A stretch of DNA of 64,000 nucleotides from Paracoccaceae bacterium (GTDB taxonomy: Bacteria; Pseudomonadota; Alphaproteobacteria; Rhodobacterales; Rhodobacteraceae), in assembly GCA_017510335.1 (NCBI GenBank), contig JAFWNM010000028.1, positions 124,001 to 188,000 on the forward strand, given 5' to 3'. The position numbers and the translations under genes are program-made. Each line of letters begins with the position of its first letter. Position 1 is the first letter of the stretch. Below, piece after piece: positions 1-64,000 of this stretch. The notes beneath the pieces were generated by a model. It made no database searches and had not been told where the DNA came from. It saw only the letters and a program-made list of their open reading frames with translations.

Positions 1-326
1 AGGTCGTAAATCAGCCGCGACAGGGGGGCGTGCACCAATTCAGCGGCACCTGTGGACTGGCCCAGCAACGGCCCCAACGCCCGCGCCAACCCCAACGCGC
101 CGGGGTCGCTGGCCACATGTGCGGCCATTTGTTCGGGGCTGTCGTCGAAATGCGCCCATGGCGGCGCCGCCGCATTCGAGGCATGTTCGCAAATCAGCAA
201 CACCTTTGGCACCAGTTCATCCGCGCAAGCCGCGCCCGAGCTGTCCCATGCTTCACTCAGGCCCGGCCAGTCCCCTGTCAGGGGCGGCGGGGCAGCGGTC
301 AATGTCGCAGGGTCAGTGTGTGACAT
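1..326 (-). CDS. N-formylglutamate amidohydrolase family protein (3' end cut by window edge)
   Basis: The first 108 residues are visible. They contain LLICEHASNA near residue 43, a DPGALGLARAL stretch and SRLIYDL at the cut edge, which are signature segments of the N-formylglutamate amidohydrolase (FGase/HutG-like) family that hydrolyses N-formyl-L-glutamate to glutamate and formate. The ATG at 326 is chosen because an upstream ATG in frame is followed almost at once by a stop. The gene is divergent from the RpiR-type regulator at 464, so the two probably share the 137-bp control region. The family assignment is by motif; the true substrate is inferred. Confidence 0.8.
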   Translation of the reverse strand, partial: MSHTDPATLTAAPPPLTGDWPGLSEAWDSSGAACADELVPKVLLICEHASNAAAPPWAHFDDSPEQMAAHVASDPGALGLARALGPLLGQSTGAAELVHAPLSRLIYD

Positions 327-410
327 CAGATACATTCCATCGCAGCAAGATATGCCAAGCCTGCAGCATCCGGATTGATTTCGTCAAGACTTTTTCTTGC
401 ATTGATTTTC

Positions 411-426
411 TGTAACAAACATTACA
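411..426. promoter_or_regulatory. Candidate operator, inverted repeat TGTAA-N6-TTACA
   Basis: TGTAACAAACATTACA is a 5-bp-arm inverted repeat midway between the divergent amidohydrolase and RpiR genes, in an AT-rich stretch. RpiR-family regulators such as HexR bind TGTA-type palindromes, so this may be the autoregulatory site. It is unproven and the arms are short. Confidence 0.4.
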
Positions 427-463
427 AACTTGTTCGCAGTTCTTTCAGGGGTGGGACGCTGGC

Positions 464-1333
464 ATGAAAGCTGTGGATACGCTGGAAGCGCGGCTGCGCG
501 CGGCAATGCCGGACCTGACGCGCGCCGAACGCCAGCTTGCGGCCTATATGCTTGGTAATTTTCCGGTTTCCGTTCTGGGCAGCGTGTCCGATGTGGCGCG
601 CGCCGCCGAAGTGTCCGGCCCGACAGTGGTGCGGCTGGTGCGCAAGCTGGGGTTTTCAGGCTATCCCGAATTTCGGGCGCAACTGCATGAAGATCTGGGC
701 GAAAGACTGGCCTCGCCGATATCAAAGCACGAAAAATGGGCAGGGGCGGGCGCGCAGGACCATATTCTGAACCGCTTTGGTCAAAGTGTGATCGAAAATA
801 TGGACATGACACTGCGCCAACAGGATCTGGTCAGCTTTGACGAGGCGGCGGGCATTTTGTCGGACAAGTCGCGCCCGGTGCATATGGTGGGCGGGCGGTT
901 GACACGGTCCATCGCGGAATATTTCGCAACAGCGCTGAAGGTCATGCGCGCCGATGTGGCGTTGTTGTCCAGCCTGCCCAACACCTGGCCCCCCGCGCTG
1001 CTGGACATGACAGAACGTGACGTGCTGGTGGTGTTCGACATACGCCGGTATGAGCCGTCTGTGATGCAGCTTGCCGAACTGGCCAACGAACAAGGTGTCG
1101 AGATCATCTTGCTGACCGACAGATGGGTGTCGCCCGCCGCCAGCGTTGCCCGCCACATCCTTGCCAGCCATATTGAAGTGCCATCTGCATGGGACACTGT
1201 TGTGCCGCTTGTCGCCCTTGTCGAAGCGATGCTGGCACGCATTCAGGAACGCAACTGGGCAGATACCAGCGAACGGCTGCAACGCATGGAATCGCTTTAC
1301 GAACAGATGCGTCTGTTCAAACGGTTGCGCTAG
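464..1333 (+). CDS. MurR/RpiR family transcriptional regulator
   Basis: 289 residues with the family layout. An N-terminal RpiR-type helix-turn-helix covers about residues 20-75 and includes SVSDVARAAEVSGPTVVRLV. A C-terminal SIS sugar-phosphate-binding domain covers about 125-240 and includes HMVGGRLTRSIAEYF and DVLVVFDIRRYEP. Such proteins sense a phosphorylated metabolite and usually control an adjacent catabolic gene. The divergent N-formylglutamate amidohydrolase is the obvious candidate target, which would suggest amino-acid rather than sugar catabolism. The start is the ATG after an AGGGGTGGG stretch. The effector is unknown. Confidence 0.88.
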   Translation: MKAVDTLEARLRAAMPDLTRAERQLAAYMLGNFPVSVLGSVSDVARAAEVSGPTVVRLVRKLGFSGYPEFRAQLHEDLGERLASPISKHEKWAGAGAQDHILNRFGQSVIENMDMTLRQQDLVSFDEAAGILSDKSRPVHMVGGRLTRSIAEYFATALKVMRADVALLSSLPNTWPPALLDMTERDVLVVFDIRRYEPSVMQLAELANEQGVEIILLTDRWVSPAASVARHILASHIEVPSAWDTVVPLVALVEAMLARIQERNWADTSERLQRMESLYEQMRLFKRLR

Positions 1334-1377
1334 AACGGGTTTCGATCAGGTGAGGTATCCGGTTTGTGGGGGATGAC

Positions 1378-1606
1378 GGCCTGAAGGGGACGTTCGGGGG
1401 AATGTCCCAGTGCGGAATCAAGGCCGCAGGCCGCCGCACACTCGGCGGGCCGTCCCGCGGCCTGCCGATGACCTGAAGGAACGCCAAGCCTTTGAAGGCT
1501 GGAATATGCCGCCTGGATAAAGTGCTTCCCCTACAACGCCGGATCGGCAGACCCCGGCCCGCCGATAATGCGGGCTTCATCCAGGTGCTAACGTCCCCTT
1601 CAGGCC
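1378..1606 (+). repeat. MITE-like intergenic repeat, copy 1 (perfect 17-bp terminal inverted repeat)
   Basis: This 229-bp element fills the gap between two convergent genes. It begins with GGCCTGAAGGGGACGTT (1378-1394) and ends with the exact reverse complement (1590-1606). Related copies lie at 15268-15506 and, inverted, at 46843-47070. The interior is rich in GC hairpins such as CGGCGGGCCGTCCCGCGG. No transposase is encoded and no clear target-site duplication is visible. The ORFs that cross it are by-products of the repeat. Confidence 0.75.
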
Positions 1607-1656
1607 AGAAGTAACCGGCCTTGCACACCTATCCGATAGGCCCTTGCGCTGTCAGA

Positions 1657-2451
1657 TCACTCCGGGCGTTTGCGCAGCACGCGGGTGAAACTGTCGAAAA
1701 CGCCGGAATTGGCCGCGATCACCTCGCCGCGTTCGGCAATATCTGCGCCGTCACGAATGGGGGCGGTGAACCCGCCTGCCTCGCGCACAAGCAACAACCC
1801 TGCGCTGTAGTCCCAGGGCTGCAATTCACGTTCCCAATAGCCGTCAAACCGTCCTGCCGCGACATAGGCCATGTCCAGCGCGGCCCCGCCCCATTGCCGC
1901 ACGCCCGCACAGGCAGGCATAAGCTGCGCCAGATCATGCAAGGTGGCGGGCAGGGTGCGTTTGGCCGCAAAAGGAATTCCGGTCGCAAACAGGCATTCGG
2001 ACATCACGTTGCGGTTTGAAACCCGCAGACGTTTGTCATTCATGAACGTGCCCGCGCCTTTTTCAGACACGAACAATTCGTCCTTGGCAGGGTCGAACAC
2101 AACAGCGGCAATAATTTCCGATTTGAATTCCAGCGCGACGGACACAGACCAATGCGGCATGCCGTGCACAAAATTCTCGGCCCCGCCCAGCGGGTCGGCA
2201 ATCCAGCGCCGGGTCGGGTCCTTGCCTTCCACAGGGTCACTGTCGCGCGCCAGCCAGCCATAATTGGGGCGCGCTTCCATCAGATCCTCGCGGATGATGC
2301 GTTCTGCGGCAATGGTGGCGCGGGCCACAAAATCGGCTGCGGCCTTGGACGACACCTGCAGGTTTTCCACTTCGCGGAAATCCTTGACCAACGCACGGCC
2401 CGCCTTGCGCGCGGCCTTGATCATCAGGTTAAGGTTGGCACTGCCTTGCAT
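1657..2451 (-). CDS. Inositol monophosphatase-like protein with degenerate active site
   Basis: 264 residues, usual length for the IMPase/SuhB family and colinear with it (RRWIADPL at 82-88, PHWSVSVALE near 99, WDYSAG near 213). Key residues are altered. The metal-binding GEE loop reads ARD (68-70), and the DPLDGTTNF motif reads DPLGGAENF (86-94), so one metal aspartate and the catalytic threonine are lost. DxxTxxD ends in T46. D86 and D214 remain. Catalysis looks impaired. A non-enzymatic role is possible, since E. coli SuhB also acts in transcription antitermination. The start has GGAGCGTGACGAC upstream. It converges on the RpiR gene across the MITE-like repeat. Confidence 0.8.
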   Translation of the reverse strand: MQGSANLNLMIKAARKAGRALVKDFREVENLQVSSKAAADFVARATIAAERIIREDLMEARPNYGWLARDSDPVEGKDPTRRWIADPLGGAENFVHGMPHWSVSVALEFKSEIIAAVVFDPAKDELFVSEKGAGTFMNDKRLRVSNRNVMSECLFATGIPFAAKRTLPATLHDLAQLMPACAGVRQWGGAALDMAYVAAGRFDGYWERELQPWDYSAGLLLVREAGGFTAPIRDGADIAERGEVIAANSGVFDSFTRVLRKRPE

Positions 2452-2515
2452 GTCGTCACGCTCCTGTCCGGGGTCTGGGGGGCGCTATACGCGTGCTGCG
2501 GGCAGATGTGAAGCC

Positions 2516-3421
2516 TCAACCGCGCTGCAATTTAACTGGTTCGGTGCGCGCCAGCCGTAAAACATGCGCCATGAAGGGTTTTGCGGCGTCCTCCTCTCGG
2601 ACCGCGGCATAAAGGCGCCGGGTCAGGCCGGTTTGCGTCAGGGGTTTGGTCACATAGTCCGAATGATAGCGCACATCGCGCAGCACCCAGTCTGGCAGCA
2701 CCGACACCCCGCGCCCTGATGCCACCAACAGCAGGATCACGGCAGTCAGTTCCACCTGCCGGATGGCGCGGGGTTCGACCTTGGCGGGCGTCAGCAACTG
2801 GGTGAACACGTCCAGCCTGTTGCGGTCCACAGGATAGGTGATCAGCGTTTCATCGCGGAAATCCTGCGCGGTCACATACTCCTGTTCCGCCAGCCGGTGG
2901 GTGGCCGAGGCCACGAAGACGGGCTCATAGTCAAACAGCGGCAGGAAGGAAATGCCCGGCAAATCTTCAGGGTCGGATGAAATGACAAGGTCCACATCCT
3001 CGCGCTTCAGTGCTGGCAGCGCATCAAAAGCCAGACCAGGGCGGATATCGACATCAATATCGCCCCATGCCTTGCGGAATTGCTCCAACACCGGAAACAA
3101 CCAGTCGAAACAGGCATGGCATTCAATGGCGATATGCAGCCGCCCCGACCGGCCCTTGACCAGCCCGGTGAATTCTTCTTCCAGCGCGGCGACACGCGGC
3201 AGGATATCTTCGGCGGCGCGCAACATCTTCATACCGGCGGCTGACAGTTTCAGCGGTTTCGAGCGGCGCACGAACAGTTCCACCCCTGCCTGATCTTCCA
3301 GCCCCTTGACCTGATGCGACAGCGCCGATTGCGTCATGTTCAGCAGATCGGCCGCACGCGCCAGCCCGCCTGCATCATGGATGGCCTTGATGGTGCGCAG
3401 ATGCCGGAACTCGATATGCAT
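2516..3421 (-). CDS. metR: MetR-like LysR-family transcriptional regulator of methionine biosynthesis
   Basis: 301 residues from MHIEFRHLRTI. The N-terminal LysR winged helix-turn-helix (about 1-60) includes LARAADLLNMTQSALSHQVK, and the effector domain begins near residue 90 (GRLHIAIECHACFDWLFPVL). The ECHxCFDWL segment is typical of MetR, which senses homocysteine. The gene is divergent from metF with a TGAA-N5-TTCA box between them, which supports the assignment. A longer in-frame start at 3511 would run through the shared promoter, so 3421 is preferred. Confidence 0.88.
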   Translation of the reverse strand: MHIEFRHLRTIKAIHDAGGLARAADLLNMTQSALSHQVKGLEDQAGVELFVRRSKPLKLSAAGMKMLRAAEDILPRVAALEEEFTGLVKGRSGRLHIAIECHACFDWLFPVLEQFRKAWGDIDVDIRPGLAFDALPALKREDVDLVISSDPEDLPGISFLPLFDYEPVFVASATHRLAEQEYVTAQDFRDETLITYPVDRNRLDVFTQLLTPAKVEPRAIRQVELTAVILLLVASGRGVSVLPDWVLRDVRYHSDYVTKPLTQTGLTRRLYAAVREEDAAKPFMAHVLRLARTEPVKLQRG

Positions 3422-3455
3422 CCCTCTATCCTGTTCATAATGGTGATGAGAATAA

Positions 3456-3468
3456 TGAATTGGTTTCA
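3456..3468. promoter_or_regulatory. MetR box (TGAA-N5-TTCA) in the metR-metF intergenic region
   Basis: TGAATTGGTTTCA exactly fits the MetR consensus TGAA-N5-TTCA known from enterobacteria. It lies 35 bp before the metR start and 49 bp before the metF start, where both divergent promoters must be. Confidence 0.75.
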
Positions 3469-3517
3469 CATTCGCAGACATGGCACAAGGGGGCAACACA
3501 AACCGGAGCATCCTGCT

Positions 3518-4384
3518 ATGACCACACCGCGCGTCTCATTTGAATTTTTCCCGCCCAAAACGCTGGATGCCAGCTTCCGGCTGTGGGAAACAGTGCGCAT
3601 GCTGGCCCCGCTGGCCCCGGAGTTCGTGTCTGTCACCTATGGGGCAGGGGGCACAACACGGCAGTTGACGCATGAAGCGGTCACCACCATTGGCACGCAA
3701 TACCGGCTGAATGTGGCGGCGCACCTGACCTGTGTGGACGCCACACGCGCCGAAACACTGGATATTGTGAACGCTTACGCAGATGCGGGCGTGCGCGAGA
3801 TTGTGGCCCTGCGTGGCGATGCCCCCAAAGGGGCCGCGCGGTTTACCCCGCATGCAGACGGGTTCGGGTCCTCGGTGGAGTTGATTGAGGCTTTGGCCAA
3901 TACTGGCAAGTTCAAGATCCGCGTGGGCGCCTACCCCGAACCCCACCCCGACGCGCCCGATGCCCGCGCCGACGTGATGTGGCTGAAGCGCAAGTTTCAG
4001 GCCGGTGCGGATTCCGCCATCACACAGTTCTTCTTCGAACCCGAAACATTCCTGCGCTTCCGTGACGACTGTGTGCGCCAGGGGATTACCGGCAAGATCA
4101 TTCCCGGCATCATCCCGATCGAGAACTGGGCCGGCATTCGTAAATTCGCCAGCGCCTGCAACACCCATATTCCCGCGTGGATGGACGAGGCGTTTGAAAA
4201 AGCCGCGCGGGACGGGCGCGAAGACCTGCTGGCCACGGCGATTTGCACCGAAATGTGCGACCGGCTGATTGCCGAAGGCGTGGAAGACCTGCATTTCTAC
4301 ACCCTCAACCGCGCCTATCTTACGCGCGATGTCTGCCATGCGCTGGGTGTGCAACCACAGGTATTGCTGGAAAACGTCGCCTGA
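3518..4384 (+). CDS. metF: Methylenetetrahydrofolate reductase
   Basis: 288 residues, usual bacterial MetF length. It reduces 5,10-methylene-THF to 5-methyl-THF, the methyl donor for methionine synthesis. Diagnostic segments are VSFEFFPPKT at the N terminus, FVSVTYGAGGTTR, LTCVDATRAE, ALRGDAPKG and DSAITQFFFEPETFLRFRD, i.e. the FAD-dependent TIM barrel. The start is the ATG beginning TTPRVSFEFF; the reading frame is open further upstream but that part crosses the metR promoter. It sits between metR and the SAM-II-controlled metZ. Confidence 0.95.
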   Translation: MTTPRVSFEFFPPKTLDASFRLWETVRMLAPLAPEFVSVTYGAGGTTRQLTHEAVTTIGTQYRLNVAAHLTCVDATRAETLDIVNAYADAGVREIVALRGDAPKGAARFTPHADGFGSSVELIEALANTGKFKIRVGAYPEPHPDAPDARADVMWLKRKFQAGADSAITQFFFEPETFLRFRDDCVRQGITGKIIPGIIPIENWAGIRKFASACNTHIPAWMDEAFEKAARDGREDLLATAICTEMCDRLIAEGVEDLHFYTLNRAYLTRDVCHALGVQPQVLLENVA

Positions 4385-4435
4385 GGCGCGCAAACCCTGA
4401 TTGACCTGCCCCGATGAAAGCCTTAAGTCATCCTG

Positions 4436-4489
4436 ACGTGGCGCTTTGTTACCGGATTGCGGGCCACGCTAAAAAAACCGCTAAAGAGG
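4436..4489 (+). promoter_or_regulatory. SAM-II riboswitch
   Basis: The sequence has the SAM-II pattern. Stem CGTGGC (4437-4442) pairs with GCCACG (4463-4468); the loop contains TTTGTTACCGGATTGC; the 3' pseudoknot strand is AAAAAAACCGCTAAAGAGG (4471-4489). SAM-II riboswitches are confined mainly to alphaproteobacteria, bind S-adenosylmethionine and repress methionine genes. Here it precedes metZ, with an intrinsic terminator in between. Confidence 0.9.
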
Positions 4490-4504
4490 TCAGGGCGCGT
4501 TTTG

Positions 4505-4538
4505 CCCCCGGCCTGTGACAGTCCGGGGGTTTTTCTTT
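4505..4538 (+). terminator. Intrinsic terminator between the SAM-II riboswitch and metZ
   Basis: CCCCCGG (4505-4511) and CCGGGGG (4523-4529) form a 7-bp GC stem with an 11-nt loop, directly followed by TTTTTCTTT. It lies inside the leader, upstream of the metZ start at 4554. This suggests premature termination as the control mode, or at least a leader with termination capacity. Confidence 0.8.
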
Positions 4539-4553
4539 GCGTCGGGGGCCAGC

Positions 4554-5735
4554 ATGGCACAAGATTGGGATACGCGCACCAAACTGGTGCATACAGGCGC
4601 GCGGCGCAGCCAATATGGCGAAGTGGCCGAAGCGATCTATTTGACGCAGGGGTTTGTCTACCCCTCGGCGCAGGCGGCTGAACAGCGGTTTTTGAAAACC
4701 GGCGATGACGAATTCATTTATGCCCGCTATGGCAACCCCACAGTGGCCGTGTTCGAAGACCGGATTGCCGCGATCGAGAGCACAGAAGACGCTTTTGCCA
4801 CAGCTTCGGGCATGGCGGCAGTGTCGGGGGCGCTGACATCAATGTTGCGCGCGGGCGATCATGTTGTCTCATCGCGCGCGCTGTTCGGGTCTTGCCTGTA
4901 TATTCTGGAAGAAGTCCTGACACGTTACGGCGTGCAGGTCGATTTCGTGGATGGCACCGATCTGGACCAGTGGCGCGCAGCCATCCGCCCCGACACGCGG
5001 GCCGTGTTTTTCGAAACGGTGTCCAACCCCACGCTGGAAGTTGTGGACCTGCGCGCGATTGCCGAAATTGCCCATGGTGTTGGGGCAAAGGTGGTGGTGG
5101 ATAATGTGTTCGCCACGCCAATTTTCAGTCGCGCGGTTGAACTGGGCGCGGATGTGGTGATCTATTCCGCGACCAAGCATATTGACGGGCAGGGCCGCGC
5201 GCTTGGCGGTGTGATCTGTGGCACGCGCGAATTTATTCGCGGCACTGTCGAACCCTATATGAAACATACAGGCGGCGCGCTTAGCCCGTTCAATGCGTGG
5301 ATCATGGTCAATGGCCTGACCACCATGGATTTGCGCGTGCGCGCGCAGGCTGCCAGCGCCCAAGCCATTGCAGAAGCGCTGAAAGATGACCCCAGACTGG
5401 CGCGTGTCATTTTTCCCGGCCTGCCAGACCACCCGCAACATGCCATTGCGCGCGATCAGATGGACGGGTTTGGCACTGTTCTGGCGCTGGATATTGCCGC
5501 AGGCAAGGACGCTGCGTTCCGCTTTTTGAATGCGCTGCAGATTGCGGTCATTTCAAACAATCTGGGCGATGCGCGGTCTATTGTCACACATCCGGCCACG
5601 ACCACGCATCAGCGCCTGCCAGAGGATCAGAAGGTCTTGCTGGGTATTTCGCAAGGGTTGGTGCGCCTGTCTGTCGGGCTTGAAGCGACCGAGGATCTGA
5701 TCACTGATTTGCGCCGCGCGCTGGACGCGATTTGA
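4554..5735 (+). CDS. metZ: O-succinylhomoserine sulfhydrylase (PLP-dependent)
   Basis: 393 residues of the Cys/Met-metabolism PLP family (fold type I). The PLP lysine lies in YSATKHIDGQGR, and ARYGNPTV and SGMAAVSGAL are conserved cofactor and subunit segments. MetZ makes homocysteine from O-succinylhomoserine and sulfide. Alternatives within the family (MetB, MetC, MetY) are less likely given the length, the GQGR motif after the lysine and the SAM-II leader that in alphaproteobacteria precedes metZ or metA/X. An upstream GTG at 4515 lies inside the terminator hairpin and is rejected. Confidence 0.9.
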   Translation: MAQDWDTRTKLVHTGARRSQYGEVAEAIYLTQGFVYPSAQAAEQRFLKTGDDEFIYARYGNPTVAVFEDRIAAIESTEDAFATASGMAAVSGALTSMLRAGDHVVSSRALFGSCLYILEEVLTRYGVQVDFVDGTDLDQWRAAIRPDTRAVFFETVSNPTLEVVDLRAIAEIAHGVGAKVVVDNVFATPIFSRAVELGADVVIYSATKHIDGQGRALGGVICGTREFIRGTVEPYMKHTGGALSPFNAWIMVNGLTTMDLRVRAQAASAQAIAEALKDDPRLARVIFPGLPDHPQHAIARDQMDGFGTVLALDIAAGKDAAFRFLNALQIAVISNNLGDARSIVTHPATTTHQRLPEDQKVLLGISQGLVRLSVGLEATEDLITDLRRALDAI

Positions 5736-5829
5736 TTTCGATCCGATCCCATGTCTGGCGCGTATACTCGTGGAAATCAGGAAACTGACGCTTATGTATA
5801 AGAAGCGACAGACAGGAAGGGACGCCACG

Positions 5830-6921
5830 ATGAATATCCACCTGCCAGGACTGGATCAAACGCCCACGCGCGAACAGGCCGAAGCCGCGCTTGACCTGCT
5901 GCGCCGCTTCACCGACAGCGCGGCAGAAGATGACCGCGCCCGAATGGAAGCCGCGGTAACCGGGTTGTTGCCATCTGCCGCCTATCCTGTGCTGTCGCGC
6001 GACTATCCGTCGCAGTTTCGCGTCAATGACGCCTACAAGGCCAGCTTGCCGGATTTGCAAAATGGCCCCGCCAGCCTGATTGTGGGGGCCAAGGCCGCCA
6101 TTCAGCATGTGGGCATTTCCAATTTCCGTCTGCCCATCCGCTACCATACGCGCGACAATGGCGATCTGATGCTGGAAACATCGGTGACCGGCACTGTCAG
6201 CCTGGAGGCCGAGAAAAAGGGCATCAACATGTCGCGCATCATGCGCAGCTTTTACGGCCATGCAGAACGCACCTTCAGCATTGACGTGATCCGCGCCGCG
6301 CTGGAGGATTACAAGGCCGATCTGGAAAGCTTTGATGCGCGCATCATGATGCGGTTTTCATTTCCCATGAAGGTGCAATCGCTGCGCTCTGGTCTGACGG
6401 GGTATCAGTATTACGATATCGCGCTGGAACTGGTGGATCATGCTGGCATGCGCAACGTGTTCATGCATCTGGACTATGTGTATTCCTCCACTTGTCCCTG
6501 TTCGCTGGAACTTAGCGAACATGCGCGCGCAACGCGCGGCCAGCTGGCCACGCCGCATTCGCAGCGTTCCGTCGCGCGTGTGTCAGTGCAGGTGCTGGAC
6601 GGTGCGACCCTGTGGTATGAAGACCTGGTTGATCTGTGCCGCGCTGCCGTGCCCACTGAAACGCAGGTCATGGTCAAGCGCGAAGATGAACAGGCTTTTG
6701 CCGAACTGAACTCCGCAAACCCCATTTTTGTGGAAGACGCCGCGCGCAGTTTCTGCAAGCAGTTGGAAAACGACCCGCGCATCGGGGATTTCCGCGTTGT
6801 GGCCAGCCATCAGGAAAGTCTGCACAGCCATGATGCGGTCAGCGTGTTGACGCGCGGGGACAGTTTTGCGGCAGCAAGCCTTGATCCGCGTCTGTTCAGC
6901 ACCTTGTTTCATGTGGGCTAA
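5830..6921 (+). CDS. folE2: GTP cyclohydrolase FolE2 (type IB)
   Basis: 363 residues, the usual FolE2 length. It converts GTP to 7,8-dihydroneopterin triphosphate, the first step of folate synthesis. The SSTCPCSLELSEHARA motif near residue 220 carries the metal-binding/catalytic cysteine, and ISNFRLPI and GINMSRIMRSF are family markers. The ATG at 5830 follows AGGAAGGGACGCCACG, a good ribosome-binding site; the upstream open frame is discarded. FolE2 can work with metals other than zinc, unlike FolE. Later folate genes folB and folP are at 19.4-21.4 kb. Confidence 0.93.
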   Translation: MNIHLPGLDQTPTREQAEAALDLLRRFTDSAAEDDRARMEAAVTGLLPSAAYPVLSRDYPSQFRVNDAYKASLPDLQNGPASLIVGAKAAIQHVGISNFRLPIRYHTRDNGDLMLETSVTGTVSLEAEKKGINMSRIMRSFYGHAERTFSIDVIRAALEDYKADLESFDARIMMRFSFPMKVQSLRSGLTGYQYYDIALELVDHAGMRNVFMHLDYVYSSTCPCSLELSEHARATRGQLATPHSQRSVARVSVQVLDGATLWYEDLVDLCRAAVPTETQVMVKREDEQAFAELNSANPIFVEDAARSFCKQLENDPRIGDFRVVASHQESLHSHDAVSVLTRGDSFAAASLDPRLFSTLFHVG

Positions 6922-6961
6922 GACGCTTGCAGCTTTAGTCCAGTAATGGCAGTTTGCGCCC

Positions 6962-7915
6962 ATGATGGCGCAAACACATATCCTGACCGTGACCTTGAAC
7001 CCCGCGCTGGACCTGTCCGCGCGGGTTTCTGAAATGCGCGCAGGGCCGAAACTGCGCCTGTCAGACCCGGTGTTTGAACCGGGCGGGGGCGGTGTGAATG
7101 TGGCACGCGCCATTCATGAACTGGACGGGCAAGTGACAGCATGGGTCGCCCTGGGCGGGGGCACCGGCGACAGGCATTGCGCCTTGCTGCAGGCGCAGGG
7201 GGTTAATGTCCACCCTTTTTCGGCCCCCGGTGACACGCGCCAAAGCTGGGCCATTACGGACGCGCAAGGCCAGCAATTCCGCCTGCAATTGCCCGGTGAC
7301 GCCTGGACGCAGGCCGATATTGACCGGGCGCTTGACGATATTTTGGGGCAGGCGCGCGGGATGGTGGTCCTTAGCGGGTCGCAGCCGCCCGGTGTGGATG
7401 GCGGTTTTGCGCAGCGTCTGGCCCATGGGCTGGGGGCCGGCAGACTTATCCTTGACACCTCCGGCGCGGCGCTTGAGCAGGTGATTCAGACGCCTGACCC
7501 TGCAGCGCATCTGCGTGTGCTGCGGCTGGACCAGACCGAGGCCGAGGCGCAGGCAGGCCAGCCCCTGCCCGAAATTGAAGATGTGCGGCATTTTGCCCAC
7601 ACGCTGGTTGCGCGTGGTGTGGCGCAGCATATCTGCATCGCGCATGGGGCCAATGGGTCGGTTCTGGTCGGGCAGGGTGTGGCGCTGCATTGCCGCCCGC
7701 CGCAGGTGGCCGTCGCCAGCAAGGTCGGCGCAGGCGACAGTTTCACTGGCGCATTTACGCTGGCACTGGCGCGGGGGCAGGATTTGGCACAGGCGTTGCA
7801 GGCTGGAACTGCGGCGGCGGCTGCAGCCGTCATGACGCCCGGCACGCAATTGTGCAGCCGCGCGGATGTGCAGGCCGTTATGACCGAATGCACCCTTCAT
7901 ACGCTTCACGCTTGA
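6962..7915 (+). CDS. pfkB: 6-phosphofructokinase of the PfkB (ribokinase-like) family
   Basis: 317 residues. The N-terminal TLNPALDLSARV and VFEPGGGGVNVARAIHEL match the E. coli Pfk-2 pattern. The C-terminal KVGAGDSFTGAFTLAL (about residue 255) holds the ribokinase-family anion hole and catalytic Asp. Phosphorylation of fructose-6-phosphate is most likely; 1-phosphofructokinase or tagatose-6-phosphate kinase are alternatives in the same subfamily, and the PEPGGGG-like N-terminal motif favours PfkB. A second ATG three bases downstream is an equally good start. Confidence 0.8.
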   Translation: MMAQTHILTVTLNPALDLSARVSEMRAGPKLRLSDPVFEPGGGGVNVARAIHELDGQVTAWVALGGGTGDRHCALLQAQGVNVHPFSAPGDTRQSWAITDAQGQQFRLQLPGDAWTQADIDRALDDILGQARGMVVLSGSQPPGVDGGFAQRLAHGLGAGRLILDTSGAALEQVIQTPDPAAHLRVLRLDQTEAEAQAGQPLPEIEDVRHFAHTLVARGVAQHICIAHGANGSVLVGQGVALHCRPPQVAVASKVGAGDSFTGAFTLALARGQDLAQALQAGTAAAAAAVMTPGTQLCSRADVQAVMTECTLHTLHA

Positions 7916-7946
7916 CACAGGCGCGCGCTGGCGCGATGGCAGTCGC

Positions 7947-9395
7947 ATGTTGGATATTCGCCCTGTCATTCACCTTGTCGGACTGCTGACATTTGCGCTT
8001 GGCGCAATCATGTTGCTGCCGCTTGCGCTGGATTGGCAGGTGGGCAACGATAACTGGCAGGGCTTCGCGCAGGCGTCCTTTCTGACATGTCTTATCGGGG
8101 CGGTTGCCACACTCAGCACGCGTTCGGCGCTGGATCAGGGGTTGGGGCGGCGGCAATCCTTCTTGATGACCGCCAGTGTCTGGGCGGTTTTGCCCGCTTT
8201 TGGCGCCTTGCCTTTCCTGTTCGGGGCCCCGAACCAAAGCCTGACACATGCCTATTTCGAAGCAATGTCGGGCATGACCACCACGGGCACCACAGTGTTT
8301 GTCGGGCTGGATGCAATGCCGCCCGGTGTGCTGCTGTGGCGGTCCATCCTGCAATGGCTTGGGGGCTTGGGGATCATCGTTGTCGCGCTGGTATTTCTGC
8401 CCATATTGCGCGTGGGCGGCATGCAGCATTTCCAGTCCGAGGCCTTCGACACGATGGGCAAGGTCATGCCGCGCGTCTATGACATATCGGCGGCGCTGCT
8501 GCAGGTCTATCTGGGCCTGACAGTGCTGGCGATCCTGGCCTATATGGCGTTTGGCATGTCGGGGTTTGATGCGCTGAACCATGGTTTGACCACGATTGCG
8601 ACAGGCGGGTTTTCCACGCGTGATGCGTCCTTTGCGGCGTTTGCGGGGCCGTTGGAATATGTCAGTGCCGTGTTCATGGTGCTGGCGGGCCTGCCGTTCA
8701 TACGGTTCATCCAGTTGATGGGCGGGTCGGTGCGGGCCATCTGGAACGATGTGCAGGTGCGCGCCTTTCTGCGCTGGGTGTGCTATGCGGTTGGGGCGGT
8801 CGTTGCCTACCGGCTGGCCACAACGGATGCGGGCGTGCTGGATGTGCTGCGCGGCACCTTGTTCAATGTGGTCACGCTGTTCACCGGAACCGGATATGGC
8901 AGCGAAGATGTTTCCGCCTGGGGGGATTTTCCGCTGCTGGTGGTCATGCTGGTTGGGTTCATCGGGGCCTGCACCGCGTCTACGGGCTGTTCGATAAAGG
9001 TGTTCCGGTTCCTTGTTTTGTTTGAATCGATCAAGATGCGGATGCGCCAGCTTGGCAGCCCCCGTCGTGTTATGGCCATCAAGCTGGGTGGCAAGCGGCT
9101 GGAGCAGGATGTCATCAATTCCGTGATCGTGATGTTCACCGCATTTGCAGGAATTTTCCTGCTTCTGGCCACAGCGCTTGCGCTGACTGGTCTGGAAACG
9201 CGCACGGCGCTGACCGCCGCCTGGACGGCGATTTGCAATATCGGCCCTGTTTTCGGGCCGGAAGTCGGGGCAACCGGCGCAGTTGACGGCTTTTCCGAAG
9301 CGGCGAAATGGCTGATGATTTTGGGCATGTATCTGGGCCGGCTGGAAGTGCTGGCGGTGCTGGTGCTGCTGCTGCCGCGCTTCTGGCGCGCGTAA
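7947..9395 (+). CDS. trkH: Potassium uptake transporter subunit TrkH
   Basis: 482 residues, hydrophobic throughout, with the four pore-loop repeats of the Trk/Ktr superfamily: GMTTTGTTVF, LTTIATGGFSTRD, TLFTGTGYGSED and ICNIGPVFGPEVG. Each carries the selectivity-filter glycine. TrkH forms the inner-membrane pore and needs the NAD-binding TrkA, which is not in the window. It starts 31 bp after pfkB in the same direction, so co-transcription is possible. Confidence 0.93.
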   Translation: MLDIRPVIHLVGLLTFALGAIMLLPLALDWQVGNDNWQGFAQASFLTCLIGAVATLSTRSALDQGLGRRQSFLMTASVWAVLPAFGALPFLFGAPNQSLTHAYFEAMSGMTTTGTTVFVGLDAMPPGVLLWRSILQWLGGLGIIVVALVFLPILRVGGMQHFQSEAFDTMGKVMPRVYDISAALLQVYLGLTVLAILAYMAFGMSGFDALNHGLTTIATGGFSTRDASFAAFAGPLEYVSAVFMVLAGLPFIRFIQLMGGSVRAIWNDVQVRAFLRWVCYAVGAVVAYRLATTDAGVLDVLRGTLFNVVTLFTGTGYGSEDVSAWGDFPLLVVMLVGFIGACTASTGCSIKVFRFLVLFESIKMRMRQLGSPRRVMAIKLGGKRLEQDVINSVIVMFTAFAGIFLLLATALALTGLETRTALTAAWTAICNIGPVFGPEVGATGAVDGFSEAAKWLMILGMYLGRLEVLAVLVLLLPRFWRA

Positions 9396-9512
9396 GGGCG
9401 TCCAGAAACAATGGCTGTCCTGGCCGGAAAACGCGCGCCGATCCGGGCGCGATTATAGTGTTTGGGTGTTTGGTCCCGCCTTCTGGTCCGGGCTGGGCCG
9501 GGGGGGGTATTT

Positions 9513-9534
9513 GGATATTTTTGCCAGAATGAAA
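9513..9534 (+). repeat. Short dispersed repeat GGATATTTTTGCCAGAATGA
   Basis: This 22-bp motif recurs at 22882-22904 (one variant) and, inverted, at 42069-42091. All three copies are downstream of genes in non-coding gaps, and the first two follow G-rich runs. Nothing else is recognisable in the 231-bp gap between trkH and the next, convergent gene. Confidence 0.55.
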
Positions 9535-9626
9535 GCAACAGGGAACGCTTGAAATGGACCCTGTTGCGGCCGGAAGATGGGTGCGCGAAAGGGGACGCCG
9601 GGTTTATGCGTCCCCAAGCTGCAAGA

Positions 9627-11432
9627 TCAGTTCCAGCACGAGACCAGAACCGTCACATCCCCTGAAACCCGTGTCAGGCGTTCTGCTGACATAGGGTTTG
9701 TTTCGCGCGCTGTGCCGATTGCGATGTTGTTTGCGCGCAAGAAGGCGCGGATGGCATCCGAGGGGACGGCAAAGCTGACTTCGGGGGGCAATTGCCGCGC
9801 GTCATCCTGAGGATTGGCAGACAGCAACCCCACAACCGCGCCCGTGGCGCCGAACACAGGCCCGCCCTGATCACCGGGTTGAACGGTTGCGCTGAGGCGG
9901 ATCAGCGCGTCGGACCCGTTCAGGCCGTTGAGGGCCTCGATGCGGCCAAAGGTCAGGACAGGGCGGGTCAGCATATCCTCGAAGGAAAAGCCCGAGATGG
10001 TGATGTCGCTGCCGCGCTGCGGCCCGTCTTGCTGGAACTGCGCAAATGCCAGTGGAACCAGCGGCGTTTCGGGTTTCAACACGGCCAGCCCCAAGGCATT
10101 ATCGCGCGCCACAACGCGCGCGTCATAGGCTTCGTCCAGGGTGATGCGGCCACAATTGGCGACAGCCGCTGCGCTGGTCAGAACTGTGCCATTTGCATCC
10201 ACATAGAACCCCGAACGCGAAAATTCCGGCCGGCGCACGGTCAGGCCCGACAGCAGATCGCCGCGCTGCACAAGGCTGGCAGGTCCGGCGCTTTCGGGCA
10301 ATGTGGTGCCAAATGTGGTGAAGCTGGCCTCCATCATGGGTAGGACGCGGGCCATCTGTGCATCGCGTTCTGGTGTCCAGATAAGAGTATACCCCTTTAT
10401 CTGACCGTTGCGCAGTTGCGCGACAGTGTGGGAACGCAGGCTGTCGCTTTGGCCTGTCAGCAAAAACCCGTTCTGGCGGCGTTCGCGCGTGCCCTCCAGC
10501 GGGACAATGTCCAGGGTTTGCATGATTTCATACAGGCCAAACAGCGTTGCGTTATTTCCGGTCTGGCTGATCAGAAGCGCACGCACACCGCTGTTGTCAT
10601 GTTCGTCGAAATGGGCAAACGGGGTTTCATGACGATCAAAGCGCAGCATTGCCATGGGCAGCTGAATGCTGATGCCCGCATCTTCGTCGCGCCATGTTTC
10701 CATGCCAAGGGCGGAGAGTTCGCCTTGCCAGTCCTGCAGCAGTTGCGCGCGCTGGCGCGTTGTCAGAACGCCGGTTGCGTCAAACCCCTGATCTGCCTGC
10801 CATGCCTGCATGGACCGGCGTGTGCCCGGCCCGATGGCGCCGTCAATTCCCAAGGTGTAAAACCCGAACCATTGCAGCGCTGTTTGCAGCGCCACGCGGT
10901 CGTCGCGTGTCAGCAACCGCTCGGAGGCTTGCGCCTGGCTTAGGGTTTCTTCTGGTTCTGGTGCGGGTTCTGGTGCGGGTTCTGGCTCGGGCGTGATTTC
11001 GGCAAGCGTCACCTCCTCCTCTGGGGGGGGGGCGTCGGGTGTGTCTGCGCCGGCCGGCGGGGGCGGTGTCTGGCGGGGTGCGTCGGCGTCCTGGGGGAAA
11101 ACCTGGGCCAGATAATTCGCGCCATTGCTGACAAAGGCATCAATGGGAATTGTCCCTTCCGCGCGCAACTGGCGGCGCACGGCAAAAGCGTCCGTGTCAC
11201 TTTCAAACGGGCCAACGCTGATGGCATACCAGTCGCTGGGCAGTTGAAACCCGCTGATACTGCCAATGCGCGCATCATAGCTTCGCGCCGCGTCAAGCGC
11301 GACATCCAGATCACGATGGGCTTCTATCTGAACCCAGCGTTGTTCCTGTGCGGATGCGGACCAACTGCCCAATATCGCGGTGACTGACACTGTAGCGGCA
11401 AAATATGCGCAGTTGCGTAATCCTGATACCAT
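9627..11432 (-). CDS. Secreted SPOR / peptidoglycan-binding / trypsin-fold protein lacking the catalytic triad
   Basis: 601 residues. A signal peptide (CAYFAATVSVTAILGSWSASA, cleavage before QEQ) is followed by a SPOR-like repeat (about 35-115), a Pro/Glu-rich linker, a PG_binding_1 domain (about 175-240, YTLGIDGAIGPGTRRSMQ) and a trypsin/HtrA-like domain (about 390-560). In the last, the usual TNxH is TSAA, DLAVL is GLAVL and GDSGGP is GDQGGP, so His, Asp and Ser are all replaced. It is therefore probably a periplasmic envelope-binding pseudoprotease. The ATG at 11432 is preferred because GAAGAAGAAAGG precedes it; 11459 is the alternative. It is divergent from glyQ. Confidence 0.78.
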   Translation of the reverse strand: MVSGLRNCAYFAATVSVTAILGSWSASAQEQRWVQIEAHRDLDVALDAARSYDARIGSISGFQLPSDWYAISVGPFESDTDAFAVRRQLRAEGTIPIDAFVSNGANYLAQVFPQDADAPRQTPPPPAGADTPDAPPPEEEVTLAEITPEPEPAPEPAPEPEETLSQAQASERLLTRDDRVALQTALQWFGFYTLGIDGAIGPGTRRSMQAWQADQGFDATGVLTTRQRAQLLQDWQGELSALGMETWRDEDAGISIQLPMAMLRFDRHETPFAHFDEHDNSGVRALLISQTGNNATLFGLYEIMQTLDIVPLEGTRERRQNGFLLTGQSDSLRSHTVAQLRNGQIKGYTLIWTPERDAQMARVLPMMEASFTTFGTTLPESAGPASLVQRGDLLSGLTVRRPEFSRSGFYVDANGTVLTSAAAVANCGRITLDEAYDARVVARDNALGLAVLKPETPLVPLAFAQFQQDGPQRGSDITISGFSFEDMLTRPVLTFGRIEALNGLNGSDALIRLSATVQPGDQGGPVFGATGAVVGLLSANPQDDARQLPPEVSFAVPSDAIRAFLRANNIAIGTARETNPMSAERLTRVSGDVTVLVSCWN

Positions 11433-11567
11433 TCCAGAAAACCTTTCTTCTTCGTTCATTTCTTCATGTGCTGGCCGCACGCAGGGGTTTAAGCGTTGAC
11501 CCTTGGGCGCAGCTTGCCTATTGAGACGCAGCTTTAAGAGAATGCGCGCGCAAGGCAAGGGGCCGCA

Positions 11568-12509
11568 ATGGTCGAAACCACCGAAAACAGTTCACAAAAG
11601 CCTCAAAGCTTTCAGGAAATTATCCTGCGGCTTCAGAATTACTGGGCGGCGAAGGGGTGCGCGGTGTTGCAGCCCTATGACATGGAAGTGGGCGCAGGCA
11701 CCTTTCACCCGGCCACGACGTTGCGCGCCCTTGGGTCCAGGGCATGGGCTGCGGCCTATGTGCAACCTTCGCGCCGGCCCACAGACGGGCGCTATGGGGA
11801 AAACCCAAACCGTTTGCAGCATTACTACCAGTATCAGGTGATCATCAAACCCAGTCCGCCGGATTTGCAGGACTTGTATCTGGGCAGCCTGCGCGCCATT
11901 GGCATTGACGACAGCCTGCATGACATCCGCTTTGTGGAGGATGACTGGGAATCGCCCACGCTTGGCGCGTGGGGTCTGGGCTGGGAAGTGTGGTGCGACG
12001 GGATGGAAGTGTCGCAATTCACCTATTTCCAGCAGGTTGGCGGGCATGATTGCCGCCCTGTTTCGGGCGAATTGACCTATGGTCTGGAACGGCTGGCCAT
12101 GTATGTGCTGGGTGTCGATCACGTCATGGACATGCCGTTCAACGCCCCCGACGCCCCGATCCCGCTGAAATATGGCGATATCTTCCGCCAGACCGAAGAA
12201 GAATATTCGCGCCACAATTTCCATGCCGCCACCACTGACATGTTGCTGCGCCATTTTGAGGACGCCGAGGCGGAATGCGCGCGCCTGCTGGACCTGGCCC
12301 CTGATGACACCGCCACCGGCAAGCGCATCATCATGGTGCATCCTGCCTATGACCAATGCATCAAGGCCAGCCATCTGTTCAACCTGCTGGACGCGCGCGG
12401 GGTTATTTCCGTGACCGAACGTCAGGCCTATATCGGTCGGGTGCGCGCGCTGGCCAAGCTGTGCGCAGATGCGTTTGTCCAGACCGAAGCGGGCGGGGCT
12501 GTGGCCTGA
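11568..12509 (+). CDS. glyQ: Glycine--tRNA ligase alpha subunit
   Basis: 313 residues of the bacterial two-subunit (alpha2-beta2) class II glycyl-tRNA synthetase. Segments such as [58 protein letters not shown] and [16 protein letters not shown] are the catalytic core that forms glycyl-adenylate. The beta subunit glyS follows, separated only by one small membrane-protein gene that overlaps the glyQ stop by 1 nt. Confidence 0.97.
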
Positions 12510-13009
12510 TGGGGCGTTTTCTGGTTGTCCTGCTTTTGCTGAGCACCGCGCTTGCGGGGGTGGGGGTGTGGTATTTTCAGGTATACGCCTTCTATGAGGA
12601 CCTGCCCGCCCAGGGCAGCGTGCAACTGACCCCGATGGGCGCACTTGGGGCGCAGGACTATGCGGTGAATAATTTTGAGGGCATCGATTCCGACAGTTCG
12701 CCCATTCGTTACCGTGCATGTTTCGACATTGACGTAAATGCAGCCGCGCTGACCCCCTATGCCAATGCCACGCCGCTGTTCGCGCCCGACTGGTTTGGCT
12801 GTTTTGACGCCGCCGCCCTGACGCTGGCCCTGGAAAACGGGCAGGCACAGGCGGTCATGGGCGTGTCGAATATCCGCTACGGGGTGGACCGTGTTGTGGC
12901 GCTGATGGATGGGCGCGGCTATTCATGGCAACAGATCAACCCTTGTGGCCTGGCCCATTTTGATGGCGATCCGGTCCCGCCCGGTTGCCCACCCCCACCT
13001 GAACGCTGA
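12509..13009 (+). CDS. Small membrane-anchored protein conserved between glyQ and glyS (DUF6446-like)
   Basis: 166 residues. A single N-terminal membrane segment or uncleaved signal (FLVVLLLLSTALAGVGVWYF, residues 4-23) precedes a periplasmic domain with paired cysteines (RACFDI, FGCFDAA, NPCGLAHF) and a proline-rich C terminus. Its ATG overlaps the glyQ stop (TGATG), so it is translationally coupled to glyQ. From memory this is the DUF6446 position in Rhodobacterales. No function is known to me; older annotations as a histidine kinase are not supported by this sequence. Confidence 0.8.
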   Translation: MGRFLVVLLLLSTALAGVGVWYFQVYAFYEDLPAQGSVQLTPMGALGAQDYAVNNFEGIDSDSSPIRYRACFDIDVNAAALTPYANATPLFAPDWFGCFDAAALTLALENGQAQAVMGVSNIRYGVDRVVALMDGRGYSWQQINPCGLAHFDGDPVPPGCPPPPER

Positions 13010-13019
13010 AAGACATATC

Positions 13020-15248
13020 ATGGCTGACCTTCTGATCGAGCTGTTCTCCGAGGAAATTCCGGCGCGCATGCAGGCAGGTGCCTGCGACGCGCTCAAGCGG
13101 ATGATGACGGATGGGCTGGTTGAACGCGGCCTGACCTATGCGGATGCGCAGGCCTTTGCCACCCCGCGCAGGCTGGCGCTGGCCGTGCACGGCCTGACCG
13201 ACCACAGCCCCACCACGCGCGAGGAACGCCGCGGGCCGAAAGTTGGCGCCCCCGAGAAGGCAATCGAGGGGTTCTTGCGGTCAACCGGGCTGCGGCTGGA
13301 AGATCTGGAAACCCGCGACGACAAGAAGGGGCAGGTCTATATCGCGCATGTCGTGACCGAAGGGCGCGCGGCAAGTGCCATCGTGGCCGAAGTTCTGGAG
13401 CAGACGATCCGCAATTTCCCATGGCCCAAATCCATGCGTTGGGGCGCGGGCAATCTGCGCTGGGTGCGGCCCTTGCATTCGATCCTGTGCATTTTGAGCA
13501 ATGATGCGGGCGCGGAAGTTGTGCCGCTGGATGTGGATGGGATTGTGTCGGGCGAGCGCACGCGCGGGCACCGCTTCATGGCGCCGGATGAATTTTCTGT
13601 TGTGAATTTCGATGATTACGCCGCGAAGTTAAAGCGCGCCAAGGTCATTCTGGACCCTGTGGAACGCGCTGACCATATCTGGAATGACGCCAGCCAGATG
13701 GCCTTTGCGGCAGGGCTGGAGCTGGTTGAAGATCGGGGCTTGCTGACTGAGGTGGCGGGGCTGGTCGAATGGCCGGTGGTGCTGATGGGGCGCATTGACG
13801 CGCAATTCCTGGGCCTGCCGCCGGAAGTGCTGCAAACATCGATGAAGGAACACCAGAAGTTCTTTTCGCTGCGCGACCCGAAATCGGGGCAGATCACCGG
13901 CTTTGTGACGGTGGCCAACCGCGAAACGCTGGACGGTGGCGCGACAATCCTTGCGGGCAACCAGAAGGTGTTGGCGGCGCGATTGTCGGATGCAAAATTC
14001 TTTTGGGACAATGACTTGCGAGCAGTTTCTGATGCAGGGCTTGAAGGGATGGGGGCAGGGCTGACGGCCGTGACCTTCCATAACAAGCTGGGATCGCAAG
14101 CCGACCGCGTGGGCCGCATTGAAGCACTGGCGCGCGAAATTGCGCCGCGGGTGGGGGCCGATGAGGAACTGGCGGCAATGGCGGCGCGCGTGGCCAAGGC
14201 CGATCTGCGGTCGGAAATGGTGGGGGAATTCCCGGAACTTCAAGGGCTTATGGGCAGCTATTACGCCCGCGCGGCAGGGTTGCCCGACGATGTGGCCCGC
14301 GCTTGTCTGGAGCATTACCAACCGCTTGGCCCGTCAGATTCCGTGCCATCGTCGCCCGTTTCAGTGGCCGTGGCTTTGGCGGATAAGATTGATACGCTAA
14401 CAGGGTTCTGGGCGATTGATGAAAAGCCCACGGGGTCGAAAGACCCGTATGCGCTGCGCAGGGCGGCGCTGGGGGTTATTCGGTTGGTGTTGGGGAATGC
14501 GGTGCGGTTCTCATTGTCTGGTTTGCCAGTTCAACGGCATCTGATTGCAACGCTGATCATCTTGAAGGGCTTAGAGTTTCATCGCCGTGGCGAAGAAATC
14601 GCTTCGGATGGATTGCTTAGGCTCCTGTCGGCGGAGGAAATAAAGGAACTCAGCTATAGGCTCGTTGATAGTGATCAAGGCTGGTCTGAAGCTCAGTTGT
14701 TCGAACGAATGGATGAGATCGCTGCAAACCTCCTCGCCTTCTTCCACGACCGCCTCAAGGTCCATCTGCGTGACCAAGGCATTCGCCATGACGTGATCGA
14801 CGCCTGCCTTGCCATGCCCAATAATGACGACCTGACGTTGCTGGTCAAACGGGCCGAGGTGCTGGCGGCGTTTCTGAAAACCAGTGACGGGGAAAACCTG
14901 TTGCAAGGGTTCAAGCGCGCCAACAACATTCTGACGCAGGCCGAAGCCAAGGACGGGGTGGAATACAGCTTCGGGCCGGACCCTAAACTGGCCGAAGATG
15001 GCGCGGAAGCGGCGTTGTTTGTGGCGCTGGACCGCGCAGAAGCGGCCATCACCCCGGCTATTTGGGCTGAGGATTTCGCCAGCGCCATGGGGGCCATGGC
15101 CGACCTGCGCGCGCCGATTGATGCGTTTTTTGATGCGGTGCAAATTAATGCGGACAACCAGATATTGCGGCGCAACCGTCTGAACCTGCTGCACCGCATT
15201 CGCGCCATCTGCCTGCAAGTGGCCGACCTGACGCGGGTGGAAGGGTAG
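13020..15248 (+). CDS. glyS: Glycine--tRNA ligase beta subunit
   Basis: 742 residues, longer than many GlyS proteins. It starts DLLIELFSEEIPARMQAGA; conserved parts include TPRRLALAV, FPWPKSMRWG, SMKEHQKFFSL and FWDNDLR, and the C-terminal anticodon-binding (DALR-like) part includes FLHD-type FFHDRLKVHLRDQGIRHDV. It binds tRNA-Gly together with GlyQ. Residues about 501-573 (bases 14520-14740) have a different codon choice (AGG, ATA, CTC, TCT) and look like a variable insertion in the middle domain. The ATG at 13020 is chosen because the upstream in-frame ATG lies in the preceding gene. Confidence 0.95.
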   Translation: MADLLIELFSEEIPARMQAGACDALKRMMTDGLVERGLTYADAQAFATPRRLALAVHGLTDHSPTTREERRGPKVGAPEKAIEGFLRSTGLRLEDLETRDDKKGQVYIAHVVTEGRAASAIVAEVLEQTIRNFPWPKSMRWGAGNLRWVRPLHSILCILSNDAGAEVVPLDVDGIVSGERTRGHRFMAPDEFSVVNFDDYAAKLKRAKVILDPVERADHIWNDASQMAFAAGLELVEDRGLLTEVAGLVEWPVVLMGRIDAQFLGLPPEVLQTSMKEHQKFFSLRDPKSGQITGFVTVANRETLDGGATILAGNQKVLAARLSDAKFFWDNDLRAVSDAGLEGMGAGLTAVTFHNKLGSQADRVGRIEALAREIAPRVGADEELAAMAARVAKADLRSEMVGEFPELQGLMGSYYARAAGLPDDVARACLEHYQPLGPSDSVPSSPVSVAVALADKIDTLTGFWAIDEKPTGSKDPYALRRAALGVIRLVLGNAVRFSLSGLPVQRHLIATLIILKGLEFHRRGEEIASDGLLRLLSAEEIKELSYRLVDSDQGWSEAQLFERMDEIAANLLAFFHDRLKVHLRDQGIRHDVIDACLAMPNNDDLTLLVKRAEVLAAFLKTSDGENLLQGFKRANNILTQAEAKDGVEYSFGPDPKLAEDGAEAALFVALDRAEAAITPAIWAEDFASAMGAMADLRAPIDAFFDAVQINADNQILRRNRLNLLHRIRAICLQVADLTRVEG

Positions 15249-15267
15249 CATACAGGCTGGTGGTTCT

Positions 15268-15506
15268 GGCCTGAATAGGGCGGGTCGTTTGAATACGCCA
15301 AAAGCGCGGAATCAAGGGCGCAGCCCGCCGCGCCATAGGTGGGCCGTCCCGCGGCCTGCCGATTTGGCCAGCGTGACGCCAGGCCTTGGCTGTCGGAGTA
15401 TGCAGCCTGCATAAACTGCATTCAAATACTGCCGGATCGGCAGACCCCGGCCCACCGATGGCGCGGGCTTTATCCCATCCCGGATGCCCCTCGTTGTGTT
15501 TTGGCC
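15268..15506 (+). repeat. MITE-like intergenic repeat, copy 2 (diverged ends)
   Basis: Same element as 1378-1606 with an interior match around GCGGAATCAAGG, GGGCCGTCCCGCGGCCTGCC and CCGGATCGGCAGACCCCGGC. The ends are worn: the left reads GGCCTGAATAGGGC and the right retains only a terminal TTGGCC. It lies between glyS and the PPDK-like gene, and accounts for most of this 349-bp non-coding gap. Confidence 0.6.
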
Positions 15507-15597
15507 TGACGCGCCTATGCTGCAGGCGGCTGGCAGTAACAAAACCTTGAGTCTGCGTGGCATTGGCCTATGCTGCGGCGCAGCCAGAAGGTGGACT

Positions 15598-18141
15598 ATG
15601 CCCAAATACCTGACCCTGACAGATTATGCGCAGATCACGGGATCGGCGCCCATCAAGCGCCAGTCCCACGGGTGGCGTGCAAAATGCCTGCAACGGCTGG
15701 TGCGGCTGGACATGCCGGTGCCGCAGACGGTCGCGCTGTCCTTTGCGGTGGTGCGCGAAATTGCGACGGGGGCGCAGATGAACCTGCGCCACCTGCTGGG
15801 GCATTTCCCGAAGGGGCAGCTTCTGTCCGTGCGCCCGTCATCCGAGCATCCCGAATGGGGCGGGCCAGCCGCCATTTTGAATATTGGCATGAATGACGAG
15901 ATGCATGCCCATATCAGCGCCTCGCATGGCGAGGCTGTGGCGACCGCGATTTACCTGCGTTTCGTCCAATCCTATGCGGCGCATGTGGCCCATCTGGACC
16001 CTGACATGTTCGATGCGGTGGAACCGTCCTTGCCCGCGCTGCATGCGGCCTTGCGCGACTATGAATCCGAGATGGAGGAACCTTTCCCCCAATCGCCCGC
16101 GCAACAACTGGCAGATGTGCTGCGGTCCATGGCGCGCGCGTGGGAAGGCACGTCTGCGCGGTTGTTGCGCCAGGCCAAGGGCGCGTCTGTCGATGCCGGT
16201 CTGGGGCTGGTGGTGCAGGCCATGGCGGGCGGGGTCGGTATTGGCAAAAGCGGGGCAGGGCTGATCCGGTTTATCGATACCGATACTGGCCTGCCGCAGG
16301 TGATGGGGCGGTTCAAGTCGGACGGGCAGCATGGCGCAGATGCCCTGCGAAACGGGGCGAATGTGCTGTATCTGACCCGCGATGCGCGCGGCCCATCGCT
16401 GGAGGAATACTGCCCAGAGGCCTTTGCGCAATTGCTGGAACACGGGCGCAACGCCCGCAAGCGCCTGCGCGAGGAAATGGAGATCGAGTTCACGCTGGAT
16501 GATGGCAAGCTGTGGGTGCTGGATGCGATAACGGTGCAGCGGTCATCGCGGGCGGCGGTGCGGGTGGTGGTTGATCTGGCCAATGACGGGATTATCCCGC
16601 GCGATGAAGCGTTGATGCGCATTGCCCCCAAGGCGCTGAGTGAATTGTTGCACCGCCAGGTCGATTCGCGCAGTCGCCCCGACGTGTTCGCGCGCGGTAT
16701 TGCGGCCAGCCCCGGCGCGGCCATCGGGCGGGTGGTGTTCAGTTCCGGTGCCGCGCAGGCAAGTGCAGCGCGCGACGAGGCGTGCATTCTGGTGCGGCGC
16801 GAAACCACGCCCGAGGATATTCGCGGCATGCATGCGGCCAGTGCAGTGTTGACAGAACGCGGCGGCATGACCAGCCATGCCGCAGTTATCGGGCGGGGGT
16901 TGGGGGTGCCTTGCGTAGTGGGGGTGTCGCGTATCCAGATTGACGCGCGGCGCAAGACGCTGACGGCAGGGGGGCGCACCTTGACCGAAGGGGATATTCT
17001 GACAGTGGACGGAACCAGCGGCCAGATTTATCTGGGCGAGGTGCCGCTTCTGGAACCCGCGCTGGATGACAGGTTCCAGACGCTTTTGTCATGGGCCGAT
17101 GCGCGGCGCGATATTGGCATCCGCGCCAATGCCGATACCCCCGCAGATGCGCGCATCGCGCGCGATTTCATGGCGCAGGGCATCGGGCTGTGCCGCACGG
17201 AACATATGTTCTTCGAGGATGACCGCCTGACCCTGATGCGCGAGATGATCTTTGCGGACACGCCAGAAGACCGATCAGACGCGCTGGAACGCTTGTTGCC
17301 CATGCAGCGCGCTGATTTTATTGACCTGTTCGAAATCATGCAGGGTCAGCCGGTCTGCATCCGGCTGTTTGACCTGCCTTTGCATGAATTCCTGCCGCAT
17401 TCCAAGGAAGGGTTGCGGTTTCTGGCCGATGCGCTTGGCAAACCGCTGTCTGAGATAACCCGCCGCGCCGAGGCATTGTCGGAATTCAACCCCATGTTGG
17501 GCATGCGCGGCGTGCGGCTGGGCATAACGATTCCCGAGATTTATGAGATGCAGGTGCGCGCCATATTCGAGGCCACGATCGAGATCAGCCGCCGCAACGC
17601 ACATATTGTGCCCGAAATCATGATTCCGCTGGTGTCCGCCATGCGCGAGGTTGAACTGGTGAAAACCCGCATCGATGCAGCGGCAGCCGCTGTCCGGTCC
17701 CGTTCGGGGGGGAAGTTCGACTACAAGCTTGGGGTGATGGTGGAAACGCCGCGTGCTGCACTGCGCGCCGGTGACATTGCGCTGCATGCCGGTTTTCTGT
17801 CCTTCGGGACCAACGACCTGACGCAAATGACCTATGGCCTGTCGCGCGATGATGCGGGGCGGTTCATGTCGGATTATGTGCAGCAGGGCGTTTTCCCCGA
17901 AGACCCGTTTCATACACTGGATCTTGATGGTGTGGGCGAATTATTGCGCCTTGGTGCTGAACGGGGGCGCGCGGCGCGTGATGACCTGACGCTGTCCATT
18001 TGCGGGGAACATGGCGGGAACCCGGAATCGATTCGTTTTTGCCGGGATCTTGGGTTTGACTATGTGTCCTGTTCCCCCTTCAGGGTGCCGGTTGCCCGCC
18101 TTGCGGCGGCGCAGCTGGTCATCGAAGAAGACCTGTCCTGA
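15598..18141 (+). CDS. Pyruvate phosphate dikinase-like PEP-utilising enzyme with divergent nucleotide domain
   Basis: 847 residues, PPDK-sized. The swivelling phosphohistidine domain (TERGGMTSHAAVIGRGLGVP, about 420-440) and the C-terminal PEP/pyruvate barrel (GLCRTEHMFF, FNPMLGMRGVRLG, GVMVETPRAAL, SFGTNDLTQM, SICGEHGG with the catalytic Cys) are intact. The N-terminal ATP-grasp part is not: SVRSGA..MPGMMDT reads SVRPSSEHPEWGGPAA, and the ATP-contacting LQTRxGKR segment reads LDAITVQRS. It may use the PEP-phosphohistidine half-reaction with a different partner, or be a specialised dikinase. The ATG at 15598 is chosen as the first codon of the conserved start PKYLTLTDY. Confidence 0.8.
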   Translation: MPKYLTLTDYAQITGSAPIKRQSHGWRAKCLQRLVRLDMPVPQTVALSFAVVREIATGAQMNLRHLLGHFPKGQLLSVRPSSEHPEWGGPAAILNIGMNDEMHAHISASHGEAVATAIYLRFVQSYAAHVAHLDPDMFDAVEPSLPALHAALRDYESEMEEPFPQSPAQQLADVLRSMARAWEGTSARLLRQAKGASVDAGLGLVVQAMAGGVGIGKSGAGLIRFIDTDTGLPQVMGRFKSDGQHGADALRNGANVLYLTRDARGPSLEEYCPEAFAQLLEHGRNARKRLREEMEIEFTLDDGKLWVLDAITVQRSSRAAVRVVVDLANDGIIPRDEALMRIAPKALSELLHRQVDSRSRPDVFARGIAASPGAAIGRVVFSSGAAQASAARDEACILVRRETTPEDIRGMHAASAVLTERGGMTSHAAVIGRGLGVPCVVGVSRIQIDARRKTLTAGGRTLTEGDILTVDGTSGQIYLGEVPLLEPALDDRFQTLLSWADARRDIGIRANADTPADARIARDFMAQGIGLCRTEHMFFEDDRLTLMREMIFADTPEDRSDALERLLPMQRADFIDLFEIMQGQPVCIRLFDLPLHEFLPHSKEGLRFLADALGKPLSEITRRAEALSEFNPMLGMRGVRLGITIPEIYEMQVRAIFEATIEISRRNAHIVPEIMIPLVSAMREVELVKTRIDAAAAAVRSRSGGKFDYKLGVMVETPRAALRAGDIALHAGFLSFGTNDLTQMTYGLSRDDAGRFMSDYVQQGVFPEDPFHTLDLDGVGELLRLGAERGRAARDDLTLSICGEHGGNPESIRFCRDLGFDYVSCSPFRVPVARLAAAQLVIEEDLS

Positions 18142-18239
18142 CCATTAAAATAAGGGTATTTTTGACCCGTTAGGCCAGTTTATGCCGCCCGGCGCCGGGG
18201 TGCCGGCGGTTTGGGTGGATTTTTAGGCATTATTGGAAT

Positions 18240-19346
18240 ATGGCCGATCACGAAAATGTAATATTGCTTCAGACAGGTGTGGTGCGCCAAGGACGGCGCG
18301 GTTTTCATATGGTTACAGGTTTACAATCGACAAAAGCGCGTCAATCCGGTTTTCTCATGGCCGGACTGCAACGCGCGGTGTGCCTTCCCGAACAAGGCAG
18401 GCGGGTCGCGGCGGTGTGCATGATATGGGGAATGTCCCTTCTTGTGGCGCTGCCCAGCATGGGGTCGCGTGTTGAAGATGGCACATTGACCAATGACATG
18501 CGCGCAAGGCTTGTCATGGCGGCGCTGCAAGGAAGCAATCCTGCCATTCGCAATAACGTGGTTCTGGGGGCCGATACGCATCGGCTGGCCAGTATCGCAC
18601 CTGTTGGCCAGACGATTGACAGTTTCGGTGTGGTTGGGCACCCCCAACAGGGGCGCGATGTGAATCTGGCGGCGCTGACATCGCTGTTTGAGCAGATGCG
18701 CAGCATTCCCGCCTTTGACGACGACACCCCCGCTGCCCCCGCCATTCCGGTGATGGAAGAAGTCGCGCCTGCAGAGGATGCGGAATTTGACATACATCTG
18801 TCGACAAGTGGCGCGGTTGCGGCACCTGTGGCACTGGCCAGTCCTTTTGCCCCGTTTGAGTCCTTGCGCCCCGTTGCACGCCCTGCTGCGCTGGAACGCC
18901 GTGTGGTGCAATATTCGGTGTCCTGGTTGCGCGGGCAACAGATCGGCGCACTGGATGAGCAGATGCAATGTCTGGCAACCGCAATCTATCATGAAGCGCG
19001 CGGCGAGTCCCTGAAGGGCCAGTTCGCGGTGGCAGAGGTTATTCTGAACCGTGTGCAGTCGCGGCATTTTCCGGGCAGCATTTGCGCTGTTGTCTATCAG
19101 GGCGTCAAGGCCGGTCGCATCGGGGGGTGCCAGTTCAGCTTTGCCTGTGACGCCCAGCCCGACACCATGCCCAACCGCCGCGCTGCGGATATTGCAAACC
19201 GCATCGCCTATGTCATGGCAAGCGGGGCGCATCGGGGCTTGACGGGTGGTGCGCAGTATTTCCACACGACGGCTGTGAATCCGACATGGTCCAACCGTTT
19301 CACGCAAACGACACAAATTGGTGCGCATCTTTTCTACCGGGGCTGA
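18240..19346 (+). CDS. SleB-type cell wall hydrolase
   Basis: Up to 368 residues. The C-terminal hydrolase_2 (SleB) domain (about 240-368) has LATAIYHEARGES with the family's catalytic Glu, AEVILNRVQSRHFPGSICAVVYQG and QFSFACD. A membrane segment (AAVCMIWGMSLLVALP) precedes a low-complexity Ala/Pro/Glu linker. It should cut peptidoglycan from the periplasmic side. The start is uncertain: ATGs at 18240, 18309 and 18357 all keep the membrane segment, and none has a clear ribosome-binding site. Confidence 0.82.
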   Translation: MADHENVILLQTGVVRQGRRGFHMVTGLQSTKARQSGFLMAGLQRAVCLPEQGRRVAAVCMIWGMSLLVALPSMGSRVEDGTLTNDMRARLVMAALQGSNPAIRNNVVLGADTHRLASIAPVGQTIDSFGVVGHPQQGRDVNLAALTSLFEQMRSIPAFDDDTPAAPAIPVMEEVAPAEDAEFDIHLSTSGAVAAPVALASPFAPFESLRPVARPAALERRVVQYSVSWLRGQQIGALDEQMQCLATAIYHEARGESLKGQFAVAEVILNRVQSRHFPGSICAVVYQGVKAGRIGGCQFSFACDAQPDTMPNRRAADIANRIAYVMASGAHRGLTGGAQYFHTTAVNPTWSNRFTQTTQIGAHLFYRG

Positions 19347-19458
19347 GCCGGCAAAAGGGCAGGGGCCATGTCGCGTATGCGCAGCCTGACGGCGCGAATA
19401 CGCGTTGAACCCTGCGCCATAGTCGGTATGACAGGCACAGGTGAGGAAGGATACCCCC

Positions 19459-20379
19459 ATGAGTTCTGACATAAGACTGGCATTTGCCCATCCCGAAGCC
19501 CGCGCAGAAGCGTCCGCCCCCGCTGACCCGCGCGACCGCATCAGCCTGCGCGATCACATCGTCGAGGTGGAGATCGGTGCGTTTCAGGCAGAACGCGGCC
19601 AACGCCAGCGCGTGCGCTTCAATATCGTGGTTGAAGTGCGCCCCAACCCCGAACCGCTGGAAGATGATGTTGACCGCATCCTGTCCTATGACCGCATTAC
19701 CGAAGCGATTGCCGCCGAACTGGCAGCGGAACGGCTGAACCTGCTGGAAACACTGGCCGAACGTATTGCGGAGCGTATCTTGCTGGAACCGCAGGCCATG
19801 CGCGCTTTTGTCCGTGTTGAAAAGCTGGATCGCGGGCCGGGCGCGTTGGGGGTGGAAATCGTGCGCAACCGTGCGTCCCAACCGCTGCGCGCCCTGGATG
19901 CGGCAGGGCAGGAAGAATCGGTGCATCCGTTGGTGGTGTTTCTGGACAATGACATGATTGCCGCCCCCGATCTGGGCGCGCGTCTGGACGGGTTGCAGGC
20001 CGGGGGCGCGCCAGTGATCCTGTGTGTGGGCATGCCACCCCAAACCCCGCCGTCCGTGGCACCGCGTGCCGTTCAACGCCGCATTGATCTTCTGGCGCTG
20101 GAACAGAACGCATGGCGGCTGGCGGCGTTGGACCGGCGCTGCGTGGTTGTGGCCAGCCGCACGGAAATTGACTGGGCCATGAAACAGGGCCTGATGATTG
20201 TCTGGGCACCGTCCAAGCTGATCCTGGATTCGACTGACAGCCCGGATTGCAGCCCGCGCGATGGTGTGGCGCTGGCGCTTTGGCTGGCTGAACATGTGGC
20301 TGCCGACCGCTTGCTGGCGCCCGAAGGCTTGCCCATCCCCCCCGGCAGTCATGTTCAGCAAGGGCGCTTGCCCGCCTGA
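19459..20379 (+). CDS. folB: Dihydroneopterin aldolase with an extra C-terminal domain
   Basis: 306 residues; FolB alone is about 120. Residues about 25-145 are the FolB fold (SLRDHIVEVEIGAFQAERGQ, DRILSYDRITEAI, NLLETLAERIAERIL, VRVEKLD). The following 150 residues (HPLVVFLDNDMIAAP to the end) are a domain I do not recognise. The enzyme converts dihydroneopterin to 6-hydroxymethyl-dihydropterin for folate synthesis. GAGGAAGGATACCCCC precedes the ATG. folP and glmM follow in the same direction. Confidence 0.85.
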   Translation: MSSDIRLAFAHPEARAEASAPADPRDRISLRDHIVEVEIGAFQAERGQRQRVRFNIVVEVRPNPEPLEDDVDRILSYDRITEAIAAELAAERLNLLETLAERIAERILLEPQAMRAFVRVEKLDRGPGALGVEIVRNRASQPLRALDAAGQEESVHPLVVFLDNDMIAAPDLGARLDGLQAGGAPVILCVGMPPQTPPSVAPRAVQRRIDLLALEQNAWRLAALDRRCVVVASRTEIDWAMKQGLMIVWAPSKLILDSTDSPDCSPRDGVALALWLAEHVAADRLLAPEGLPIPPGSHVQQGRLPA

Positions 20380-20430
20380 CATGTCGCGCGCCATCTTGTG
20401 TTAACGCATCGAAACGGGCACATAGCTGGG

Positions 20431-21453
20431 ATGAAAAGCTATATTTCCCCCGTTTTGCGCCCTGCCGCGCAGTCCGTTGATGGCATGCCCGCCTTGCGCG
20501 GGCAACCGGCGCTGAATATTGCAGGAATTGACGTTCTGACCCGCGACAGCGTATCGCGCAGCACCCGCGCGTTCGACCCTGTGGCCGATCATGGTCTGAC
20601 GCTTGCGCCCGCGCCGTTATGCGGTCTGGTGCTGGACAGGCCGCGCATCATGGGAATTGTGAATGTCACGCCTGACAGTTTTTCCGATGGGGGCCGTTTC
20701 AGCACGATCGGGGCCGCGCTGGAACAGGCGCGCAAGCTGATCGCGCAAGGGGCTGATATTCTGGATATCGGCGGCGAATCTACCCGGCCGGGCGCGCAGG
20801 ACGTTCCGGTGCCTGATGAAATTGCGCGCACGGCGCCCCTGATCCGCGCCTTGCGCGAAGACGGGGTAACGCAGCCCATCTCGATTGACACGCGCAAAGC
20901 GGCTGTGGCCAGCGCGGCGCTGGAAGCGGGCGCGAGTATTGTGAATGATGTTTCAGCGCTGACATGGGACCGTGATCTGGCGCAAGTGGTCGCGCAGGCG
21001 CAGGTTCCCATCTGTCTGATGCATGCGCAAGGCACCCCGCAAACCATGCAAAATAACCCGAAATATGCCGATGTGCGCATGGATGTGTTTGATTGGCTGA
21101 TGCAGGCCATCGCGCGCGCAACAGATGCGGGCATCGCGCATGAGCGTATAATCATTGACCCCGGCATAGGGTTTGGCAAGACGACTGAGCATAATCTTGC
21201 CTTGGTGCGTGATCTGGCGCTGCTGCACATGACAGGCTGTGCTATTTTGCTGGGGGCTTCGCGCAAACGGTTCATCGGGCAAATCAGCGGGGTTTCTGAT
21301 GCGATTGACCGCGTTGCAGGGTCGCTTGCGGTGGCAATGGCCGGGGCCAGCGCAGGCGCGCAAATCCTGCGCGTGCATGATGTTGAACAGACACGGCAGG
21401 CCCTGTCCTTGTGGCAGGCCCTGAACATGACGGATGGCAAGGAACAGGTATGA
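20431..21453 (+). CDS. folP: Dihydropteroate synthase
   Basis: 340 residues. Core motifs are [62 protein letters not shown] and [12 protein letters not shown], which bind pterin pyrophosphate and p-aminobenzoate. About 75 extra N-terminal residues without motifs precede the core, so a later start is possible. It catalyses the step after FolB; no folK is between them. The 3' end overlaps glmM by 4 nt (ATGA). Confidence 0.95.
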
Positions 21454-22793
21454 GTGAGAAATTGTTTGGCACGGACGGCGTGCGCGGCACTGCAAACAGC
21501 TATCCGATGACAGCGGAAATGGCCCTGAAACTGGGTGCTGCCGCCGGGCGCCATTTTCGGCGTGACGGATCGAACGGGCACCGCGTTGTCATCGGCAAGG
21601 ATACACGCTTGTCAGGTTATATGATCGAAAACGCGCTGACAGCGGGGCTGACATCGACAGGGATGAATGTCTTGTTGCTGGGACCAGTGCCCACGCCTGC
21701 AGTAGGGTTTCTGACGCGGTCCATGCGGGCGGATCTGGGGATCATGATTTCCGCCAGCCACAACGCCCACCAGGACAATGGCATCAAGTTTTTCGGACCG
21801 GACGGATTCAAACTGTCGGATGCGGATGAAGCGGAAATCGAACGCATTGTGGGCGGGGCGATCACGCCCGCGCAGCCCGCAAATATCGGGCGGGCCAAAC
21901 GTATTGACGATGCGGGCGGGCGCTATGTCGAATACGCCAAGACCACCTTGCCGCGCGGCACACAGCTTGCAGGAATGAAAGTGGTGTTGGATTGCGCCCA
22001 TGGCGCGGCCTACAAGGTTGCCCCGCAGGTGCTGTGGGAACTGGGGGCAGATGTGATCAAGGTGGGGGTGGACCCTAACGGCACCAATATCAACCTTGAT
22101 TGCGGGTCGACCCATCCGCGCCATTGTGCTGCCAAGGTGCTGGAAACAGGGGCCGATCTGGGGATTACACTGGATGGCGATGCAGACCGTGTGATCATCA
22201 TTGATGAACGTGGCCAAATTGCCGATGGCGACCAGATCATGGCGCTTTTTGCCCATCGCTGGGCGCAGGCAGAGCGTCTGCAGGGCGGGGCTCTGGTGGC
22301 AACGGTCATGTCCAATCTGGGGCTGGAGCGGTTCTTGCAGGGCCATGGCTTACGGCTGGAACGCACTGCGGTGGGTGACCGGCATGTGGTGGAACGCATG
22401 CGCCAGGGCGGCTGGAACCTGGGCGGCGAGCAGTCTGGCCATATTGTGATGACCGATTATGCCACCACAGGCGACGGGTTGATTGCCGCGCTGCATTTTC
22501 TGGCCGCAATGACGGAAACACAAAAACCCGCATCCTTGTTGACGCGCAGTTTCGAGCCGGTGCCGCAAATGCTGCGCAACCTGCGCACGGCGCCGGGGGT
22601 GGATATTCTGGCGTCCGAGCAGGTGAAAGCCGCGATCGATGCCGCAAAAGCCCGGCTGGCGGGATGCGGGCGGTTGTTGATCCGCAAATCCGGCACCGAG
22701 CCGTTGGTTCGCGTCATGGCGGAATGCGAGGATGAAGCGCTGCTGGCTGATGTGGTCAACGGGATCATCGCGGAAATGGAAAACGTGGCCTAG
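21450..22793 (+). CDS. glmM: Phosphoglucosamine mutase
   Basis: 447 residues. The phosphoserine loop is [20 protein letters not shown] (Ser near residue 100), the Mg loop is LDGDADRVI, and the sugar loop is [19 protein letters not shown] closes domain 4. It converts glucosamine-6-P to glucosamine-1-P for UDP-GlcNAc, peptidoglycan and LPS. The ATG overlaps the folP stop, so translation is coupled, an arrangement widespread in bacteria. Confidence 0.97.
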
Positions 22794-22813
22794 CATGTTT
22801 TCGGGGGCGGGCC

Positions 22814-22869
22814 TTGGGGGGCTGCAAGCCCCCCAAACCCCCTGCCACAAGGGGGGCACGCCCCCCTTG
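22814..22869 (+). repeat. Tandem G-tract hairpins downstream of glmM
   Basis: Two strong hairpins lie side by side. TTGGGGGGCT / AGCCCCCCAA with loop GCA spans 22814-22836. CAAGGGGGG / CCCCCCTTG with loop CACG spans 22848-22869. Neither is followed by a T-run, so they may block convergent transcription without being classic terminators. They lie between the convergent glmM and polA genes. Confidence 0.65.
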
Positions 22870-22881
22870 TGAAACCCCGGT

Positions 22882-22904
22882 GGATATTTCGACCAGAATG
22901 AAAG
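22882..22904 (+). repeat. Short dispersed repeat GGATATTTCGACCAGAATGA
   Basis: Second copy of the motif seen at 9513-9534, with TTTG replaced by TCGA in the middle. As in the first copy it follows a G-rich stretch and is followed by AAGCAA. Confidence 0.5.
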
Positions 22905-22940
22905 CAAGGGGCGCAGGCTATGCGATGCGTGGCCTTGATT

Positions 22941-23045
22941 AGAGCATGCTGCTCAAAAGCGGGAACCGGTTTTGAGCTTCCCGAACACGCAAAATCAATA
23001 AGTTGGAGTATGTCGCCTGAATGCGAATGAACGCGACATACCCTA
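22941..23045 (-). repeat. About 106-bp palindromic intergenic element, copy A
   Basis: Inverted relative to the copy at 32219-32324. It shares the AAAACCGGTTCCCGCTTTTG core (read on the minus strand), CGTGTTCGGGAAGC and a GTATGTCGCGTTCATTCGC end. Its last bases overlap the polA stop codon. The AACCGGTT-containing core resembles the abundant intergenic repeats of rhizobia, by memory. Confidence 0.65.
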
Positions 23046-25853
23046 ATGCGCTTGCGCCCAGTTATCCCCGACACCGGCATCTACAACAAGGGGAACGTCA
23101 AGCTTGACGATGGGTTCTGCCGCCGCTTCCATGACAGCGCGAACGCGCGCGATGGTGTTGTCAACACTGGCTTCGGGCACTTCAAACACCAGTTCGTCAT
23201 GCACTTGCAGCAGCATTCGTGCCGGCAGGTCGCCAAGCGCTGCGGGCAGGCGGATCATGGCGCGGCGGATGATGTCGGCGGCGGTGCCCTGAATGGGCGC
23301 GTTGATGGCCGCACGTTTGGCGAAGCCCGCGCCTGGCCCTTTGGCATTGATTTCGGGCGTGTGGATGCGCCGCCCGAACAGGGTTTCCACGCGCCCGTGT
23401 TTTTTGGCGAATTCGACTGTGTCATCCATATAGGCGCGGATGCCGGGAAAGCGTTCGAAATAGGTGTCGATAAAGGCCTGCGCCTGCGCGCGTGGAATGC
23501 GCAGATTGCGGGCCAGACCGAAGCCCGAAATGCCATAGATGACGCCGAAATTGATGGCCTTGGCCTGACGGCGCACATCAGGGGTCATCTGGTCCAGTGG
23601 CACGCCGAACATTTCTGATGCGGTCATGGCGTGGATGTCATGACCGTCGCGAAAGGCGGCTTTCAGGCTGTCGATGCCAGCGATATGGGCAAGGATGCGC
23701 AATTCGATCTGGCTGTAATCCAGTGCGACCAGTTTATTGCCCTGATCTGCCACGAACGCAGTGCGGATGCGCCGCCCGTCTTCCGAGCGGATGGGGATGT
23801 TTTGCAGGTTCGGGTCGGTTGATGACAGCCGCCCCGTCACCGCCCCGGTGATAACATAAGAGGTGTGTACGCGGCCTGTATCCGGGTGGATGTGGTCTTG
23901 TAGCGCGTCCGTGTAGGTGGATTTCAATTTCGCCAGTTGCCGCCAGTCCAGCACCCTGGCGGGCAGGTCATGCCCCTCAGCGGCCAGGTCTTCGAGCACA
24001 TCGGCGCCGGTGGCATAGGCGCCGGTCTTGCCTTTCTTGCCGCCTTGTAGCGACATTTTGTCAAACAGGATTTCGCCCAGTTGTTTGGGCGAGCCGACAT
24101 TGAAGCTTTCGCCGGCAAGTTCATGGATTTCCGATTCGAGCGCGGCCATTTTCTGGGCAAATGCGTTGGACATGCGCGACAGCACATCGCGGTCCACCTT
24201 GATGCCATGGCGTTCCATCTGTGCCAGAACCGGCACCAGCGGGCGGTCAAGGGTTTCATAGACGCGCGTGACTTGTGCGGCGTGCAGGCGGGGTTTGAAC
24301 ATCTGCCACAGGCGCAGGGTTATGTCCGCATCCTCAGCTGCGTAGCGTGTGGCGTCGTCAATGCCGACCATGTCGAAGGTGATGGCAGATTTGCCCGCCC
24401 CCAGAAGTGATTTGATGGCGATGGGCTGGTGGTTCAGGTAGCGGTCCGACAGGGTATCCATGCCATGCCCGTGCAACCCGCCATGCAGCGCGTAGGACAG
24501 CAGCATGGTGTCATCAATCGGGGCGACGGTGACGCCAAGATTTGCGAAGATCTTGGCGTCATATTTCATGTTCTGGCCGATTTTCAGAATGGCCGTATCT
24601 TCCAGAACGGGTTTCAGGGCATTCAGGGCATGGTCCAGCGGGATTTGTCCGTCCAAAAGCGCACTGGCACCGAACAGGTCATCCCCGCCCGCGCAATGCG
24701 CCAGCGGAATATAGGCGGCGTGTCCTGCATCCACACATAGCGAAATGCCCACCAGTTTCGCGCGCATTTCGTCCAGCGATGTGGTTTCGGTGTCCACAGC
24801 GACATAGCCACGTTCGCGGATGCGGTCGATCCATGTGTTCAGGGTATCCAGATCGCGGATGCAGTCATATTGCGCTGCGCTGAGGTCGGGTGTATCGGCC
24901 TGTGGCTTAGCCGTTTCGGGGGCGGGGTCTGGCGGGGCCGGGGGTTCGGTGCCGAACTTATCGGCCACGCGGCGCGTCAGCGTGCGAAATTCCATCTGGT
25001 TGAGGAAATCCACCAGCGCGGTCGGGTCGGGGTCGCGGACCTCCAGGTCGGTCAGCGAAAAATCCAGCGGGGTGTTTTCGTCCAGAAGGACCAGTTTGCG
25101 CGACATGCGGATCTGGTCGGCGTGATCCATGAGGGTCTGGCGGCGTTTGGGTTGCTTGATTTCTTCCGCGCGTGCAAGAAGGCTGTCGAGATCCCCGTAT
25201 TCGTTGATCAACAGCGCGGCGGTTTTCACCCCGATGCCGGGTGCGCCGGGAATATTGTCCACCGAATCCCCTGCCAGGGCCTGCACATCCACCACGCGGT
25301 CGGGGGCGACGCCGAATTTTTCAATCACTTCATCGACGCCGATGCGTTTGTTTTTCATTGCGTCCAGCATTTCGACGCCATTGCCGACCAGTTGCATCAG
25401 GTCCTTGTCGGATGAAATGATCGTCACGCGCCCGCCTGCTTCGCGGGCCTGGCGGGCCAGTGTGGCGATGATGTCATCGGCCTCATAATCCTGCACTTCG
25501 ATGCAGGACAGGTTGAAGGCGCGCGTGGCGTCGCGCGTCAGCGGGAATTGCGGGCGCAGGTCTTCGGGCAGTTCCGGGCGGTTGGCCTTATACAGGTCAT
25601 AGATGTCATTGCGGAAGGTTTTGGAGGAATGGTCGAAGATGACAGCCGCATGCGTGGGCGCGTCGGAACTGCTGCCATTCTCGCCCAGATAGCGCCACAG
25701 CATGTTGCAAAACCCCGCAACAGCCCCCACGGGCAACCCATCGGATTTGCGCGTCAGCGGTGGCAAGGCATGGTAGGCGCGAAAAATATAGGCCGACCCG
25801 TCGATCAGGTGCAAATGGCAGCCCTTGCCGAAGCCCGTTTCGCTGTCGCTCAT
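23043..25853 (-). CDS. polA: DNA polymerase I
   Basis: 936 residues with all three domains. The 5' nuclease (1-290) includes LIDGSAYIFRAYHALPPL and ALAGDSVDNIPGAPGIG. The 3'-5' exonuclease (about 330-520) begins YVAVDTETTSLDE with the metal Asp/Glu. The polymerase (about 550-936) has RLSSTDPNLQNIPIRSEDG, ALDYSQIELRILAH and LQVHDELVFEVPE. It functions in Okazaki-fragment maturation and excision repair. GGAGGGCCAGCC precedes the ATG at 25853; the frame is open upstream but without motifs. Confidence 0.97.
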   Translation of the reverse strand: MSDSETGFGKGCHLHLIDGSAYIFRAYHALPPLTRKSDGLPVGAVAGFCNMLWRYLGENGSSSDAPTHAAVIFDHSSKTFRNDIYDLYKANRPELPEDLRPQFPLTRDATRAFNLSCIEVQDYEADDIIATLARQAREAGGRVTIISSDKDLMQLVGNGVEMLDAMKNKRIGVDEVIEKFGVAPDRVVDVQALAGDSVDNIPGAPGIGVKTAALLINEYGDLDSLLARAEEIKQPKRRQTLMDHADQIRMSRKLVLLDENTPLDFSLTDLEVRDPDPTALVDFLNQMEFRTLTRRVADKFGTEPPAPPDPAPETAKPQADTPDLSAAQYDCIRDLDTLNTWIDRIRERGYVAVDTETTSLDEMRAKLVGISLCVDAGHAAYIPLAHCAGGDDLFGASALLDGQIPLDHALNALKPVLEDTAILKIGQNMKYDAKIFANLGVTVAPIDDTMLLSYALHGGLHGHGMDTLSDRYLNHQPIAIKSLLGAGKSAITFDMVGIDDATRYAAEDADITLRLWQMFKPRLHAAQVTRVYETLDRPLVPVLAQMERHGIKVDRDVLSRMSNAFAQKMAALESEIHELAGESFNVGSPKQLGEILFDKMSLQGGKKGKTGAYATGADVLEDLAAEGHDLPARVLDWRQLAKLKSTYTDALQDHIHPDTGRVHTSYVITGAVTGRLSSTDPNLQNIPIRSEDGRRIRTAFVADQGNKLVALDYSQIELRILAHIAGIDSLKAAFRDGHDIHAMTASEMFGVPLDQMTPDVRRQAKAINFGVIYGISGFGLARNLRIPRAQAQAFIDTYFERFPGIRAYMDDTVEFAKKHGRVETLFGRRIHTPEINAKGPGAGFAKRAAINAPIQGTAADIIRRAMIRLPAALGDLPARMLLQVHDELVFEVPEASVDNTIARVRAVMEAAAEPIVKLDVPLVVDAGVGDNWAQAH

Positions 25854-25888
25854 GGCTGGCCCTCCGTTTCGTGGTCTTGCCTGCGTGG

Positions 25889-26086
25889 TCAGGACGTCTG
25901 GTTTTCCGCAAAATCGCGGTGGATGAAGCGTTTGTCGCAATAGGGGCATTCGACAAGGCCGGTATCATGCGCCAAGGACAGCCACACGCGCGGATGCCCC
26001 AGCGCACCTTCGCCCCCATCGCAGGACACGCGCATCGCGTTTACGATTTCGGTTTCGGGGGCATCATGGGACAGGGTGGACTTCAT
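25889..26086 (-). CDS. Zinc-finger CHCC domain protein
   Basis: 65 residues with [19 protein letters not shown] then [10 protein letters not shown], i.e. the Cys-His-Cys-Cys zinc site of the zf-CHCC family related to the NDUFS6 accessory subunit of complex I. The start at 26086 has AAGGTCACCAAG upstream. The gene lies 35 bp upstream of polA in the same direction. In alphaproteobacteria such small proteins occur as free-standing genes; a role in complex I assembly is inference. Confidence 0.82.
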
Positions 26087-26164
26087 CTTGGTGACCTTCT
26101 TGCTACCTGCTGGCGAACATACTTGATCCTGTGGTGCAGGCAAGGGGCGTTCGGGCTGTGCGTG

Positions 26165-26632
26165 TCACGCAGGCGGGGGGCCGAAGCTGTTTTCTTCCGC
26201 ATCGCCCTTCAGAATGCCCAGTTCTACCAGCGCCCAAAGGCTTGCGACAAGGGAAAGGAACCCAAGCGTCATGCCGAATGTTCCGGGCATCATGGCACCT
26301 GTCTGGCCCATTCCGCCCATTTCCGGCAAGGGACGATAGCCGATGCGAAACGTGTCGATCAGGGTAAACAAAATGCCCGGCCCGAAAAACAGCACCAGCC
26401 GGGGCATGGCAGGCTTGTTGCGGTCCGCCAGCCGCTTGGTGGCCAGCGCCGCCGCCGGGTATAACAGCGCGAAGGACAGCAACAATGTAAGTAAGCCAGT
26501 GATCAGGCTGTCACCGAACAAAACCCCCACAAGGATGGCATAGACAATACTGAAGGCAATAAGGATCAAGGCCCCCAGCCACCATCTGCCCCGCCCGATG
26601 CGCCCGTGAAATGATGTCAGCAAATCCTGCAT
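26165..26632 (-). CDS. DUF805 family membrane protein
   Basis: 155 residues. It starts with the family hallmark FHGRIGRGRWWLGALIL and has four predicted membrane helices, ending near WALVELGILKGD. DUF805 proteins are small inner-membrane proteins of unknown function. It is divergent from the ABC ATPase at 26770 and ends 78 bp before the zinc-finger gene, in the same direction. Confidence 0.82.
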   Translation of the reverse strand: MQDLLTSFHGRIGRGRWWLGALILIAFSIVYAILVGVLFGDSLITGLLTLLLSFALLYPAAALATKRLADRNKPAMPRLVLFFGPGILFTLIDTFRIGYRPLPEMGGMGQTGAMMPGTFGMTLGFLSLVASLWALVELGILKGDAEENSFGPPPA

Positions 26633-26769
26633 GATGTTTCCTTCCGGCTTTGGTGTTCCGGGTCAGCCTATTGATGGGGGCCGCGTCGGTCAAGAAACGC
26701 GACCGGCTTTCAATTCTCGCGGATGTGCTTATGTTCTGCGCAAACATGCTGCGAGGATGGGCACCCCCT

Positions 26770-27690
26770 ATGACGAAGAACGCGATTGAAGTGACGAAAC
26801 TGAGCAAGACCTATGCCGATGGAAAGGAAGCGTTGAAAGGGGTCGACCTTGCTATCCCGTCGGGCAGTATCTTTGGGTTGCTTGGGCCAAACGGGGCCGG
26901 AAAATCCACCATGATCAATATACTGGCGGGGTTGGTGAACAAGACAGTAGGGCAGGTGCAGATATGGGGGTTTGACCAGGATGTGAACCCGCGCCAGTCG
27001 CGCGCAGCCATCGGGGTTATGCCGCAGGAATTGAACATTGACCCGTTTTTCACCCCACGCGGCGCCCTGGAGGTGCAGGCCGGGCTTTATGGCGTGCCCA
27101 AATCTGCGCGGCGCACCGATGAAATACTGGAGTTGATCGGATTGACAGACAAGGCCGAAGCCTATGCGCGCACCCTGTCAGGGGGCATGCGGCGGCGGTT
27201 GCTGCTGGGCAAGGCGCTGGTGCATGGACCGCAGGTTCTGGTGCTGGACGAACCAACCGCAGGGGTGGATATTGAACTGCGCCAGATGCTGTGGACCAAT
27301 GTGCGCAAGCTGAACGATCAGGGCATGACGATCATTCTGACCACCCATTACCTGGAAGAAGCCGAAGCCATGTGCGATGAAATCGCCATTATCAACCATG
27401 GTGAGGTGGTGGTGCGTGACCGCACATCGGCGTTGCTGGGGCGGCTGGATGCCAAGACGCTTGTGTTGCGGCTGGAAAACCCGCTGCCCGGATTGAGCTT
27501 GCCCGTCAATGTCACGCAGGAAACCCGCCGCGACGGGCAGATCGCGCTGACCTATCGCCGTTCTCAGGTCAGTGCGGGGCAGTTGCTGGCGGCTGTCGCG
27601 CAATCGGGCGGTGTGGTCACGGATGTGACCAGCGAAGAACCCGATCTGGAAGATGTGTTTTTGTCGCTGACCAGCGGCAAGGCCGCCTGA
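26770..27690 (+). CDS. ABC transporter ATP-binding protein (ABC-2 / NatA type), no adjacent permease
   Basis: 306 residues. Walker A is GLLGPNGAGKST (about 41-52), the Q-loop segment VMPQELNID, the signature LSGGMRRRLLLGKALV, Walker B VLVLDEPTAGVD and the H-loop TTHYLEEAE. The accessory C-terminal part (GVVTDVTSEEPDLEDVFLSLT) is typical of ABC-2 exporters of drugs, polysaccharide or lipid. A permease should be next to it, but the next gene downstream is a convergent CorC-like gene. The ATG at 26770 is chosen at the start of homology. Confidence 0.88.
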   Translation: MTKNAIEVTKLSKTYADGKEALKGVDLAIPSGSIFGLLGPNGAGKSTMINILAGLVNKTVGQVQIWGFDQDVNPRQSRAAIGVMPQELNIDPFFTPRGALEVQAGLYGVPKSARRTDEILELIGLTDKAEAYARTLSGGMRRRLLLGKALVHGPQVLVLDEPTAGVDIELRQMLWTNVRKLNDQGMTIILTTHYLEEAEAMCDEIAIINHGEVVVRDRTSALLGRLDAKTLVLRLENPLPGLSLPVNVTQETRRDGQIALTYRRSQVSAGQLLAAVAQSGGVVTDVTSEEPDLEDVFLSLTSGKAA

Positions 27691-27700
27691 CCCCGGCACG

Positions 27701-27731
27701 ACTGCCCCGCCCGCGATGCGGGCGGGGCAGT
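27701..27731. terminator. Strong hairpin between convergent genes
   Basis: ACTGCCCCGCCCGC (27701-27714) pairs perfectly with GCGGGCGGGGCAGT (27718-27731) around a 3-nt loop, a 14-bp stem. It sits in the 49-bp gap between the ABC ATPase and the convergent CorC-like gene and probably stops transcription from both sides, although it lacks a T-run. Confidence 0.7.
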
Positions 27732-27739
27732 GGCCTGCA

Positions 27740-29071
27740 TCAGTTTTCTGCGGTCGTTTCCTCGGCGGTGTTAAGAAGGCTTAACCGCGTGATGCGGTTG
27801 CCTTCGCGTTCCAGTATCTTGATTCGGCACCCATGGAAAAAGAAGGTTTGCCCCGCTTCCGGTATTGTTTGCGATTCGTGGATGACAAGGCCCGCGGTGG
27901 TGACGGCTTCTTCATCAGGCAAGGTCCAGTCCGTCGCGCGGTTCAGGTCGCGGATGGTCATCGCGCCATCGACCAGAACTTCGCCGCCTGGGCCGTGCTC
28001 AATCTCGGGGGCGTGGGCGACGTCATATTCATCCTCGATCTCGCCCACAATTTCTTCAAGGATGTCTTCCAGCGTGATCAGACCACGCAATGAGCCATAT
28101 TCGTCAACCACCAGTGCAAAATGCCTGCGCAGGCGCAAGAATTCCTGCATCTGTTCGTCCAGTGGCGTGGTTTCAGGCACGAAATAGGGCGGGCGGATCA
28201 GGCCCGAAATGTCCAGTCGCGCAATCGCGCCATAATCCCCGCCCGCGTCGGACACCTGTTTGTGCATGTCGCGCACCAGATCGCGGGCATATAGAATACC
28301 CACAATATTTTCGGGATCATCCCGATAGACCGGCAGGCGCGAATGCGCGGAATTGACCGAAATCGCAATCAGGTCCTCTACAGGGTCATCGGCATTCACG
28401 GTTTCAATCTGGCTGCGGTGGCGCATGATTTCCTCAACCGTGCGTTCCGAAAGATCCAGCGCGCCCAGCAACCTGTCGCGGTGTTCCTTCTCGACCGACC
28501 CGCTTGAATGGCCCAAGGCCAGCGTTCCCGCGATTTCCTCATGCACCGACAGGATGTTGCTGTCGGGGTCAATGGTAACCCCGAACAGCGCCAGAACACG
28601 GCGCACGACAAACCGCACCACTGCCACCACAGGCGAAAAGATCGCCACCACCCATGACAGGACCGGCGCAATGCGTGTTGCGGCGTTTTCAGGGTTGGAA
28701 ATCGCATAGGTTTTCGGCAGCACTTCTGCAAAGATCAGAACCAGAAATGTCATGACCAAGGTGGCCAGCGCCACCCCGCCATCGCCAAACACCCGTGTAA
28801 ACAGCGCCGTCGCCAGCGATGCGGCCAGAATGTTAACCAGGTTGTTGCCCAGCAGCACCGCCCCGATCAGTTTCTCGCTGTCCTCGGTCAGTTCCAGCGC
28901 GCGTTTTGCCGCGCCGGACCCTTTATCGGCCTGTGCCTTCAACTTGCCACGACTGGACGCGGTAAGTGCGGTTTCAGACCCCGAAAACAGCCCGGAAATA
29001 ACCAGAAGCACGAAAATTGCCCCGACACTGAACCAGAATGCGGTGTCAAGGTGACTGGCGAAATCGCCCAT
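27740..29071 (-). CDS. CorC/HlyC family protein (CNNM/DUF21, two CBS domains, CorC_HlyC)
   Basis: 443 residues. The DUF21/CNNM membrane domain (about 10-200) contains GLFSGSETALTASSRGKL and LLGNNLVNILAASLA. A CBS pair follows (about 215-345; RSQIETVNADDPV, HFALVVDEYGSLRGLITLEDILEEIVGEIEDE region), and then the FAD-like CorC_HlyC C-terminal domain. Homologues are linked to Mg/Co export. It is convergent with the ABC ATPase. Confidence 0.9.
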   Translation of the reverse strand: MGDFASHLDTAFWFSVGAIFVLLVISGLFSGSETALTASSRGKLKAQADKGSGAAKRALELTEDSEKLIGAVLLGNNLVNILAASLATALFTRVFGDGGVALATLVMTFLVLIFAEVLPKTYAISNPENAATRIAPVLSWVVAIFSPVVAVVRFVVRRVLALFGVTIDPDSNILSVHEEIAGTLALGHSSGSVEKEHRDRLLGALDLSERTVEEIMRHRSQIETVNADDPVEDLIAISVNSAHSRLPVYRDDPENIVGILYARDLVRDMHKQVSDAGGDYGAIARLDISGLIRPPYFVPETTPLDEQMQEFLRLRRHFALVVDEYGSLRGLITLEDILEEIVGEIEDEYDVAHAPEIEHGPGGEVLVDGAMTIRDLNRATDWTLPDEEAVTTAGLVIHESQTIPEAGQTFFFHGCRIKILEREGNRITRLSLLNTAEETTAEN

Positions 29072-29222
29072 GTGTAAAAAACCCTCGGATTTTGATCATG
29101 CAAGTTTACAGACAGTATCGTATCAGGTCCAGCAGCATCCGCTGTAAGCGGGGCATGGTGTCGCTGTCGGTGCCAGCGGCGGGGGCTTGACCATTCCCGT
29201 TCGTCACGCCACATGCTTGCAC

Positions 29223-30278
29223 ATGTTCCAGACCGATACACTTGACCAGATTACCCGCCGCTTCGGCTTTTTGGAAGCCCGCCTTATGGAAGGCGTGGCT
29301 GCGCAGGATATGGCCGCCCTGTCGCGCGAATATGCTGAACTAAAGCCCGTGGTGGACCAGATCGCGGCTTATCAACAGGCTGTGGCGGACCGTGCTGACG
29401 CGCTGGTTTTGCAAGATGACCCCGAAATGCGCGCCCTGGCCCAAGAGGAACTGCAAAGGCTGGAAACCGCCCTGCCAGAGCTGGAACAAGCCCTAAGGCT
29501 GGCGCTTTTGCCCAAGGACGCGGCCGATGCCCGCCCGGCGTTGGTTGAACTGCGCCCCGGAACCGGCGGCGAGGAAGCCAGCCTGTTTGCCGCTGATCTG
29601 TTGCGCATGTATCAACGCTATGCCGAAACCCGTGGCTGGCAGGTGCAGATGGTCAGCTATAGTGAAACAGAACTGGGCGGCCTGCGTGACGCGGTAATGC
29701 GCATCGCAGGCGAGGGGGTGTTTGCGCGGATGAAGTTCGAATCCGGCGTGCACCGCGTGCAGCGGGTTCCCGTCACCGAATCCGGCGGGCGCATCCACAC
29801 ATCTGCCGCAACTGTCGCTGTCCTGCCCGAGGCAGAGGAGGTCGATATCGACATTCCCGCCCAGGACATTCGCATTGATACGATGCGCGCCTCGGGGGCT
29901 GGCGGGCAGCATGTCAACACGACAGATTCCGCCGTGCGCCTGACACATATTCCGACGGGGATTGTGGTGACCAGTTCCGAAAAATCCCAGCACCAGAACC
30001 GCGCGATTGCCATGCAGGTGCTGCGCGCGAAACTGTTCGATATGGAACGCCAGCGCGCCGCCGATGACCGCGCCAGTGCCCGCAAGGCGCAAGTGGGGTC
30101 GGGCGACAGGTCCGAACGCATCCGGACCTATAACTTCCCGCAGGGGCGCATGACTGACCACCGCATTAACCTGACGCTGTATAAGCTGGACCAGATCATG
30201 CAAGGCGATCTGGATGACATCATCGACGCGCTGGTGACTGCGGATCAGGCCGCGCGTCTGGCCGAGATGGAAGCATGA
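29223..30278 (+). CDS. prfA: Peptide chain release factor 1
   Basis: 351 residues. The GGQ motif that triggers peptidyl-tRNA hydrolysis is in [16 protein letters not shown], and the stop-codon-reading PxT tripeptide is PVT in [14 protein letters not shown], which marks RF1 (UAA/UAG) rather than RF2. The start is the ATG of [12 protein letters not shown]. It overlaps prmC, which methylates the GGQ glutamine. Confidence 0.97.
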
Positions 30279-31120
30279 GCACGGCTGCGCAACTGCTGGC
30301 GGCGGGTGTGGCGCAATTGCGCGCGGCGGGCGTTGATGGTGGCGCGCGCGATGCCCGCTGGTTGCTGGCGTATGCCCTGAATGTGGATGCGGCACGCCTG
30401 ATCCTGGCATTGCCTGACCCCGTGACAGACGCGCAGGCGCAGCAGTTTCAAAACATGATCACGGCGCGCATGCGCCATCAGCCTGTGGCCCAGATTGTGG
30501 GCGCGCGCGATTTCTGGGGCCGGCGGTTTTGCGTCACGCCTGATGTGCTGGACCCGCGCCCCGAAACCGAAACACTGATACAGACCGCGCTGGACAAACC
30601 GTTTGACACCGTGCTGGACCTTGGCACAGGGTCGGGCGCGATTTTGCTGACATTGCTGGCAGAACGTGAACAAACGCGCGGTGTGGGCGTGGACCTGTCG
30701 CCCGACGCCCTGCAGGTGGCGGACAGGAATGCGCATATGCTCGGCGTTCAGGGCAGGGTCCAGTTGCGGCTGTCTGATTGGTTTGCAAATGTGTCGGGAC
30801 ATTTTGACCTGATTGTATCGAACCCCCCATATATTGGCGCAAGTGAACTGGAAACGCTGTCGGCTGAATTGCGCGATTGGGAACCCCGTATGGCGCTGGT
30901 GCCCGATGCAGATGACGGGTCGGGGCTGGGTGCCTACCGTGTAATATGTGCGCAGGCGCGCGATCATCTGCGGCCCGGGGGCTGGCTGGTGGTCGAAACA
31001 GGCGCCGCGCAGGGGCAGGCCGTGCACCGCCTGTTCGCCGCAGCGGGGTTTGTGAACATTTCATTACTGCGTGACATGTCCGGGCATGACCGCGTCGTTG
31101 CAGGACAACACAACCCATAG
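30275..31120 (+). CDS. prmC: Peptide chain release factor N5-glutamine methyltransferase
   Basis: 281 residues of the HemK/PrmC family. The SAM-binding motif is [15 protein letters not shown], and the catalytic NPPY is in [14 protein letters not shown]. The N-terminal helical domain (1-75) contacts release factors. The ATG overlaps the prfA stop by 4 nt (ATGA), fitting its role in modifying RF1. The 238 bp downstream hold no gene that I can support. Confidence 0.96.
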
Positions 31121-31358
31121 TTCCAGCGGCCACCAGCGCTGAATATGTGTGTTTTCGGCAATATCCGGCAAATTCTGCGTATTTGCGGTATAAAACCCTT
31201 GTCATGTATCTGCAGCCATGGCACACAAAGCCTACAGGACGCGGCGCTTTTAAGGCGCTTCGCTTGGTTTCCCTTGCAGCCTACCGGATAACTCGCTTGC
31301 CGATTTGCTCCGCAACTGGTTTGCACGCCATGCCACATAGGGCCGGAATTTTTACAGT

Positions 31359-32156
31359 ATGAGATCAACCAAACAACGCTCGCGTTCGAAGTCGAACCGC
31401 CCGAAATCATTGGGCAACATTGTCAACCGTGTCTTTGACAGTTCCGGACCGGAAGGCAAAGTGCGCGGCACGCCACAACAGATTATTGAAAAATATCAAG
31501 TTCTTGCACGCGATGCGCAATTGTCCAATGACCGTGTTGCCGCAGAGAATTTTCAACAACACGCCGAACATTACACCCGTATGTTGGCACAGGCACAGCG
31601 CGAAATGCAGGCCGAAGCCGACGCGCGGCGCCAGCAGCAGGAAGACCGCAACCGTCATCAAAATGACGACCGCAACCGCCACCAGCGCCGGTCAGGTGAC
31701 GACCGCCCCGACCAGGGCGATAGCGTGCAACCGCAGCACGGGCAGCACCCGGCGCAAGCCGATTCTGTCACAGCCGCATCAGTTGCACCGCGGTCGGACT
31801 CGTTTTCCGTGCAGGATCAGGGTGATGTCGATGACAGCACGCTTGTCGAAACGCCCGAAGCAAAGCACACCGCAGCGCCAGTGAAACCCGATACCCGTCC
31901 GGCCCCGGCGGAACAGCCTGCGCCAAACACTGCAGATGCTGCCCCACAAAATGCCGAAAACGATGCGCCAAAGAAGCCGGTGCGTCGCAAGCGCACCCCG
32001 AAACCGGCCCCAACGCCGGAAGCGGCGGCCCCTGCCAGCACCGAAGACGCGCCAAAGCCGCGCCGCAACACACGAAAGCCGCGCAAGCCAGACGCCAAAC
32101 AGACCCCTGAGGCACAACCCGAATTACCAGAGATGAAGCCCAACGCTGCGGAATAA
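31359..32156 (+). CDS. DUF4167 domain protein
   Basis: 265 residues. The N-terminal DUF4167 domain (1-80; NIVNRVFDSSGPEGKVRGTPQQIIEKYQVLARDAQ region) is followed by about 180 residues of charged low complexity: Arg/Gln/Asp repeats, then Pro/Ala/Lys. The family is alphaproteobacterial and its function is unknown; the strongly basic C terminus suggests nucleic-acid binding, which is inference. It ends just before a good intrinsic terminator. Confidence 0.85.
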   Translation: MRSTKQRSRSKSNRPKSLGNIVNRVFDSSGPEGKVRGTPQQIIEKYQVLARDAQLSNDRVAAENFQQHAEHYTRMLAQAQREMQAEADARRQQQEDRNRHQNDDRNRHQRRSGDDRPDQGDSVQPQHGQHPAQADSVTAASVAPRSDSFSVQDQGDVDDSTLVETPEAKHTAAPVKPDTRPAPAEQPAPNTADAAPQNAENDAPKKPVRRKRTPKPAPTPEAAAPASTEDAPKPRRNTRKPRKPDAKQTPEAQPELPEMKPNAAE

Positions 32157-32179
32157 GCAAGCCTGGACGAGATTAAAAC

Positions 32180-32214
32180 GGCCAGACAGCGCATTTGGCT
32201 GTCTGGCCTTTTTG
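32180..32214 (+). terminator. Intrinsic terminator of the DUF4167 gene
   Basis: GGCCAGACAGC (32180-32190) pairs with GCTGTCTGGCC (32198-32208), an 11-bp stem with a 7-nt loop, followed by TTTTTGT. Confidence 0.9.
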
Positions 32215-32218
32215 TATC

Positions 32219-32324
32219 TAAAGCATGTCGCGTTTATTCGTATTCATGCGACATGATTTTACTTATTGGTTTTGCATGTTCGAGAAGCTTAAAACCGGTT
32301 CCCACTTTTGAGCGACATGCTTTA
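32219..32324 (+). repeat. 106-bp palindromic intergenic element, copy B (13-bp perfect inverted ends)
   Basis: Ends TAAAGCATGTCGC (32219-32231) and GCGACATGCTTTA (32312-32324) are exact reverse complements. CATGTCGC and GCGACATG also form an internal hairpin within the left third. Related copies lie at 22941-23045 (inverted) and about 41932-42030. The element fills the gap between the convergent DUF4167 and MarC-family genes. Confidence 0.72.
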
Positions 32325-32333
32325 AGCGCGGCG

Positions 32334-32984
32334 TTACAGGCCAGACTGAACCACAGGCAATAGCCCGATAGCCGCCGCGCCATTCATGACGAACTGAACC
32401 GACAATGCGGCCAGAAGCAGCCCGAATAACCGTGTCATGACCATGGTTCCCGTGCGGCGTAACAGCTTTTCAATGGGGCCGGCGGCCAGGAATGCCAGCA
32501 AGACCAGACCAATGACGGCCAGCATAACGCCTGTGATCAGGGCAATCCCTTCAATGCCGCGGCCCGCATCATTGATCAGCAGCACCATTGTTGCCATCGC
32601 ACCTGGTCCCGCAATCAACGGCATGGCCAGCGGAAAAACCGACGGATCATCGGCTGTTTCGCCATCGCCTTCGTCGGCGTGGTCGGCGCGGCGGCGCGCG
32701 CGGCGGTCAAACAGCATGTCCAGCGCGGTCAGAAACAGCAAGATCCCACCCGCAATCTGGAAGGCGGGCATGGAAATGCCGATGGCGCGCAAGAAATCCT
32801 CGCCCGCCAGCCCGAACAGCGCCAGAAGGATAACTGAAATCACACAGGCGCGCAGCGCAATAGCGCGCCGGCGTGCCGCATTCATCCCTTGGGTCAGGGC
32901 CAGAAACAGCGGCGCGGTTCCGATTGGGTCAATCACGACAAACAGCGTGACAAAGGCCGTGACAAGAAACGCAAGGTCCAGCAT
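32334..32984 (-). CDS. MarC family integral membrane protein
   Basis: 216 residues with about six membrane helices. TLFVVIDPIGTAPLFLALTQG at the N terminus and PLAMPLIAGPGAMATMVLL in the middle are the MarC/UPF0056 hallmarks. Function is unknown; the old link to multiple antibiotic resistance is not supported in the family. The start overlaps the stop of the dCTP deaminase gene (TGATG), so translation is coupled. Confidence 0.9.
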   Translation of the reverse strand: MLDLAFLVTAFVTLFVVIDPIGTAPLFLALTQGMNAARRRAIALRACVISVILLALFGLAGEDFLRAIGISMPAFQIAGGILLFLTALDMLFDRRARRRADHADEGDGETADDPSVFPLAMPLIAGPGAMATMVLLINDAGRGIEGIALITGVMLAVIGLVLLAFLAAGPIEKLLRRTGTMVMTRLFGLLLAALSVQFVMNGAAAIGLLPVVQSGL

Positions 32985-34069
32985 CAGCGTGCTGTCTTGA
33001 AATGCTTGGCCAGTTTCAGGCCCTGGCCCTGATAATTCGACGCCATATCCGCCCCATACAGCCGCGTGGGCCGGGTGCGCATATGTTCATACACCAGCCG
33101 TCCCACAATCTGGCCATGTTCCAGCACGAAGGGCGCTTCATGGCAGCGCACTTCCAGCACCCCGCGCGACCCTGCGCCGCCTGCAGCGTCATGGCCAAAA
33201 CCGGGGTCGAAGAAGCCCGCGTAATGCACACGGAATTCACCGACCATGGCCAGAAACGGCGCCATTTCGGCCGCGTAATCAGGCGGAATATGCACTGCTT
33301 CGCGGCTGACCAGAATATAGAATGCGCCCGGGTCCAGAATGATGCGCCCAGACGCGCTGTGCAGGTCTTCCCAGAAATCCTGCGCATCATACGCCCCGAT
33401 CCTGTCCAGATCGATGACGCCGGTATGGGGTTTGGCGCGGTAGCCGACCAATGTGCCGCTGGACGGGCGCAGGTCCACCGAAAAGCCAAGGCCCTGCGAA
33501 ATGACCGGCGTGCCCGGCACCAGTGTTTGTGCGTCATGCAGGGCTGTCAGTTCGTCATCATCGAGCACAGCATGACCAGCCCGAAACCGGATCTGGTTCA
33601 GGCGCATGCCAGGCCGCACCAGCACGGAAAACGACCTTGGGCAGATTTCAGCGTAAAGCGGGCCATGATAGGCATCGGGCACGCGGTCGAATTCGGTGCC
33701 GTCATCCGTGATTACGCGGGTCAGCAAATCCAGCCTGCCTGTGGAACTTTTGGCATTGGCAACCGCCTGAATTCCGCTTGGCAACGCAAGCGATTCCATC
33801 AGCGGCACAACATAGACGCAGCCCTTTTCCAGAACGGCGCCATCGCTTAGGTCCATCTGGTGCATTTCAAACAGTTTCAGGCGGTCGGACACAGTGTTTC
33901 CCTTGCCCGCCAGAAAGGACGCGCGCACCCGCCATGCCCTCGCACCCAGGCGCAGGTCAAGGCTTGCGGGCTGGATCTGGGCGTCTTCGACTGGTTTTGG
34001 TGCCGAAATCTCGCCACGCGCGATCATGGCGCGCAGGTCCTGCGCTGGTAAAACGCCGCGTTTTGTCAT
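32984..34069 (-). CDS. dcd: 2'-deoxycytidine 5'-triphosphate deaminase (long, two-domain form)
   Basis: 361 residues, about twice the classic Dcd. The N-terminal part has QIQPASLDLRLG and VVPLMESLALPSGIQAVANAKSSTGRLDLLTRVITD; NQIRFRAG follows, and a second dUTPase-like fold follows (VDLRPSSGTLVGYRAK, FYILVSREAVHIP). It supplies dUTP for thymidylate synthesis. Long Dcd proteins are usual in alphaproteobacteria. It is the first gene of a pair with the MarC-family gene. Confidence 0.88.
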   Translation of the reverse strand: MTKRGVLPAQDLRAMIARGEISAPKPVEDAQIQPASLDLRLGARAWRVRASFLAGKGNTVSDRLKLFEMHQMDLSDGAVLEKGCVYVVPLMESLALPSGIQAVANAKSSTGRLDLLTRVITDDGTEFDRVPDAYHGPLYAEICPRSFSVLVRPGMRLNQIRFRAGHAVLDDDELTALHDAQTLVPGTPVISQGLGFSVDLRPSSGTLVGYRAKPHTGVIDLDRIGAYDAQDFWEDLHSASGRIILDPGAFYILVSREAVHIPPDYAAEMAPFLAMVGEFRVHYAGFFDPGFGHDAAGGAGSRGVLEVRCHEAPFVLEHGQIVGRLVYEHMRTRPTRLYGADMASNYQGQGLKLAKHFKTAR

Positions 34070-34175
34070 GCGTGCCCCCCGAAAGTGTTTTGTGCTTCTA
34101 GTCCGGGTTATTACGCCTGTCCACCCTGCAGCCGATTGGCGCAGTGCGTGCAGAAAACAAGATGTCGGTGGATAA

Positions 34176-34252
34176 TGGTCGGGCTAGCAGGACTTGAACC
34201 TGCGACCTTCCGTCCCCCAGACGGACGCGCTACCAGACTGCGCTATAGCCCG
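34176..34252 (-). tRNA. tRNA-Pro (anticodon GGG)
   Basis: On the minus strand it folds as a cloverleaf. Acceptor CGGGCTA pairs with TAGCCCG, the D arm is GCGC..GCGC, the anticodon stem TCCGT/ACGGA holds loop CTGGGGG (anticodon GGG), and the T arm GCAGG/CCTGC has loop TTCAAGT. The 3' CCA is encoded in the DNA. Confidence 0.97.
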
Positions 34253-34347
34253 ACATCTGTGCGCGCTTTCTACCCGATTCACCGGCGAGGGCAAGCGCGA
34301 ATTCGGAAAATCTGACGCTTTCATCAGGCAAATCAAAACCGGGCGCG

Positions 34348-34992
34348 TTATTTGTTGCGCTGGTCCTTTTGCGCTGCTGCGGCCATGCGCTGCAACAGCG
34401 CGTCCAGCCGCGCCAGAAGCGGGGCGGTGCGTGCGTGATCAGGGGCCGTTGGTGCGCGATGGCGCCGAATATCATGGGCCAGCCGGACATGGGTGGGTTT
34501 CGGTGCGGGGCTGTCGGCGCGCGGCATCTGTGGCGCTGGGGCAGGGGCCATTGGCACTGGCGGCTGTGCCGGGGGCGTCATGTGGGGCGCGGACACACTA
34601 TTCGCGGCATTTGCAGGCGTATCCGTGGCGACGGGGTCGCGTGTGGCTGCAACCGCCTGCGCGGGGGGCGCGTCGTGGGGTTGCGGGGGCGTGATCACGT
34701 CGTCATCAAGGAAATGGTCGCGCACTGGCGCAAGTGCTGCGACATGGCGCGCGCCCTTTTCCTGCAGCAATTTCTGCACGCCGCGAATGGTCATGCCCTG
34801 TTCGTGCAGAAGTTCCTTGATCCCGGCCAGAAGGTCGATATCCGCACGCCGGTAATACCGTCGCCCGCCTGCGCGCTTGACGGGTTTCACCTGTGTGAAC
34901 TTGCTTTCCCAAAAGCGCAGAACATGCGCGGGCGTGTCCAGTGCCTCTGCGGTTTCGCTAATGGTGCGAAACGCCTCCGGGGCCTTGCGCAT
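34348..34992 (-). CDS. MerR family transcriptional regulator
   Basis: 214 residues. The N-terminal MerR winged helix (about 5-75) contains [37 protein letters not shown] and [10 protein letters not shown]. The rest is a long Pro/Ala-rich linker with a short helical C terminus. No metal-binding cysteines are seen. The ATG at 34992 has AAGG 8 nt upstream; a GTG at 35001 is the alternative. It follows ihfA at 15 bp, the usual Rhodobacterales order. Confidence 0.88.
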
Positions 34993-35007
34993 GGGGCACA
35001 CCTTACC

Positions 35008-35310
35008 TTAACCGCGGTTTCCGTCGATAACGCGTTCTTTCATGATATGGGACGGGCGGAAGGTCAGAACCCGCCGTGGCGAGATGGGCACTTCTTCGCC
35101 GGTTTTCGGGTTGCGCCCCAGTCTTGCGTTCTTGTCGCGCAGGGAAAATGTGCCAAAGGACGAAATCTTCACCTGTTCGCCGTCAACCAGTGCATCCGAA
35201 ATATGTTGCAGCACCGAATCCACCAAAGCGGAAGACTCGTTGCGTGACAGACCAACTTCGCGAAAGACTGCCTCGGTCAGGTCCATTCTTGTAAGCGTTT
35301 TGTTTGACAT
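35008..35310 (-). CDS. ihfA: Integration host factor subunit alpha
   Basis: 100 residues of the DNABII family. [21 protein letters not shown] at the N terminus is IHF-alpha-like, and the DNA-intercalating arm contains [13 protein letters not shown]. With IHF-beta it bends DNA in recombination and transcription. The start is set at [10 protein letters not shown]; the open frame upstream has no homology. Confidence 0.95.
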
Positions 35311-35409
35311 GTCTTTTCCCCGCGATTCAGCATGCAGGATGCGGGAAAGAGTTTTCCGAGTCAATATCAGGGGGTTGCGTGCAAGCATTAAACCGCGCGT
35401 CACGCGCAG

Positions 35410-36387
35410 TTACCACCGCACAATAACAGCACCCCAGCTTAGGCCGCCGCCAATTGCTTCGGTTACAATCAGGTCACCGGGTTTGAAGCGCCCCTCGGCA
35501 TTGGCGACGGACAAGGCCAGCGGGATTGACGCCGCTGAAGTGTTGCCATGGTCCTGAACCGTGACCACCACCTTGTCCATCGACAGGCCCAGTTTTTGCG
35601 CGGTGCCCTGGATGATGCGCAGATTTGCCTGATGGGGCACAACCCAGTCCACATCAGCGGCTTGCAACCCTGCCTTGTCCAGGGCCGTGTTGGCCGTCGC
35701 CGCCAGCTTTTCGACAGCATGGCGGAACACTTCGCGGCCCTGCATACGCAACACGCCAGATGTGCCGGTGCGCGACACGCCACCGTCAACATACAGAAGG
35801 TCGCGGTACTGCCCGTCAGAATTCAGGTCCGATGCCAGAACACCGCGGTCGGTGTTTGCGCCGGTGCCGCTTTGCGCTTCCAGAATGACCGCGCCCGCAC
35901 CATCCCCGAACAACACGCAAGTCCCGCGATCTGTCCAGTCCATGATGCGCGAGAAGGTTTCCGCCCCGATGACCAGAATTCGCTTGGCCTGACCGGCCAT
36001 GATAAGGCCCGTTGCATTTGCCAGCGCAAAGACAAAACCCGCGCACACTGCCTGTATATCGAAGGCGAAGCCCTTGCGCATGCCCAGCCCTGCCTGAACC
36101 TGCGTGGCGACAGCCGGGAACGTGAAATCAGGGGTCGAGGTGGCAACGATCACTGCGTCAATATCGGCAGGGTCCAGTCCTGCATTGTCAAGCGCGGCGC
36201 GTGCGGCCTTGATGGCCAGATCAGAGGTGAATTCGTCATCTGCCGCAAAATGTCGCCGTTCAATACCCGAACGCGACACGATCCAGTCGTCACTGGTGTC
36301 CAGTGTTTTGGCGAATTCCGCATTCGGCACCACACGCGCGGGCAAATAATGACCTGTGCTTCGAATCACCGCTCTGGTTACGTTCAT
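35410..36387 (-). CDS. fabH: 3-oxoacyl-[ACP] synthase III
   Basis: 325 residues. The Cys-His-Asn triad is in AVCAGFVFAL, VPHQANLRII and DHGNTSAASIP. It condenses acetyl-CoA with malonyl-ACP to start fatty-acid synthesis. The ATG overlaps the plsX stop by 4 nt. The cluster rpmF-plsX-fabH-ihfA links ribosome, membrane lipid and nucleoid genes, as in other proteobacteria. Confidence 0.97.
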   Translation of the reverse strand: MNVTRAVIRSTGHYLPARVVPNAEFAKTLDTSDDWIVSRSGIERRHFAADDEFTSDLAIKAARAALDNAGLDPADIDAVIVATSTPDFTFPAVATQVQAGLGMRKGFAFDIQAVCAGFVFALANATGLIMAGQAKRILVIGAETFSRIMDWTDRGTCVLFGDGAGAVILEAQSGTGANTDRGVLASDLNSDGQYRDLLYVDGGVSRTGTSGVLRMQGREVFRHAVEKLAATANTALDKAGLQAADVDWVVPHQANLRIIQGTAQKLGLSMDKVVVTVQDHGNTSAASIPLALSVANAEGRFKPGDLIVTEAIGGGLSWGAVIVRW

Positions 36388-37496
36388 GCCTGCTCTGTCC
36401 CGTCTGAAGGTCTGTCCGGTGTGGCAAGGGGCGCTGTGTCGGCATCATCAGTCGCCTTGAGCACCCGTTCCTGTAGCGCATCGGATACGGCAGATATACG
36501 CTCTGCCATGCGATCCTGAAAGCCGGATTGCGCTAATGTGAAGGCCAGTTTGATGGCAGATGACACGCCCGTCGCGTCTGCGGAACCATGCGATTTTACC
36601 ACAGTGCCGTTCAGCCCAAGGAACACACCGCCATTGGCAAGCCGCGGGTCCAGCCGTTTTTTCATGCGCCGAAGCGGGCGCAGGGCGAACAATGCACCCA
36701 GTTTGGAAAATATGCTGTGTTCCAGTTCGGTCCGCAGCACATCGCCCATCAGCTTTGCAGTGCCTTCGCCGGTTTTCAGCGCGACATTGCCGGTAAAACC
36801 GTCAGTGACGATCACATCGACATGCGCTGACGGAATGTCATTGCCCTCGACAAATCCAACGAAATTATAGCGCCCGACTTCGGCGGCTTCGGCAATAAGG
36901 CGCGCGGCTTCCTTTATCTCGGCGCGGCCCTTGTGATCTTCGGTGCCGACATTCAGCAGCCCCACACGCGGGCAAGCCTCGCCAAAAGCGTTGCGAAAAT
37001 AGGCCGACCCCATCAGGGCGTAATGCAGAAGGGATTCTTCATCGGCGCGCACATCTGCGCCCACATCCAGCATGGTGTTGTAACCATGCGGACCACGAGA
37101 TGGCCAAAGGCAGGCAATCGCAGGACGGTGAACGCCCGGCAATTTCCGCAGCCGCAGCATGGACACCGCCATAAGCGCGCCAGTATTGCCGCAGGACACA
37201 GCCGCCTGTGCCTGACCGTCGCGCAATGCTGAAATGGTGGACCACATTGATGTGTCGCGCCCGCGCCGCATGATTTGGGCGGGCTTGTCGTCCATACTGA
37301 CAACGCCGGGGCTGTGCACCACATGCACACGCCCGGACAGCACACTTTCGCGCGCCACAAGCGCGTTCAACACAGTTTCGTCGCCATGCAGCAAAAAAGC
37401 AATGTCAGGGTTGCGGCGCGCCGACATGGCACAGCCGCCAACCACAGCTTCCGGCCCATGATCCCCGCCCATAGCATCCACTGATATGGTGGTCAT
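36384..37496 (-). CDS. plsX: Phosphate acyltransferase PlsX
   Basis: 370 residues. It starts ISVDAMGGDHGPEAVVGG and contains GNTGALMAVSM, LLNVGTEDHKG and DGFTGNVALKTGEGTAK. It makes acyl-phosphate from acyl-ACP for PlsY in phospholipid synthesis. An upstream in-frame ATG at 37538 would add 14 residues; neither start has a strong ribosome-binding site, and 37496 fits the family start. Confidence 0.95.
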   Translation of the reverse strand: MTTISVDAMGGDHGPEAVVGGCAMSARRNPDIAFLLHGDETVLNALVARESVLSGRVHVVHSPGVVSMDDKPAQIMRRGRDTSMWSTISALRDGQAQAAVSCGNTGALMAVSMLRLRKLPGVHRPAIACLWPSRGPHGYNTMLDVGADVRADEESLLHYALMGSAYFRNAFGEACPRVGLLNVGTEDHKGRAEIKEAARLIAEAAEVGRYNFVGFVEGNDIPSAHVDVIVTDGFTGNVALKTGEGTAKLMGDVLRTELEHSIFSKLGALFALRPLRRMKKRLDPRLANGGVFLGLNGTVVKSHGSADATGVSSAIKLAFTLAQSGFQDRMAERISAVSDALQERVLKATDDADTAPLATPDRPSDGTEQA

Positions 37497-37568
37497 GTTC
37501 GCACCAACACAAAGGCTACCGCGCGGGGCTTCAGACATGGATCAACTGACTGGGCATGAACACCGTAC

Positions 37569-37775
37569 TTATGCGGCGTCGTCGTCCAGGTCCACGGCCG
37601 GTGCGGCAGCAATGACTTCGCGATCATTGTAGTGGCCGCAAGAGGGGCACACATGGTGCGGGCGCTTCAGTTCGCCACAGTTCGAGCATTCATTCGGGTT
37701 GCCCGCGACCAATGCATCATGCGACCTGCGCATGTTACGACGAGAGCGGGTTACGCGGTTCTGTTGGACGGCCAT
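37569..37775 (-). CDS. rpmF: 50S ribosomal protein L32
   Basis: 68 residues. [21 protein letters not shown] at the N terminus and the zinc-ribbon [20 protein letters not shown] (four cysteines) are typical. GAGGTTTGAT precedes the ATG. It is the first gene of the rpmF-plsX-fabH block. Confidence 0.96.
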
Positions 37776-37970
37776 ATCAAACCTCGGGTTGCAGGCGCTT
37801 GCAGGTAAGCCCGATATGGGCCCCCAACATGCGCATAATCTAGGGGTTGCGATTTGAGGCGCGGCATACACGGCTTAACCCGCGTTTCCAAGCCCTCTTT
37901 GCATGAGTTGCGCAAAATACTTGCTTTGGCGCGCTTTTCAAGCCGCAATTTGCGAAAATGGCAATTATGA

Positions 37971-38546
37971 TCAGGACTTGTCGTCGTCGCGCAAAAGTTT
38001 CTCGCGCAGACCGGCCAGCGCGGCAAAGGGTTTGGGGCGTGCATCCTCAAGGGGGGCTGCGCCTTCGGGGGCCGCACTCAATACTCCTGCGCCGGGCAGG
38101 GCGGCACCATCAGCGCGCGGAAATGCCGGCAACGCCAGCGCCAGCGCCTCCAGTGCCACCGCGCCCGGATCAATCATCGTTCCCAGAACTTCTTGCGTGT
38201 CATCTTCGGGCATTTCGACTTCGGTGCCTGTGGGGACCGGCAGTTCTGCCAGATACCGGCGCAACACGGGTTCATCGATTCGCGTGGTCACAGGGTCCAG
38301 TGTCACAGCGCAGGATTGAACGACTGTCGCGCCCAGCGTGGCGCTGATTTCCCAATCCCGTTTCCCAAAGGGGCGAAGTTCCCCGTGAAAGCGGAATTTG
38401 CGCAGCACGATCAGGCCCATATCCTGTGCCAATTGGGTGCGCGTGGCGGAATCTGGCTGCACATCGAAGCGGACGGGCTTGCGGGCGTTCAGGGCGGCAA
38501 CGCGTATGGGGGGGCATAGAACTGGCTGGATGGGGGGCTTTGTCAC
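37971..38546 (-). CDS. YceD family protein (DUF177)
   Basis: 191 residues with the YceD/DUF177 pattern: GELRPFGKRDWEISATLGATV and QSCAVTLDPVTTRIDEPV, then acidic DDTQEVLGTMIDPGAVALEALALALP. YceD homologues in other bacteria affect 23S rRNA accumulation. It is divergent from bamE and lies just upstream of rpmF in the same direction, its usual partner. Confidence 0.88.
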   Translation of the reverse strand: MTKPPIQPVLCPPIRVAALNARKPVRFDVQPDSATRTQLAQDMGLIVLRKFRFHGELRPFGKRDWEISATLGATVVQSCAVTLDPVTTRIDEPVLRRYLAELPVPTGTEVEMPEDDTQEVLGTMIDPGAVALEALALALPAFPRADGAALPGAGVLSAAPEGAAPLEDARPKPFAALAGLREKLLRDDDKS

Positions 38547-38725
38547 GAAATCCTCGGGTTTGCAGGATGGAAAACTTGAATGAGTTTATACAGTGTTTCG
38601 TTCCTTTCTTGAATAGCGGCGCGTCCTTCTGTATCCATTCTGCCAAAGGCGGCCACGCGCGGCGCGACAAATTGGTTGTTGTCCGTGCGTTGGTTGACCG
38701 CAAGACAGGGCAGGTTCAAGGGGTA

Positions 38726-39184
38726 ATGCGGCGCATGCGGATTTTCGGATTGTGGATTTTGTCACCCGTCCTGTTGATGGCACTTGTGGCCTGTAGCCCC
38801 GTTGCCCGGTTCCATGGCTACGCCCCCGATGACATGCAACTTTCTGAGATTGAGGTCGGGCGCGACACCCGGGAAACAGTGGAACAGAAAATAGGGCGCC
38901 CCGGTATTTCAGGCGTTATGGAAGGGTCCGGCTGGTATTACGTCCAAAGCGACTGGATCGATCAAGGATGGCGCCCCCCCGTCGAGATTGACCGCCAGAT
39001 CGTTGCAATCAGCTTCGATTCGGGAAATCGGGTGTCCAATATCGAACGCTTCGGTCTGGCAGATGGCGAGATTGTCGCCCTCTCGCGCCGCGTGACCGAC
39101 ACTGGCCCCTCTGGCATGAGTGTGTTGCGCCAGTTGATGGCGAATTTCGGAAGGTTCAATCCAACCCAGATGTTGGGCGGGTAG
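38726..39184 (+). CDS. bamE: Outer membrane protein assembly factor BamE
   Basis: 152 residues. The N-terminal lipoprotein signal (ILSPVLLMALVACSPVARF) places the lipidated Cys near residue 23. The SmpA/BamE domain contains EIEVGRDTRETVEQKIGRPG and GWYYVQSDW. BamE stabilises the Bam complex that inserts outer-membrane beta barrels. AAGGGGTA precedes the ATG at 38726; the long open frame upstream lies in the promoter region. Confidence 0.92.
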   Translation: MRRMRIFGLWILSPVLLMALVACSPVARFHGYAPDDMQLSEIEVGRDTRETVEQKIGRPGISGVMEGSGWYYVQSDWIDQGWRPPVEIDRQIVAISFDSGNRVSNIERFGLADGEIVALSRRVTDTGPSGMSVLRQLMANFGRFNPTQMLGG

Positions 39185-39238
39185 CGCGCCACAGGCTTTT
39201 GTCGCGCTGGTCGGTCTGGGCTTTGACAGGCGAAAGAC

Positions 39239-40030
39239 ATGGCGACAAATCATTTTGCGTTACATACCCCTTCGGACTTCCCACAATCCCTTATGGGGAA
39301 GGGGGTTGTGGTTGGCGGTTTTCCGGTGCGCTTTGCGCAAACTGCCAAAGATATTGATCAGGTTCTGGCGCTGCGGCGCGACAGGTTTTCCGTCACCGCG
39401 CCGGGACAGTCCGACCAGGACCGCTTTGATTCGCTTTGCGCCCATCTGATGGTGTGCTGTCCGGGCGGGACGCAGGTTCTGGCAACGGCCCGCTTGCGGC
39501 TTTTGCAAGATGGCGCTGAATTTGCCGAAACCTATACGGGGCAGTTTTACGACATGGCGGCCCTGTCGCGCAGATACAGTCGCGCGCTGGAACTCGGGCG
39601 TTTGTGTCAGGCGGCCCATGCGCAGAACATGGCCGATGCGTTGCGTGCCCTTCTGGCCGCCGTCACATTGGTGTCTGTGCAAACCCGCGCCGACCTTTTG
39701 TTTGGCTGCACGTCGTTTCGCGGACAGGACGTGCAGGCCCATAACGCTGCCCTGACATGGCTGCGCGCCAGGCATATCGGCCCTGTGGATTTGCGCCCGC
39801 AGCGAATGCACCCCCGCGCCGTCGATTTCCCCGATGGTGACCCCGACCCCGAAGCCCTAAGGCAGACACTGCCTGCGTTGCTGCGCATGTATCTGGGAAT
39901 GGGGGGCTGGGTGTCGGACCATGCCATACGCGACCCTGAACTCGATACGCTCCATGTCTTTACCGCCGTTGCGACCGCGACCATCCCCCCCGCCAGATTG
40001 CGCGCCTTGCACGCTTTGTGCCCGGCGTGA
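39239..40030 (+). CDS. olsB: L-ornithine N(alpha)-acyltransferase (OlsB-like, GNAT fold)
   Basis: 263 residues of the acyltransferase/hemolysin-like family. VRFAQTAKDIDQVLALRRDRF, ALELGRLCQAAH and LLFGCTSFRGQD match OlsB, which transfers a 3-hydroxyacyl group from ACP to ornithine in ornithine-lipid synthesis, a phosphorus-free membrane lipid common in this group. The usual partner olsA is not adjacent. Other GNAT acyl-ACP enzymes remain possible. Confidence 0.78.
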   Translation: MATNHFALHTPSDFPQSLMGKGVVVGGFPVRFAQTAKDIDQVLALRRDRFSVTAPGQSDQDRFDSLCAHLMVCCPGGTQVLATARLRLLQDGAEFAETYTGQFYDMAALSRRYSRALELGRLCQAAHAQNMADALRALLAAVTLVSVQTRADLLFGCTSFRGQDVQAHNAALTWLRARHIGPVDLRPQRMHPRAVDFPDGDPDPEALRQTLPALLRMYLGMGGWVSDHAIRDPELDTLHVFTAVATATIPPARLRALHALCPA

Positions 40031-40117
40031 TGGAACAGGCGTTGTTTTCTGGTTTTGCTTGCTTATTTTGAACATTGGGCGCATGCGCCTGTGACATCTG
40101 CGACAAGGATCTGACCC

Positions 40118-40936
40118 ATGCCCGAATTCAGCAAAACACCGCGTCCACTGCCCGATGTTGACCCGGTCTGGACGCGAATCCGGCAAGAGGCCAGCGCCGC
40201 GGTTGATCAGGAACCCTTGATGGGGGGGGTGTTCCATTCCTCCATCTTGCATCACAAGACACTGGAACAGGCGCTGGCGTTCCGGCTGTCGCAAAAACTT
40301 GCGTCAGCGGAAATGTCCGAACAGATCCTGCGCGAAATCATGGACGAAGCCCATGCCAGCGATCCCGGCTTGGGAAAAGCGGCCCGCGCTGATATTGTCG
40401 CCACTTATGAACGCGATCCAGCCTGCAACCGGTTCATGAAACCGCTGTTGTATTTCAAGGGCTTTCAGGCCGTTCAGGCCTATCGCATCGCGCATTGGCT
40501 GTGCTTGCAGGGCCGCAGCGATTTCGCCAGCCTGATTCAGATGCGCGTGTCCGAAGTCTTTGGTGTGGATATCCACCCGGGGGCGCGAATCGGACAGGGA
40601 ATCATGATCGACCACGCCCATTCCATCGTGATCGGGGAAACAGCGGTGGTGGGCGACAATGTGTCCATGCTGCATTCCGTCACATTGGGCGGCACTGGCA
40701 AGCAAGATGGCGACCGCCACCCCAAAATCGGCAATGGCGTGCTGATCGGGGCCGGGGCCAAAGTGTTGGGAAATATCCGCGTGGGCGATTGTGCGCGCAT
40801 CGCGGCCGGGTCGGTCGTGCTGGAAGAAGTTCCTGCCCGCAGCACAGTCGCAGGGGTGCCCGCGCGTGTGGTGGGCGAAGCGGGCTGCGCACAGCCCTCC
40901 CTGACCATGGATCATCTGCTGCGCGGCGAAATATGA
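40118..40936 (+). CDS. cysE: Serine O-acetyltransferase
   Basis: 272 residues. A helical N-terminal domain is followed by a left-handed beta-helix with hexapeptide repeats. The catalytic region is VFGVDIHPGARIGQGIMIDHAHSIVIGETAVVGD and the glycine-rich loop LGGTGKQDGDRHPKIG. It makes O-acetylserine for cysteine synthesis. The C terminus varies between CysE proteins and is not informative here. Confidence 0.95.
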   Translation: MPEFSKTPRPLPDVDPVWTRIRQEASAAVDQEPLMGGVFHSSILHHKTLEQALAFRLSQKLASAEMSEQILREIMDEAHASDPGLGKAARADIVATYERDPACNRFMKPLLYFKGFQAVQAYRIAHWLCLQGRSDFASLIQMRVSEVFGVDIHPGARIGQGIMIDHAHSIVIGETAVVGDNVSMLHSVTLGGTGKQDGDRHPKIGNGVLIGAGAKVLGNIRVGDCARIAAGSVVLEEVPARSTVAGVPARVVGEAGCAQPSLTMDHLLRGEI

Positions 40937-40982
40937 CGGCAACACCCCCATCCACACAGCGCACAGGTCCCGGGCGCCAACC

Positions 40983-41915
40983 ATGAGTTGGAACCCCGCA
41001 CTCGCGCCCGGCTGCCCCGATGATGTGGGCGCAGACGCTATCGAAACACTGATTATCCCGCGCGCCCGCGATATTGGCGGTTTCGAAGTGCGCCGCGCCC
41101 TGCCGGCCCCCAAACGCCAGATGGTCGGGCCGTTCATTTTCTTTGATCAGGCGGGACCGGCGGAATTCCTGACAGGCCAGGGCATCGACGTACGCCCGCA
41201 TCCCCATATCGGCCTTGGCACTGTCACCTATCTGTATCAGGGTGATTTTCACCACCGCGACAGTATCGGCAGCGACCAGGTCATCACGCCGGGCGCGCTG
41301 AACTGGATGGTGGCAGGCCGCGGTGTCACACATTCCGAACGCACCAGCACGCAGGCGCGGCAGGGGCCAAACAGCCTGTTCGGCATCCAGACATGGATCG
41401 CATTGCCCGAAACCCACGAAGACATGGCGCCCCTCTTTGAACATCACGCCCAGCATGCGCTGCCCCTTATCACCGATACCGGCATCAGTGCGCGGTTGAT
41501 CCTCGGGCAGGCATACGGCGAACATGCGCCCGCAACACTCTATTCCGATACGTTCTATCTGGATGTCACTCTCGCGCCGGATGCGCGCTTCCCTCTGCCC
41601 GATAATCATGAAGATCGCGGCCTGTATATAACCCAAGGGTCGGTCACAATCGCAGGTCAGATATTCGACGCAGGGCGCATGATGGTGTTTCGACCCGGCG
41701 ACCGCATCACTGTGGGCGCTGGCCCACAAGGGGCACGGCTTATGGCCTTGGGCGGGGCCACTCTCAACGGTCCGCGCTATATCTGGTGGAATTTTGTGGC
41801 CTCCAGCCGCGACCGCATCGACCACGCGAAATCCCAATGGCGCGCAGCAGATTGGGGGCAGGGCCAGTTCGACCTGCCTGCAGGCGACAGGGACGAATTT
41901 GTTCCTTTGCCTTAG
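40983..41915 (+). CDS. Pirin family protein
   Basis: 310 residues, a bicupin. The N-terminal pirin signature is VGPFIFFDQAGPAEF and RPHPHIGLGTVTYLYQG (metal HxH), then HRDSIGSDQVITPGALNWMVAGRGVTHSE. The C-terminal half (about 185-300) is the second cupin. Some pirins show quercetinase activity; the role here is unknown. Confidence 0.9.
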   Translation: MSWNPALAPGCPDDVGADAIETLIIPRARDIGGFEVRRALPAPKRQMVGPFIFFDQAGPAEFLTGQGIDVRPHPHIGLGTVTYLYQGDFHHRDSIGSDQVITPGALNWMVAGRGVTHSERTSTQARQGPNSLFGIQTWIALPETHEDMAPLFEHHAQHALPLITDTGISARLILGQAYGEHAPATLYSDTFYLDVTLAPDARFPLPDNHEDRGLYITQGSVTIAGQIFDAGRMMVFRPGDRITVGAGPQGARLMALGGATLNGPRYIWWNFVASSRDRIDHAKSQWRAADWGQGQFDLPAGDRDEFVPLP

Positions 41916-41931
41916 GAACGCGTCGTCCAGC

Positions 41932-42030
41932 GCATGGCGCGTTCATTGTCATTCACGCGACACGCCCTAACGCATGAATTTCGCATGTTCGAGAAGGCAA
42001 ACCGCTTCCCAGTTTTAAGAAACCTGCGTC
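41932..42030 (+). repeat. Palindromic intergenic element, copy C (degenerate)
   Basis: Aligned by eye with 32219-32324: CATGGCGCGTTCATTGTCAT, TTCACGCGACACG, TTTCGCATGTTCGAGAAGGC and ACCGCTTCCCAGTTTT. It lies downstream of the pirin gene. Confidence 0.55.
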
Positions 42031-42068
42031 TATGCATGACTGCTGTGGCCTGTCACGCCACTGTGTCC

Positions 42069-42091
42069 CTTTCATTCTGGCAAAAATATCC
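42069..42091 (-). repeat. Short dispersed repeat, inverted third copy
   Basis: The minus strand reads GGATATTTTTGCCAGAATGA followed by AAG, identical over these 20 bases to 9513-9532. It lies between the pirin gene and tyrS, which are convergent. Confidence 0.6.
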
Positions 42092-42147
42092 AATACACCG
42101 CTTGGCTTTGCCAGATGCTGAAGGCGGGCACGCCGCCTGCGGCCCTG

Positions 42148-43416
42148 TCAGCGGGTGCGCGCTGCCCCCTCCAGAACCACTTGCGCATGGCGCTTCTTGC
42201 CTGCGGTCAGTTTCATGGGCTGCGCCAGATCGGCTGCGCTGACCATCTGGCCTGCATCGCTTAGCGGGGCGTCATTCACACGTGCGCCCCCTTCCAAAAT
42301 CAGGCGCTTTGCATCCTTGCCGGATTTTGCCAATCCCGAACGCACGAAAAGCTGCGCAACAGACAGGCCCTCTGCCAGTTCAGCCGCCGTCAGTGTCAAC
42401 ATGGGCAGGTCATCGCCCAAGCCCCCTTTTTCAAACACATCGCGCGCAGTGGCTTGCGCGGTTCTGGCCGCATCCGCGCCATGGCACAGGGTCGTCACTT
42501 CATTGGCCAGAATGACTTTGGCCGCGTTGATCTCGGACCCTTCCAGCGCGCCCAGCCGGTTGCACTCCTCAACCGGCAATTCTGTGTAAAGCTTCAGGAA
42601 ACGCCCGACATCTGCATCGGTGGTGTTGCGCCAGAACTGCCAGAATTCGTAGGGGCTTAACATATCGGCATTCAGCCAGACAGCGCCGCCCTGTGATTTG
42701 CCCATCTTGCGCCCGTCCGATGTGGTCAGAAGCGGTGTTGTCAGGCCAAAAATCTCGGCATCCGAAATGCGCCGCGCAAGGTCGATTCCATTGACGATAT
42801 TGCCCCACTGGTCCGACCCGCCCATTTGCAACAGGCACCCGTGACGGCGGTGGATTTCCACAAAATCATAGGCTTGCAGGATCATGTAGTTGAATTCAAG
42901 GAAGGACAGCGACTGTTCACGGTCCAGCCGGGATTTCACCGACTCAAAACTCAGCATGCGGTTCACGCTGAAATGCCGCCCCACATCGCGCAGGAAATCC
43001 AGATAGTTCAGCCCGTCCAGCCATTCGGCATTATTGAGCATGATTGCCCCGCCCGCAGTGTCATCATAGGACAGGTATTTGGCGAAGACCTGTTTCATGC
43101 CTGCAATATTGGCATCAATCGCAGCCCCGTCCAGCAGCGGGCGTTCATCTGACCGGAAGCTTGGGTCCCCCACCTTGGTGGTGCCGCCCCCCATCAGGGT
43201 AATGGGCTTGTGGCCGCATTTCTGAAACCAGCGCAGCACCATAATATTGAGCAAATGGCCCACATGTAGCGATTTGGCCGTGGCATCATAACCGATATAC
43301 GCGGGCACAACCCCCTTGATCAGCGCTTCGTCCAGACCTTGCAGATCAGTGCAATTGTCGAAGAAGCCGCGCGCCTGAAGGATGTTCAGGAAATCTGATT
43401 TGGGTTTGTAGGTCAT
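42148..43416 (-). CDS. tyrS: Tyrosine--tRNA ligase
   Basis: 422 residues. The class I HIGH motif is LHVGHL, the KMSKS loop KMGKS in [11 protein letters not shown], and tyrosine-pocket segments are [11 protein letters not shown] and [13 protein letters not shown]-terminal S4-like RNA-binding domain covers the last 65 residues. The start at [12 protein letters not shown] is chosen because the upstream open frame overlaps the divergent anmK. Confidence 0.96.
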
Positions 43417-43480
43417 TTTTGCTTGTCCCGGATGGCCGATTAGGCGTTCTATAGCCGCGCAAACCGCCAAGGAAAAGCCC

Positions 43481-44572
43481 ATGTTGGAATCACGCTGTGT
43501 TACTGTGCTGGGAATGATGTCAGGCACGTCGCTGGACGGGGTGGATGGCGCGGTTCTGCACACGGATGGCGAACGTATCGCGGGCTTTGGCCCAACCTCC
43601 TATCGGGCTTATACCCCGTCGGAACGTGCTGTGCTGCGCGCAGCCCTTGGGCGCTGGCCCGGCGAAGACGGGGTCGAGGATGCGGCCGAACTGGTGGAAA
43701 CCGCCCATGCCGAACTTATGGCGCGCTTTGACGGGGTGGACCTTGCGGGGTTTCACGGCCAGACACTGGCGCATGACCCGCGCGGGCGCGGCACCCATCA
43801 GGCCGGGTCGGGGGCGGTGCTGGCCATGATTGCGGGATATCCGGTGGTGTGGGATTTCCGCAGTTCCGATATTCAGCTGGGCGGGCAGGGTGCGCCGCTT
43901 GCACCGTTTTATCATTTTGCCCTTGCGCGACATATCGGGGCGACTGCGCCGGTTGCATTTCTGAACCTTGGGGGGGTGGGCAATGTCACCTGGGTGGACC
44001 CGTCCAGGGCCAGGCCCGAGGATGACGGCGCGCTTCTGGCATTTGATACCGGGCCTGCGAATGCCCCCCTTGATGACCTGTGCCTGGCGCGCCGTGGTCT
44101 TGCCCATGATGAAAGCGGCGCGCTGGCGGCATCGGGGCAGGTGGATGCTGATGTTGTGCGCGCTTTCATGGAGGACAACTATTTCTACCGCATGCCGCCC
44201 AAGTCGCTTGACCGGGATTTTTCGGGGTTGCTGGCCAATGTCGCGCATTTGTCTGATGCCGATGCCCTGGCAACTGTGTCCGAATGTGCGGCCACTGCAG
44301 TGGCGGAGGCGTTTGCGCATTTTCCCGGCGACCCCGCGCAGCTTCTGGTCTGTGGCGGGGGGCGGCAGAATACCGACCTGATGCGTCGTATCGCGCTGCG
44401 GTTGTCTTGTGCAATGACGCCTGTCGAATCAGTCGGGCTGGACGGGGACATGCTGGAAGCGCAGGCATTTGCCTATCTGGCTGTGCGGGTGGCGCGCGGC
44501 TTGCCTACATCCTGCCCGGGAACGACAGGTGTGGGCGCTGCGGTGGGTGGTGGGCAGATCAGCACACCGTGA
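43481..44572 (+). CDS. anmK: Anhydro-N-acetylmuramic acid kinase
   Basis: 363 residues. The ATP/Mg motif is [50 protein letters not shown] and [11 protein letters not shown] follow the sugar kinase-like ASKHA fold. It phosphorylates anhydroMurNAc from recycled peptidoglycan to MurNAc-6-P. It is divergent from tyrS. Confidence 0.95.
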
Positions 44573-44635
44573 CATGTGGAATTTCGTGCGCATATTTCCT
44601 AAACTGCGGGGGTGGCGCCAGAAAGGACGACGAAA

Positions 44636-44926
44636 ATGCAAGATATCGACAATGACCGCCCGTCCCCCCCGCTGGATAAGCCTGCGGAACCGCTTGTGTT
44701 GCGGCTGGTCTATATGCTGATCATCGCAACGATGATGTCGGTTGCGCAGTCCATCCTGTTTTTGGTGGCTGTCATCCAGTTTGTTGTCATCATCATCGAC
44801 AAGCGCCAGCCCAATGAACGGCTGGCGGATTTTGGCTGTATGGTGGGGGCCTGGATTGCCAAGGCCGCGCGCTATTTGTCGGTTGCAACCGATGCCAAGC
44901 CTTGGCCCTTCAAAGAGATGGACTGA
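44636..44926 (+). CDS. DUF4389 family small membrane protein
   Basis: 96 residues with two closely spaced hydrophobic segments (LVLRLVYMLIIATMMSVAQS and ILFLVAVIQFVVIII), then RQPNERLADFG and KPWPF near the end, matching DUF4389. Function unknown. GAAAGGACGACGAAA precedes the ATG. It lies between anmK and pepF, all in one direction. Confidence 0.82.
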   Translation: MQDIDNDRPSPPLDKPAEPLVLRLVYMLIIATMMSVAQSILFLVAVIQFVVIIIDKRQPNERLADFGCMVGAWIAKAARYLSVATDAKPWPFKEMD

Positions 44927-44987
44927 AGCGGTTGCAGCGCGGCGCCGCGCGGCCTAAGTGTGGGGCAAGTATATAGCGGAGAAGTCC

Positions 44988-46793
44988 ATGCCCCTTGACC
45001 AGCAAAGCACCACAAAAACCGAATTCGGCAATCTGCCTGATTGGGACCTTAGCGCGCTTTATGCCGCCCCGGATGCGCCGGAACTGACCCGCGATTTTGA
45101 CTGGTTGCGGCAGGAATGCGCGGAATTTGCTTCCGAATATGAAGGCAGGCTTGCGCAGCTGTCTGCGGCGGGCATGCTGGCATGTGTGCAGCGCTACGAG
45201 AAGATCGACATGGTTGCCGGGCGGCTGATGTCCTATGCGGGTTTGCGCTATTACCAGAACACCGTGGACCCCGAACGCGCCAAATTCATGGCCGATGCGC
45301 AAGACCGCATGACCGATGCGACCACCCCTTTGGTGTTTTTCTCGCTGGAGATGAACCGCATTGATGATGCTGCATTTGATGCACTGGTGTGCGCAGATGC
45401 GGATCTTGCGCGCTACCGTCCGGTGTTTGACCGCATGCGCGCCATGCGCCCGCACCAATTGTCGGACGAGTTGGAAAAGTTCCTGCATGACCAGTCCACG
45501 GTCGGGTCTGCGGCATGGAACCGGCTGTTTGACGAAACCATGGCGGGCCTGCATTTCGAAGTGCAGGGCGAGGCCGAGCCGCTGGGGCTGGAAGCCACGC
45601 TGAACCTGTTGACCGACGCTGACCGCGCGCGCAGGCAAGCGGCAGCGCAGGCGCTGGCCTTCGTGTTTTCGGGCCAGTTGAAGTTGTTTGCCCGTGTGCA
45701 CAACACACTGGCCAAGGAAAAGGAAATCGAGGATCGCTGGCGCAAGATGCCGTCCGCACAACATGCGCGCCATTTGTCAAACCATGTCGAACCCGAAGTG
45801 GTGCAGGCGCTGCGCGATGCCGTGGTCGCGGCCTATCCGAACCTGAGCCACAGGTACTACGCGCTGAAAGCGCGCTGGATGGGGCTGGAGAAGCTGGAAA
45901 TCTGGGACCGTAACGCCCCCCTTCCGTTGGAAGCGCCGCGCGTGTTCAATTGGGATGATGCGCGCAGCACTGTGCTGGATGCCTATGCGGAATTTTCGCC
46001 CAGACTGGCAGATCTGGCCGAACCGTTCTTTACCCAAGGCTGGATCGATGCTGCCGTGAAACCCGGCAAAGCCCCGGGGGCCTTTGCCCACCCCACAGTG
46101 ACAGATGCGCATCCGTTCGTGATGCTGAACTATCTGGGCAAGCCGCGCGATGTCATGACGCTGGCGCATGAACTTGGGCACGGGGTGCACCAGCGGCTGG
46201 CCGCAGGGCAGGGGGAATTGCTGTCCTCCACGCCGCTGACGCTTGCGGAAACTGCCTCTGTCTTTGGTGAGATGCTGACCTTCCAGAAGCTTCTGGCACA
46301 GGCCAAATCGCAATCGGAACGCAAGGTTCTGCTGGCCGGCAAGGTCGAGGACATGATCAACACTGTTGTGCGCCAGATCGCGTTTTATGATTTTGAATGC
46401 AAGCTGCATGCCGCGCGCCGCGAGGGGGAACTGACGCCCGACGACATCAACGCCCTGTGGATGAGCGTGCAGGCAGAAAGCCTTGGGCCGGTGTTTGATT
46501 TCATGGACGGGTATGAAACCTTCTGGGCGTATATTCCGCATTTCGTGCATTCCCCGTTCTATGTCTATGCCTATGCGTTTGGCGACGGGTTGGTGAACGC
46601 GCTTTATGCGGCCTACCGCGATGCGCCGGACGGGTTTCAGGACAAGTATTTCGACATGCTGGCCGCAGGCGGGTCCAAACACCATAAGGAGTTGTTGGCC
46701 CCTTTCGGGCTGGATGCCAGCGACCCCGCCTTCTGGGACAAGGGTTTGCAGATGATCGCGGGCTTCATTGATGAGTTGGAAGCGATGGAGTGA
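44988..46793 (+). CDS. pepF: Oligoendopeptidase F (M3 family)
   Basis: 601 residues of the M3 zinc peptidases. The HExxH motif is LAHELGHGVHQ near residue 390, and the downstream Glu lies in TLAETASVFGEML. It degrades short peptides in the cytoplasm. GCGGAGAAGTCC precedes the ATG at 44988. It ends 49 bp before the third MITE-like repeat. Confidence 0.95.
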   Translation: MPLDQQSTTKTEFGNLPDWDLSALYAAPDAPELTRDFDWLRQECAEFASEYEGRLAQLSAAGMLACVQRYEKIDMVAGRLMSYAGLRYYQNTVDPERAKFMADAQDRMTDATTPLVFFSLEMNRIDDAAFDALVCADADLARYRPVFDRMRAMRPHQLSDELEKFLHDQSTVGSAAWNRLFDETMAGLHFEVQGEAEPLGLEATLNLLTDADRARRQAAAQALAFVFSGQLKLFARVHNTLAKEKEIEDRWRKMPSAQHARHLSNHVEPEVVQALRDAVVAAYPNLSHRYYALKARWMGLEKLEIWDRNAPLPLEAPRVFNWDDARSTVLDAYAEFSPRLADLAEPFFTQGWIDAAVKPGKAPGAFAHPTVTDAHPFVMLNYLGKPRDVMTLAHELGHGVHQRLAAGQGELLSSTPLTLAETASVFGEMLTFQKLLAQAKSQSERKVLLAGKVEDMINTVVRQIAFYDFECKLHAARREGELTPDDINALWMSVQAESLGPVFDFMDGYETFWAYIPHFVHSPFYVYAYAFGDGLVNALYAAYRDAPDGFQDKYFDMLAAGGSKHHKELLAPFGLDASDPAFWDKGLQMIAGFIDELEAME

Positions 46794-46842
46794 TGAGGGC
46801 ACGCTGTCCGCACAGGCCGGAATACCTGTTCGCGGGTGTTCT

Positions 46843-47070
46843 GGCCTGTTGCGGACGTTTGCACTTGAATGAAGCCCGCGCGGTGGGCGGTTCGGGGTAT
46901 GTCGATACGGCGCTGTAAGGGAAGCAGTTTATCCGGGCGGCATAGTCCTGACTTCTATGGCTTGGCACCCCTTCAGGTCACCGGCAGGCCGCGGGGCGGC
47001 CCGCCGAGTGTTCGGCGGCCTGCGGCCTTGCTTCCGCACTGGGGCATTCCCCCAACGTCCCCTTCAGGCC
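46843..47070 (-). repeat. MITE-like intergenic repeat, copy 3 (inverted)
   Basis: The right end AACGTCCCCTTCAGGCC (47054-47070) is identical to the 1590-1606 end, and the left end GGCCTGTTGCGGACGTT (46843-46859) differs from the perfect inverted repeat at three bases. Its 228-bp length matches copy 1. It lies between the convergent pepF and hydroxyacid dehydrogenase genes and accounts for most of this 339-bp gap. Confidence 0.72.
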
Positions 47071-47132
47071 ACTTTGTCATGTCACCCGTGCGTGATCTTG
47101 CGTGACTGCGCCTTTGTTGGTGTTCCCGTCTT

Positions 47133-48086
47133 TTAGACAGGGTTCAGCAGCCTGTGGCCTGCCGCGTGGGCGATCGCGTTGTCCACGGCCATCATACCCA
47201 TATTCTCGCGCACATCCTGCGCTGCGGTGCCCAGATGCGGCAACAGGGTTACATTCTCCATACGGCGCAGCGCTTCGGGGACAGCTGGTTCGAATTCATA
47301 GACATCCAGCCCCGCACCAGCGATCTGCCCTTGGTGCAACGCGCCAATCAATGCGGCTTCATCCACCACATCCCCGCGTGCGATATTGACCAGATGCGCA
47401 TGCGGGCGCATTTTCGCCAGTTCTTGCGCACCAATCAGGTGGCGCGTATCAGCCCCGCCCGGAACTGCCAGCACCACGACATCCGATGCGGCCAGAACAT
47501 CTGCAATGCTGTCAAGCTGGCGCGCGGGCAGGTCAACTGAACGGGGGGACCGGTTGTGATAGACCACATCCATACCCAGCCCGAAATGCACCCGCTTTGC
47601 AATGGCCTGCCCGATGCGCCCCATGCCGATAATGCCGCAGGTCTTGCCGCCCAGATGCAGGCCCAGCATCTGCGTCGGGTGCCAGCCCGTCCATTTGCCC
47701 GCGCGCACCAGACGCTCGCCCTCGCTGGCGCGGCGCGCGGACATCAACACCAGCATCAGCGCGATGTCGGCAGTAGCATCAGTGACGGAACCCGGGGTGT
47801 TGGTCACCGAAATGCCCACCTGCTTTGCGGCACGGACGTCAATATGGTTATGCCCCACACCGAAATTCGCCAGCAACCGGCAGCGCGCAGTTTCCATTCC
47901 GTCAAACACATCTGCGGTGAACATGTCCCCAAGGGTCGGTATGATCACGTCATACAGCACCAGTGCGGCGCGCATTTCGCCCTTTTTCAAAGGGGTTGTC
48001 TGGTTGCGCAAGGTCAGGTTGAAATGCGCGCGGGCGTGTTCCAGCACGGCCTCCGGCAGGGGGCGGGTAATGTAAAGCTCTTTCAT
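47133..48086 (-). CDS. D-2-hydroxyacid dehydrogenase (glyoxylate/hydroxypyruvate reductase-like)
   Basis: 317 residues. The NAD(P) site is GKTCGIIGMGRIGQAIAKRV; catalytic Arg is in NIARGDVVDE, Glu in YEFEPAVPE and His in LLPHLGTA. LLANFGVGHNHIDV resembles the GyaR/GRHPR group, which reduces glyoxylate or hydroxypyruvate. In the cofactor loop the residues after the second strand are HNRSPRS, which suggests NADP preference. GAAAGGGACGCC precedes the ATG. It lies 10 bp downstream of the csaA-like gene. Confidence 0.88.
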   Translation of the reverse strand: MKELYITRPLPEAVLEHARAHFNLTLRNQTTPLKKGEMRAALVLYDVIIPTLGDMFTADVFDGMETARCRLLANFGVGHNHIDVRAAKQVGISVTNTPGSVTDATADIALMLVLMSARRASEGERLVRAGKWTGWHPTQMLGLHLGGKTCGIIGMGRIGQAIAKRVHFGLGMDVVYHNRSPRSVDLPARQLDSIADVLAASDVVVLAVPGGADTRHLIGAQELAKMRPHAHLVNIARGDVVDEAALIGALHQGQIAGAGLDVYEFEPAVPEALRRMENVTLLPHLGTAAQDVRENMGMMAVDNAIAHAAGHRLLNPV

Positions 48087-48096
48087 GGCGTCCCTT

Positions 48097-48438
48097 TCAA
48101 TGCATGCGCGCGCCAGCGGGCACGTCATGGTCGGGCGAGATTAGTGTGATATGCCCCTGTGCATCTGATACCCCCAGAACCAGAACTTCCGACATGAACG
48201 GCCCGATCTGGCGCGCGGGAAAATTCACGACGGCCATCACCTGCTTGCCGATCAGCGCATCAGGCGCATACAGCGCCGTAATCTGCGCCGAGGATTTCTT
48301 TTCGCCCAGCTCGGGGCCGAAATCGATCCATAGCTTGATGGCGGGCTTGCGCGCTTCGGGGAAGGGTTCGGCGCGGATGATCCGGCCCGCGCGAATATCG
48401 ACCTTCAGGAATTCATCAAAGCTGATCCTGTCGTTCAT
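48097..48438 (-). CDS. CsaA-like tRNA-binding domain protein
   Basis: 113 residues, an OB fold of the tRNA_bind family: FLKVDIRAGRIIRAEPFPEARKPA, then QITALYAPDALIGKQVMAVVNFPARQIGPFMSEVL in consecutive segments. CsaA homologues bind tRNA and have been called export chaperones. Its start overlaps the proC stop by 4 nt (ATGA). Confidence 0.88.
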   Translation of the reverse strand: MNDRISFDEFLKVDIRAGRIIRAEPFPEARKPAIKLWIDFGPELGEKKSSAQITALYAPDALIGKQVMAVVNFPARQIGPFMSEVLVLGVSDAQGHITLISPDHDVPAGARMH

Positions 48439-49247
48439 TGCGCCAGTTCCTGCGACCGCGCCGCCGCTGCCGCGATCGCCTGTTCCATAAGCGGCGGCAG
48501 GCCACGGGTTTCGTCCATCAACACGGTCAGCGCCGCCGCTGTTGTGCCACCGGGGCTGGTGACATTCTGGCGCAATTCTGCGGCGGTTTGCGTGGAATGA
48601 CCGGCCAGTGCGGCCGCCCCTGTCACTGTTGCGCGCGCCAGTTGCATGGCCAGGTCGGGCGCCAGCCCCTGGGCCTCTCCCGCGCGGGCCATGGCTTCTA
48701 TCAGATGAAAGACATAGGCCGGCCCGGACCCTGAAAGCGCGGTCACCGCATCCATCTGCGATTCGTCTTGCAGGCGCACGGTTTGCCCGACCGCTGACAG
48801 CAGTTCCTCGGCCAGTGCCAGATCTGTGTCAGACACATGGGCATTGCCAATCAGCGCTGTAATCCCTTGTCCGACTGCCGCAGGGGTGTTGGGCATGGCC
48901 CGGATAATGGGGGTGCGGGCGCCCAGAATGTCGCTGAAACGTGCCATTTGCGTGCCGGCCGCGATGGACACAAACAACGTTTGACCGTTGCCGAAGGATT
49001 GTAGCGCGGGCAGGGCGCTGCCCATCATTTGCGGTTTCACGGCCAGCACAACCACCGCAGGCGCAGCAGGCAAGGCGCCGTTCAGCGACACGCCAGTCCC
49101 GCGCAGCCAGTCTGACGGGGCCGGTTCGATCACATGCACGCTGGATGCCGTAATCCCCTTTGCCAGCCAACCGGCCAACAGGGCCGACCCCATCTTGCCG
49201 CAGCCCAGCAATACCATTGCGTGCGTGTTGATCCGCTCAAGTGTCAT
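48435..49247 (-). CDS. proC: Pyrroline-5-carboxylate reductase
   Basis: 270 residues. The NADPH-binding motif is VLLGCGKMGSALLAGWL; VVLAVKPQMM, IRAMPNTPAAVGQGI and the substrate-binding ALSGSGPAYVFHLIEAM, TSPGGTTAAAL segments are typical. It performs the last step of proline synthesis. It stands between ybjN and the csaA-like gene on the same strand. Confidence 0.96.
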   Translation of the reverse strand: MTLERINTHAMVLLGCGKMGSALLAGWLAKGITASSVHVIEPAPSDWLRGTGVSLNGALPAAPAVVVLAVKPQMMGSALPALQSFGNGQTLFVSIAAGTQMARFSDILGARTPIIRAMPNTPAAVGQGITALIGNAHVSDTDLALAEELLSAVGQTVRLQDESQMDAVTALSGSGPAYVFHLIEAMARAGEAQGLAPDLAMQLARATVTGAAALAGHSTQTAAELRQNVTSPGGTTAAALTVLMDETRGLPPLMEQAIAAAAARSQELAQ

Positions 49248-49345
49248 GACGCCCCCTTGTTGTTTTGCGCATTTGTTGCGCTGCAGCCTGTCTGCGTCAA
49301 GGGGAAGGGCGGCTTAATTTTGCAATCTGCACCAAACTGGCGGGA

Positions 49346-49849
49346 TCATGCGTGTCCCACAGCTTCGGCCAGCGCCAGATCAAGCGCGGATTGCGGGCTG
49401 TGGTCTGCCCAGGACACCAGTTGAAATGCAGGGTAGAACCGTTCGGACGCGATTACCGCGCTGTGGATCATCCGGTCGATCTGGTCGATTTCGGCAGTCT
49501 GGTCGACGCCAAGCAACAACGCGTAGCGCCACACCATCAAGCGCTGCGTGTCCCAGAAACTGAAAGCGCCAGACCACACCATGTCATTGGCGCGGCTGAC
49601 CGTTTCATACAAGGCGGGCAGGGCGGTTTCAGGCGGGTCCATCTCGAAGGTGCAAATCAGGCGCAGCATGTCCTCCTCTGGGGACAGGGCGAGCGTCAGC
49701 GCATAGCTGCGCCATTGCCCCTGGATCACCATGGCGATCTGGTCCTCTCCGATGCGGTCGAAATCCCAGTCATGGTTGGCGGCCAGTGTTTCGACAATGT
49801 CGATCGGATGGACCGAGTCGTTGCTTAGGTAAAGTTCCAATGCTGACAT
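49346..49849 (-). CDS. YbjN domain-containing protein
   Basis: 167 residues of the YbjN (type III secretion chaperone-like) family: HDWDFDRIGEDQIAMVIQGQWRSY and MVWSGAFSFWDTQRLMVWRYALLL. Function is unclear; E. coli YbjN affects stress responses. In this group it usually precedes proC. It is the last host gene before the accessory region. Confidence 0.85.
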   Translation of the reverse strand: MSALELYLSNDSVHPIDIVETLAANHDWDFDRIGEDQIAMVIQGQWRSYALTLALSPEEDMLRLICTFEMDPPETALPALYETVSRANDMVWSGAFSFWDTQRLMVWRYALLLGVDQTAEIDQIDRMIHSAVIASERFYPAFQLVSWADHSPQSALDLALAEAVGHA

Positions 49850-50025
49850 GCCTGCCCCGTTCCGCTTTTGCCGCTGCGCTTTGCGATGCCACTAGACTAG
49901 GTATGTTGCACTAGTCATCTGTATTCTTGTGATCCCGCTTACTATATATGGTGTGCTTAAATGCACCATGAGTAAAGTGAAATCGCCAGTCCAGCCGCAA
50001 TTACCTGTGGATTGTTGTTGTGGCG

Positions 50026-50065
50026 TGACAGCAAATGTTGCAGGGTTTGACAGCAATAGTTGCAG
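50026..50065. repeat. Two 18-bp direct repeats at 22-bp pitch near the host-prophage junction
   Basis: TGACAGCAAATGTTGCAG (50026-50043) and TGACAGCAATAGTTGCAG (50048-50065) differ at two positions and start 22 bp apart, two helical turns. Each holds an inverted repeat GCAA-N3-TTGC. A weaker TGTTGCA also occurs near 49904. Possible transposase end-binding sites or operator; no promoter is evident nearby. Confidence 0.6.
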
Positions 50066-50098
50066 CAGGTCACCTTCTACAAGGTGCTATTGTTGTTT

Positions 50099-50545
50099 CT
50101 ATCTGAACCAATACATTGAACGGCGCGATCTACGAAGAACTGACCGCATTTTGTGGGCAACCTTTATGATTTCTGCTGCGCGGTCAGGATCCATTTTCTT
50201 AGACTGCGTTTCGAAATCGCCGCCTGTGGCAATATCGTAAAGCTCCGCATCCAAAGCAAAGTACTCTTTCCCATTGCAGCCTAGAAGACGCTCCGCGCTT
50301 GGCCTGAAACAGTCAGCAACGGATAAAGCTCCATAGATGCGCGCACGTAGGCATTTATCTTCATGAGAGAGATGCTTGGCGCTCGAAAGCCAATAAGCAA
50401 TGGCTGATTGCTCCAGCGTTTCTAAGTCATCAATATGGTCGTTCAGTAACTTCACGTCTTCATCAATAATGCGAATATAATTCTGTGCGAGGTAGGTCAC
50501 TATCCCCCCACCGATAAAGCCAAGAACAACCTCGCCTAAACCCAT
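50099..50545 (-). CDS. Small N-terminally membrane-anchored protein, third gene of the accessory operon
   Basis: 148 residues, not recognised. A single membrane segment is at residues 5-22 (EVVLGFIGGGIVTYLAQN). It is followed by a mostly helical, charged cytoplasmic part (DEDVKLLNDHIDDLETLEQS, later RAAEIIKVAHKMRSVLRRSRR). AAGGAGCTCGATGAA precedes the ATG, 21 nt after the DUF4325 stop. Codon use is AT-richer than in the flanking host genes. A membrane effector or sensor role in the operon is inference. Confidence 0.7.
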   Translation of the reverse strand: MGLGEVVLGFIGGGIVTYLAQNYIRIIDEDVKLLNDHIDDLETLEQSAIAYWLSSAKHLSHEDKCLRARIYGALSVADCFRPSAERLLGCNGKEYFALDAELYDIATGGDFETQSKKMDPDRAAEIIKVAHKMRSVLRRSRRSMYWFR

Positions 50546-50566
50546 TTCATCGAGCTCCTTAGAAAA

Positions 50567-50908
50567 TCAGCTAGGCAGAGCCCTCTCGATGTGTCGCAAT
50601 GCAGCTGTCCTGTAACGTTCGAGTTCTTTCATCGTCACCACTATGCGGAGGTGATTTTCTAATTCTTTCTTCGTAAACTTGTCATCGCGCACAAGTCCGC
50701 CAAACGCAGAATCCAAAAATGATGAACCGCACGAGAGCAAGCCATCCATGCTCACCGTCAATTTTCCACCAGCTTGAATGACCTCCCTCAGCTTCGGAGC
50801 AAGGTGATTGATCCGAAACGTCTCACCATTATATGGGCCATCGATTTTGCTTCGGCCCGCAGGATACTTCCAGAACTCACTGGCAATGTTGAGCATTTTA
50901 TCACCCAT
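50567..50908 (-). CDS. STAS-like DUF4325 protein
   Basis: 113 residues from the ATG at 50908, which overlaps the end of the HATPase gene by 8 nt; AAGGA lies 9 nt upstream. SKIDGPYNGETFRINHLAPKL and DGLLSCGSSFLDSAFGGLVR (55-74) match the DUF4325 pattern, a fold related to STAS anti-anti-sigma domains. Proteins of this type often neighbour GHKL ATPases, which recalls the SpoIIAB-SpoIIAA partner-switching pair. A longer in-frame start at 50989 lies inside the HATPase gene and has no matching homology. Confidence 0.75.
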   Translation of the reverse strand: MGDKMLNIASEFWKYPAGRSKIDGPYNGETFRINHLAPKLREVIQAGGKLTVSMDGLLSCGSSFLDSAFGGLVRDDKFTKKELENHLRIVVTMKELERYRTAALRHIERALPS

Positions 50909-52121
50909 CCTGAGATTTCCTTCGATCAATCTTGAGTCGCCACTGAATGAGCGTGCCACCGATCGAGTGTGTACTGATTTCTCGTACAATATCGGTTTTG
51001 TAAGCGTAACGGCAAGTACCTCCTCGACTAATAATGCAGAGTTCCCCGCTTTTACTTATATCGATTAGCTCCTTCATTTCTGGTAGTCCAAGACCACGGT
51101 TCACCTGATTTGTTTGCGTCTTTCCTGGCAACAACGCTGCGGCGATGTAGGCAGCATCATCCGAGTAGGCATGATCTCCAGCCTGGCCAATTATAGAGAG
51201 CAGGAAGTCGCGAATATGTTGTTTTAGCTCCTTCTTCGGAAAAGTAACCGGAATCGATGCACCCTGATCATATATCACAACCGTTAACTCTCGACTTACA
51301 CGATCTGCTGAGGCAGCTACCCACCAGCGCCCCACATGGGAAACTTCAAAGTTCTCGTCCGTCGGATATGCATGCCCAGCAACGTTGCTCATGGCCTCCG
51401 CCAACGATGAGTTCAGTGCGATCCTTACACTGGGCTCTAGAGGATCGTTTTCATCGATGAAGCTGGCCAACTGCAGGATATTCTCAGCAGCTTGCGCGAT
51501 TTGCTCAGAATCCTTTCCTGAAACGATGCGCATCACACGTACGTCGCCATCGGTGCGGTACCTTTCCGCAACATCTTCGGACAGACCCACAATCTCGAAA
51601 AAGCCAACTTCGTAAAGCTTCCGAAACAACTCCGGGTGCCAAGTATGAAGATTGATTGTAGGGGGCACGCTATCGCACAACCGCCTTGATCGGTCATACT
51701 CTGCGGAAAGCACTAGTGCTGCTGCGGTGGAAATAGCTTCAATTTTCGAGTAGTCGTGATATCGTCGTATCCAACTGAGGGACCTAGCATTTCTTCCGGG
51801 ATTGACCCAATTGTTCCCAGAACGCTTGACGCTTGGTGCGCTCGCGTAGCTTAGAAAAGACTGATTTAATGACATTCGAAGGCTGTGCAAAAACGAAAGC
51901 GTTTCATCACGATTTTGATTGAAACATAGTATACGTGGTGGTGCTACAGCGCCCTCAGTAACCAACAGCTTCTCAGTGTGGGAGCCAAACCACGCATCGA
52001 CAATTTGGCGATGCAGTCTCTTCGAAGTTTTTAGAACTGGCCTTCTTAGGTTCCGCTTCTTCTTTTGGGATGCAGCGCGATGGCGCAACCAGCGATGGAA
52101 TCTTGCAGTCAATCGCTTCAC
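50901..52121 (-). CDS. GHKL/HATPase-fold ATP-binding protein, first gene of the accessory operon
   Basis: 406 residues. The C-terminal half carries the ATPase boxes: N-box SLAEAMSNVAGHAYP (E242, N246, H250), G1 VVIYDQGASIP (D285), G2 RGLGLPEMKEL (about 342-352) and a final GGT (388-390). No histidine-phosphoacceptor or receiver domain is seen. The N-terminal 180 residues are very basic at first (residues 1-40) and unrecognised afterwards. The start is GTG at 52121 with GAGG 8 nt upstream. It looks like an anti-sigma-type kinase or other regulatory ATPase. Codon choice is unlike that of the host genes. Confidence 0.8.
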   Translation of the reverse strand: MKRLTARFHRWLRHRAASQKKKRNLRRPVLKTSKRLHRQIVDAWFGSHTEKLLVTEGAVAPPRILCFNQNRDETLSFLHSLRMSLNQSFLSYASAPSVKRSGNNWVNPGRNARSLSWIRRYHDYSKIEAISTAAALVLSAEYDRSRRLCDSVPPTINLHTWHPELFRKLYEVGFFEIVGLSEDVAERYRTDGDVRVMRIVSGKDSEQIAQAAENILQLASFIDENDPLEPSVRIALNSSLAEAMSNVAGHAYPTDENFEVSHVGRWWVAASADRVSRELTVVIYDQGASIPVTFPKKELKQHIRDFLLSIIGQAGDHAYSDDAAYIAAALLPGKTQTNQVNRGLGLPEMKELIDISKSGELCIISRGGTCRYAYKTDIVREISTHSIGGTLIQWRLKIDRRKSQDG

Positions 52122-52338
52122 GGCATTGCCTCACTGAATGTACATCTCCAAGAAATTGAGTGTAAAATGCAACGTTCCAACTGTCCCAAATTTATCATCC
52201 ACTCGCGCCGGTGATTCTGTCCTTGACAGACCCTATCCGATTCTTTCGGCCTCGCCACCCTGTCAATCCCGACAATGCTGTTCGCGCATTGCCGCCGTGG
52301 CTGTATCTTCGGCTCCCCAAACCAGAAGGAGGCATTAG

Positions 52339-52545
52339 ATGCGTGTAGAGACAGATATTGAAGAGAATGAGATCGATGGCGATTTCGGCACCGTGATGGG
52401 GCTGATAGTTACATGCAAGCGTTGCAACCACGTTGTCGAGGTCGGTGGTACTCACGAGGGTTCGGCTGCAGCGGCTGCGGCAAGATTGAGGAGAGAATGC
52501 CCCTATGAAGAGAACAATTTCTATCTAACGCCCGGATATAACTGA
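52339..52545 (+). CDS. Small Cys-containing protein of unknown function
   Basis: 68 residues, supported by a near-perfect AAGGAGG six bases before the ATG and by a strong terminator after the stop. The N terminus is acidic (ETDIEENEIDGDFG); VTCKRCNHVVEVGG has a CxxC and a third Cys is in RRECPYEENN, suggesting a small metal site. It is divergent from the HATPase operon and convergent with the methylase. No function can be assigned. Confidence 0.7.
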   Translation: MRVETDIEENEIDGDFGTVMGLIVTCKRCNHVVEVGGTHEGSAAAAAARLRRECPYEENNFYLTPGYN

Positions 52546-52579
52546 GGGGTGAAGCGGGCATTCAAGCCCGCTTCACCCC
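52546..52579. terminator. Perfect 14-bp hairpin between convergent genes
   Basis: GGGGTGAAGCGGGC (52546-52559) pairs with GCCCGCTTCACCCC (52566-52579), loop of 6 nt. It starts right after the stop of the small gene and contains the stop codon of the methylase gene, so it can serve both directions. No T-run follows. Confidence 0.75.
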
Positions 52580-53376
52580 GGCTTGAAATTCATGATCAGC
52601 ACCTCGGCCGCTGCCTTCGGCCCGCTTGAGGCCGCAGTGTAGACGGTGCTGATCTCCTTGATCTCGAAGCCCCCGAACACCTCACGCACGCCCGGCGTGT
52701 CGTTCAGGGACATGATGAAGCGGCCCTTCAGCGTGCCGAGCTGGGTGGCCATATCCTCGAACCGTTCCCTGCTGAACAACGCACGCCCGTAATAGCCCTC
52801 GCAGCCCCAGTAAGGCGGATCGAGGTAGAACAGCGTGTCCTTGTGATCGATCCGGCGCATGAATTCCGCGAAATCAAGGCAGGTCACGCACACGCCCGAC
52901 AGGCGCGTGTGCAGCGCTTCCAGATCCGATTCCAGCGTCGTCAGGTTGAACCGCCCGGCGCGTTCGCGCGACAGACCGAAGGACCGGCCATTCACTTTGC
53001 CGCCGAAGCTGACGCGCTGCAGATACAGGAACCGTGCGGCGCGTTGCATGTCCGTCAGTGTTTCAGGATCGACCTGGATCAGTCGTTCGAAATTGGCCTG
53101 CGTCGTGATCTGGAAGCGAAGTAGGTCCAGAAACGCGACATAATGCTCCTGTAGAACCCTGAACAGATTGTAGACATCGCGGGAGCGGTCATTGATGAAT
53201 TCCGCCCTCGGACGCGATGTCCGTCGCAGGAAAACGCCACCCATCCCAACGAACGGCTCTGCATAGGTCTTGTGCGCCTGATCGGCGTCGATGATGGCGC
53301 AGATGCGCTTGGCGAGGTTGCGCTTGCCGCCAATCCACGGGGCAATCGGGCGGGCGTTTCGGGGTGTGTCTGTCAT
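52573..53376 (-). CDS. DNA adenine methylase (D12 class, Dam-like)
   Basis: 267 residues. APWIGGKRNLAKRI (12-25) and YAEPFVGMGGVFL (38-50) are the SAM-binding motifs X and I, and FYLDPPYWG (DPPY at 186-189) is the catalytic motif of N6-adenine methylases. The D12 class usually methylates short sites such as GATC; the actual target is unknown. Its ATG overlaps the com stop by 4 nt (ATGA). Phage use of such enzymes is mostly protection from host restriction. Confidence 0.9.
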   Translation of the reverse strand: MTDTPRNARPIAPWIGGKRNLAKRICAIIDADQAHKTYAEPFVGMGGVFLRRTSRPRAEFINDRSRDVYNLFRVLQEHYVAFLDLLRFQITTQANFERLIQVDPETLTDMQRAARFLYLQRVSFGGKVNGRSFGLSRERAGRFNLTTLESDLEALHTRLSGVCVTCLDFAEFMRRIDHKDTLFYLDPPYWGCEGYYGRALFSRERFEDMATQLGTLKGRFIMSLNDTPGVREVFGGFEIKEISTVYTAASSGPKAAAEVLIMNFKPG

Positions 53377-53558
53377 TGGCCTTGGCCTTTCACTATGGGG
53401 CGCTGGGGGCGCTCTGGGGAAAGGGCTCGTGGCCTCAGGATGTTCATAGCCCGGCAACGCGGGCATTTTATACTGACGACACCGGATAATGCGTCAGGTT
53501 CTGCACAGAATAACAGCCGCGCACAGGCGCAGCAACGGATTTGCTCTTGTTCGCGCAA
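53373..53558 (-). CDS. com: Com-like zinc-finger translational regulator
   Basis: 61 residues. QIRCCACARLLFCAEPD and SIKCPRCRAMNILRPRA follow phage Mu Com: CxxC at 9-12 and CxxC at 32-35, with RLLF between. Mu Com binds the mom mRNA and opens its start codon for translation. Here the downstream, ATGA-overlapping gene is an adenine methylase instead of mom. There is no ATG; the start is TTG at 53558 with GAGGTGA 6 nt upstream. Confidence 0.85.
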   Translation of the reverse strand: MREQEQIRCCACARLLFCAEPDALSGVVSIKCPRCRAMNILRPRALSPERPQRPIVKGQGQ

Positions 53559-53582
53559 GGCGAATCACCTCACCTTTGCCGC

Positions 53583-53594
53583 CCCTGATCAGGG
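53583..53594. promoter_or_regulatory. GATC-centred 12-bp palindrome upstream of com
   Basis: CCCTGATCAGGG is a perfect palindrome 25 bp upstream of the com start codon. A second GATC occurs at about 53686. In phage Mu, GATC methylation controls repressor access to the com-mom promoter, so this is a candidate methylation-sensitive operator. This is by analogy only. Confidence 0.4.
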
Positions 53595-53653
53595 AGGAAG
53601 CGGCCATAAGGTAACTCTGGTCGGCGGGGCTGTTTTCAACGGTGGCCCCGTGT

Positions 53654-53675
53654 CGAAGGTGCGCCAACACCTTCG
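53654..53675. terminator. Hairpin between the 89-aa gene and com
   Basis: CGAAGGTG (53654-53661) and CACCTTCG (53668-53675) form a perfect 8-bp stem with a 6-nt loop, 14 bp after the stop of the upstream 89-aa gene. Without a T-run, it could be a terminator separating the tail operon from com, or a transcript-processing or binding site. Confidence 0.4.
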
Positions 53676-53688
53676 GCCTTCCGCTGGA

Positions 53689-53958
53689 TCAGTCCTCGTC
53701 AGGCAGCTTGTGCAGGCCCATGGCTGCAAGCGCTGTCAGGCCATCCATTCCGGCGATCTGAAGTGTCGCATCGGGTGTGGCCTGGGGGGGCGCGTTTTGC
53801 CCGTCTGGATCTGGCATCCATGCCTCAACGGGGCACTCCTCACAAACACCGGATGCCACGCGATACAGATTTCCTTGGGCATCTTGCCAGATCGGTGCAT
53901 CAGCATGAGTCAGATCGGCGGGAAAGGCTACAGGTTCGGCGATGGTTACACGAATCAT
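53689..53958 (-). CDS. Small phage protein of unknown function after the tail fibre gene
   Basis: 89 residues: IRVTIAEPVAFPADLTHADAP, a CEECP pair of cysteines near residue 39-42, and a Pro/Gln-rich middle. It overlaps the fibre gene by 4 nt (ATGA), so it is translated with it. Position suggests a fibre-associated or assembly protein, but no motif supports this. Confidence 0.65.
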   Translation of the reverse strand: MIRVTIAEPVAFPADLTHADAPIWQDAQGNLYRVASGVCEECPVEAWMPDPDGQNAPPQATPDATLQIAGMDGLTALAAMGLHKLPDED

Positions 53959-55784
53959 AGGGTCACTCCTGAAATGCTGGACAAGTAGCGTTGCAAACGG
54001 ACGCGGTCAGCTTCGGACACGGCCTTGGGGATCAGTGCTGCTGCGTAAAGCCGCCCTCTGGAGAAGCTGCTCCCCGCGTTAAAAACATGCGTCAGCCCCG
54101 CAAGGGGGGACAGGCTGCCTGCAAGGGTGTTGATCGTCGCGGCTTGACCATTGCGCCACGCTTGGGGCGCAGCTTGCCCGTCGACCTGCACCATGTCGAC
54201 CTGCCGCGCCGACACTGATTGCGTGGAAAAATCGACTTGGTTTGCAGTGCCGTCATTGCGCCACCGCAAGCCGCTGGACACTGTTTTGGTGAAGCGCCCG
54301 GTGCCGCCGAAAATGATCCCCTCGTTCGGGGCAGCGGGCAGGAACGCCACATCATGTGCGGCAGCAAGCAAGTAAGATGTCTGCCCGGAAAACGGGTTTG
54401 CAAATGTGAGCCGGTCATCGGCACCGTCATACCCCAGATAATGCACATCACCCTGTCCGGCCTCGGTGACGTCGAACCCGTTTTCGGCAGTGATCTGAAC
54501 AGCGCTCGGTGCACTGGCCTTTTCCAGTTGCGGTGCCGATATGTCCAGCACGATGTTGATTGTGCCTGTATTCGATAACTGGAACAGAACTCTACTGTTT
54601 GTGACGTCAGAAAAGGTGATTTGGCCGGATGCGCTACGGCGCAGATCATCGGTAATGCTTGAACTAAAGTTCCCGCCATTGGTCCCGCCCAGAAACCCGG
54701 TTGCGCTAAAATGCGTGTTGATGATCGACGCGCCTGTGATGTTTGCCGCGCTGCCACCGACCATCTGCACCCAGGCTGAACCGGACCATGTCTGGCCCGT
54801 TCCAGTGGGGATTGATCCGGCGGCTGTGAAAATAAGCTGGATATTTGAAGACGGAACGCCGTTAAATTCAACGCGAATATTCGGCCTGCCGTTTTTGGGT
54901 GCCAGAGACAGAACCTCAACTGCGCTGGTTGCGATACCGACCAGTTGCCACCCATCAGGCAACCGCCCGCCCTCGTTAAGTTTACCCACAGCCGCGCCAT
55001 CCATGCGGCTATTGGGCAGGCGGTTGCGCAACCCCGATGAAGGGTGGCGACCGCGTATAGGACGGCGATTGCTATCGGACTGCACACCAACAATCTGATC
55101 TGCCCAGTTCGTCGCCGCAGCCACAGGCTGGCCGGGCTGGGCAAGCGTTGTCGCCTCCAGATCGACAAAGGTGTGATCGGCCCCCTGAAACCCGATGACA
55201 CCCGGATGGATCAGGCCTGGGTTCCAGTTGCTGATCAATGCGCGCGAAATCATCGGTGCGCCCAGTTCCAGACGATCGCCTGTATCCCACCACCCTTTGG
55301 GTATGGGTTGATCTGTTGGATGCAGCGCTTCGATCGGGGCCAGGGCGGCGGCAGCGGCTTGTGTTTGGGCCAGCACGGTCTGTGTCTGGGACAGCGCTGT
55401 TTCGGCCTCTTCGCGCGCAGTATCTGCATCCGCGCGATGCTGGTTGGCAGTGCCAACGGCGCTAACAAGATCGGCTGCAGAAGCGCCATCCAGAACCAGT
55501 TTCCAAACAGCAGAGCTGCTCTCTGGCGGGGTTGCAATGTTGGCGGCGCGCGCCACCCACAAACGATGATCATGCAGCACGGCGGCGCGCGGGTAATACC
55601 AGCGATCGCTTTCCCAATCCGGCGCGTCCGGGTCGAAATCAAACCCCTTCAGGCTGGCCAGCCATTCGGCCCGCGTGCCCACAAAGCCCCCCGCCACCGC
55701 GTCTTCGTATGCGTCGCGACCGGGCAAGGCCCCGTCCAGAACAAAGGTCCGGCCTGTGGTCAGATCGGTCATCGTGGTCGTCAT
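53955..55784 (-). CDS. Large phage tail fibre / minor structural protein
   Basis: 609 residues. An N-terminal portion with W-rich segments (WESDRWYYPRAAVLHDHRLW) is followed by an Ala/Gln heptad coiled coil (about 110-150), then a long beta-rich region with Gly/Ser/Asn repeats. The C-terminal 150 residues (YLGYDGADDRLTFANPFSGQ, RGRLYAAALIPKAVSEADRVR) look like a LamG-like binding fold. Probably receptor-binding fibre. It follows the small Ig-like gene with an ATGA overlap. Confidence 0.72.
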   Translation of the reverse strand: MTTTMTDLTTGRTFVLDGALPGRDAYEDAVAGGFVGTRAEWLASLKGFDFDPDAPDWESDRWYYPRAAVLHDHRLWVARAANIATPPESSSAVWKLVLDGASAADLVSAVGTANQHRADADTAREEAETALSQTQTVLAQTQAAAAALAPIEALHPTDQPIPKGWWDTGDRLELGAPMISRALISNWNPGLIHPGVIGFQGADHTFVDLEATTLAQPGQPVAAATNWADQIVGVQSDSNRRPIRGRHPSSGLRNRLPNSRMDGAAVGKLNEGGRLPDGWQLVGIATSAVEVLSLAPKNGRPNIRVEFNGVPSSNIQLIFTAAGSIPTGTGQTWSGSAWVQMVGGSAANITGASIINTHFSATGFLGGTNGGNFSSSITDDLRRSASGQITFSDVTNSRVLFQLSNTGTINIVLDISAPQLEKASAPSAVQITAENGFDVTEAGQGDVHYLGYDGADDRLTFANPFSGQTSYLLAAAHDVAFLPAAPNEGIIFGGTGRFTKTVSSGLRWRNDGTANQVDFSTQSVSARQVDMVQVDGQAAPQAWRNGQAATINTLAGSLSPLAGLTHVFNAGSSFSRGRLYAAALIPKAVSEADRVRLQRYLSSISGVTL

Positions 55785-56071
55785 GGCGTGATCCTTTCAC
55801 GGATTTGCAGATAGAATGTCGCGGTGCGCATGATCTGCCCCGCGCGGCTGTATTTCAGGTCGATAGCGTGGCGGCCGACTGGCAGCGGCGCGAGGTCATC
55901 GCCCCAGACTTCGATCAGCCGGTCAGGCGGGCTGACCAAGGTTACCCCCAAGGGCCGCGTGGTACCCGCACTGTCGCGCGCGCTGGCATCGACCGTGACG
56001 TCGTCAAGCGGGAATTCGGTGTGGAAGCGCAGGCGCAATGTGTCGCCAAATTTTCGGGTGATTGTGATCAT
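55781..56071 (-). CDS. Small Ig-like phage baseplate-associated protein
   Basis: 96 residues, predicted all-beta. It is clearly related to the N-terminal half of the X-fusion protein at 57030-57584 (FPLDDVTVDASARDSAG versus FSLDNVSVAAAIRDDLG, and LPVGRHAIDLKYSR versus LPAGRLYFDIRFLR). The start at 56071 overlaps the D gene stop (ATGA). It may link the fibre to the baseplate; function is inferred. Confidence 0.7.
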   Translation of the reverse strand: MITITRKFGDTLRLRFHTEFPLDDVTVDASARDSAGTTRPLGVTLVSPPDRLIEVWGDDLAPLPVGRHAIDLKYSRAGQIMRTATFYLQIRERITP

Positions 56072-57033
56072 GTCCGCCCCTTCGCCTTGAAATCGGTCAG
56101 CAATGCACCGCCGCCAAATGCGTGGCGCACTTGCACGACATGCCATGTCCCGCCCATGGCCGCGCGCATGCCTGTGATCGTCACGCGCCCGCCAGCGAAC
56201 AGGTCCGGTTCAAATCGCGCGAGGGAGGCCTCGATCTCGATCTGGTCGCGGCTGGATTTGTCCAGCGCAGCTTTCGCGGTGGCATTTGCTTCATCCTCGC
56301 TGGCGGCGGGGTGGCGGATCACCCGCACCGGACCTTTGCCCTTGGTCACGCGCTTGCGGGTCGCAGTGGCGGTATCCTGAACCTCGGCCGCGACTGCGCC
56401 TTCGCGGGCGCGTTCCGACAGGTCATAGGACCACGACAACAGGTCGCCGCGCCCCAGACGAACGGGGGTTTTAGGGTCGCCGCTGGCGGTCACATCATCG
56501 GCGCGCGCGGCCAGCACCAGACGCCCGCTTGCGGCTTTGGCGGTCGCGTCGACCTTTCGCGCCAGCCGGGTCAGGAAGTGCAGATCGCTCTCGGCCGTCT
56601 GCGCCAGATACGGATAGCTGATCCCCGCGACCGATGCGCCCACGACCGCTTCCAGCCCTGCGCGCGCGGCCACTTCGGTCACGATCTGGCCCAGCGTGCG
56701 GTTTTCCCAAGCGCGCGTCATCGGCACGCGGACAGGCGATTTCAGGTCGACGGCGGTTGCGGTCACTTTCAGCGTGTCGGGCGGGCCAGAAAACGAATAG
56801 CCCTCAACCGTGAAGCGGCCCATGTCAGACAATCGCCCGCGCGGCCCCAGCCAGACCTGCAAAGTGGCGTCCACTTCGGGCTCTTCGATGGCGTGATCGC
56901 GGTCATCGAAGGTCAGTTCCAGCTTGTCAGCGCTTTCGCCGTCGGCTTCGGTCAGGGTCAGCGACAACAGCCGGTCGCGCAGCTTGGCCGTCACGTCCTG
57001 ATCATTGGCGAGGATGCGGAAATCCGGTGTCAT
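56068..57033 (-). CDS. Phage late control / baseplate hub protein D (P2 gpD family)
   Basis: 321 residues. It starts TPDFRILANDQDVTAKLRDRLLSL with LTLTEADGESADKLELTFDDRD, then FTVEGYSFSGPPDTLKVTATAVDLKSP and TLGQIVTEVAARAGL, the gpD/VgrG-like pattern. In P2 phages gpD is the tail hub with a role in late gene control. The ATG overlaps the X-fusion stop by 4 nt. Confidence 0.9.
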   Translation of the reverse strand: MTPDFRILANDQDVTAKLRDRLLSLTLTEADGESADKLELTFDDRDHAIEEPEVDATLQVWLGPRGRLSDMGRFTVEGYSFSGPPDTLKVTATAVDLKSPVRVPMTRAWENRTLGQIVTEVAARAGLEAVVGASVAGISYPYLAQTAESDLHFLTRLARKVDATAKAASGRLVLAARADDVTASGDPKTPVRLGRGDLLSWSYDLSERAREGAVAAEVQDTATATRKRVTKGKGPVRVIRHPAASEDEANATAKAALDKSSRDQIEIEASLARFEPDLFAGGRVTITGMRAAMGGTWHVVQVRHAFGGGALLTDFKAKGRT

Positions 57034-57584
57034 GCGCGCCCCCACAGTGTGATGCGCGCGGGCGCGGGCGCGGCGGTGATATCGGCGGGCAGCAGGATCG
57101 CGACCCCTTCGGGATAGATCGGGCCAAGCGCGGCAAGGCGCGGGTGGGCGTCCAGCACGCGCGGCGCAAGGGCATCGAACCCCAATTCGCGCGCGCAGAC
57201 CGCGTCCAGAACGTCGCCTTCAACAGTCAGGTAAACACGCCCTTCAAGGGTCGCGCGCGCCCGCAGCGCCGCGCGGTTGGCCAGTGCGCGGCTGTCGGCC
57301 GCCAGATCGTCCAGCAGAACCAGTAGAACCGTGAGTGAATGCACGACCATCTCGCTGCGCAGGAAGCGGATATCGAAATACAAACGCCCCGCAGGCAGGA
57401 CACGCGCGTCCACGCCCGCGTCCAGATCGACGGCACCCGCCGCAAAATCCAGCGTGACCGCGAAGGGCCAGACATTGCCCAGATCGTCGCGGATCGCGGC
57501 CGCCACGCTGACGTTGTCCAGACTGAACGGCACCGACAGGCGCAAGGTCAGGGGCGCGCCCCGCTGGCGGCGCAGGGCAATCAT
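57030..57584 (-). CDS. Ig-like domain fused to phage tail protein X (LysM-like)
   Basis: 184 residues. Residues 1-95 are an Ig-like domain paralogous to the 55781-56071 protein. Residues about 118-184 (VEGDVLDAVCARELGFDALAPRVLDAHPRLA, then YPEGVAILLPADI) are the tail protein X family, a LysM-like module usually encoded alone at about 70 residues. It lies between U and D as expected for X in many P2-like tail operons. ATGA overlaps on both sides. Confidence 0.82.
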   Translation of the reverse strand: MIALRRQRGAPLTLRLSVPFSLDNVSVAAAIRDDLGNVWPFAVTLDFAAGAVDLDAGVDARVLPAGRLYFDIRFLRSEMVVHSLTVLLVLLDDLAADSRALANRAALRARATLEGRVYLTVEGDVLDAVCARELGFDALAPRVLDAHPRLAALGPIYPEGVAILLPADITAAPAPARITLWGRA

Positions 57585-57979
57585 GCGCGGTCCTCCCCGT
57601 AAGCGCGCAGGCTGATGCGGAAATCGATCTGGCGTGGCGCGCCGTCGGCCATCAGCACGGTGCGGGTTTCCTCGACCGACATGATGGCCCAGCGGCGGAA
57701 CACAAAGCCCAAACCATCAACCAGCATCATCGGTTCGCCCGTGCGGGCTGCCTGCCGCATGAATTCGATCTGCCGCAGGCCACCGCGAAAATGCGGGTGG
57801 ATAGTCCCTTCGAGGGTGATTTCCTCGTTGCCTGGTCCAGTAAATTGCAACGCCGGATCGCGCCCCAGCCGGTCCTGACTGGCCCAGCGGTATTCCGCCG
57901 TGCGGCGCAGGCTTTGATAGCTGCCCCCGGTCACCCCGAAGCGAAACGCGCCCAAGCCCATCAATACCGTTGCGATCAT
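57581..57979 (-). CDS. Phage tail protein U (P2 gpU family)
   Basis: 132 residues. VLMGLGAFRFGVTGGSYQSL and ALQFTGPGNEEITLEGTIHPHF, followed by MLVDGLGFVFRRWAI, fit gpU, the tail terminator protein of contractile P2-like tails. It overlaps T and X by ATGA. Confidence 0.92.
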   Translation of the reverse strand: MIATVLMGLGAFRFGVTGGSYQSLRRTAEYRWASQDRLGRDPALQFTGPGNEEITLEGTIHPHFRGGLRQIEFMRQAARTGEPMMLVDGLGFVFRRWAIMSVEETRTVLMADGAPRQIDFRISLRAYGEDRA

Positions 57980-60171
57980 GTCAGCGCCCCGTCATGCAGA
58001 TCATGGCGGCCTTGCCGCAGCACATCGCGCAGCGCGCACTGGACCTCGCGGGCGACCGCTTGCGGGTCGACCCCTTGGGGCAGATGGATATGGATGTCGC
58101 CAACCGTTACGCTGCACCGACCAGCGCCGCTGGCACCCCCGCGCAGGTCCGTGCCGCGCACAACGCTTCCGGGCAAATTCGGGCTGAAGAATTCCTGTGC
58201 GCGCTCGTTGATTTCATAAAGGAAGCCAGGGCGGACAAGGCCCCCGCTGTCGCGGCCGCCCGAAGGCCGTCTGCGCGCGCCTGATCCGCTGCTCGGGGCG
58301 GCAGAAGTGTTGCCATCCAGTGCCCCGCCTCCGCTGACATATGACCACGCGAACATCAGCCAGTCCGGCACGATTCCTGCCAGATAAGTTTTCACTGCCG
58401 CGACCATGCCGGTCAGCACAGAATAAATCCCTGCGCGCAGGCTTTCGATCATGTTGGCCCCTTGGGTGAACAGATCGATGTTGAATGCCTCGCCCAGATA
58501 GCGCAGCACGCCCTCGACGGCGTCCATCATCAGGGTGAAGATGTTGAATTCGGCCCATAGCGCGCGCAGGCCGCCCAAGAAACTGCCACCGAATGCGTCC
58601 TTCACGCGGTCGAACTTGTCTTGGAAATAGGCCACAATCCCGTCCCAACTATCATAGATTATGTAGACTGCGGCAGCGATAGCCAGTGCGGCCAGAGTGA
58701 TGGGGTTCTTCATCAGCAACATGCCCAGGCCTACAAACATCCGTGCTACAAAAAAGACGACATTGGCAAAGGCCATCAGGGCAACTTGGACAAGCGGGAT
58801 TGCACGCAGGGCCAGAACGGCAAGGGTGCGGCCGATCCAGCCCACGGCCACGATCAGCGCGCCCAAGGCCACGCGCGCCTTGCCCACCCATCCGAACAGC
58901 AGCCAGAACCCCCACTGTGCGGCCAGGACGGCAATGTTCAGCCCCAACAAGCCCGCGACGATCCAACCGATGGTCGTGACCAGAGCTTGGTTCTCGCTGG
59001 CCCATTGACCGGCGGTCACGGCAATCGGCCCCAGCCGTTCGGCCATGTCCGCCAGCACCGGCAAGAGCCCGTTACCCAGCGCGATTTGCATCCCCTCGAC
59101 AGCGCTGCGCATCCGGTCAATGGACCCGCGCGCGTTGTCGCTCATTTGCGCTGCAACGCGCGCAGCGGATCCCGTTTCGGCCAGCCCGGCCGCATAGGAT
59201 TGCAGCGCGCCACTGCCCGCGCCCTCCATCAGGATCGCGGCGGCACCGGCGGCTTCCGTGCCAAAGATGACAGACCGCAAGTTCTCGCGGGCCACTTGCC
59301 CCATCCCGCGCATTGCCTCGTCCATATCGGCCAGCACATCCAGCATCGGGCGCATGTTGCCGTCCGCATCGGCGATGTTCACCCCCAGCCCGTCCAGCGC
59401 GTTTGCCGCCTCGGTCGATGGTGCAACCAATCGCTGCAATACCGCGCGCAGGGCGGTCCCCGCGCGTTCCCCCGAAATGCCCTGATCGCCCAGACGACCG
59501 GCCATGGCCGCGACGGTCTCGATCTCGATGCCCAAGCCCTTGGCCACGGGCGCGGCATAGGACATAGTCGCCGCAAGACTGTTCAGGTCCGTGTTGGACG
59601 AGGTAAATGTGTTGACCAGAACATCACCCACGCGGCTCATCTGCTCGGCGGGCAGGCCGAATGCCGACAGCATGTTAGTGGCATAGTTTGCGGTATCGCC
59701 CAAGCCTGCCCCAGCGGCCGCCGCCAGATCCAGAACGCCAGGCAATGCGGCGATCTGTGCGCGGGCGTCAAAACCCGCCATGCCCAAATATTCCAACCCC
59801 TCGCCCGCCTGCCGCGCGGAAAACCGTGTCCGCGCACCCTGTTCCAGCGCGGCGCGTGTCAGCGCTTCTTGTTCCTCGGCGTTCGCGCGCGACACTGCCG
59901 CGACTTTGTCCATCTGGGCTTCGAACTGTATAGCAGGTTGCATCAGCGCGACCAGCGCAGCGCCCGTGCCAAGGGTCGCCATAGTCGAACCGCGCAGCGC
60001 TGCCGTCTGGGCATTCGCCTGCTCGACCATCTGCCGCCCCGCTGCCATTTGCTGGCCGCCAAAGCGCTGGACGGCTTCGGACGCGCCCTGAATATTCTGC
60101 AAGGCCGCGCGCGCAGGCGCAGTGGCCTGGTCGACGAACTTCAGGATCAGGGCGATGTTCAGGTCTAACAC
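57976..60171 (-). CDS. Phage tail tape measure protein (P2 gpT-like)
   Basis: 731 residues. The tape-measure core (about 70-290) has NYATNMLSAFGLPAEQMSRVGD, AMAGRLGDQGISGERAGTALR and VIFGTEAAGAAAILMEG. Hydrophobic helices run from about 390 to 520. The C terminus has the mobile GGLVRPGFLYEINERAQEFF segment and a basic tail. It sets tail length. The start is GTG at 60171; no ATG is available nearby. Confidence 0.92.
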   Translation of the reverse strand: MLDLNIALILKFVDQATAPARAALQNIQGASEAVQRFGGQQMAAGRQMVEQANAQTAALRGSTMATLGTGAALVALMQPAIQFEAQMDKVAAVSRANAEEQEALTRAALEQGARTRFSARQAGEGLEYLGMAGFDARAQIAALPGVLDLAAAAGAGLGDTANYATNMLSAFGLPAEQMSRVGDVLVNTFTSSNTDLNSLAATMSYAAPVAKGLGIEIETVAAMAGRLGDQGISGERAGTALRAVLQRLVAPSTEAANALDGLGVNIADADGNMRPMLDVLADMDEAMRGMGQVARENLRSVIFGTEAAGAAAILMEGAGSGALQSYAAGLAETGSAARVAAQMSDNARGSIDRMRSAVEGMQIALGNGLLPVLADMAERLGPIAVTAGQWASENQALVTTIGWIVAGLLGLNIAVLAAQWGFWLLFGWVGKARVALGALIVAVGWIGRTLAVLALRAIPLVQVALMAFANVVFFVARMFVGLGMLLMKNPITLAALAIAAAVYIIYDSWDGIVAYFQDKFDRVKDAFGGSFLGGLRALWAEFNIFTLMMDAVEGVLRYLGEAFNIDLFTQGANMIESLRAGIYSVLTGMVAAVKTYLAGIVPDWLMFAWSYVSGGGALDGNTSAAPSSGSGARRRPSGGRDSGGLVRPGFLYEINERAQEFFSPNLPGSVVRGTDLRGGASGAGRCSVTVGDIHIHLPQGVDPQAVAREVQCALRDVLRQGRHDLHDGALT

Positions 60172-60172
60172 G

Positions 60173-60304
60173 TCACTTTTCCGGTTGATGGTTCACTGTT
60201 TTCCAGCGGTCGCTGGCATGTCGCCACCAGCGGGCGAATTCAGCGGGGTCCATGGCGTCCATGACCGCAGGGGGCCAGTGGAAGATGAAGGCGATGTCGG
60301 CCAT
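60173..60304 (-). CDS. GpE-type tail assembly chaperone extension (E'), also reachable by -1 frameshift
   Basis: 43 residues from the ATG at 60304: ADIAFIFHWPPAVMDAMDPAE, the family signature FHWPP. GAGGAGGCG lies directly upstream, so independent initiation is possible. The same frame is entered from gene E by a -1 shift at 60382-60388, giving an E-E' fusion of about 157 residues. This overlapping chaperone pair is standard in P2-like and lambda-like tails. Confidence 0.85.
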   Translation of the reverse strand: MADIAFIFHWPPAVMDAMDPAEFARWWRHASDRWKTVNHQPEK

Positions 60305-60330
60305 CGCCTCCTCTATGTCATCGGGCAGGC

Positions 60331-60645
60331 CTAGTCCGGCTGATGGTCGATCAGCACCATGTTCAGTTGCGCCTGCGTCATGAAAAAAAGGGACACAATA
60401 TTGGCCAGCGCGGCGAAGTCCGCAGGGTCCAGCGCGAACACCTCTTCGGTGGCCAGCGGCGGCTGGGTGATGCGGGGCAACAGCTTGGCCAGCGCGTTGA
60501 CGTCCTGCATCTGGACCATCGCCAGTTGCAGACCGCGCAGCGCGCCAACGGTCGGTTTCATGACAACCAGCTCTGTTATCGTGTCGCCCCCGCCACGATC
60601 CAGAGGAGCGGATAGGGTGACGCGGTTCAACTTTGAAGTGCTCAT
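60331..60645 (-). CDS. Phage tail assembly chaperone E
   Basis: 104 residues. SKLNRVTLSAPLDRGGGDTITELV and the KPTVGALRGLQL segment fit the P2 gpE tail chaperone family. It ends with HQPD before the stop at 60331 unless ribosomes slip at TTTTTTC (60388-60382). It precedes the tape measure gene, as tail chaperones do. Confidence 0.87.
   Translation of the reverse strand: MSTSKLNRVTLSAPLDRGGGDTITELVVMKPTVGALRGLQLAMVQMQDVNALAKLLPRITQPPLATEEVFALDPADFAALANIVSLFFMTQAQLNMVLIDHQPD
60382..60388 (-). other. Programmed -1 frameshift slippery heptamer T TTT TTC
   Basis: In gene E the codons are TCC CTT TTT TTC, so the heptamer T-TTT-TTC has the X-XXY-YYZ arrangement in the zero frame. Slipping by -1 after TTC continues as HDAGATEHGADRPSAG into the E' frame without a stop, ending at 60173. 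P2 uses a comparable poly-T site. Confidence 0.8.
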
Positions 60646-60657
60646 TCAATACCCCTT

Positions 60658-61155
60658 TCAAATGCCCATGGCGCGGCGGTGATCGGCCAGCTGATCCACG
60701 CCCCCGATCAAGCGCTTGCCCGCTTCCAGATCGATGTCCCAGATCACCTCGCCATTGTGTTCATAGCGATAGGTGCGCAGGTCGATGGTCATTTTCAGCA
60801 GGCTCTCGCTGCCGGGTTTCAGCGCGCCCGGTTCCCAAATTGTTATCAACCCGCCGATGGTGAAGATCATGGTGTCGGCGGCTGCGCCGTCCTCGCCCTT
60901 GTGGACGGGGCGCAGCACGAAGCGGTTGACGCGCCCGATCAGGCGGGACAGCGCGGGGTCCCATTCAGCGAAGGTCAGTTCGCTCTTCATCGCTTCCAGA
61001 CCCATATCGACGCCCACGGGACCATCCATGCCCGCGCCCCGGAAACCGGCGGTCATAATCTTCAGGTCGGGCAGCTTGCCTTCGGTCGCGCGGCCGAAAT
61101 AGCTGACCCCGTCGACGAAGGCGTTGTAGTTGCGGATTTGCTTCGGATAAGTCAT
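60658..61155 (-). CDS. Phage major tail tube protein (P2 gpFII)
   Basis: 165 residues. YNAFVDGVSYFGRATEGKLPDL at the N terminus and IFTIGGLITIWEPGALKPG, then TYRYEHNGEVIWDIDLEAG, match gpFII. It forms the inner tube of the contractile tail. It follows the sheath gene by 2 bp. Confidence 0.95.
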   Translation of the reverse strand: MTYPKQIRNYNAFVDGVSYFGRATEGKLPDLKIMTAGFRGAGMDGPVGVDMGLEAMKSELTFAEWDPALSRLIGRVNRFVLRPVHKGEDGAAADTMIFTIGGLITIWEPGALKPGSESLLKMTIDLRTYRYEHNGEVIWDIDLEAGKRLIGGVDQLADHRRAMGI

Positions 61156-61157
61156 GT

Positions 61158-62348
61158 TCAGACCCCTTGTGCGGCGATGACAGTGGCGACGAGTTCTTCG
61201 TAATAGACCCCGTTGCGGTGGGCACGGAACGTCAGGCGTTCCAGCGGTGCGGGCGGTTCGATGTCGAAATCAAGGAACAGCTTGCCCTGTTTCAGCGTGG
61301 CCTCGGTGTTCAGTTCCGGGTCCAGCCAGACGCGCCCGCCCAAGATCGCACCGCGCGTGGTCAGCGTATCCAGATAGGCCTGCACACTGTCGCGGATATC
61401 CAGCAGCAGCTGCGCGCTGAACGGACGGTCCATCGCCCACAGATGCGCTGCTTCGATGCTTTCATAGATCATGTCGGCTGTGCGGCGCACAGACAGAAAC
61501 GCCCAAAGCGGATCCGTTGCGGTCGACCGATTGCCCCACAGGCGGAACCCGTTCTGGCGGACGATGGTGGCCACTTTGGCCTCGTTCAGGCGGTTGGACT
61601 CGGTTGCGGGTTCCGACATCTGGAAGCCCACAGGGCGCGACGTGCCCGTGATCCCGCGCACTTCTTGGTTGGATGGCGACCACCAGAAACCCCGTTCGCG
61701 GTCGCGCTTGGACAGCAGCCCCGCGACAAAGGCCGATGAGGGGCGTGTCATATTCGACGCGGTGGTCTGGTCGAACACGCGCACCGCCGGGTCCACGATA
61801 TATAAACGGTCAGACCCGTAGAGGGCGGCGTCGGTGATCGCGGCGGCCTCGGTCGTGTTCGGACCATCTTTGATCACGATGGCGCGCAGGCGGGTGGCGA
61901 CGCTGAGCAGCGCTGACACGACCGGATTGACGCCATCTGCCGGATCGCTGGATGTGAAGCCGGGCGCGGCCAGAATGCGCGGCACTTGGCCATTGGCGCT
62001 GGCCGATGCGAGAAAGCCGTAAACACCCGCATAAAGTGTTTCGTCCCCGATCACGTTGGCCAACGTTGCGGCGGCGTCATTCCCTTGCTCGACGCGAACG
62101 ACCACGATCTCGGCCACCCCTTGCGCATAGGCCGCCAGATAGGCGCTGCGCAATGTGCCTGTCGCCCCCAAGGCCCCGGCCATGCGCGGCCCGGTCACCA
62201 GCACGGGCGCGTTCAGCGGAAATGTTGCGGCATCAGCATCGGGCGCAGTGCCCACAAAGCCGATGATGGATGATTTGACGGTCTGAATTGGGCGCAGGCC
62301 ATCGTCGATCTGGACGACCTCCACCCCGTGCAGGAATTGATCAGGCAT
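61158..62348 (-). CDS. Phage tail sheath protein (P2 gpFI)
   Basis: 396 residues. It starts DQFLHGVEVVQIDDGLRPIQTV, has IIGFVGTAPDADAATFPLN, GIVDPAVRV-like DRLYIVDPAVRVFD and the C-terminal FRLWGNRSTATDPLWAFLSVRR followed by DFDIEPPAPLERLTF, all typical of FI sheath subunits. It contracts during DNA injection. Confidence 0.95.
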   Translation of the reverse strand: MPDQFLHGVEVVQIDDGLRPIQTVKSSIIGFVGTAPDADAATFPLNAPVLVTGPRMAGALGATGTLRSAYLAAYAQGVAEIVVVRVEQGNDAAATLANVIGDETLYAGVYGFLASASANGQVPRILAAPGFTSSDPADGVNPVVSALLSVATRLRAIVIKDGPNTTEAAAITDAALYGSDRLYIVDPAVRVFDQTTASNMTRPSSAFVAGLLSKRDRERGFWWSPSNQEVRGITGTSRPVGFQMSEPATESNRLNEAKVATIVRQNGFRLWGNRSTATDPLWAFLSVRRTADMIYESIEAAHLWAMDRPFSAQLLLDIRDSVQAYLDTLTTRGAILGGRVWLDPELNTEATLKQGKLFLDFDIEPPAPLERLTFRAHRNGVYYEELVATVIAAQGV

Positions 62349-62361
62349 GGTGATTGCTCCT

Positions 62362-63366
62362 TCAGGTTTTGATGCAGGTCAGAACTGCGATGTTGCGCGG
62401 GCGGGTAGTGCCAGATGCGTGGAGGTTATTGTTCGCGCCCGGAATAGGTTCATTGCCAGTTGGCATTGCGCCCATCGCGCGCGCGCCGGGGTAATCATTT
62501 ATCGAATAGCTATCGACGCCCGCCGTAGTCTGCGATGCGGCCAAGGATGTGCCAGGAACACCAGTGACCCAGACGCCGTCGTTATTCTGATCGAAAACAA
62601 AAAGGGTTCCTTTTTGTCTGCTCCCGAAAGCACGACCCGCATCGACCCCGCGCCCCGCGTCCCAGCCGCGCCGGAATTCGCCGCGCAGATCTGGTAGATT
62701 AAATGTCGTGGAACCATCGCCAACGCCCCAGATCGTGCCGATAGCGGCAAAAAGCGCCGGATATTGCGCGCGCGGCACTTCGGCCCCGTTACAGATCAAC
62801 CAGCCGTCTGGCGCAGTCTGGCGGGCGAAATCCATCAGCGCGCCCGCAGGGACCAAACCCAGGCCACCATCGTCGGACCCACCGACAAAGTCCTCGACGA
62901 GGGCGCGGCCTGTCAGCGGGGTCAGCGCCACATCGTCGTCTATGCCTTGGATAGCTTGCTCGACAGTCGCTTTGGGGACCGTGATTGTCCGGTCGACCGA
63001 CAGCGCACCGCCGCCGACGGCCAGCCCCGCCGCGCCGATCTGGCGGGTGGCAGGCACACGCGATAACGCCTCGGCATTCGCGCGGCGCACAGCGTCGGCC
63101 GTTGCGGCCTGATCCGTCGCGGTCGAGGTCAGCGTGTTGTTCAGCCGCACGATGCCGGCCACGTTTGTCGTGGCGTTTACAACCAGCCCCAGCAACTGGT
63201 CGACACGGGTTTTCAGCCAGCGGGTGCGCCGGGCCAGCTGCAGGTGGGGAATGTTGTCGATGCCCGCGCCGGTTGCCTCGTTCGGTTCACCCGATAAAAC
63301 TGGATCGGTCTGTTCGAACTGCAAAATGTCAGGAAAGCTATCGCCGCTATCATTCAGCGTGCCCAT
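62362..63366 (-). CDS. Phage tail collar / fibre protein (gpH position)
   Basis: 334 residues. The N-terminal half is fibre-like (HLQLARRTRWLKTRVDQLLG). The phage tail collar domain is near residues 175-245 (APDGWLICNGAEVPRAQYPALFAAIG, DGSTTFNLPDLRGEF), and PRNIAVLTCIKT forms the usual C terminus. It stands between I and the sheath gene, as gpH does. The ATG at 63366 shares a base with the gpI stop. Confidence 0.87.
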   Translation of the reverse strand: MGTLNDSGDSFPDILQFEQTDPVLSGEPNEATGAGIDNIPHLQLARRTRWLKTRVDQLLGLVVNATTNVAGIVRLNNTLTSTATDQAATADAVRRANAEALSRVPATRQIGAAGLAVGGGALSVDRTITVPKATVEQAIQGIDDDVALTPLTGRALVEDFVGGSDDGGLGLVPAGALMDFARQTAPDGWLICNGAEVPRAQYPALFAAIGTIWGVGDGSTTFNLPDLRGEFRRGWDAGRGVDAGRAFGSRQKGTLFVFDQNNDGVWVTGVPGTSLAASQTTAGVDSYSINDYPGARAMGAMPTGNEPIPGANNNLHASGTTRPRNIAVLTCIKT

Positions 63367-63926
63367 CACGCACCTCCTCTGGTGAATGCTCCATCGCGCT
63401 GGATTGTGCCGTCGCGCCGGATCGGTGTTTCGGTGAAGTCCAAGAGCTTCAGGTGGCAGCGCGCGGGTGCAGCCCGTTCAATCAGCCGGCGCACGAACAC
63501 GGCCTGTTCCGCTGTGATCGGCCGGTCTAGAATAACGCGGTATTCCGCCCAATGATCGGCGGCCATGCGTGTTTCGGACCCGTCACGGGTGATTGTCCCG
63601 TCACGCAATTTCTCGCCCCAGCGCTCGACAATGCGCGCCTCGCCAAAGCCTGCCAGCCGCAGAACACGGCGCACGGCCGCAACAGTGCCGCGCATCCGGT
63701 GGATGGCCACCGCTTCCGTGATGACCGCGCGCTTGCGCGCCTCGGACCATGCGGTGTCCCAATCCTCGACCCCCAAGGTCCATGCCAGCCACGGCAAAAG
63801 GTTGGAGGGGCAGCGCGCGGAGTCCCACAACGTGTCAATCGGGACGGGCAAGGCGCGCGCGGTTGCGGCATGGGTCAAGGCCATTTCGACTGCGCCACGG
63901 TGTGGAGGCAAGAGCGCCAACATCAT
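63366..63926 (-). CDS. Phage tail protein I (P2 gpI)
   Basis: 186 residues. IDTLWDSARCPSNLLPWLAW and EDWDTAWSEARKRAVITEA, followed by HRMRGTVAAVRRVL, are the P2 gpI baseplate signature. Two adjacent ATGs (63926, 63923) are possible; the first overlaps the J stop. The C-terminal stretch has repeated RDGTI units. Confidence 0.92.
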   Translation of the reverse strand: MMLALLPPHRGAVEMALTHAATARALPVPIDTLWDSARCPSNLLPWLAWTLGVEDWDTAWSEARKRAVITEAVAIHRMRGTVAAVRRVLRLAGFGEARIVERWGEKLRDGTITRDGSETRMAADHWAEYRVILDRPITAEQAVFVRRLIERAAPARCHLKLLDFTETPIRRDGTIQRDGAFTRGGA

Positions 63927-64000
63927 GCGGCCTCCGCCACAGTGATGGCGGTGCAGACAGGCACTTGGTGCGCGGCCGCTTCGACATTTTCGACGGGCTG
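63923..64000 (-). CDS. C terminus of baseplate protein J (cut by window edge)
   Basis: The last 25 codons, ending VPVCTAITVAEAA, run into the window edge and overlap gpI by 4 nt (ATGA). Position immediately before gpI and the C-terminal pattern fit P2 gpJ (Baseplate_J family). Only the end is visible. Confidence 0.65.
   Translation of the reverse strand, partial: QPVENVEAAAHQVPVCTAITVAEAA

Follow-up and report, generated by a model that had tools for sequence, protein, structure and literature searches.

This study concerned three adjoining genes, here called K, S and M, in a 64,000-nt stretch of contig JAFWNM010000028.1 from a Paracoccaceae bacterium (hereafter the window). They form a tight operon on the minus strand, transcribed in the order K, S, M, and would specify a kinase-like ATPase, a STAS-like protein of the DUF4325 family and a small membrane protein, respectively (Table 1). 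K and S overlap by 8 nt, S and M are separated by 21 nt, and a sequence resembling a Shine–Dalgarno site, as judged by eye, precedes each start. Order, strand, coordinates and the 8-nt overlap, all proposed in a sequence-only reading of the window, were confirmed. The same reading had described codon use in the cassette as AT-richer than that of both neighbours, and this is borne out by third-position G+C values of 0.48–0.54 in K, S and M against 0.64–0.77 in the seven adjoining genes measured; overall G+C is 48.8% in the cassette, 61.6% in the adjoining host DNA and 63.1% in the adjoining prophage DNA. The arrangement is not due to chance, because the identical order recurs across phyla. Promoter- and terminator-like sites were no more frequent at the cassette than in shuffled sequences, and searches of the PADLOC-DB 2.0.0 HMMs with all three proteins, at E-values up to 1, returned no families.

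Table 1. Features of the K-S-M cassette and its border, in window positions
Feature	Position	Strand	Description
K	50901..52121	-	406 aa; GTG start at 52121; ends at 50901, stop included
STAS-like N-terminal half of K	51597..51938	-	residues ~62-175, limits approximate; aligned to the STAS half of related kinases
N box of K	51372..51398	-	residues 242-250 (E..N..H); E242 in 117/118 rows, N246 in 118/118
W266-W267 of K	51321..51326	-	family feature; W in 108/118 and 110/118 rows
G1 box of K	51252..51269	-	residues 285-290 (DxGxxI); D285 and G287 in 118/118 rows
G2 box of K	51084..51098	-	residues 342-346 (RGxGL); G343 and G345 in 118/118 rows
S	50567..50908	-	113 aa; ATG at 50908; stop included
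Ser62 of S	50723..50725	-	candidate phosphorylation site; aligned to chain Ser66 of 9z7o
M	50099..50545	-	148 aa; stop included
N-terminal membrane segment of M	50477..50533	-	residues ~5-23, place read from sequence; Kyte-Doolittle mean 1.57 over 19 residues
AxxYW-type motif of M	50390..50404	-	residues 48-52; A in 63, Y in 78, W in 68 of 112 rows
TGGxF motif of M	50213..50227	-	residues 107-111; T in 90, G in 73, G in 63, F in 96 of 112 rows
Host-prophage border repeat	50017..50053	+	37-bp direct repeat, 35/37 identical; second copy ~37.5 kb rightward

The location at a prophage–host junction, also proposed earlier, has been substantiated, and the element to the right of the cassette proves to be a Mu-like prophage. 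It carries genes for a Mu transposase (PF02914, 2.1e-45), a Mu portal protein (1.2e-98), a terminase, an S24-peptidase protein, a tail sheath and a D12 adenine methyltransferase. DNA similarity to three genomes of the same genus stops at 50031, 50032 and 50048, just past M, and the direct repeat at this border recurs at about 87510–87546 (window numbering extended along the contig), so the cassette lies at one extremity of the prophage as its outermost cargo. The target duplication of Mu is only a few bases, which the 37-bp repeat exceeds in length, and a motif, TGACAG..AT..TGCAG, recurs near the repeat and in intergenic DNA of relatives. The D12-class methyltransferase gene (52573–53466, minus strand, 6.3e-25) adjoins the cassette, and its relatives lie near the comparable end of two other Mu-like elements, L256 and L257. 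Profiles of K, S and M found no match within 10 kb past the tail gene of three related Mu-like elements. Among 195 related genomes, K occurs in five and DUF4325 in eight (the genome of the window being counted in both), and the genes are therefore accessory rather than core.

Relatives of S were collected with an alignment of ten S proteins (A1), which found 285 among genome contigs and 167 among viral ones; S of the window (P0003) alone found no relative in the viral contigs. The loci examined were 80 of the former, 80 of the latter and ten found earlier, making 170 (L016–L020, L023–L027 and L029–L188; L021 and L022, whose DUF4325 proteins belong to other families, were left out, as was the fragmentary L028), and as L023 had no A1 match, counts refer to 169. 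K lies directly upstream of S at 157 of these loci, and of the 12 without it, five have a stretch upstream of S that is shorter than 800 bases, while in two others K is hidden by the choice of ORF start. A third gene directly follows S at 164 loci, 132 by profile and 32 by position and length alone, the rules being a match to profile A3 at E <0.01 (ten of its eleven seed rows are among the 132) or an ORF of 120–260 aa within 30 nt; K and a profile-matched M occur together at 125. In a sample of 398 genomes of the same phylum, not chosen by motif, any DUF4325 was present in 29 and the type of the window in ten, its own genome included in both. K was matched in all nine others and a third gene in eight (six by profile, two by position), with L234 showing none and the third protein of L226 having no clear membrane segment. 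The trio is, then, not confined to the genome in which it was first noticed but recurs across phyla. Pairwise distances among 103 non-redundant loci of 117 co-vary between K and M (0.74), K and S (0.52) and S and M (0.46), with none of 500 permutations as high, which shows joint inheritance of the three genes, not interaction of their products.

Many of these loci are on mobile elements. When named phages were searched by tblastn, K (P0002) and three other K proteins found only Marinobacter phage AS1, in which a divergently oriented Cro/CI gene and a single small gene come before the trio; S of the window (P0003) found none, and one other S also found Vibrio phage VH-8. In the latter, the DUF4325 gene (L236:4980-5312) comes after an annotated transcriptional repressor and no annotated kinase adjoins it. 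The trio is also present on plasmids of Leptospira interrogans, Vibrio alfacsensis and Novosphingobium. On the Leptospira plasmid (L026:5881-8683) it sits beside nucleotidyltransferase and HepT-like genes, and on the Vibrio plasmid (L027:4507-7547) beside MazF and AbrB/MazE-like genes, both pairs being toxin–antitoxin-like. For Francisella phage KIRK, a published table places beside the CI repressor a protein of 293 aa resembling one of AS1, a DUF4325 protein of 112 aa and a TM protein of 125 aa (PMC7924643); these are apparently the same trio, on which the table makes no comment.

The sequence-only reading had asked whether the three genes keep together across mobile elements and defence islands, and the first of these holds whereas the second finds little support. 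Among the upstream ORFs (118 of 143 given to Pfam, one of which, at L018, is in fact part of the kinase), the commonest families are Peptidase_S24 (15) and HTH_3 (12). From each genome-contig locus no more than two ORFs downstream of the trio were taken, 126 in all, and these matched 77 PADLOC families, but among the 25 families listed, mad2 was found in two ORFs and the others in one each, so known defence genes are rare and scattered and membership of defence islands is weakly indicated. Integrase families (of five and four members), terminases and methyltransferases are found among the same ORFs, and the surroundings of the trio suggest prophage cargo more than a defence island.

K is predicted from its sequence to be a kinase-like ATPase with a STAS-like N-terminal half followed by a GHKL part. 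The GHKL-type ATPase had been recognised before, and its N, G1 and G2 boxes are present and conserved in an alignment of 118 rows, but the additional STAS-like half had been missed. The match to Pfam HATPase_c_2 (2.1e-06) is barely above the cut-off (28.2 vs 27.4 bits), that to PHROG is to a function-unknown family (phrog_3364, 1.9e-42), and its own genome holds a single match to K. The solved structures nearest to K by sequence are SpoIIAB and RsbW (7e-04 to 1.2e-03). A profile of K proteins (A7) matched a profile of seven STAS-GHKL kinases, three of them encoded beside PIN genes, at 99.4% (E 4.6e-22), these seven kinases standing in this comparison for published VapK. A pair of tryptophans, W266-W267, is characteristic of the K family, and no counterpart was seen by eye in the seven other STAS-GHKL kinases; it may reflect an input that differs from ssDNA. 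In a tree of 43 kinases, in which midpoint rooting and long branches make exact placements unsure, the 36 K-S-M kinases form one side of a branch with support of 99/98, and the PIN-type kinase of L217 groups with two other PIN-type kinases (98/89). Nearest to the K of the window are a kinase encoded by an Aquimarina MAG (Bacteroidota), with 48% identity, and kinases of Roseovarius, which fits horizontal spread.

S matches PF14213 (DUF4325) at 3e-09 and phrog_5816, and Pfam finds no second domain in it. Alignment A1 matched DUF4325 profiles of PIN-type and related loci at 95.9% (5.3e-09). A profile built on eight DUF4325 proteins of other loci matched Escherichia VapS (PDB 9z7o, solved as VapS–VapC) at 1.6e-23, and one with eleven proteins of the K-S-M type added to those eight did so at 6e-15, whereas single S proteins, and A1 alone, did not match it significantly. 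The residue of 9z7o to which Ser62 aligns is probably Ser48 of VapS, if the 134-residue chain bears an 18-residue tag, as the numbering up to 116 in the published work would imply. Position 62 is Ser at 151 of 169 loci and Thr at six (157 together); at the other 12, at least seven of which have Ala, it is neither, and these count against a phospho-switch. S of the window deviates at D66 and S67, two positions otherwise fixed across the family; the search motif, SFLEE[AV]FG, presets residues 63–70 in 160 loci and is partly responsible for this fixity in most other rows.

M gave no match above chance to Pfam, NCBIfam, PADLOC or PHROG families. The single N-terminal membrane helix ascribed to it earlier corresponds to one hydrophobic segment, and an AlphaFold2 model (pLDDT 95.5; helices at 3–52, 61–79, 81–107 and 120–146) predicts a long N-terminal helix containing this segment and three more helices. 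A hydrophobic N-terminal segment (mean ≥1.2) is found in 152 of 164 third proteins and in 23 of 126 flanking ORFs, and among the 130 third proteins at ≥1.4, Lys and Arg are more numerous after the segment than before it in 119, so the helical domain of M is predicted to lie, probably, on the cytoplasmic side. Third proteins do vary, and some have no clear membrane segment (six of 164 are below 1.0, besides the L226 protein mentioned above). Among 116 M proteins, 15 Pfam families were matched at E up to 0.01, each in one protein, and PIN was not one of them. The best matches to solved structures, to a designed helical repeat (3.3e-05) and to a CCR4-NOT subunit (0.0013), were read as reflecting helix composition and set aside. 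Sequence searches recognised no effector fold in M, which counts against its being an effector.

The closest described relatives are VapKSC and CapKS. As described in PMC13373217 (EMBO J 2026), VapKSC is an operon in which genes for a STAS antitoxin and a PIN toxin accompany that for a STAS-GHKL kinase, and it protects E. coli about 100-fold (2 logs) against phage Bas42, with the serine of VapS being required, while CapK is an HTH-STAS-GHKL protein, activated by ssDNA, that phosphorylates CapS, a STAS-wHTH repressor. In both, the kinase phosphorylates the STAS protein, a repressor or toxin is released, and no sigma factor is needed (PMC13373217); the name DUF4325 was not found in that article. 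K-S-M shares with VapKSC the order of kinase, STAS protein and third component, homologous kinases and DUF4325-type STAS proteins, and a candidate phospho-Ser at the position of VapS S48. It differs in the third gene, which encodes a PIN nuclease there and here a membrane-anchored helical protein with an all-helical model and no Pfam family, and in its kinases, which form a separate supported group in the tree. A further difference may concern the ssDNA-stacking aromatic of CapK and VapK (F54 of VapK, situated between STAS and GHKL): such a residue was not recognised in the alignment of K proteins, and no invariant aromatic stands out in their STAS half. With CapKS the trio has in common a STAS-GHKL kinase, a STAS partner and a relation to phage defence (putative for K-S-M), but CapK has an HTH and CapS a wHTH, neither of which Pfam finds in K or S (residues 16–48 of K gave only a weak, sub-cut-off match to HTH_ABP1_N, 0.058), and CapS represses a neighbouring immune operon.

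Kinship to SpoIIAB/SpoIIAA and RsbW/RsbV, which the sequence-only reading had emphasised, stands insofar as these pairs combine a GHKL Ser-kinase with a STAS substrate and supply the solved structures nearest to K, but VapKSC and CapKS are closer relatives, and K-S-M has an extra STAS half on K and a membrane-protein third gene. As that reading had also stated, there is no sigma factor among the three genes, as judged from ORFs and Pfam. RexAB of lambda is a prophage gene set with a membrane component; the analogy drawn to K-S-M is one of place only, near the repressor in some phages. WonAB, considered as a three-gene relative, is unrelated: its ABC ATPase is of the OLD type and its nuclease of the PD-(D/E)xK type. 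The DefensePredictor work names an HATPase in a legend. K-S-M was not found as a described system in the open literature, as distinct from preprints (bioRxiv), most subscription papers and supplements. Other combinations of the same partners were encountered. Three loci of the phylum sample (L214, L215, L217) consist of a kinase, a DUF4325 protein and a PIN protein. At L022 (9856-10923, minus strand), Pfam finds a GHKL ATPase fused to DUF4325 and to a winged-HTH-like domain in one protein, and by length and N-terminal sequence the same fusion occurs at L209, L211, L212, L218, L220 and L223, giving one-piece regulators made of the same two partners. In the genus of the window, L021 (6068-7233, minus strand) has a 291-aa STAS-GHKL kinase followed by a 98-aa DUF4325 protein and no evident effector gene.

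By sequence, K-S-M is a conserved, unnamed unit related to VapKSC but with a predicted membrane protein replacing the toxin. On balance we lean towards regarding it as a prophage-carried module of kinase, STAS regulator and membrane effector, a sister of VapKSC. In the resting state, S would be bound to membrane-anchored M and keep it inactive; an activated K would phosphorylate S at Ser62, as homology suggests, and phosphorylated S would release M, whose action at the inner membrane could then bring about arrest of the cell or a block to the incoming phage. The analysis establishes that K and S are homologous to VapK-like kinases and VapS, that gene order is conserved, that the genes are inherited together and that they are located on prophages and plasmids, and it gives a predicted fold for M with a likely cytoplasmic position of the helical domain; phosphorylation, the direction of the switch, M as effector and a role in phage defence are inferred. 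Points against this reading are the loci with neither Ser nor Thr at position 62, the ssDNA-stacking aromatic not recognised in K, the variation among third proteins, the lack of a recognised effector fold in M, the failure of single S proteins and of A1 alone to match VapS, and the rarity of known defence genes in the flanks. The sequence-only reading had pictured a partner-switching module, with a membrane effector, for defence or exclusion; this is partly supported, in that homology to VapKSC and CapKS favours the switch logic, the third component is membrane-anchored and the trio is carried as prophage cargo. M could also be the input rather than the output: as a sensor or scaffold anchored in the membrane, it would recruit K and S there and control them, with phospho-switched S acting on a host or phage target elsewhere. 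We consider this unlikely, as the third gene of VapKSC, in the same place, is a toxin and Pfam finds no second domain in S, even though M bears no enzyme signature and its predicted structure, helices on an anchor, is simple, the strongest co-variation is between K and M, and kinase and DUF4325 pairs without an evident third gene do occur (e.g., L208, L222, L224, L021).

Less probable again is a module that serves the prophage itself, in induction, lysis timing or its own superinfection immunity: its presence on plasmids and its absence from the comparable end of three related Mu-like elements, which make it optional cargo, argue otherwise, and most of the 118 upstream ORFs are not repressors. 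In favour of such a module are the prophage location, the Peptidase_S24 and HTH_3 families upstream, which are typical of phage repressors, and the nearness of a Cro/CI gene in phage AS1. The cassette of this strain might instead be passive or decaying cargo with no present function, and its AT-rich, foreign composition, the off-family residues D66 and S67 and a relative (L018) with its kinase split into two ORFs could be read in that way. This we regard as very improbable given that all three frames are open, with sequences resembling ribosome-binding sites, and that the ATP-binding boxes of K are intact; the fixity of residues 66–67 elsewhere is, moreover, partly a product of the search motif.

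The favoured reading, of a sister module to VapKSC with a membrane effector, leads to the broader proposal of a widespread, unnamed class of phage-carried immune systems, in which an infection-activated kinase would phosphorylate a STAS antitoxin and release a membrane-anchored helical effector; we hold the arguments for and against such a class to be evenly balanced. It predicts roles for Ser62 in S and for the N box in K, and toxicity of M. If true, the switch of VapKSC and CapKS would be a module into which different outputs can be plugged, be it a nuclease, a repressor or a membrane protein. The gating of a toxin by a Ser kinase and a STAS protein would be extended to a large family with a new kind of effector, often carried by temperate phages and also by plasmids. 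DUF4325, a Pfam domain of unknown function, would then gain a probable role as a phospho-switched inhibitor.
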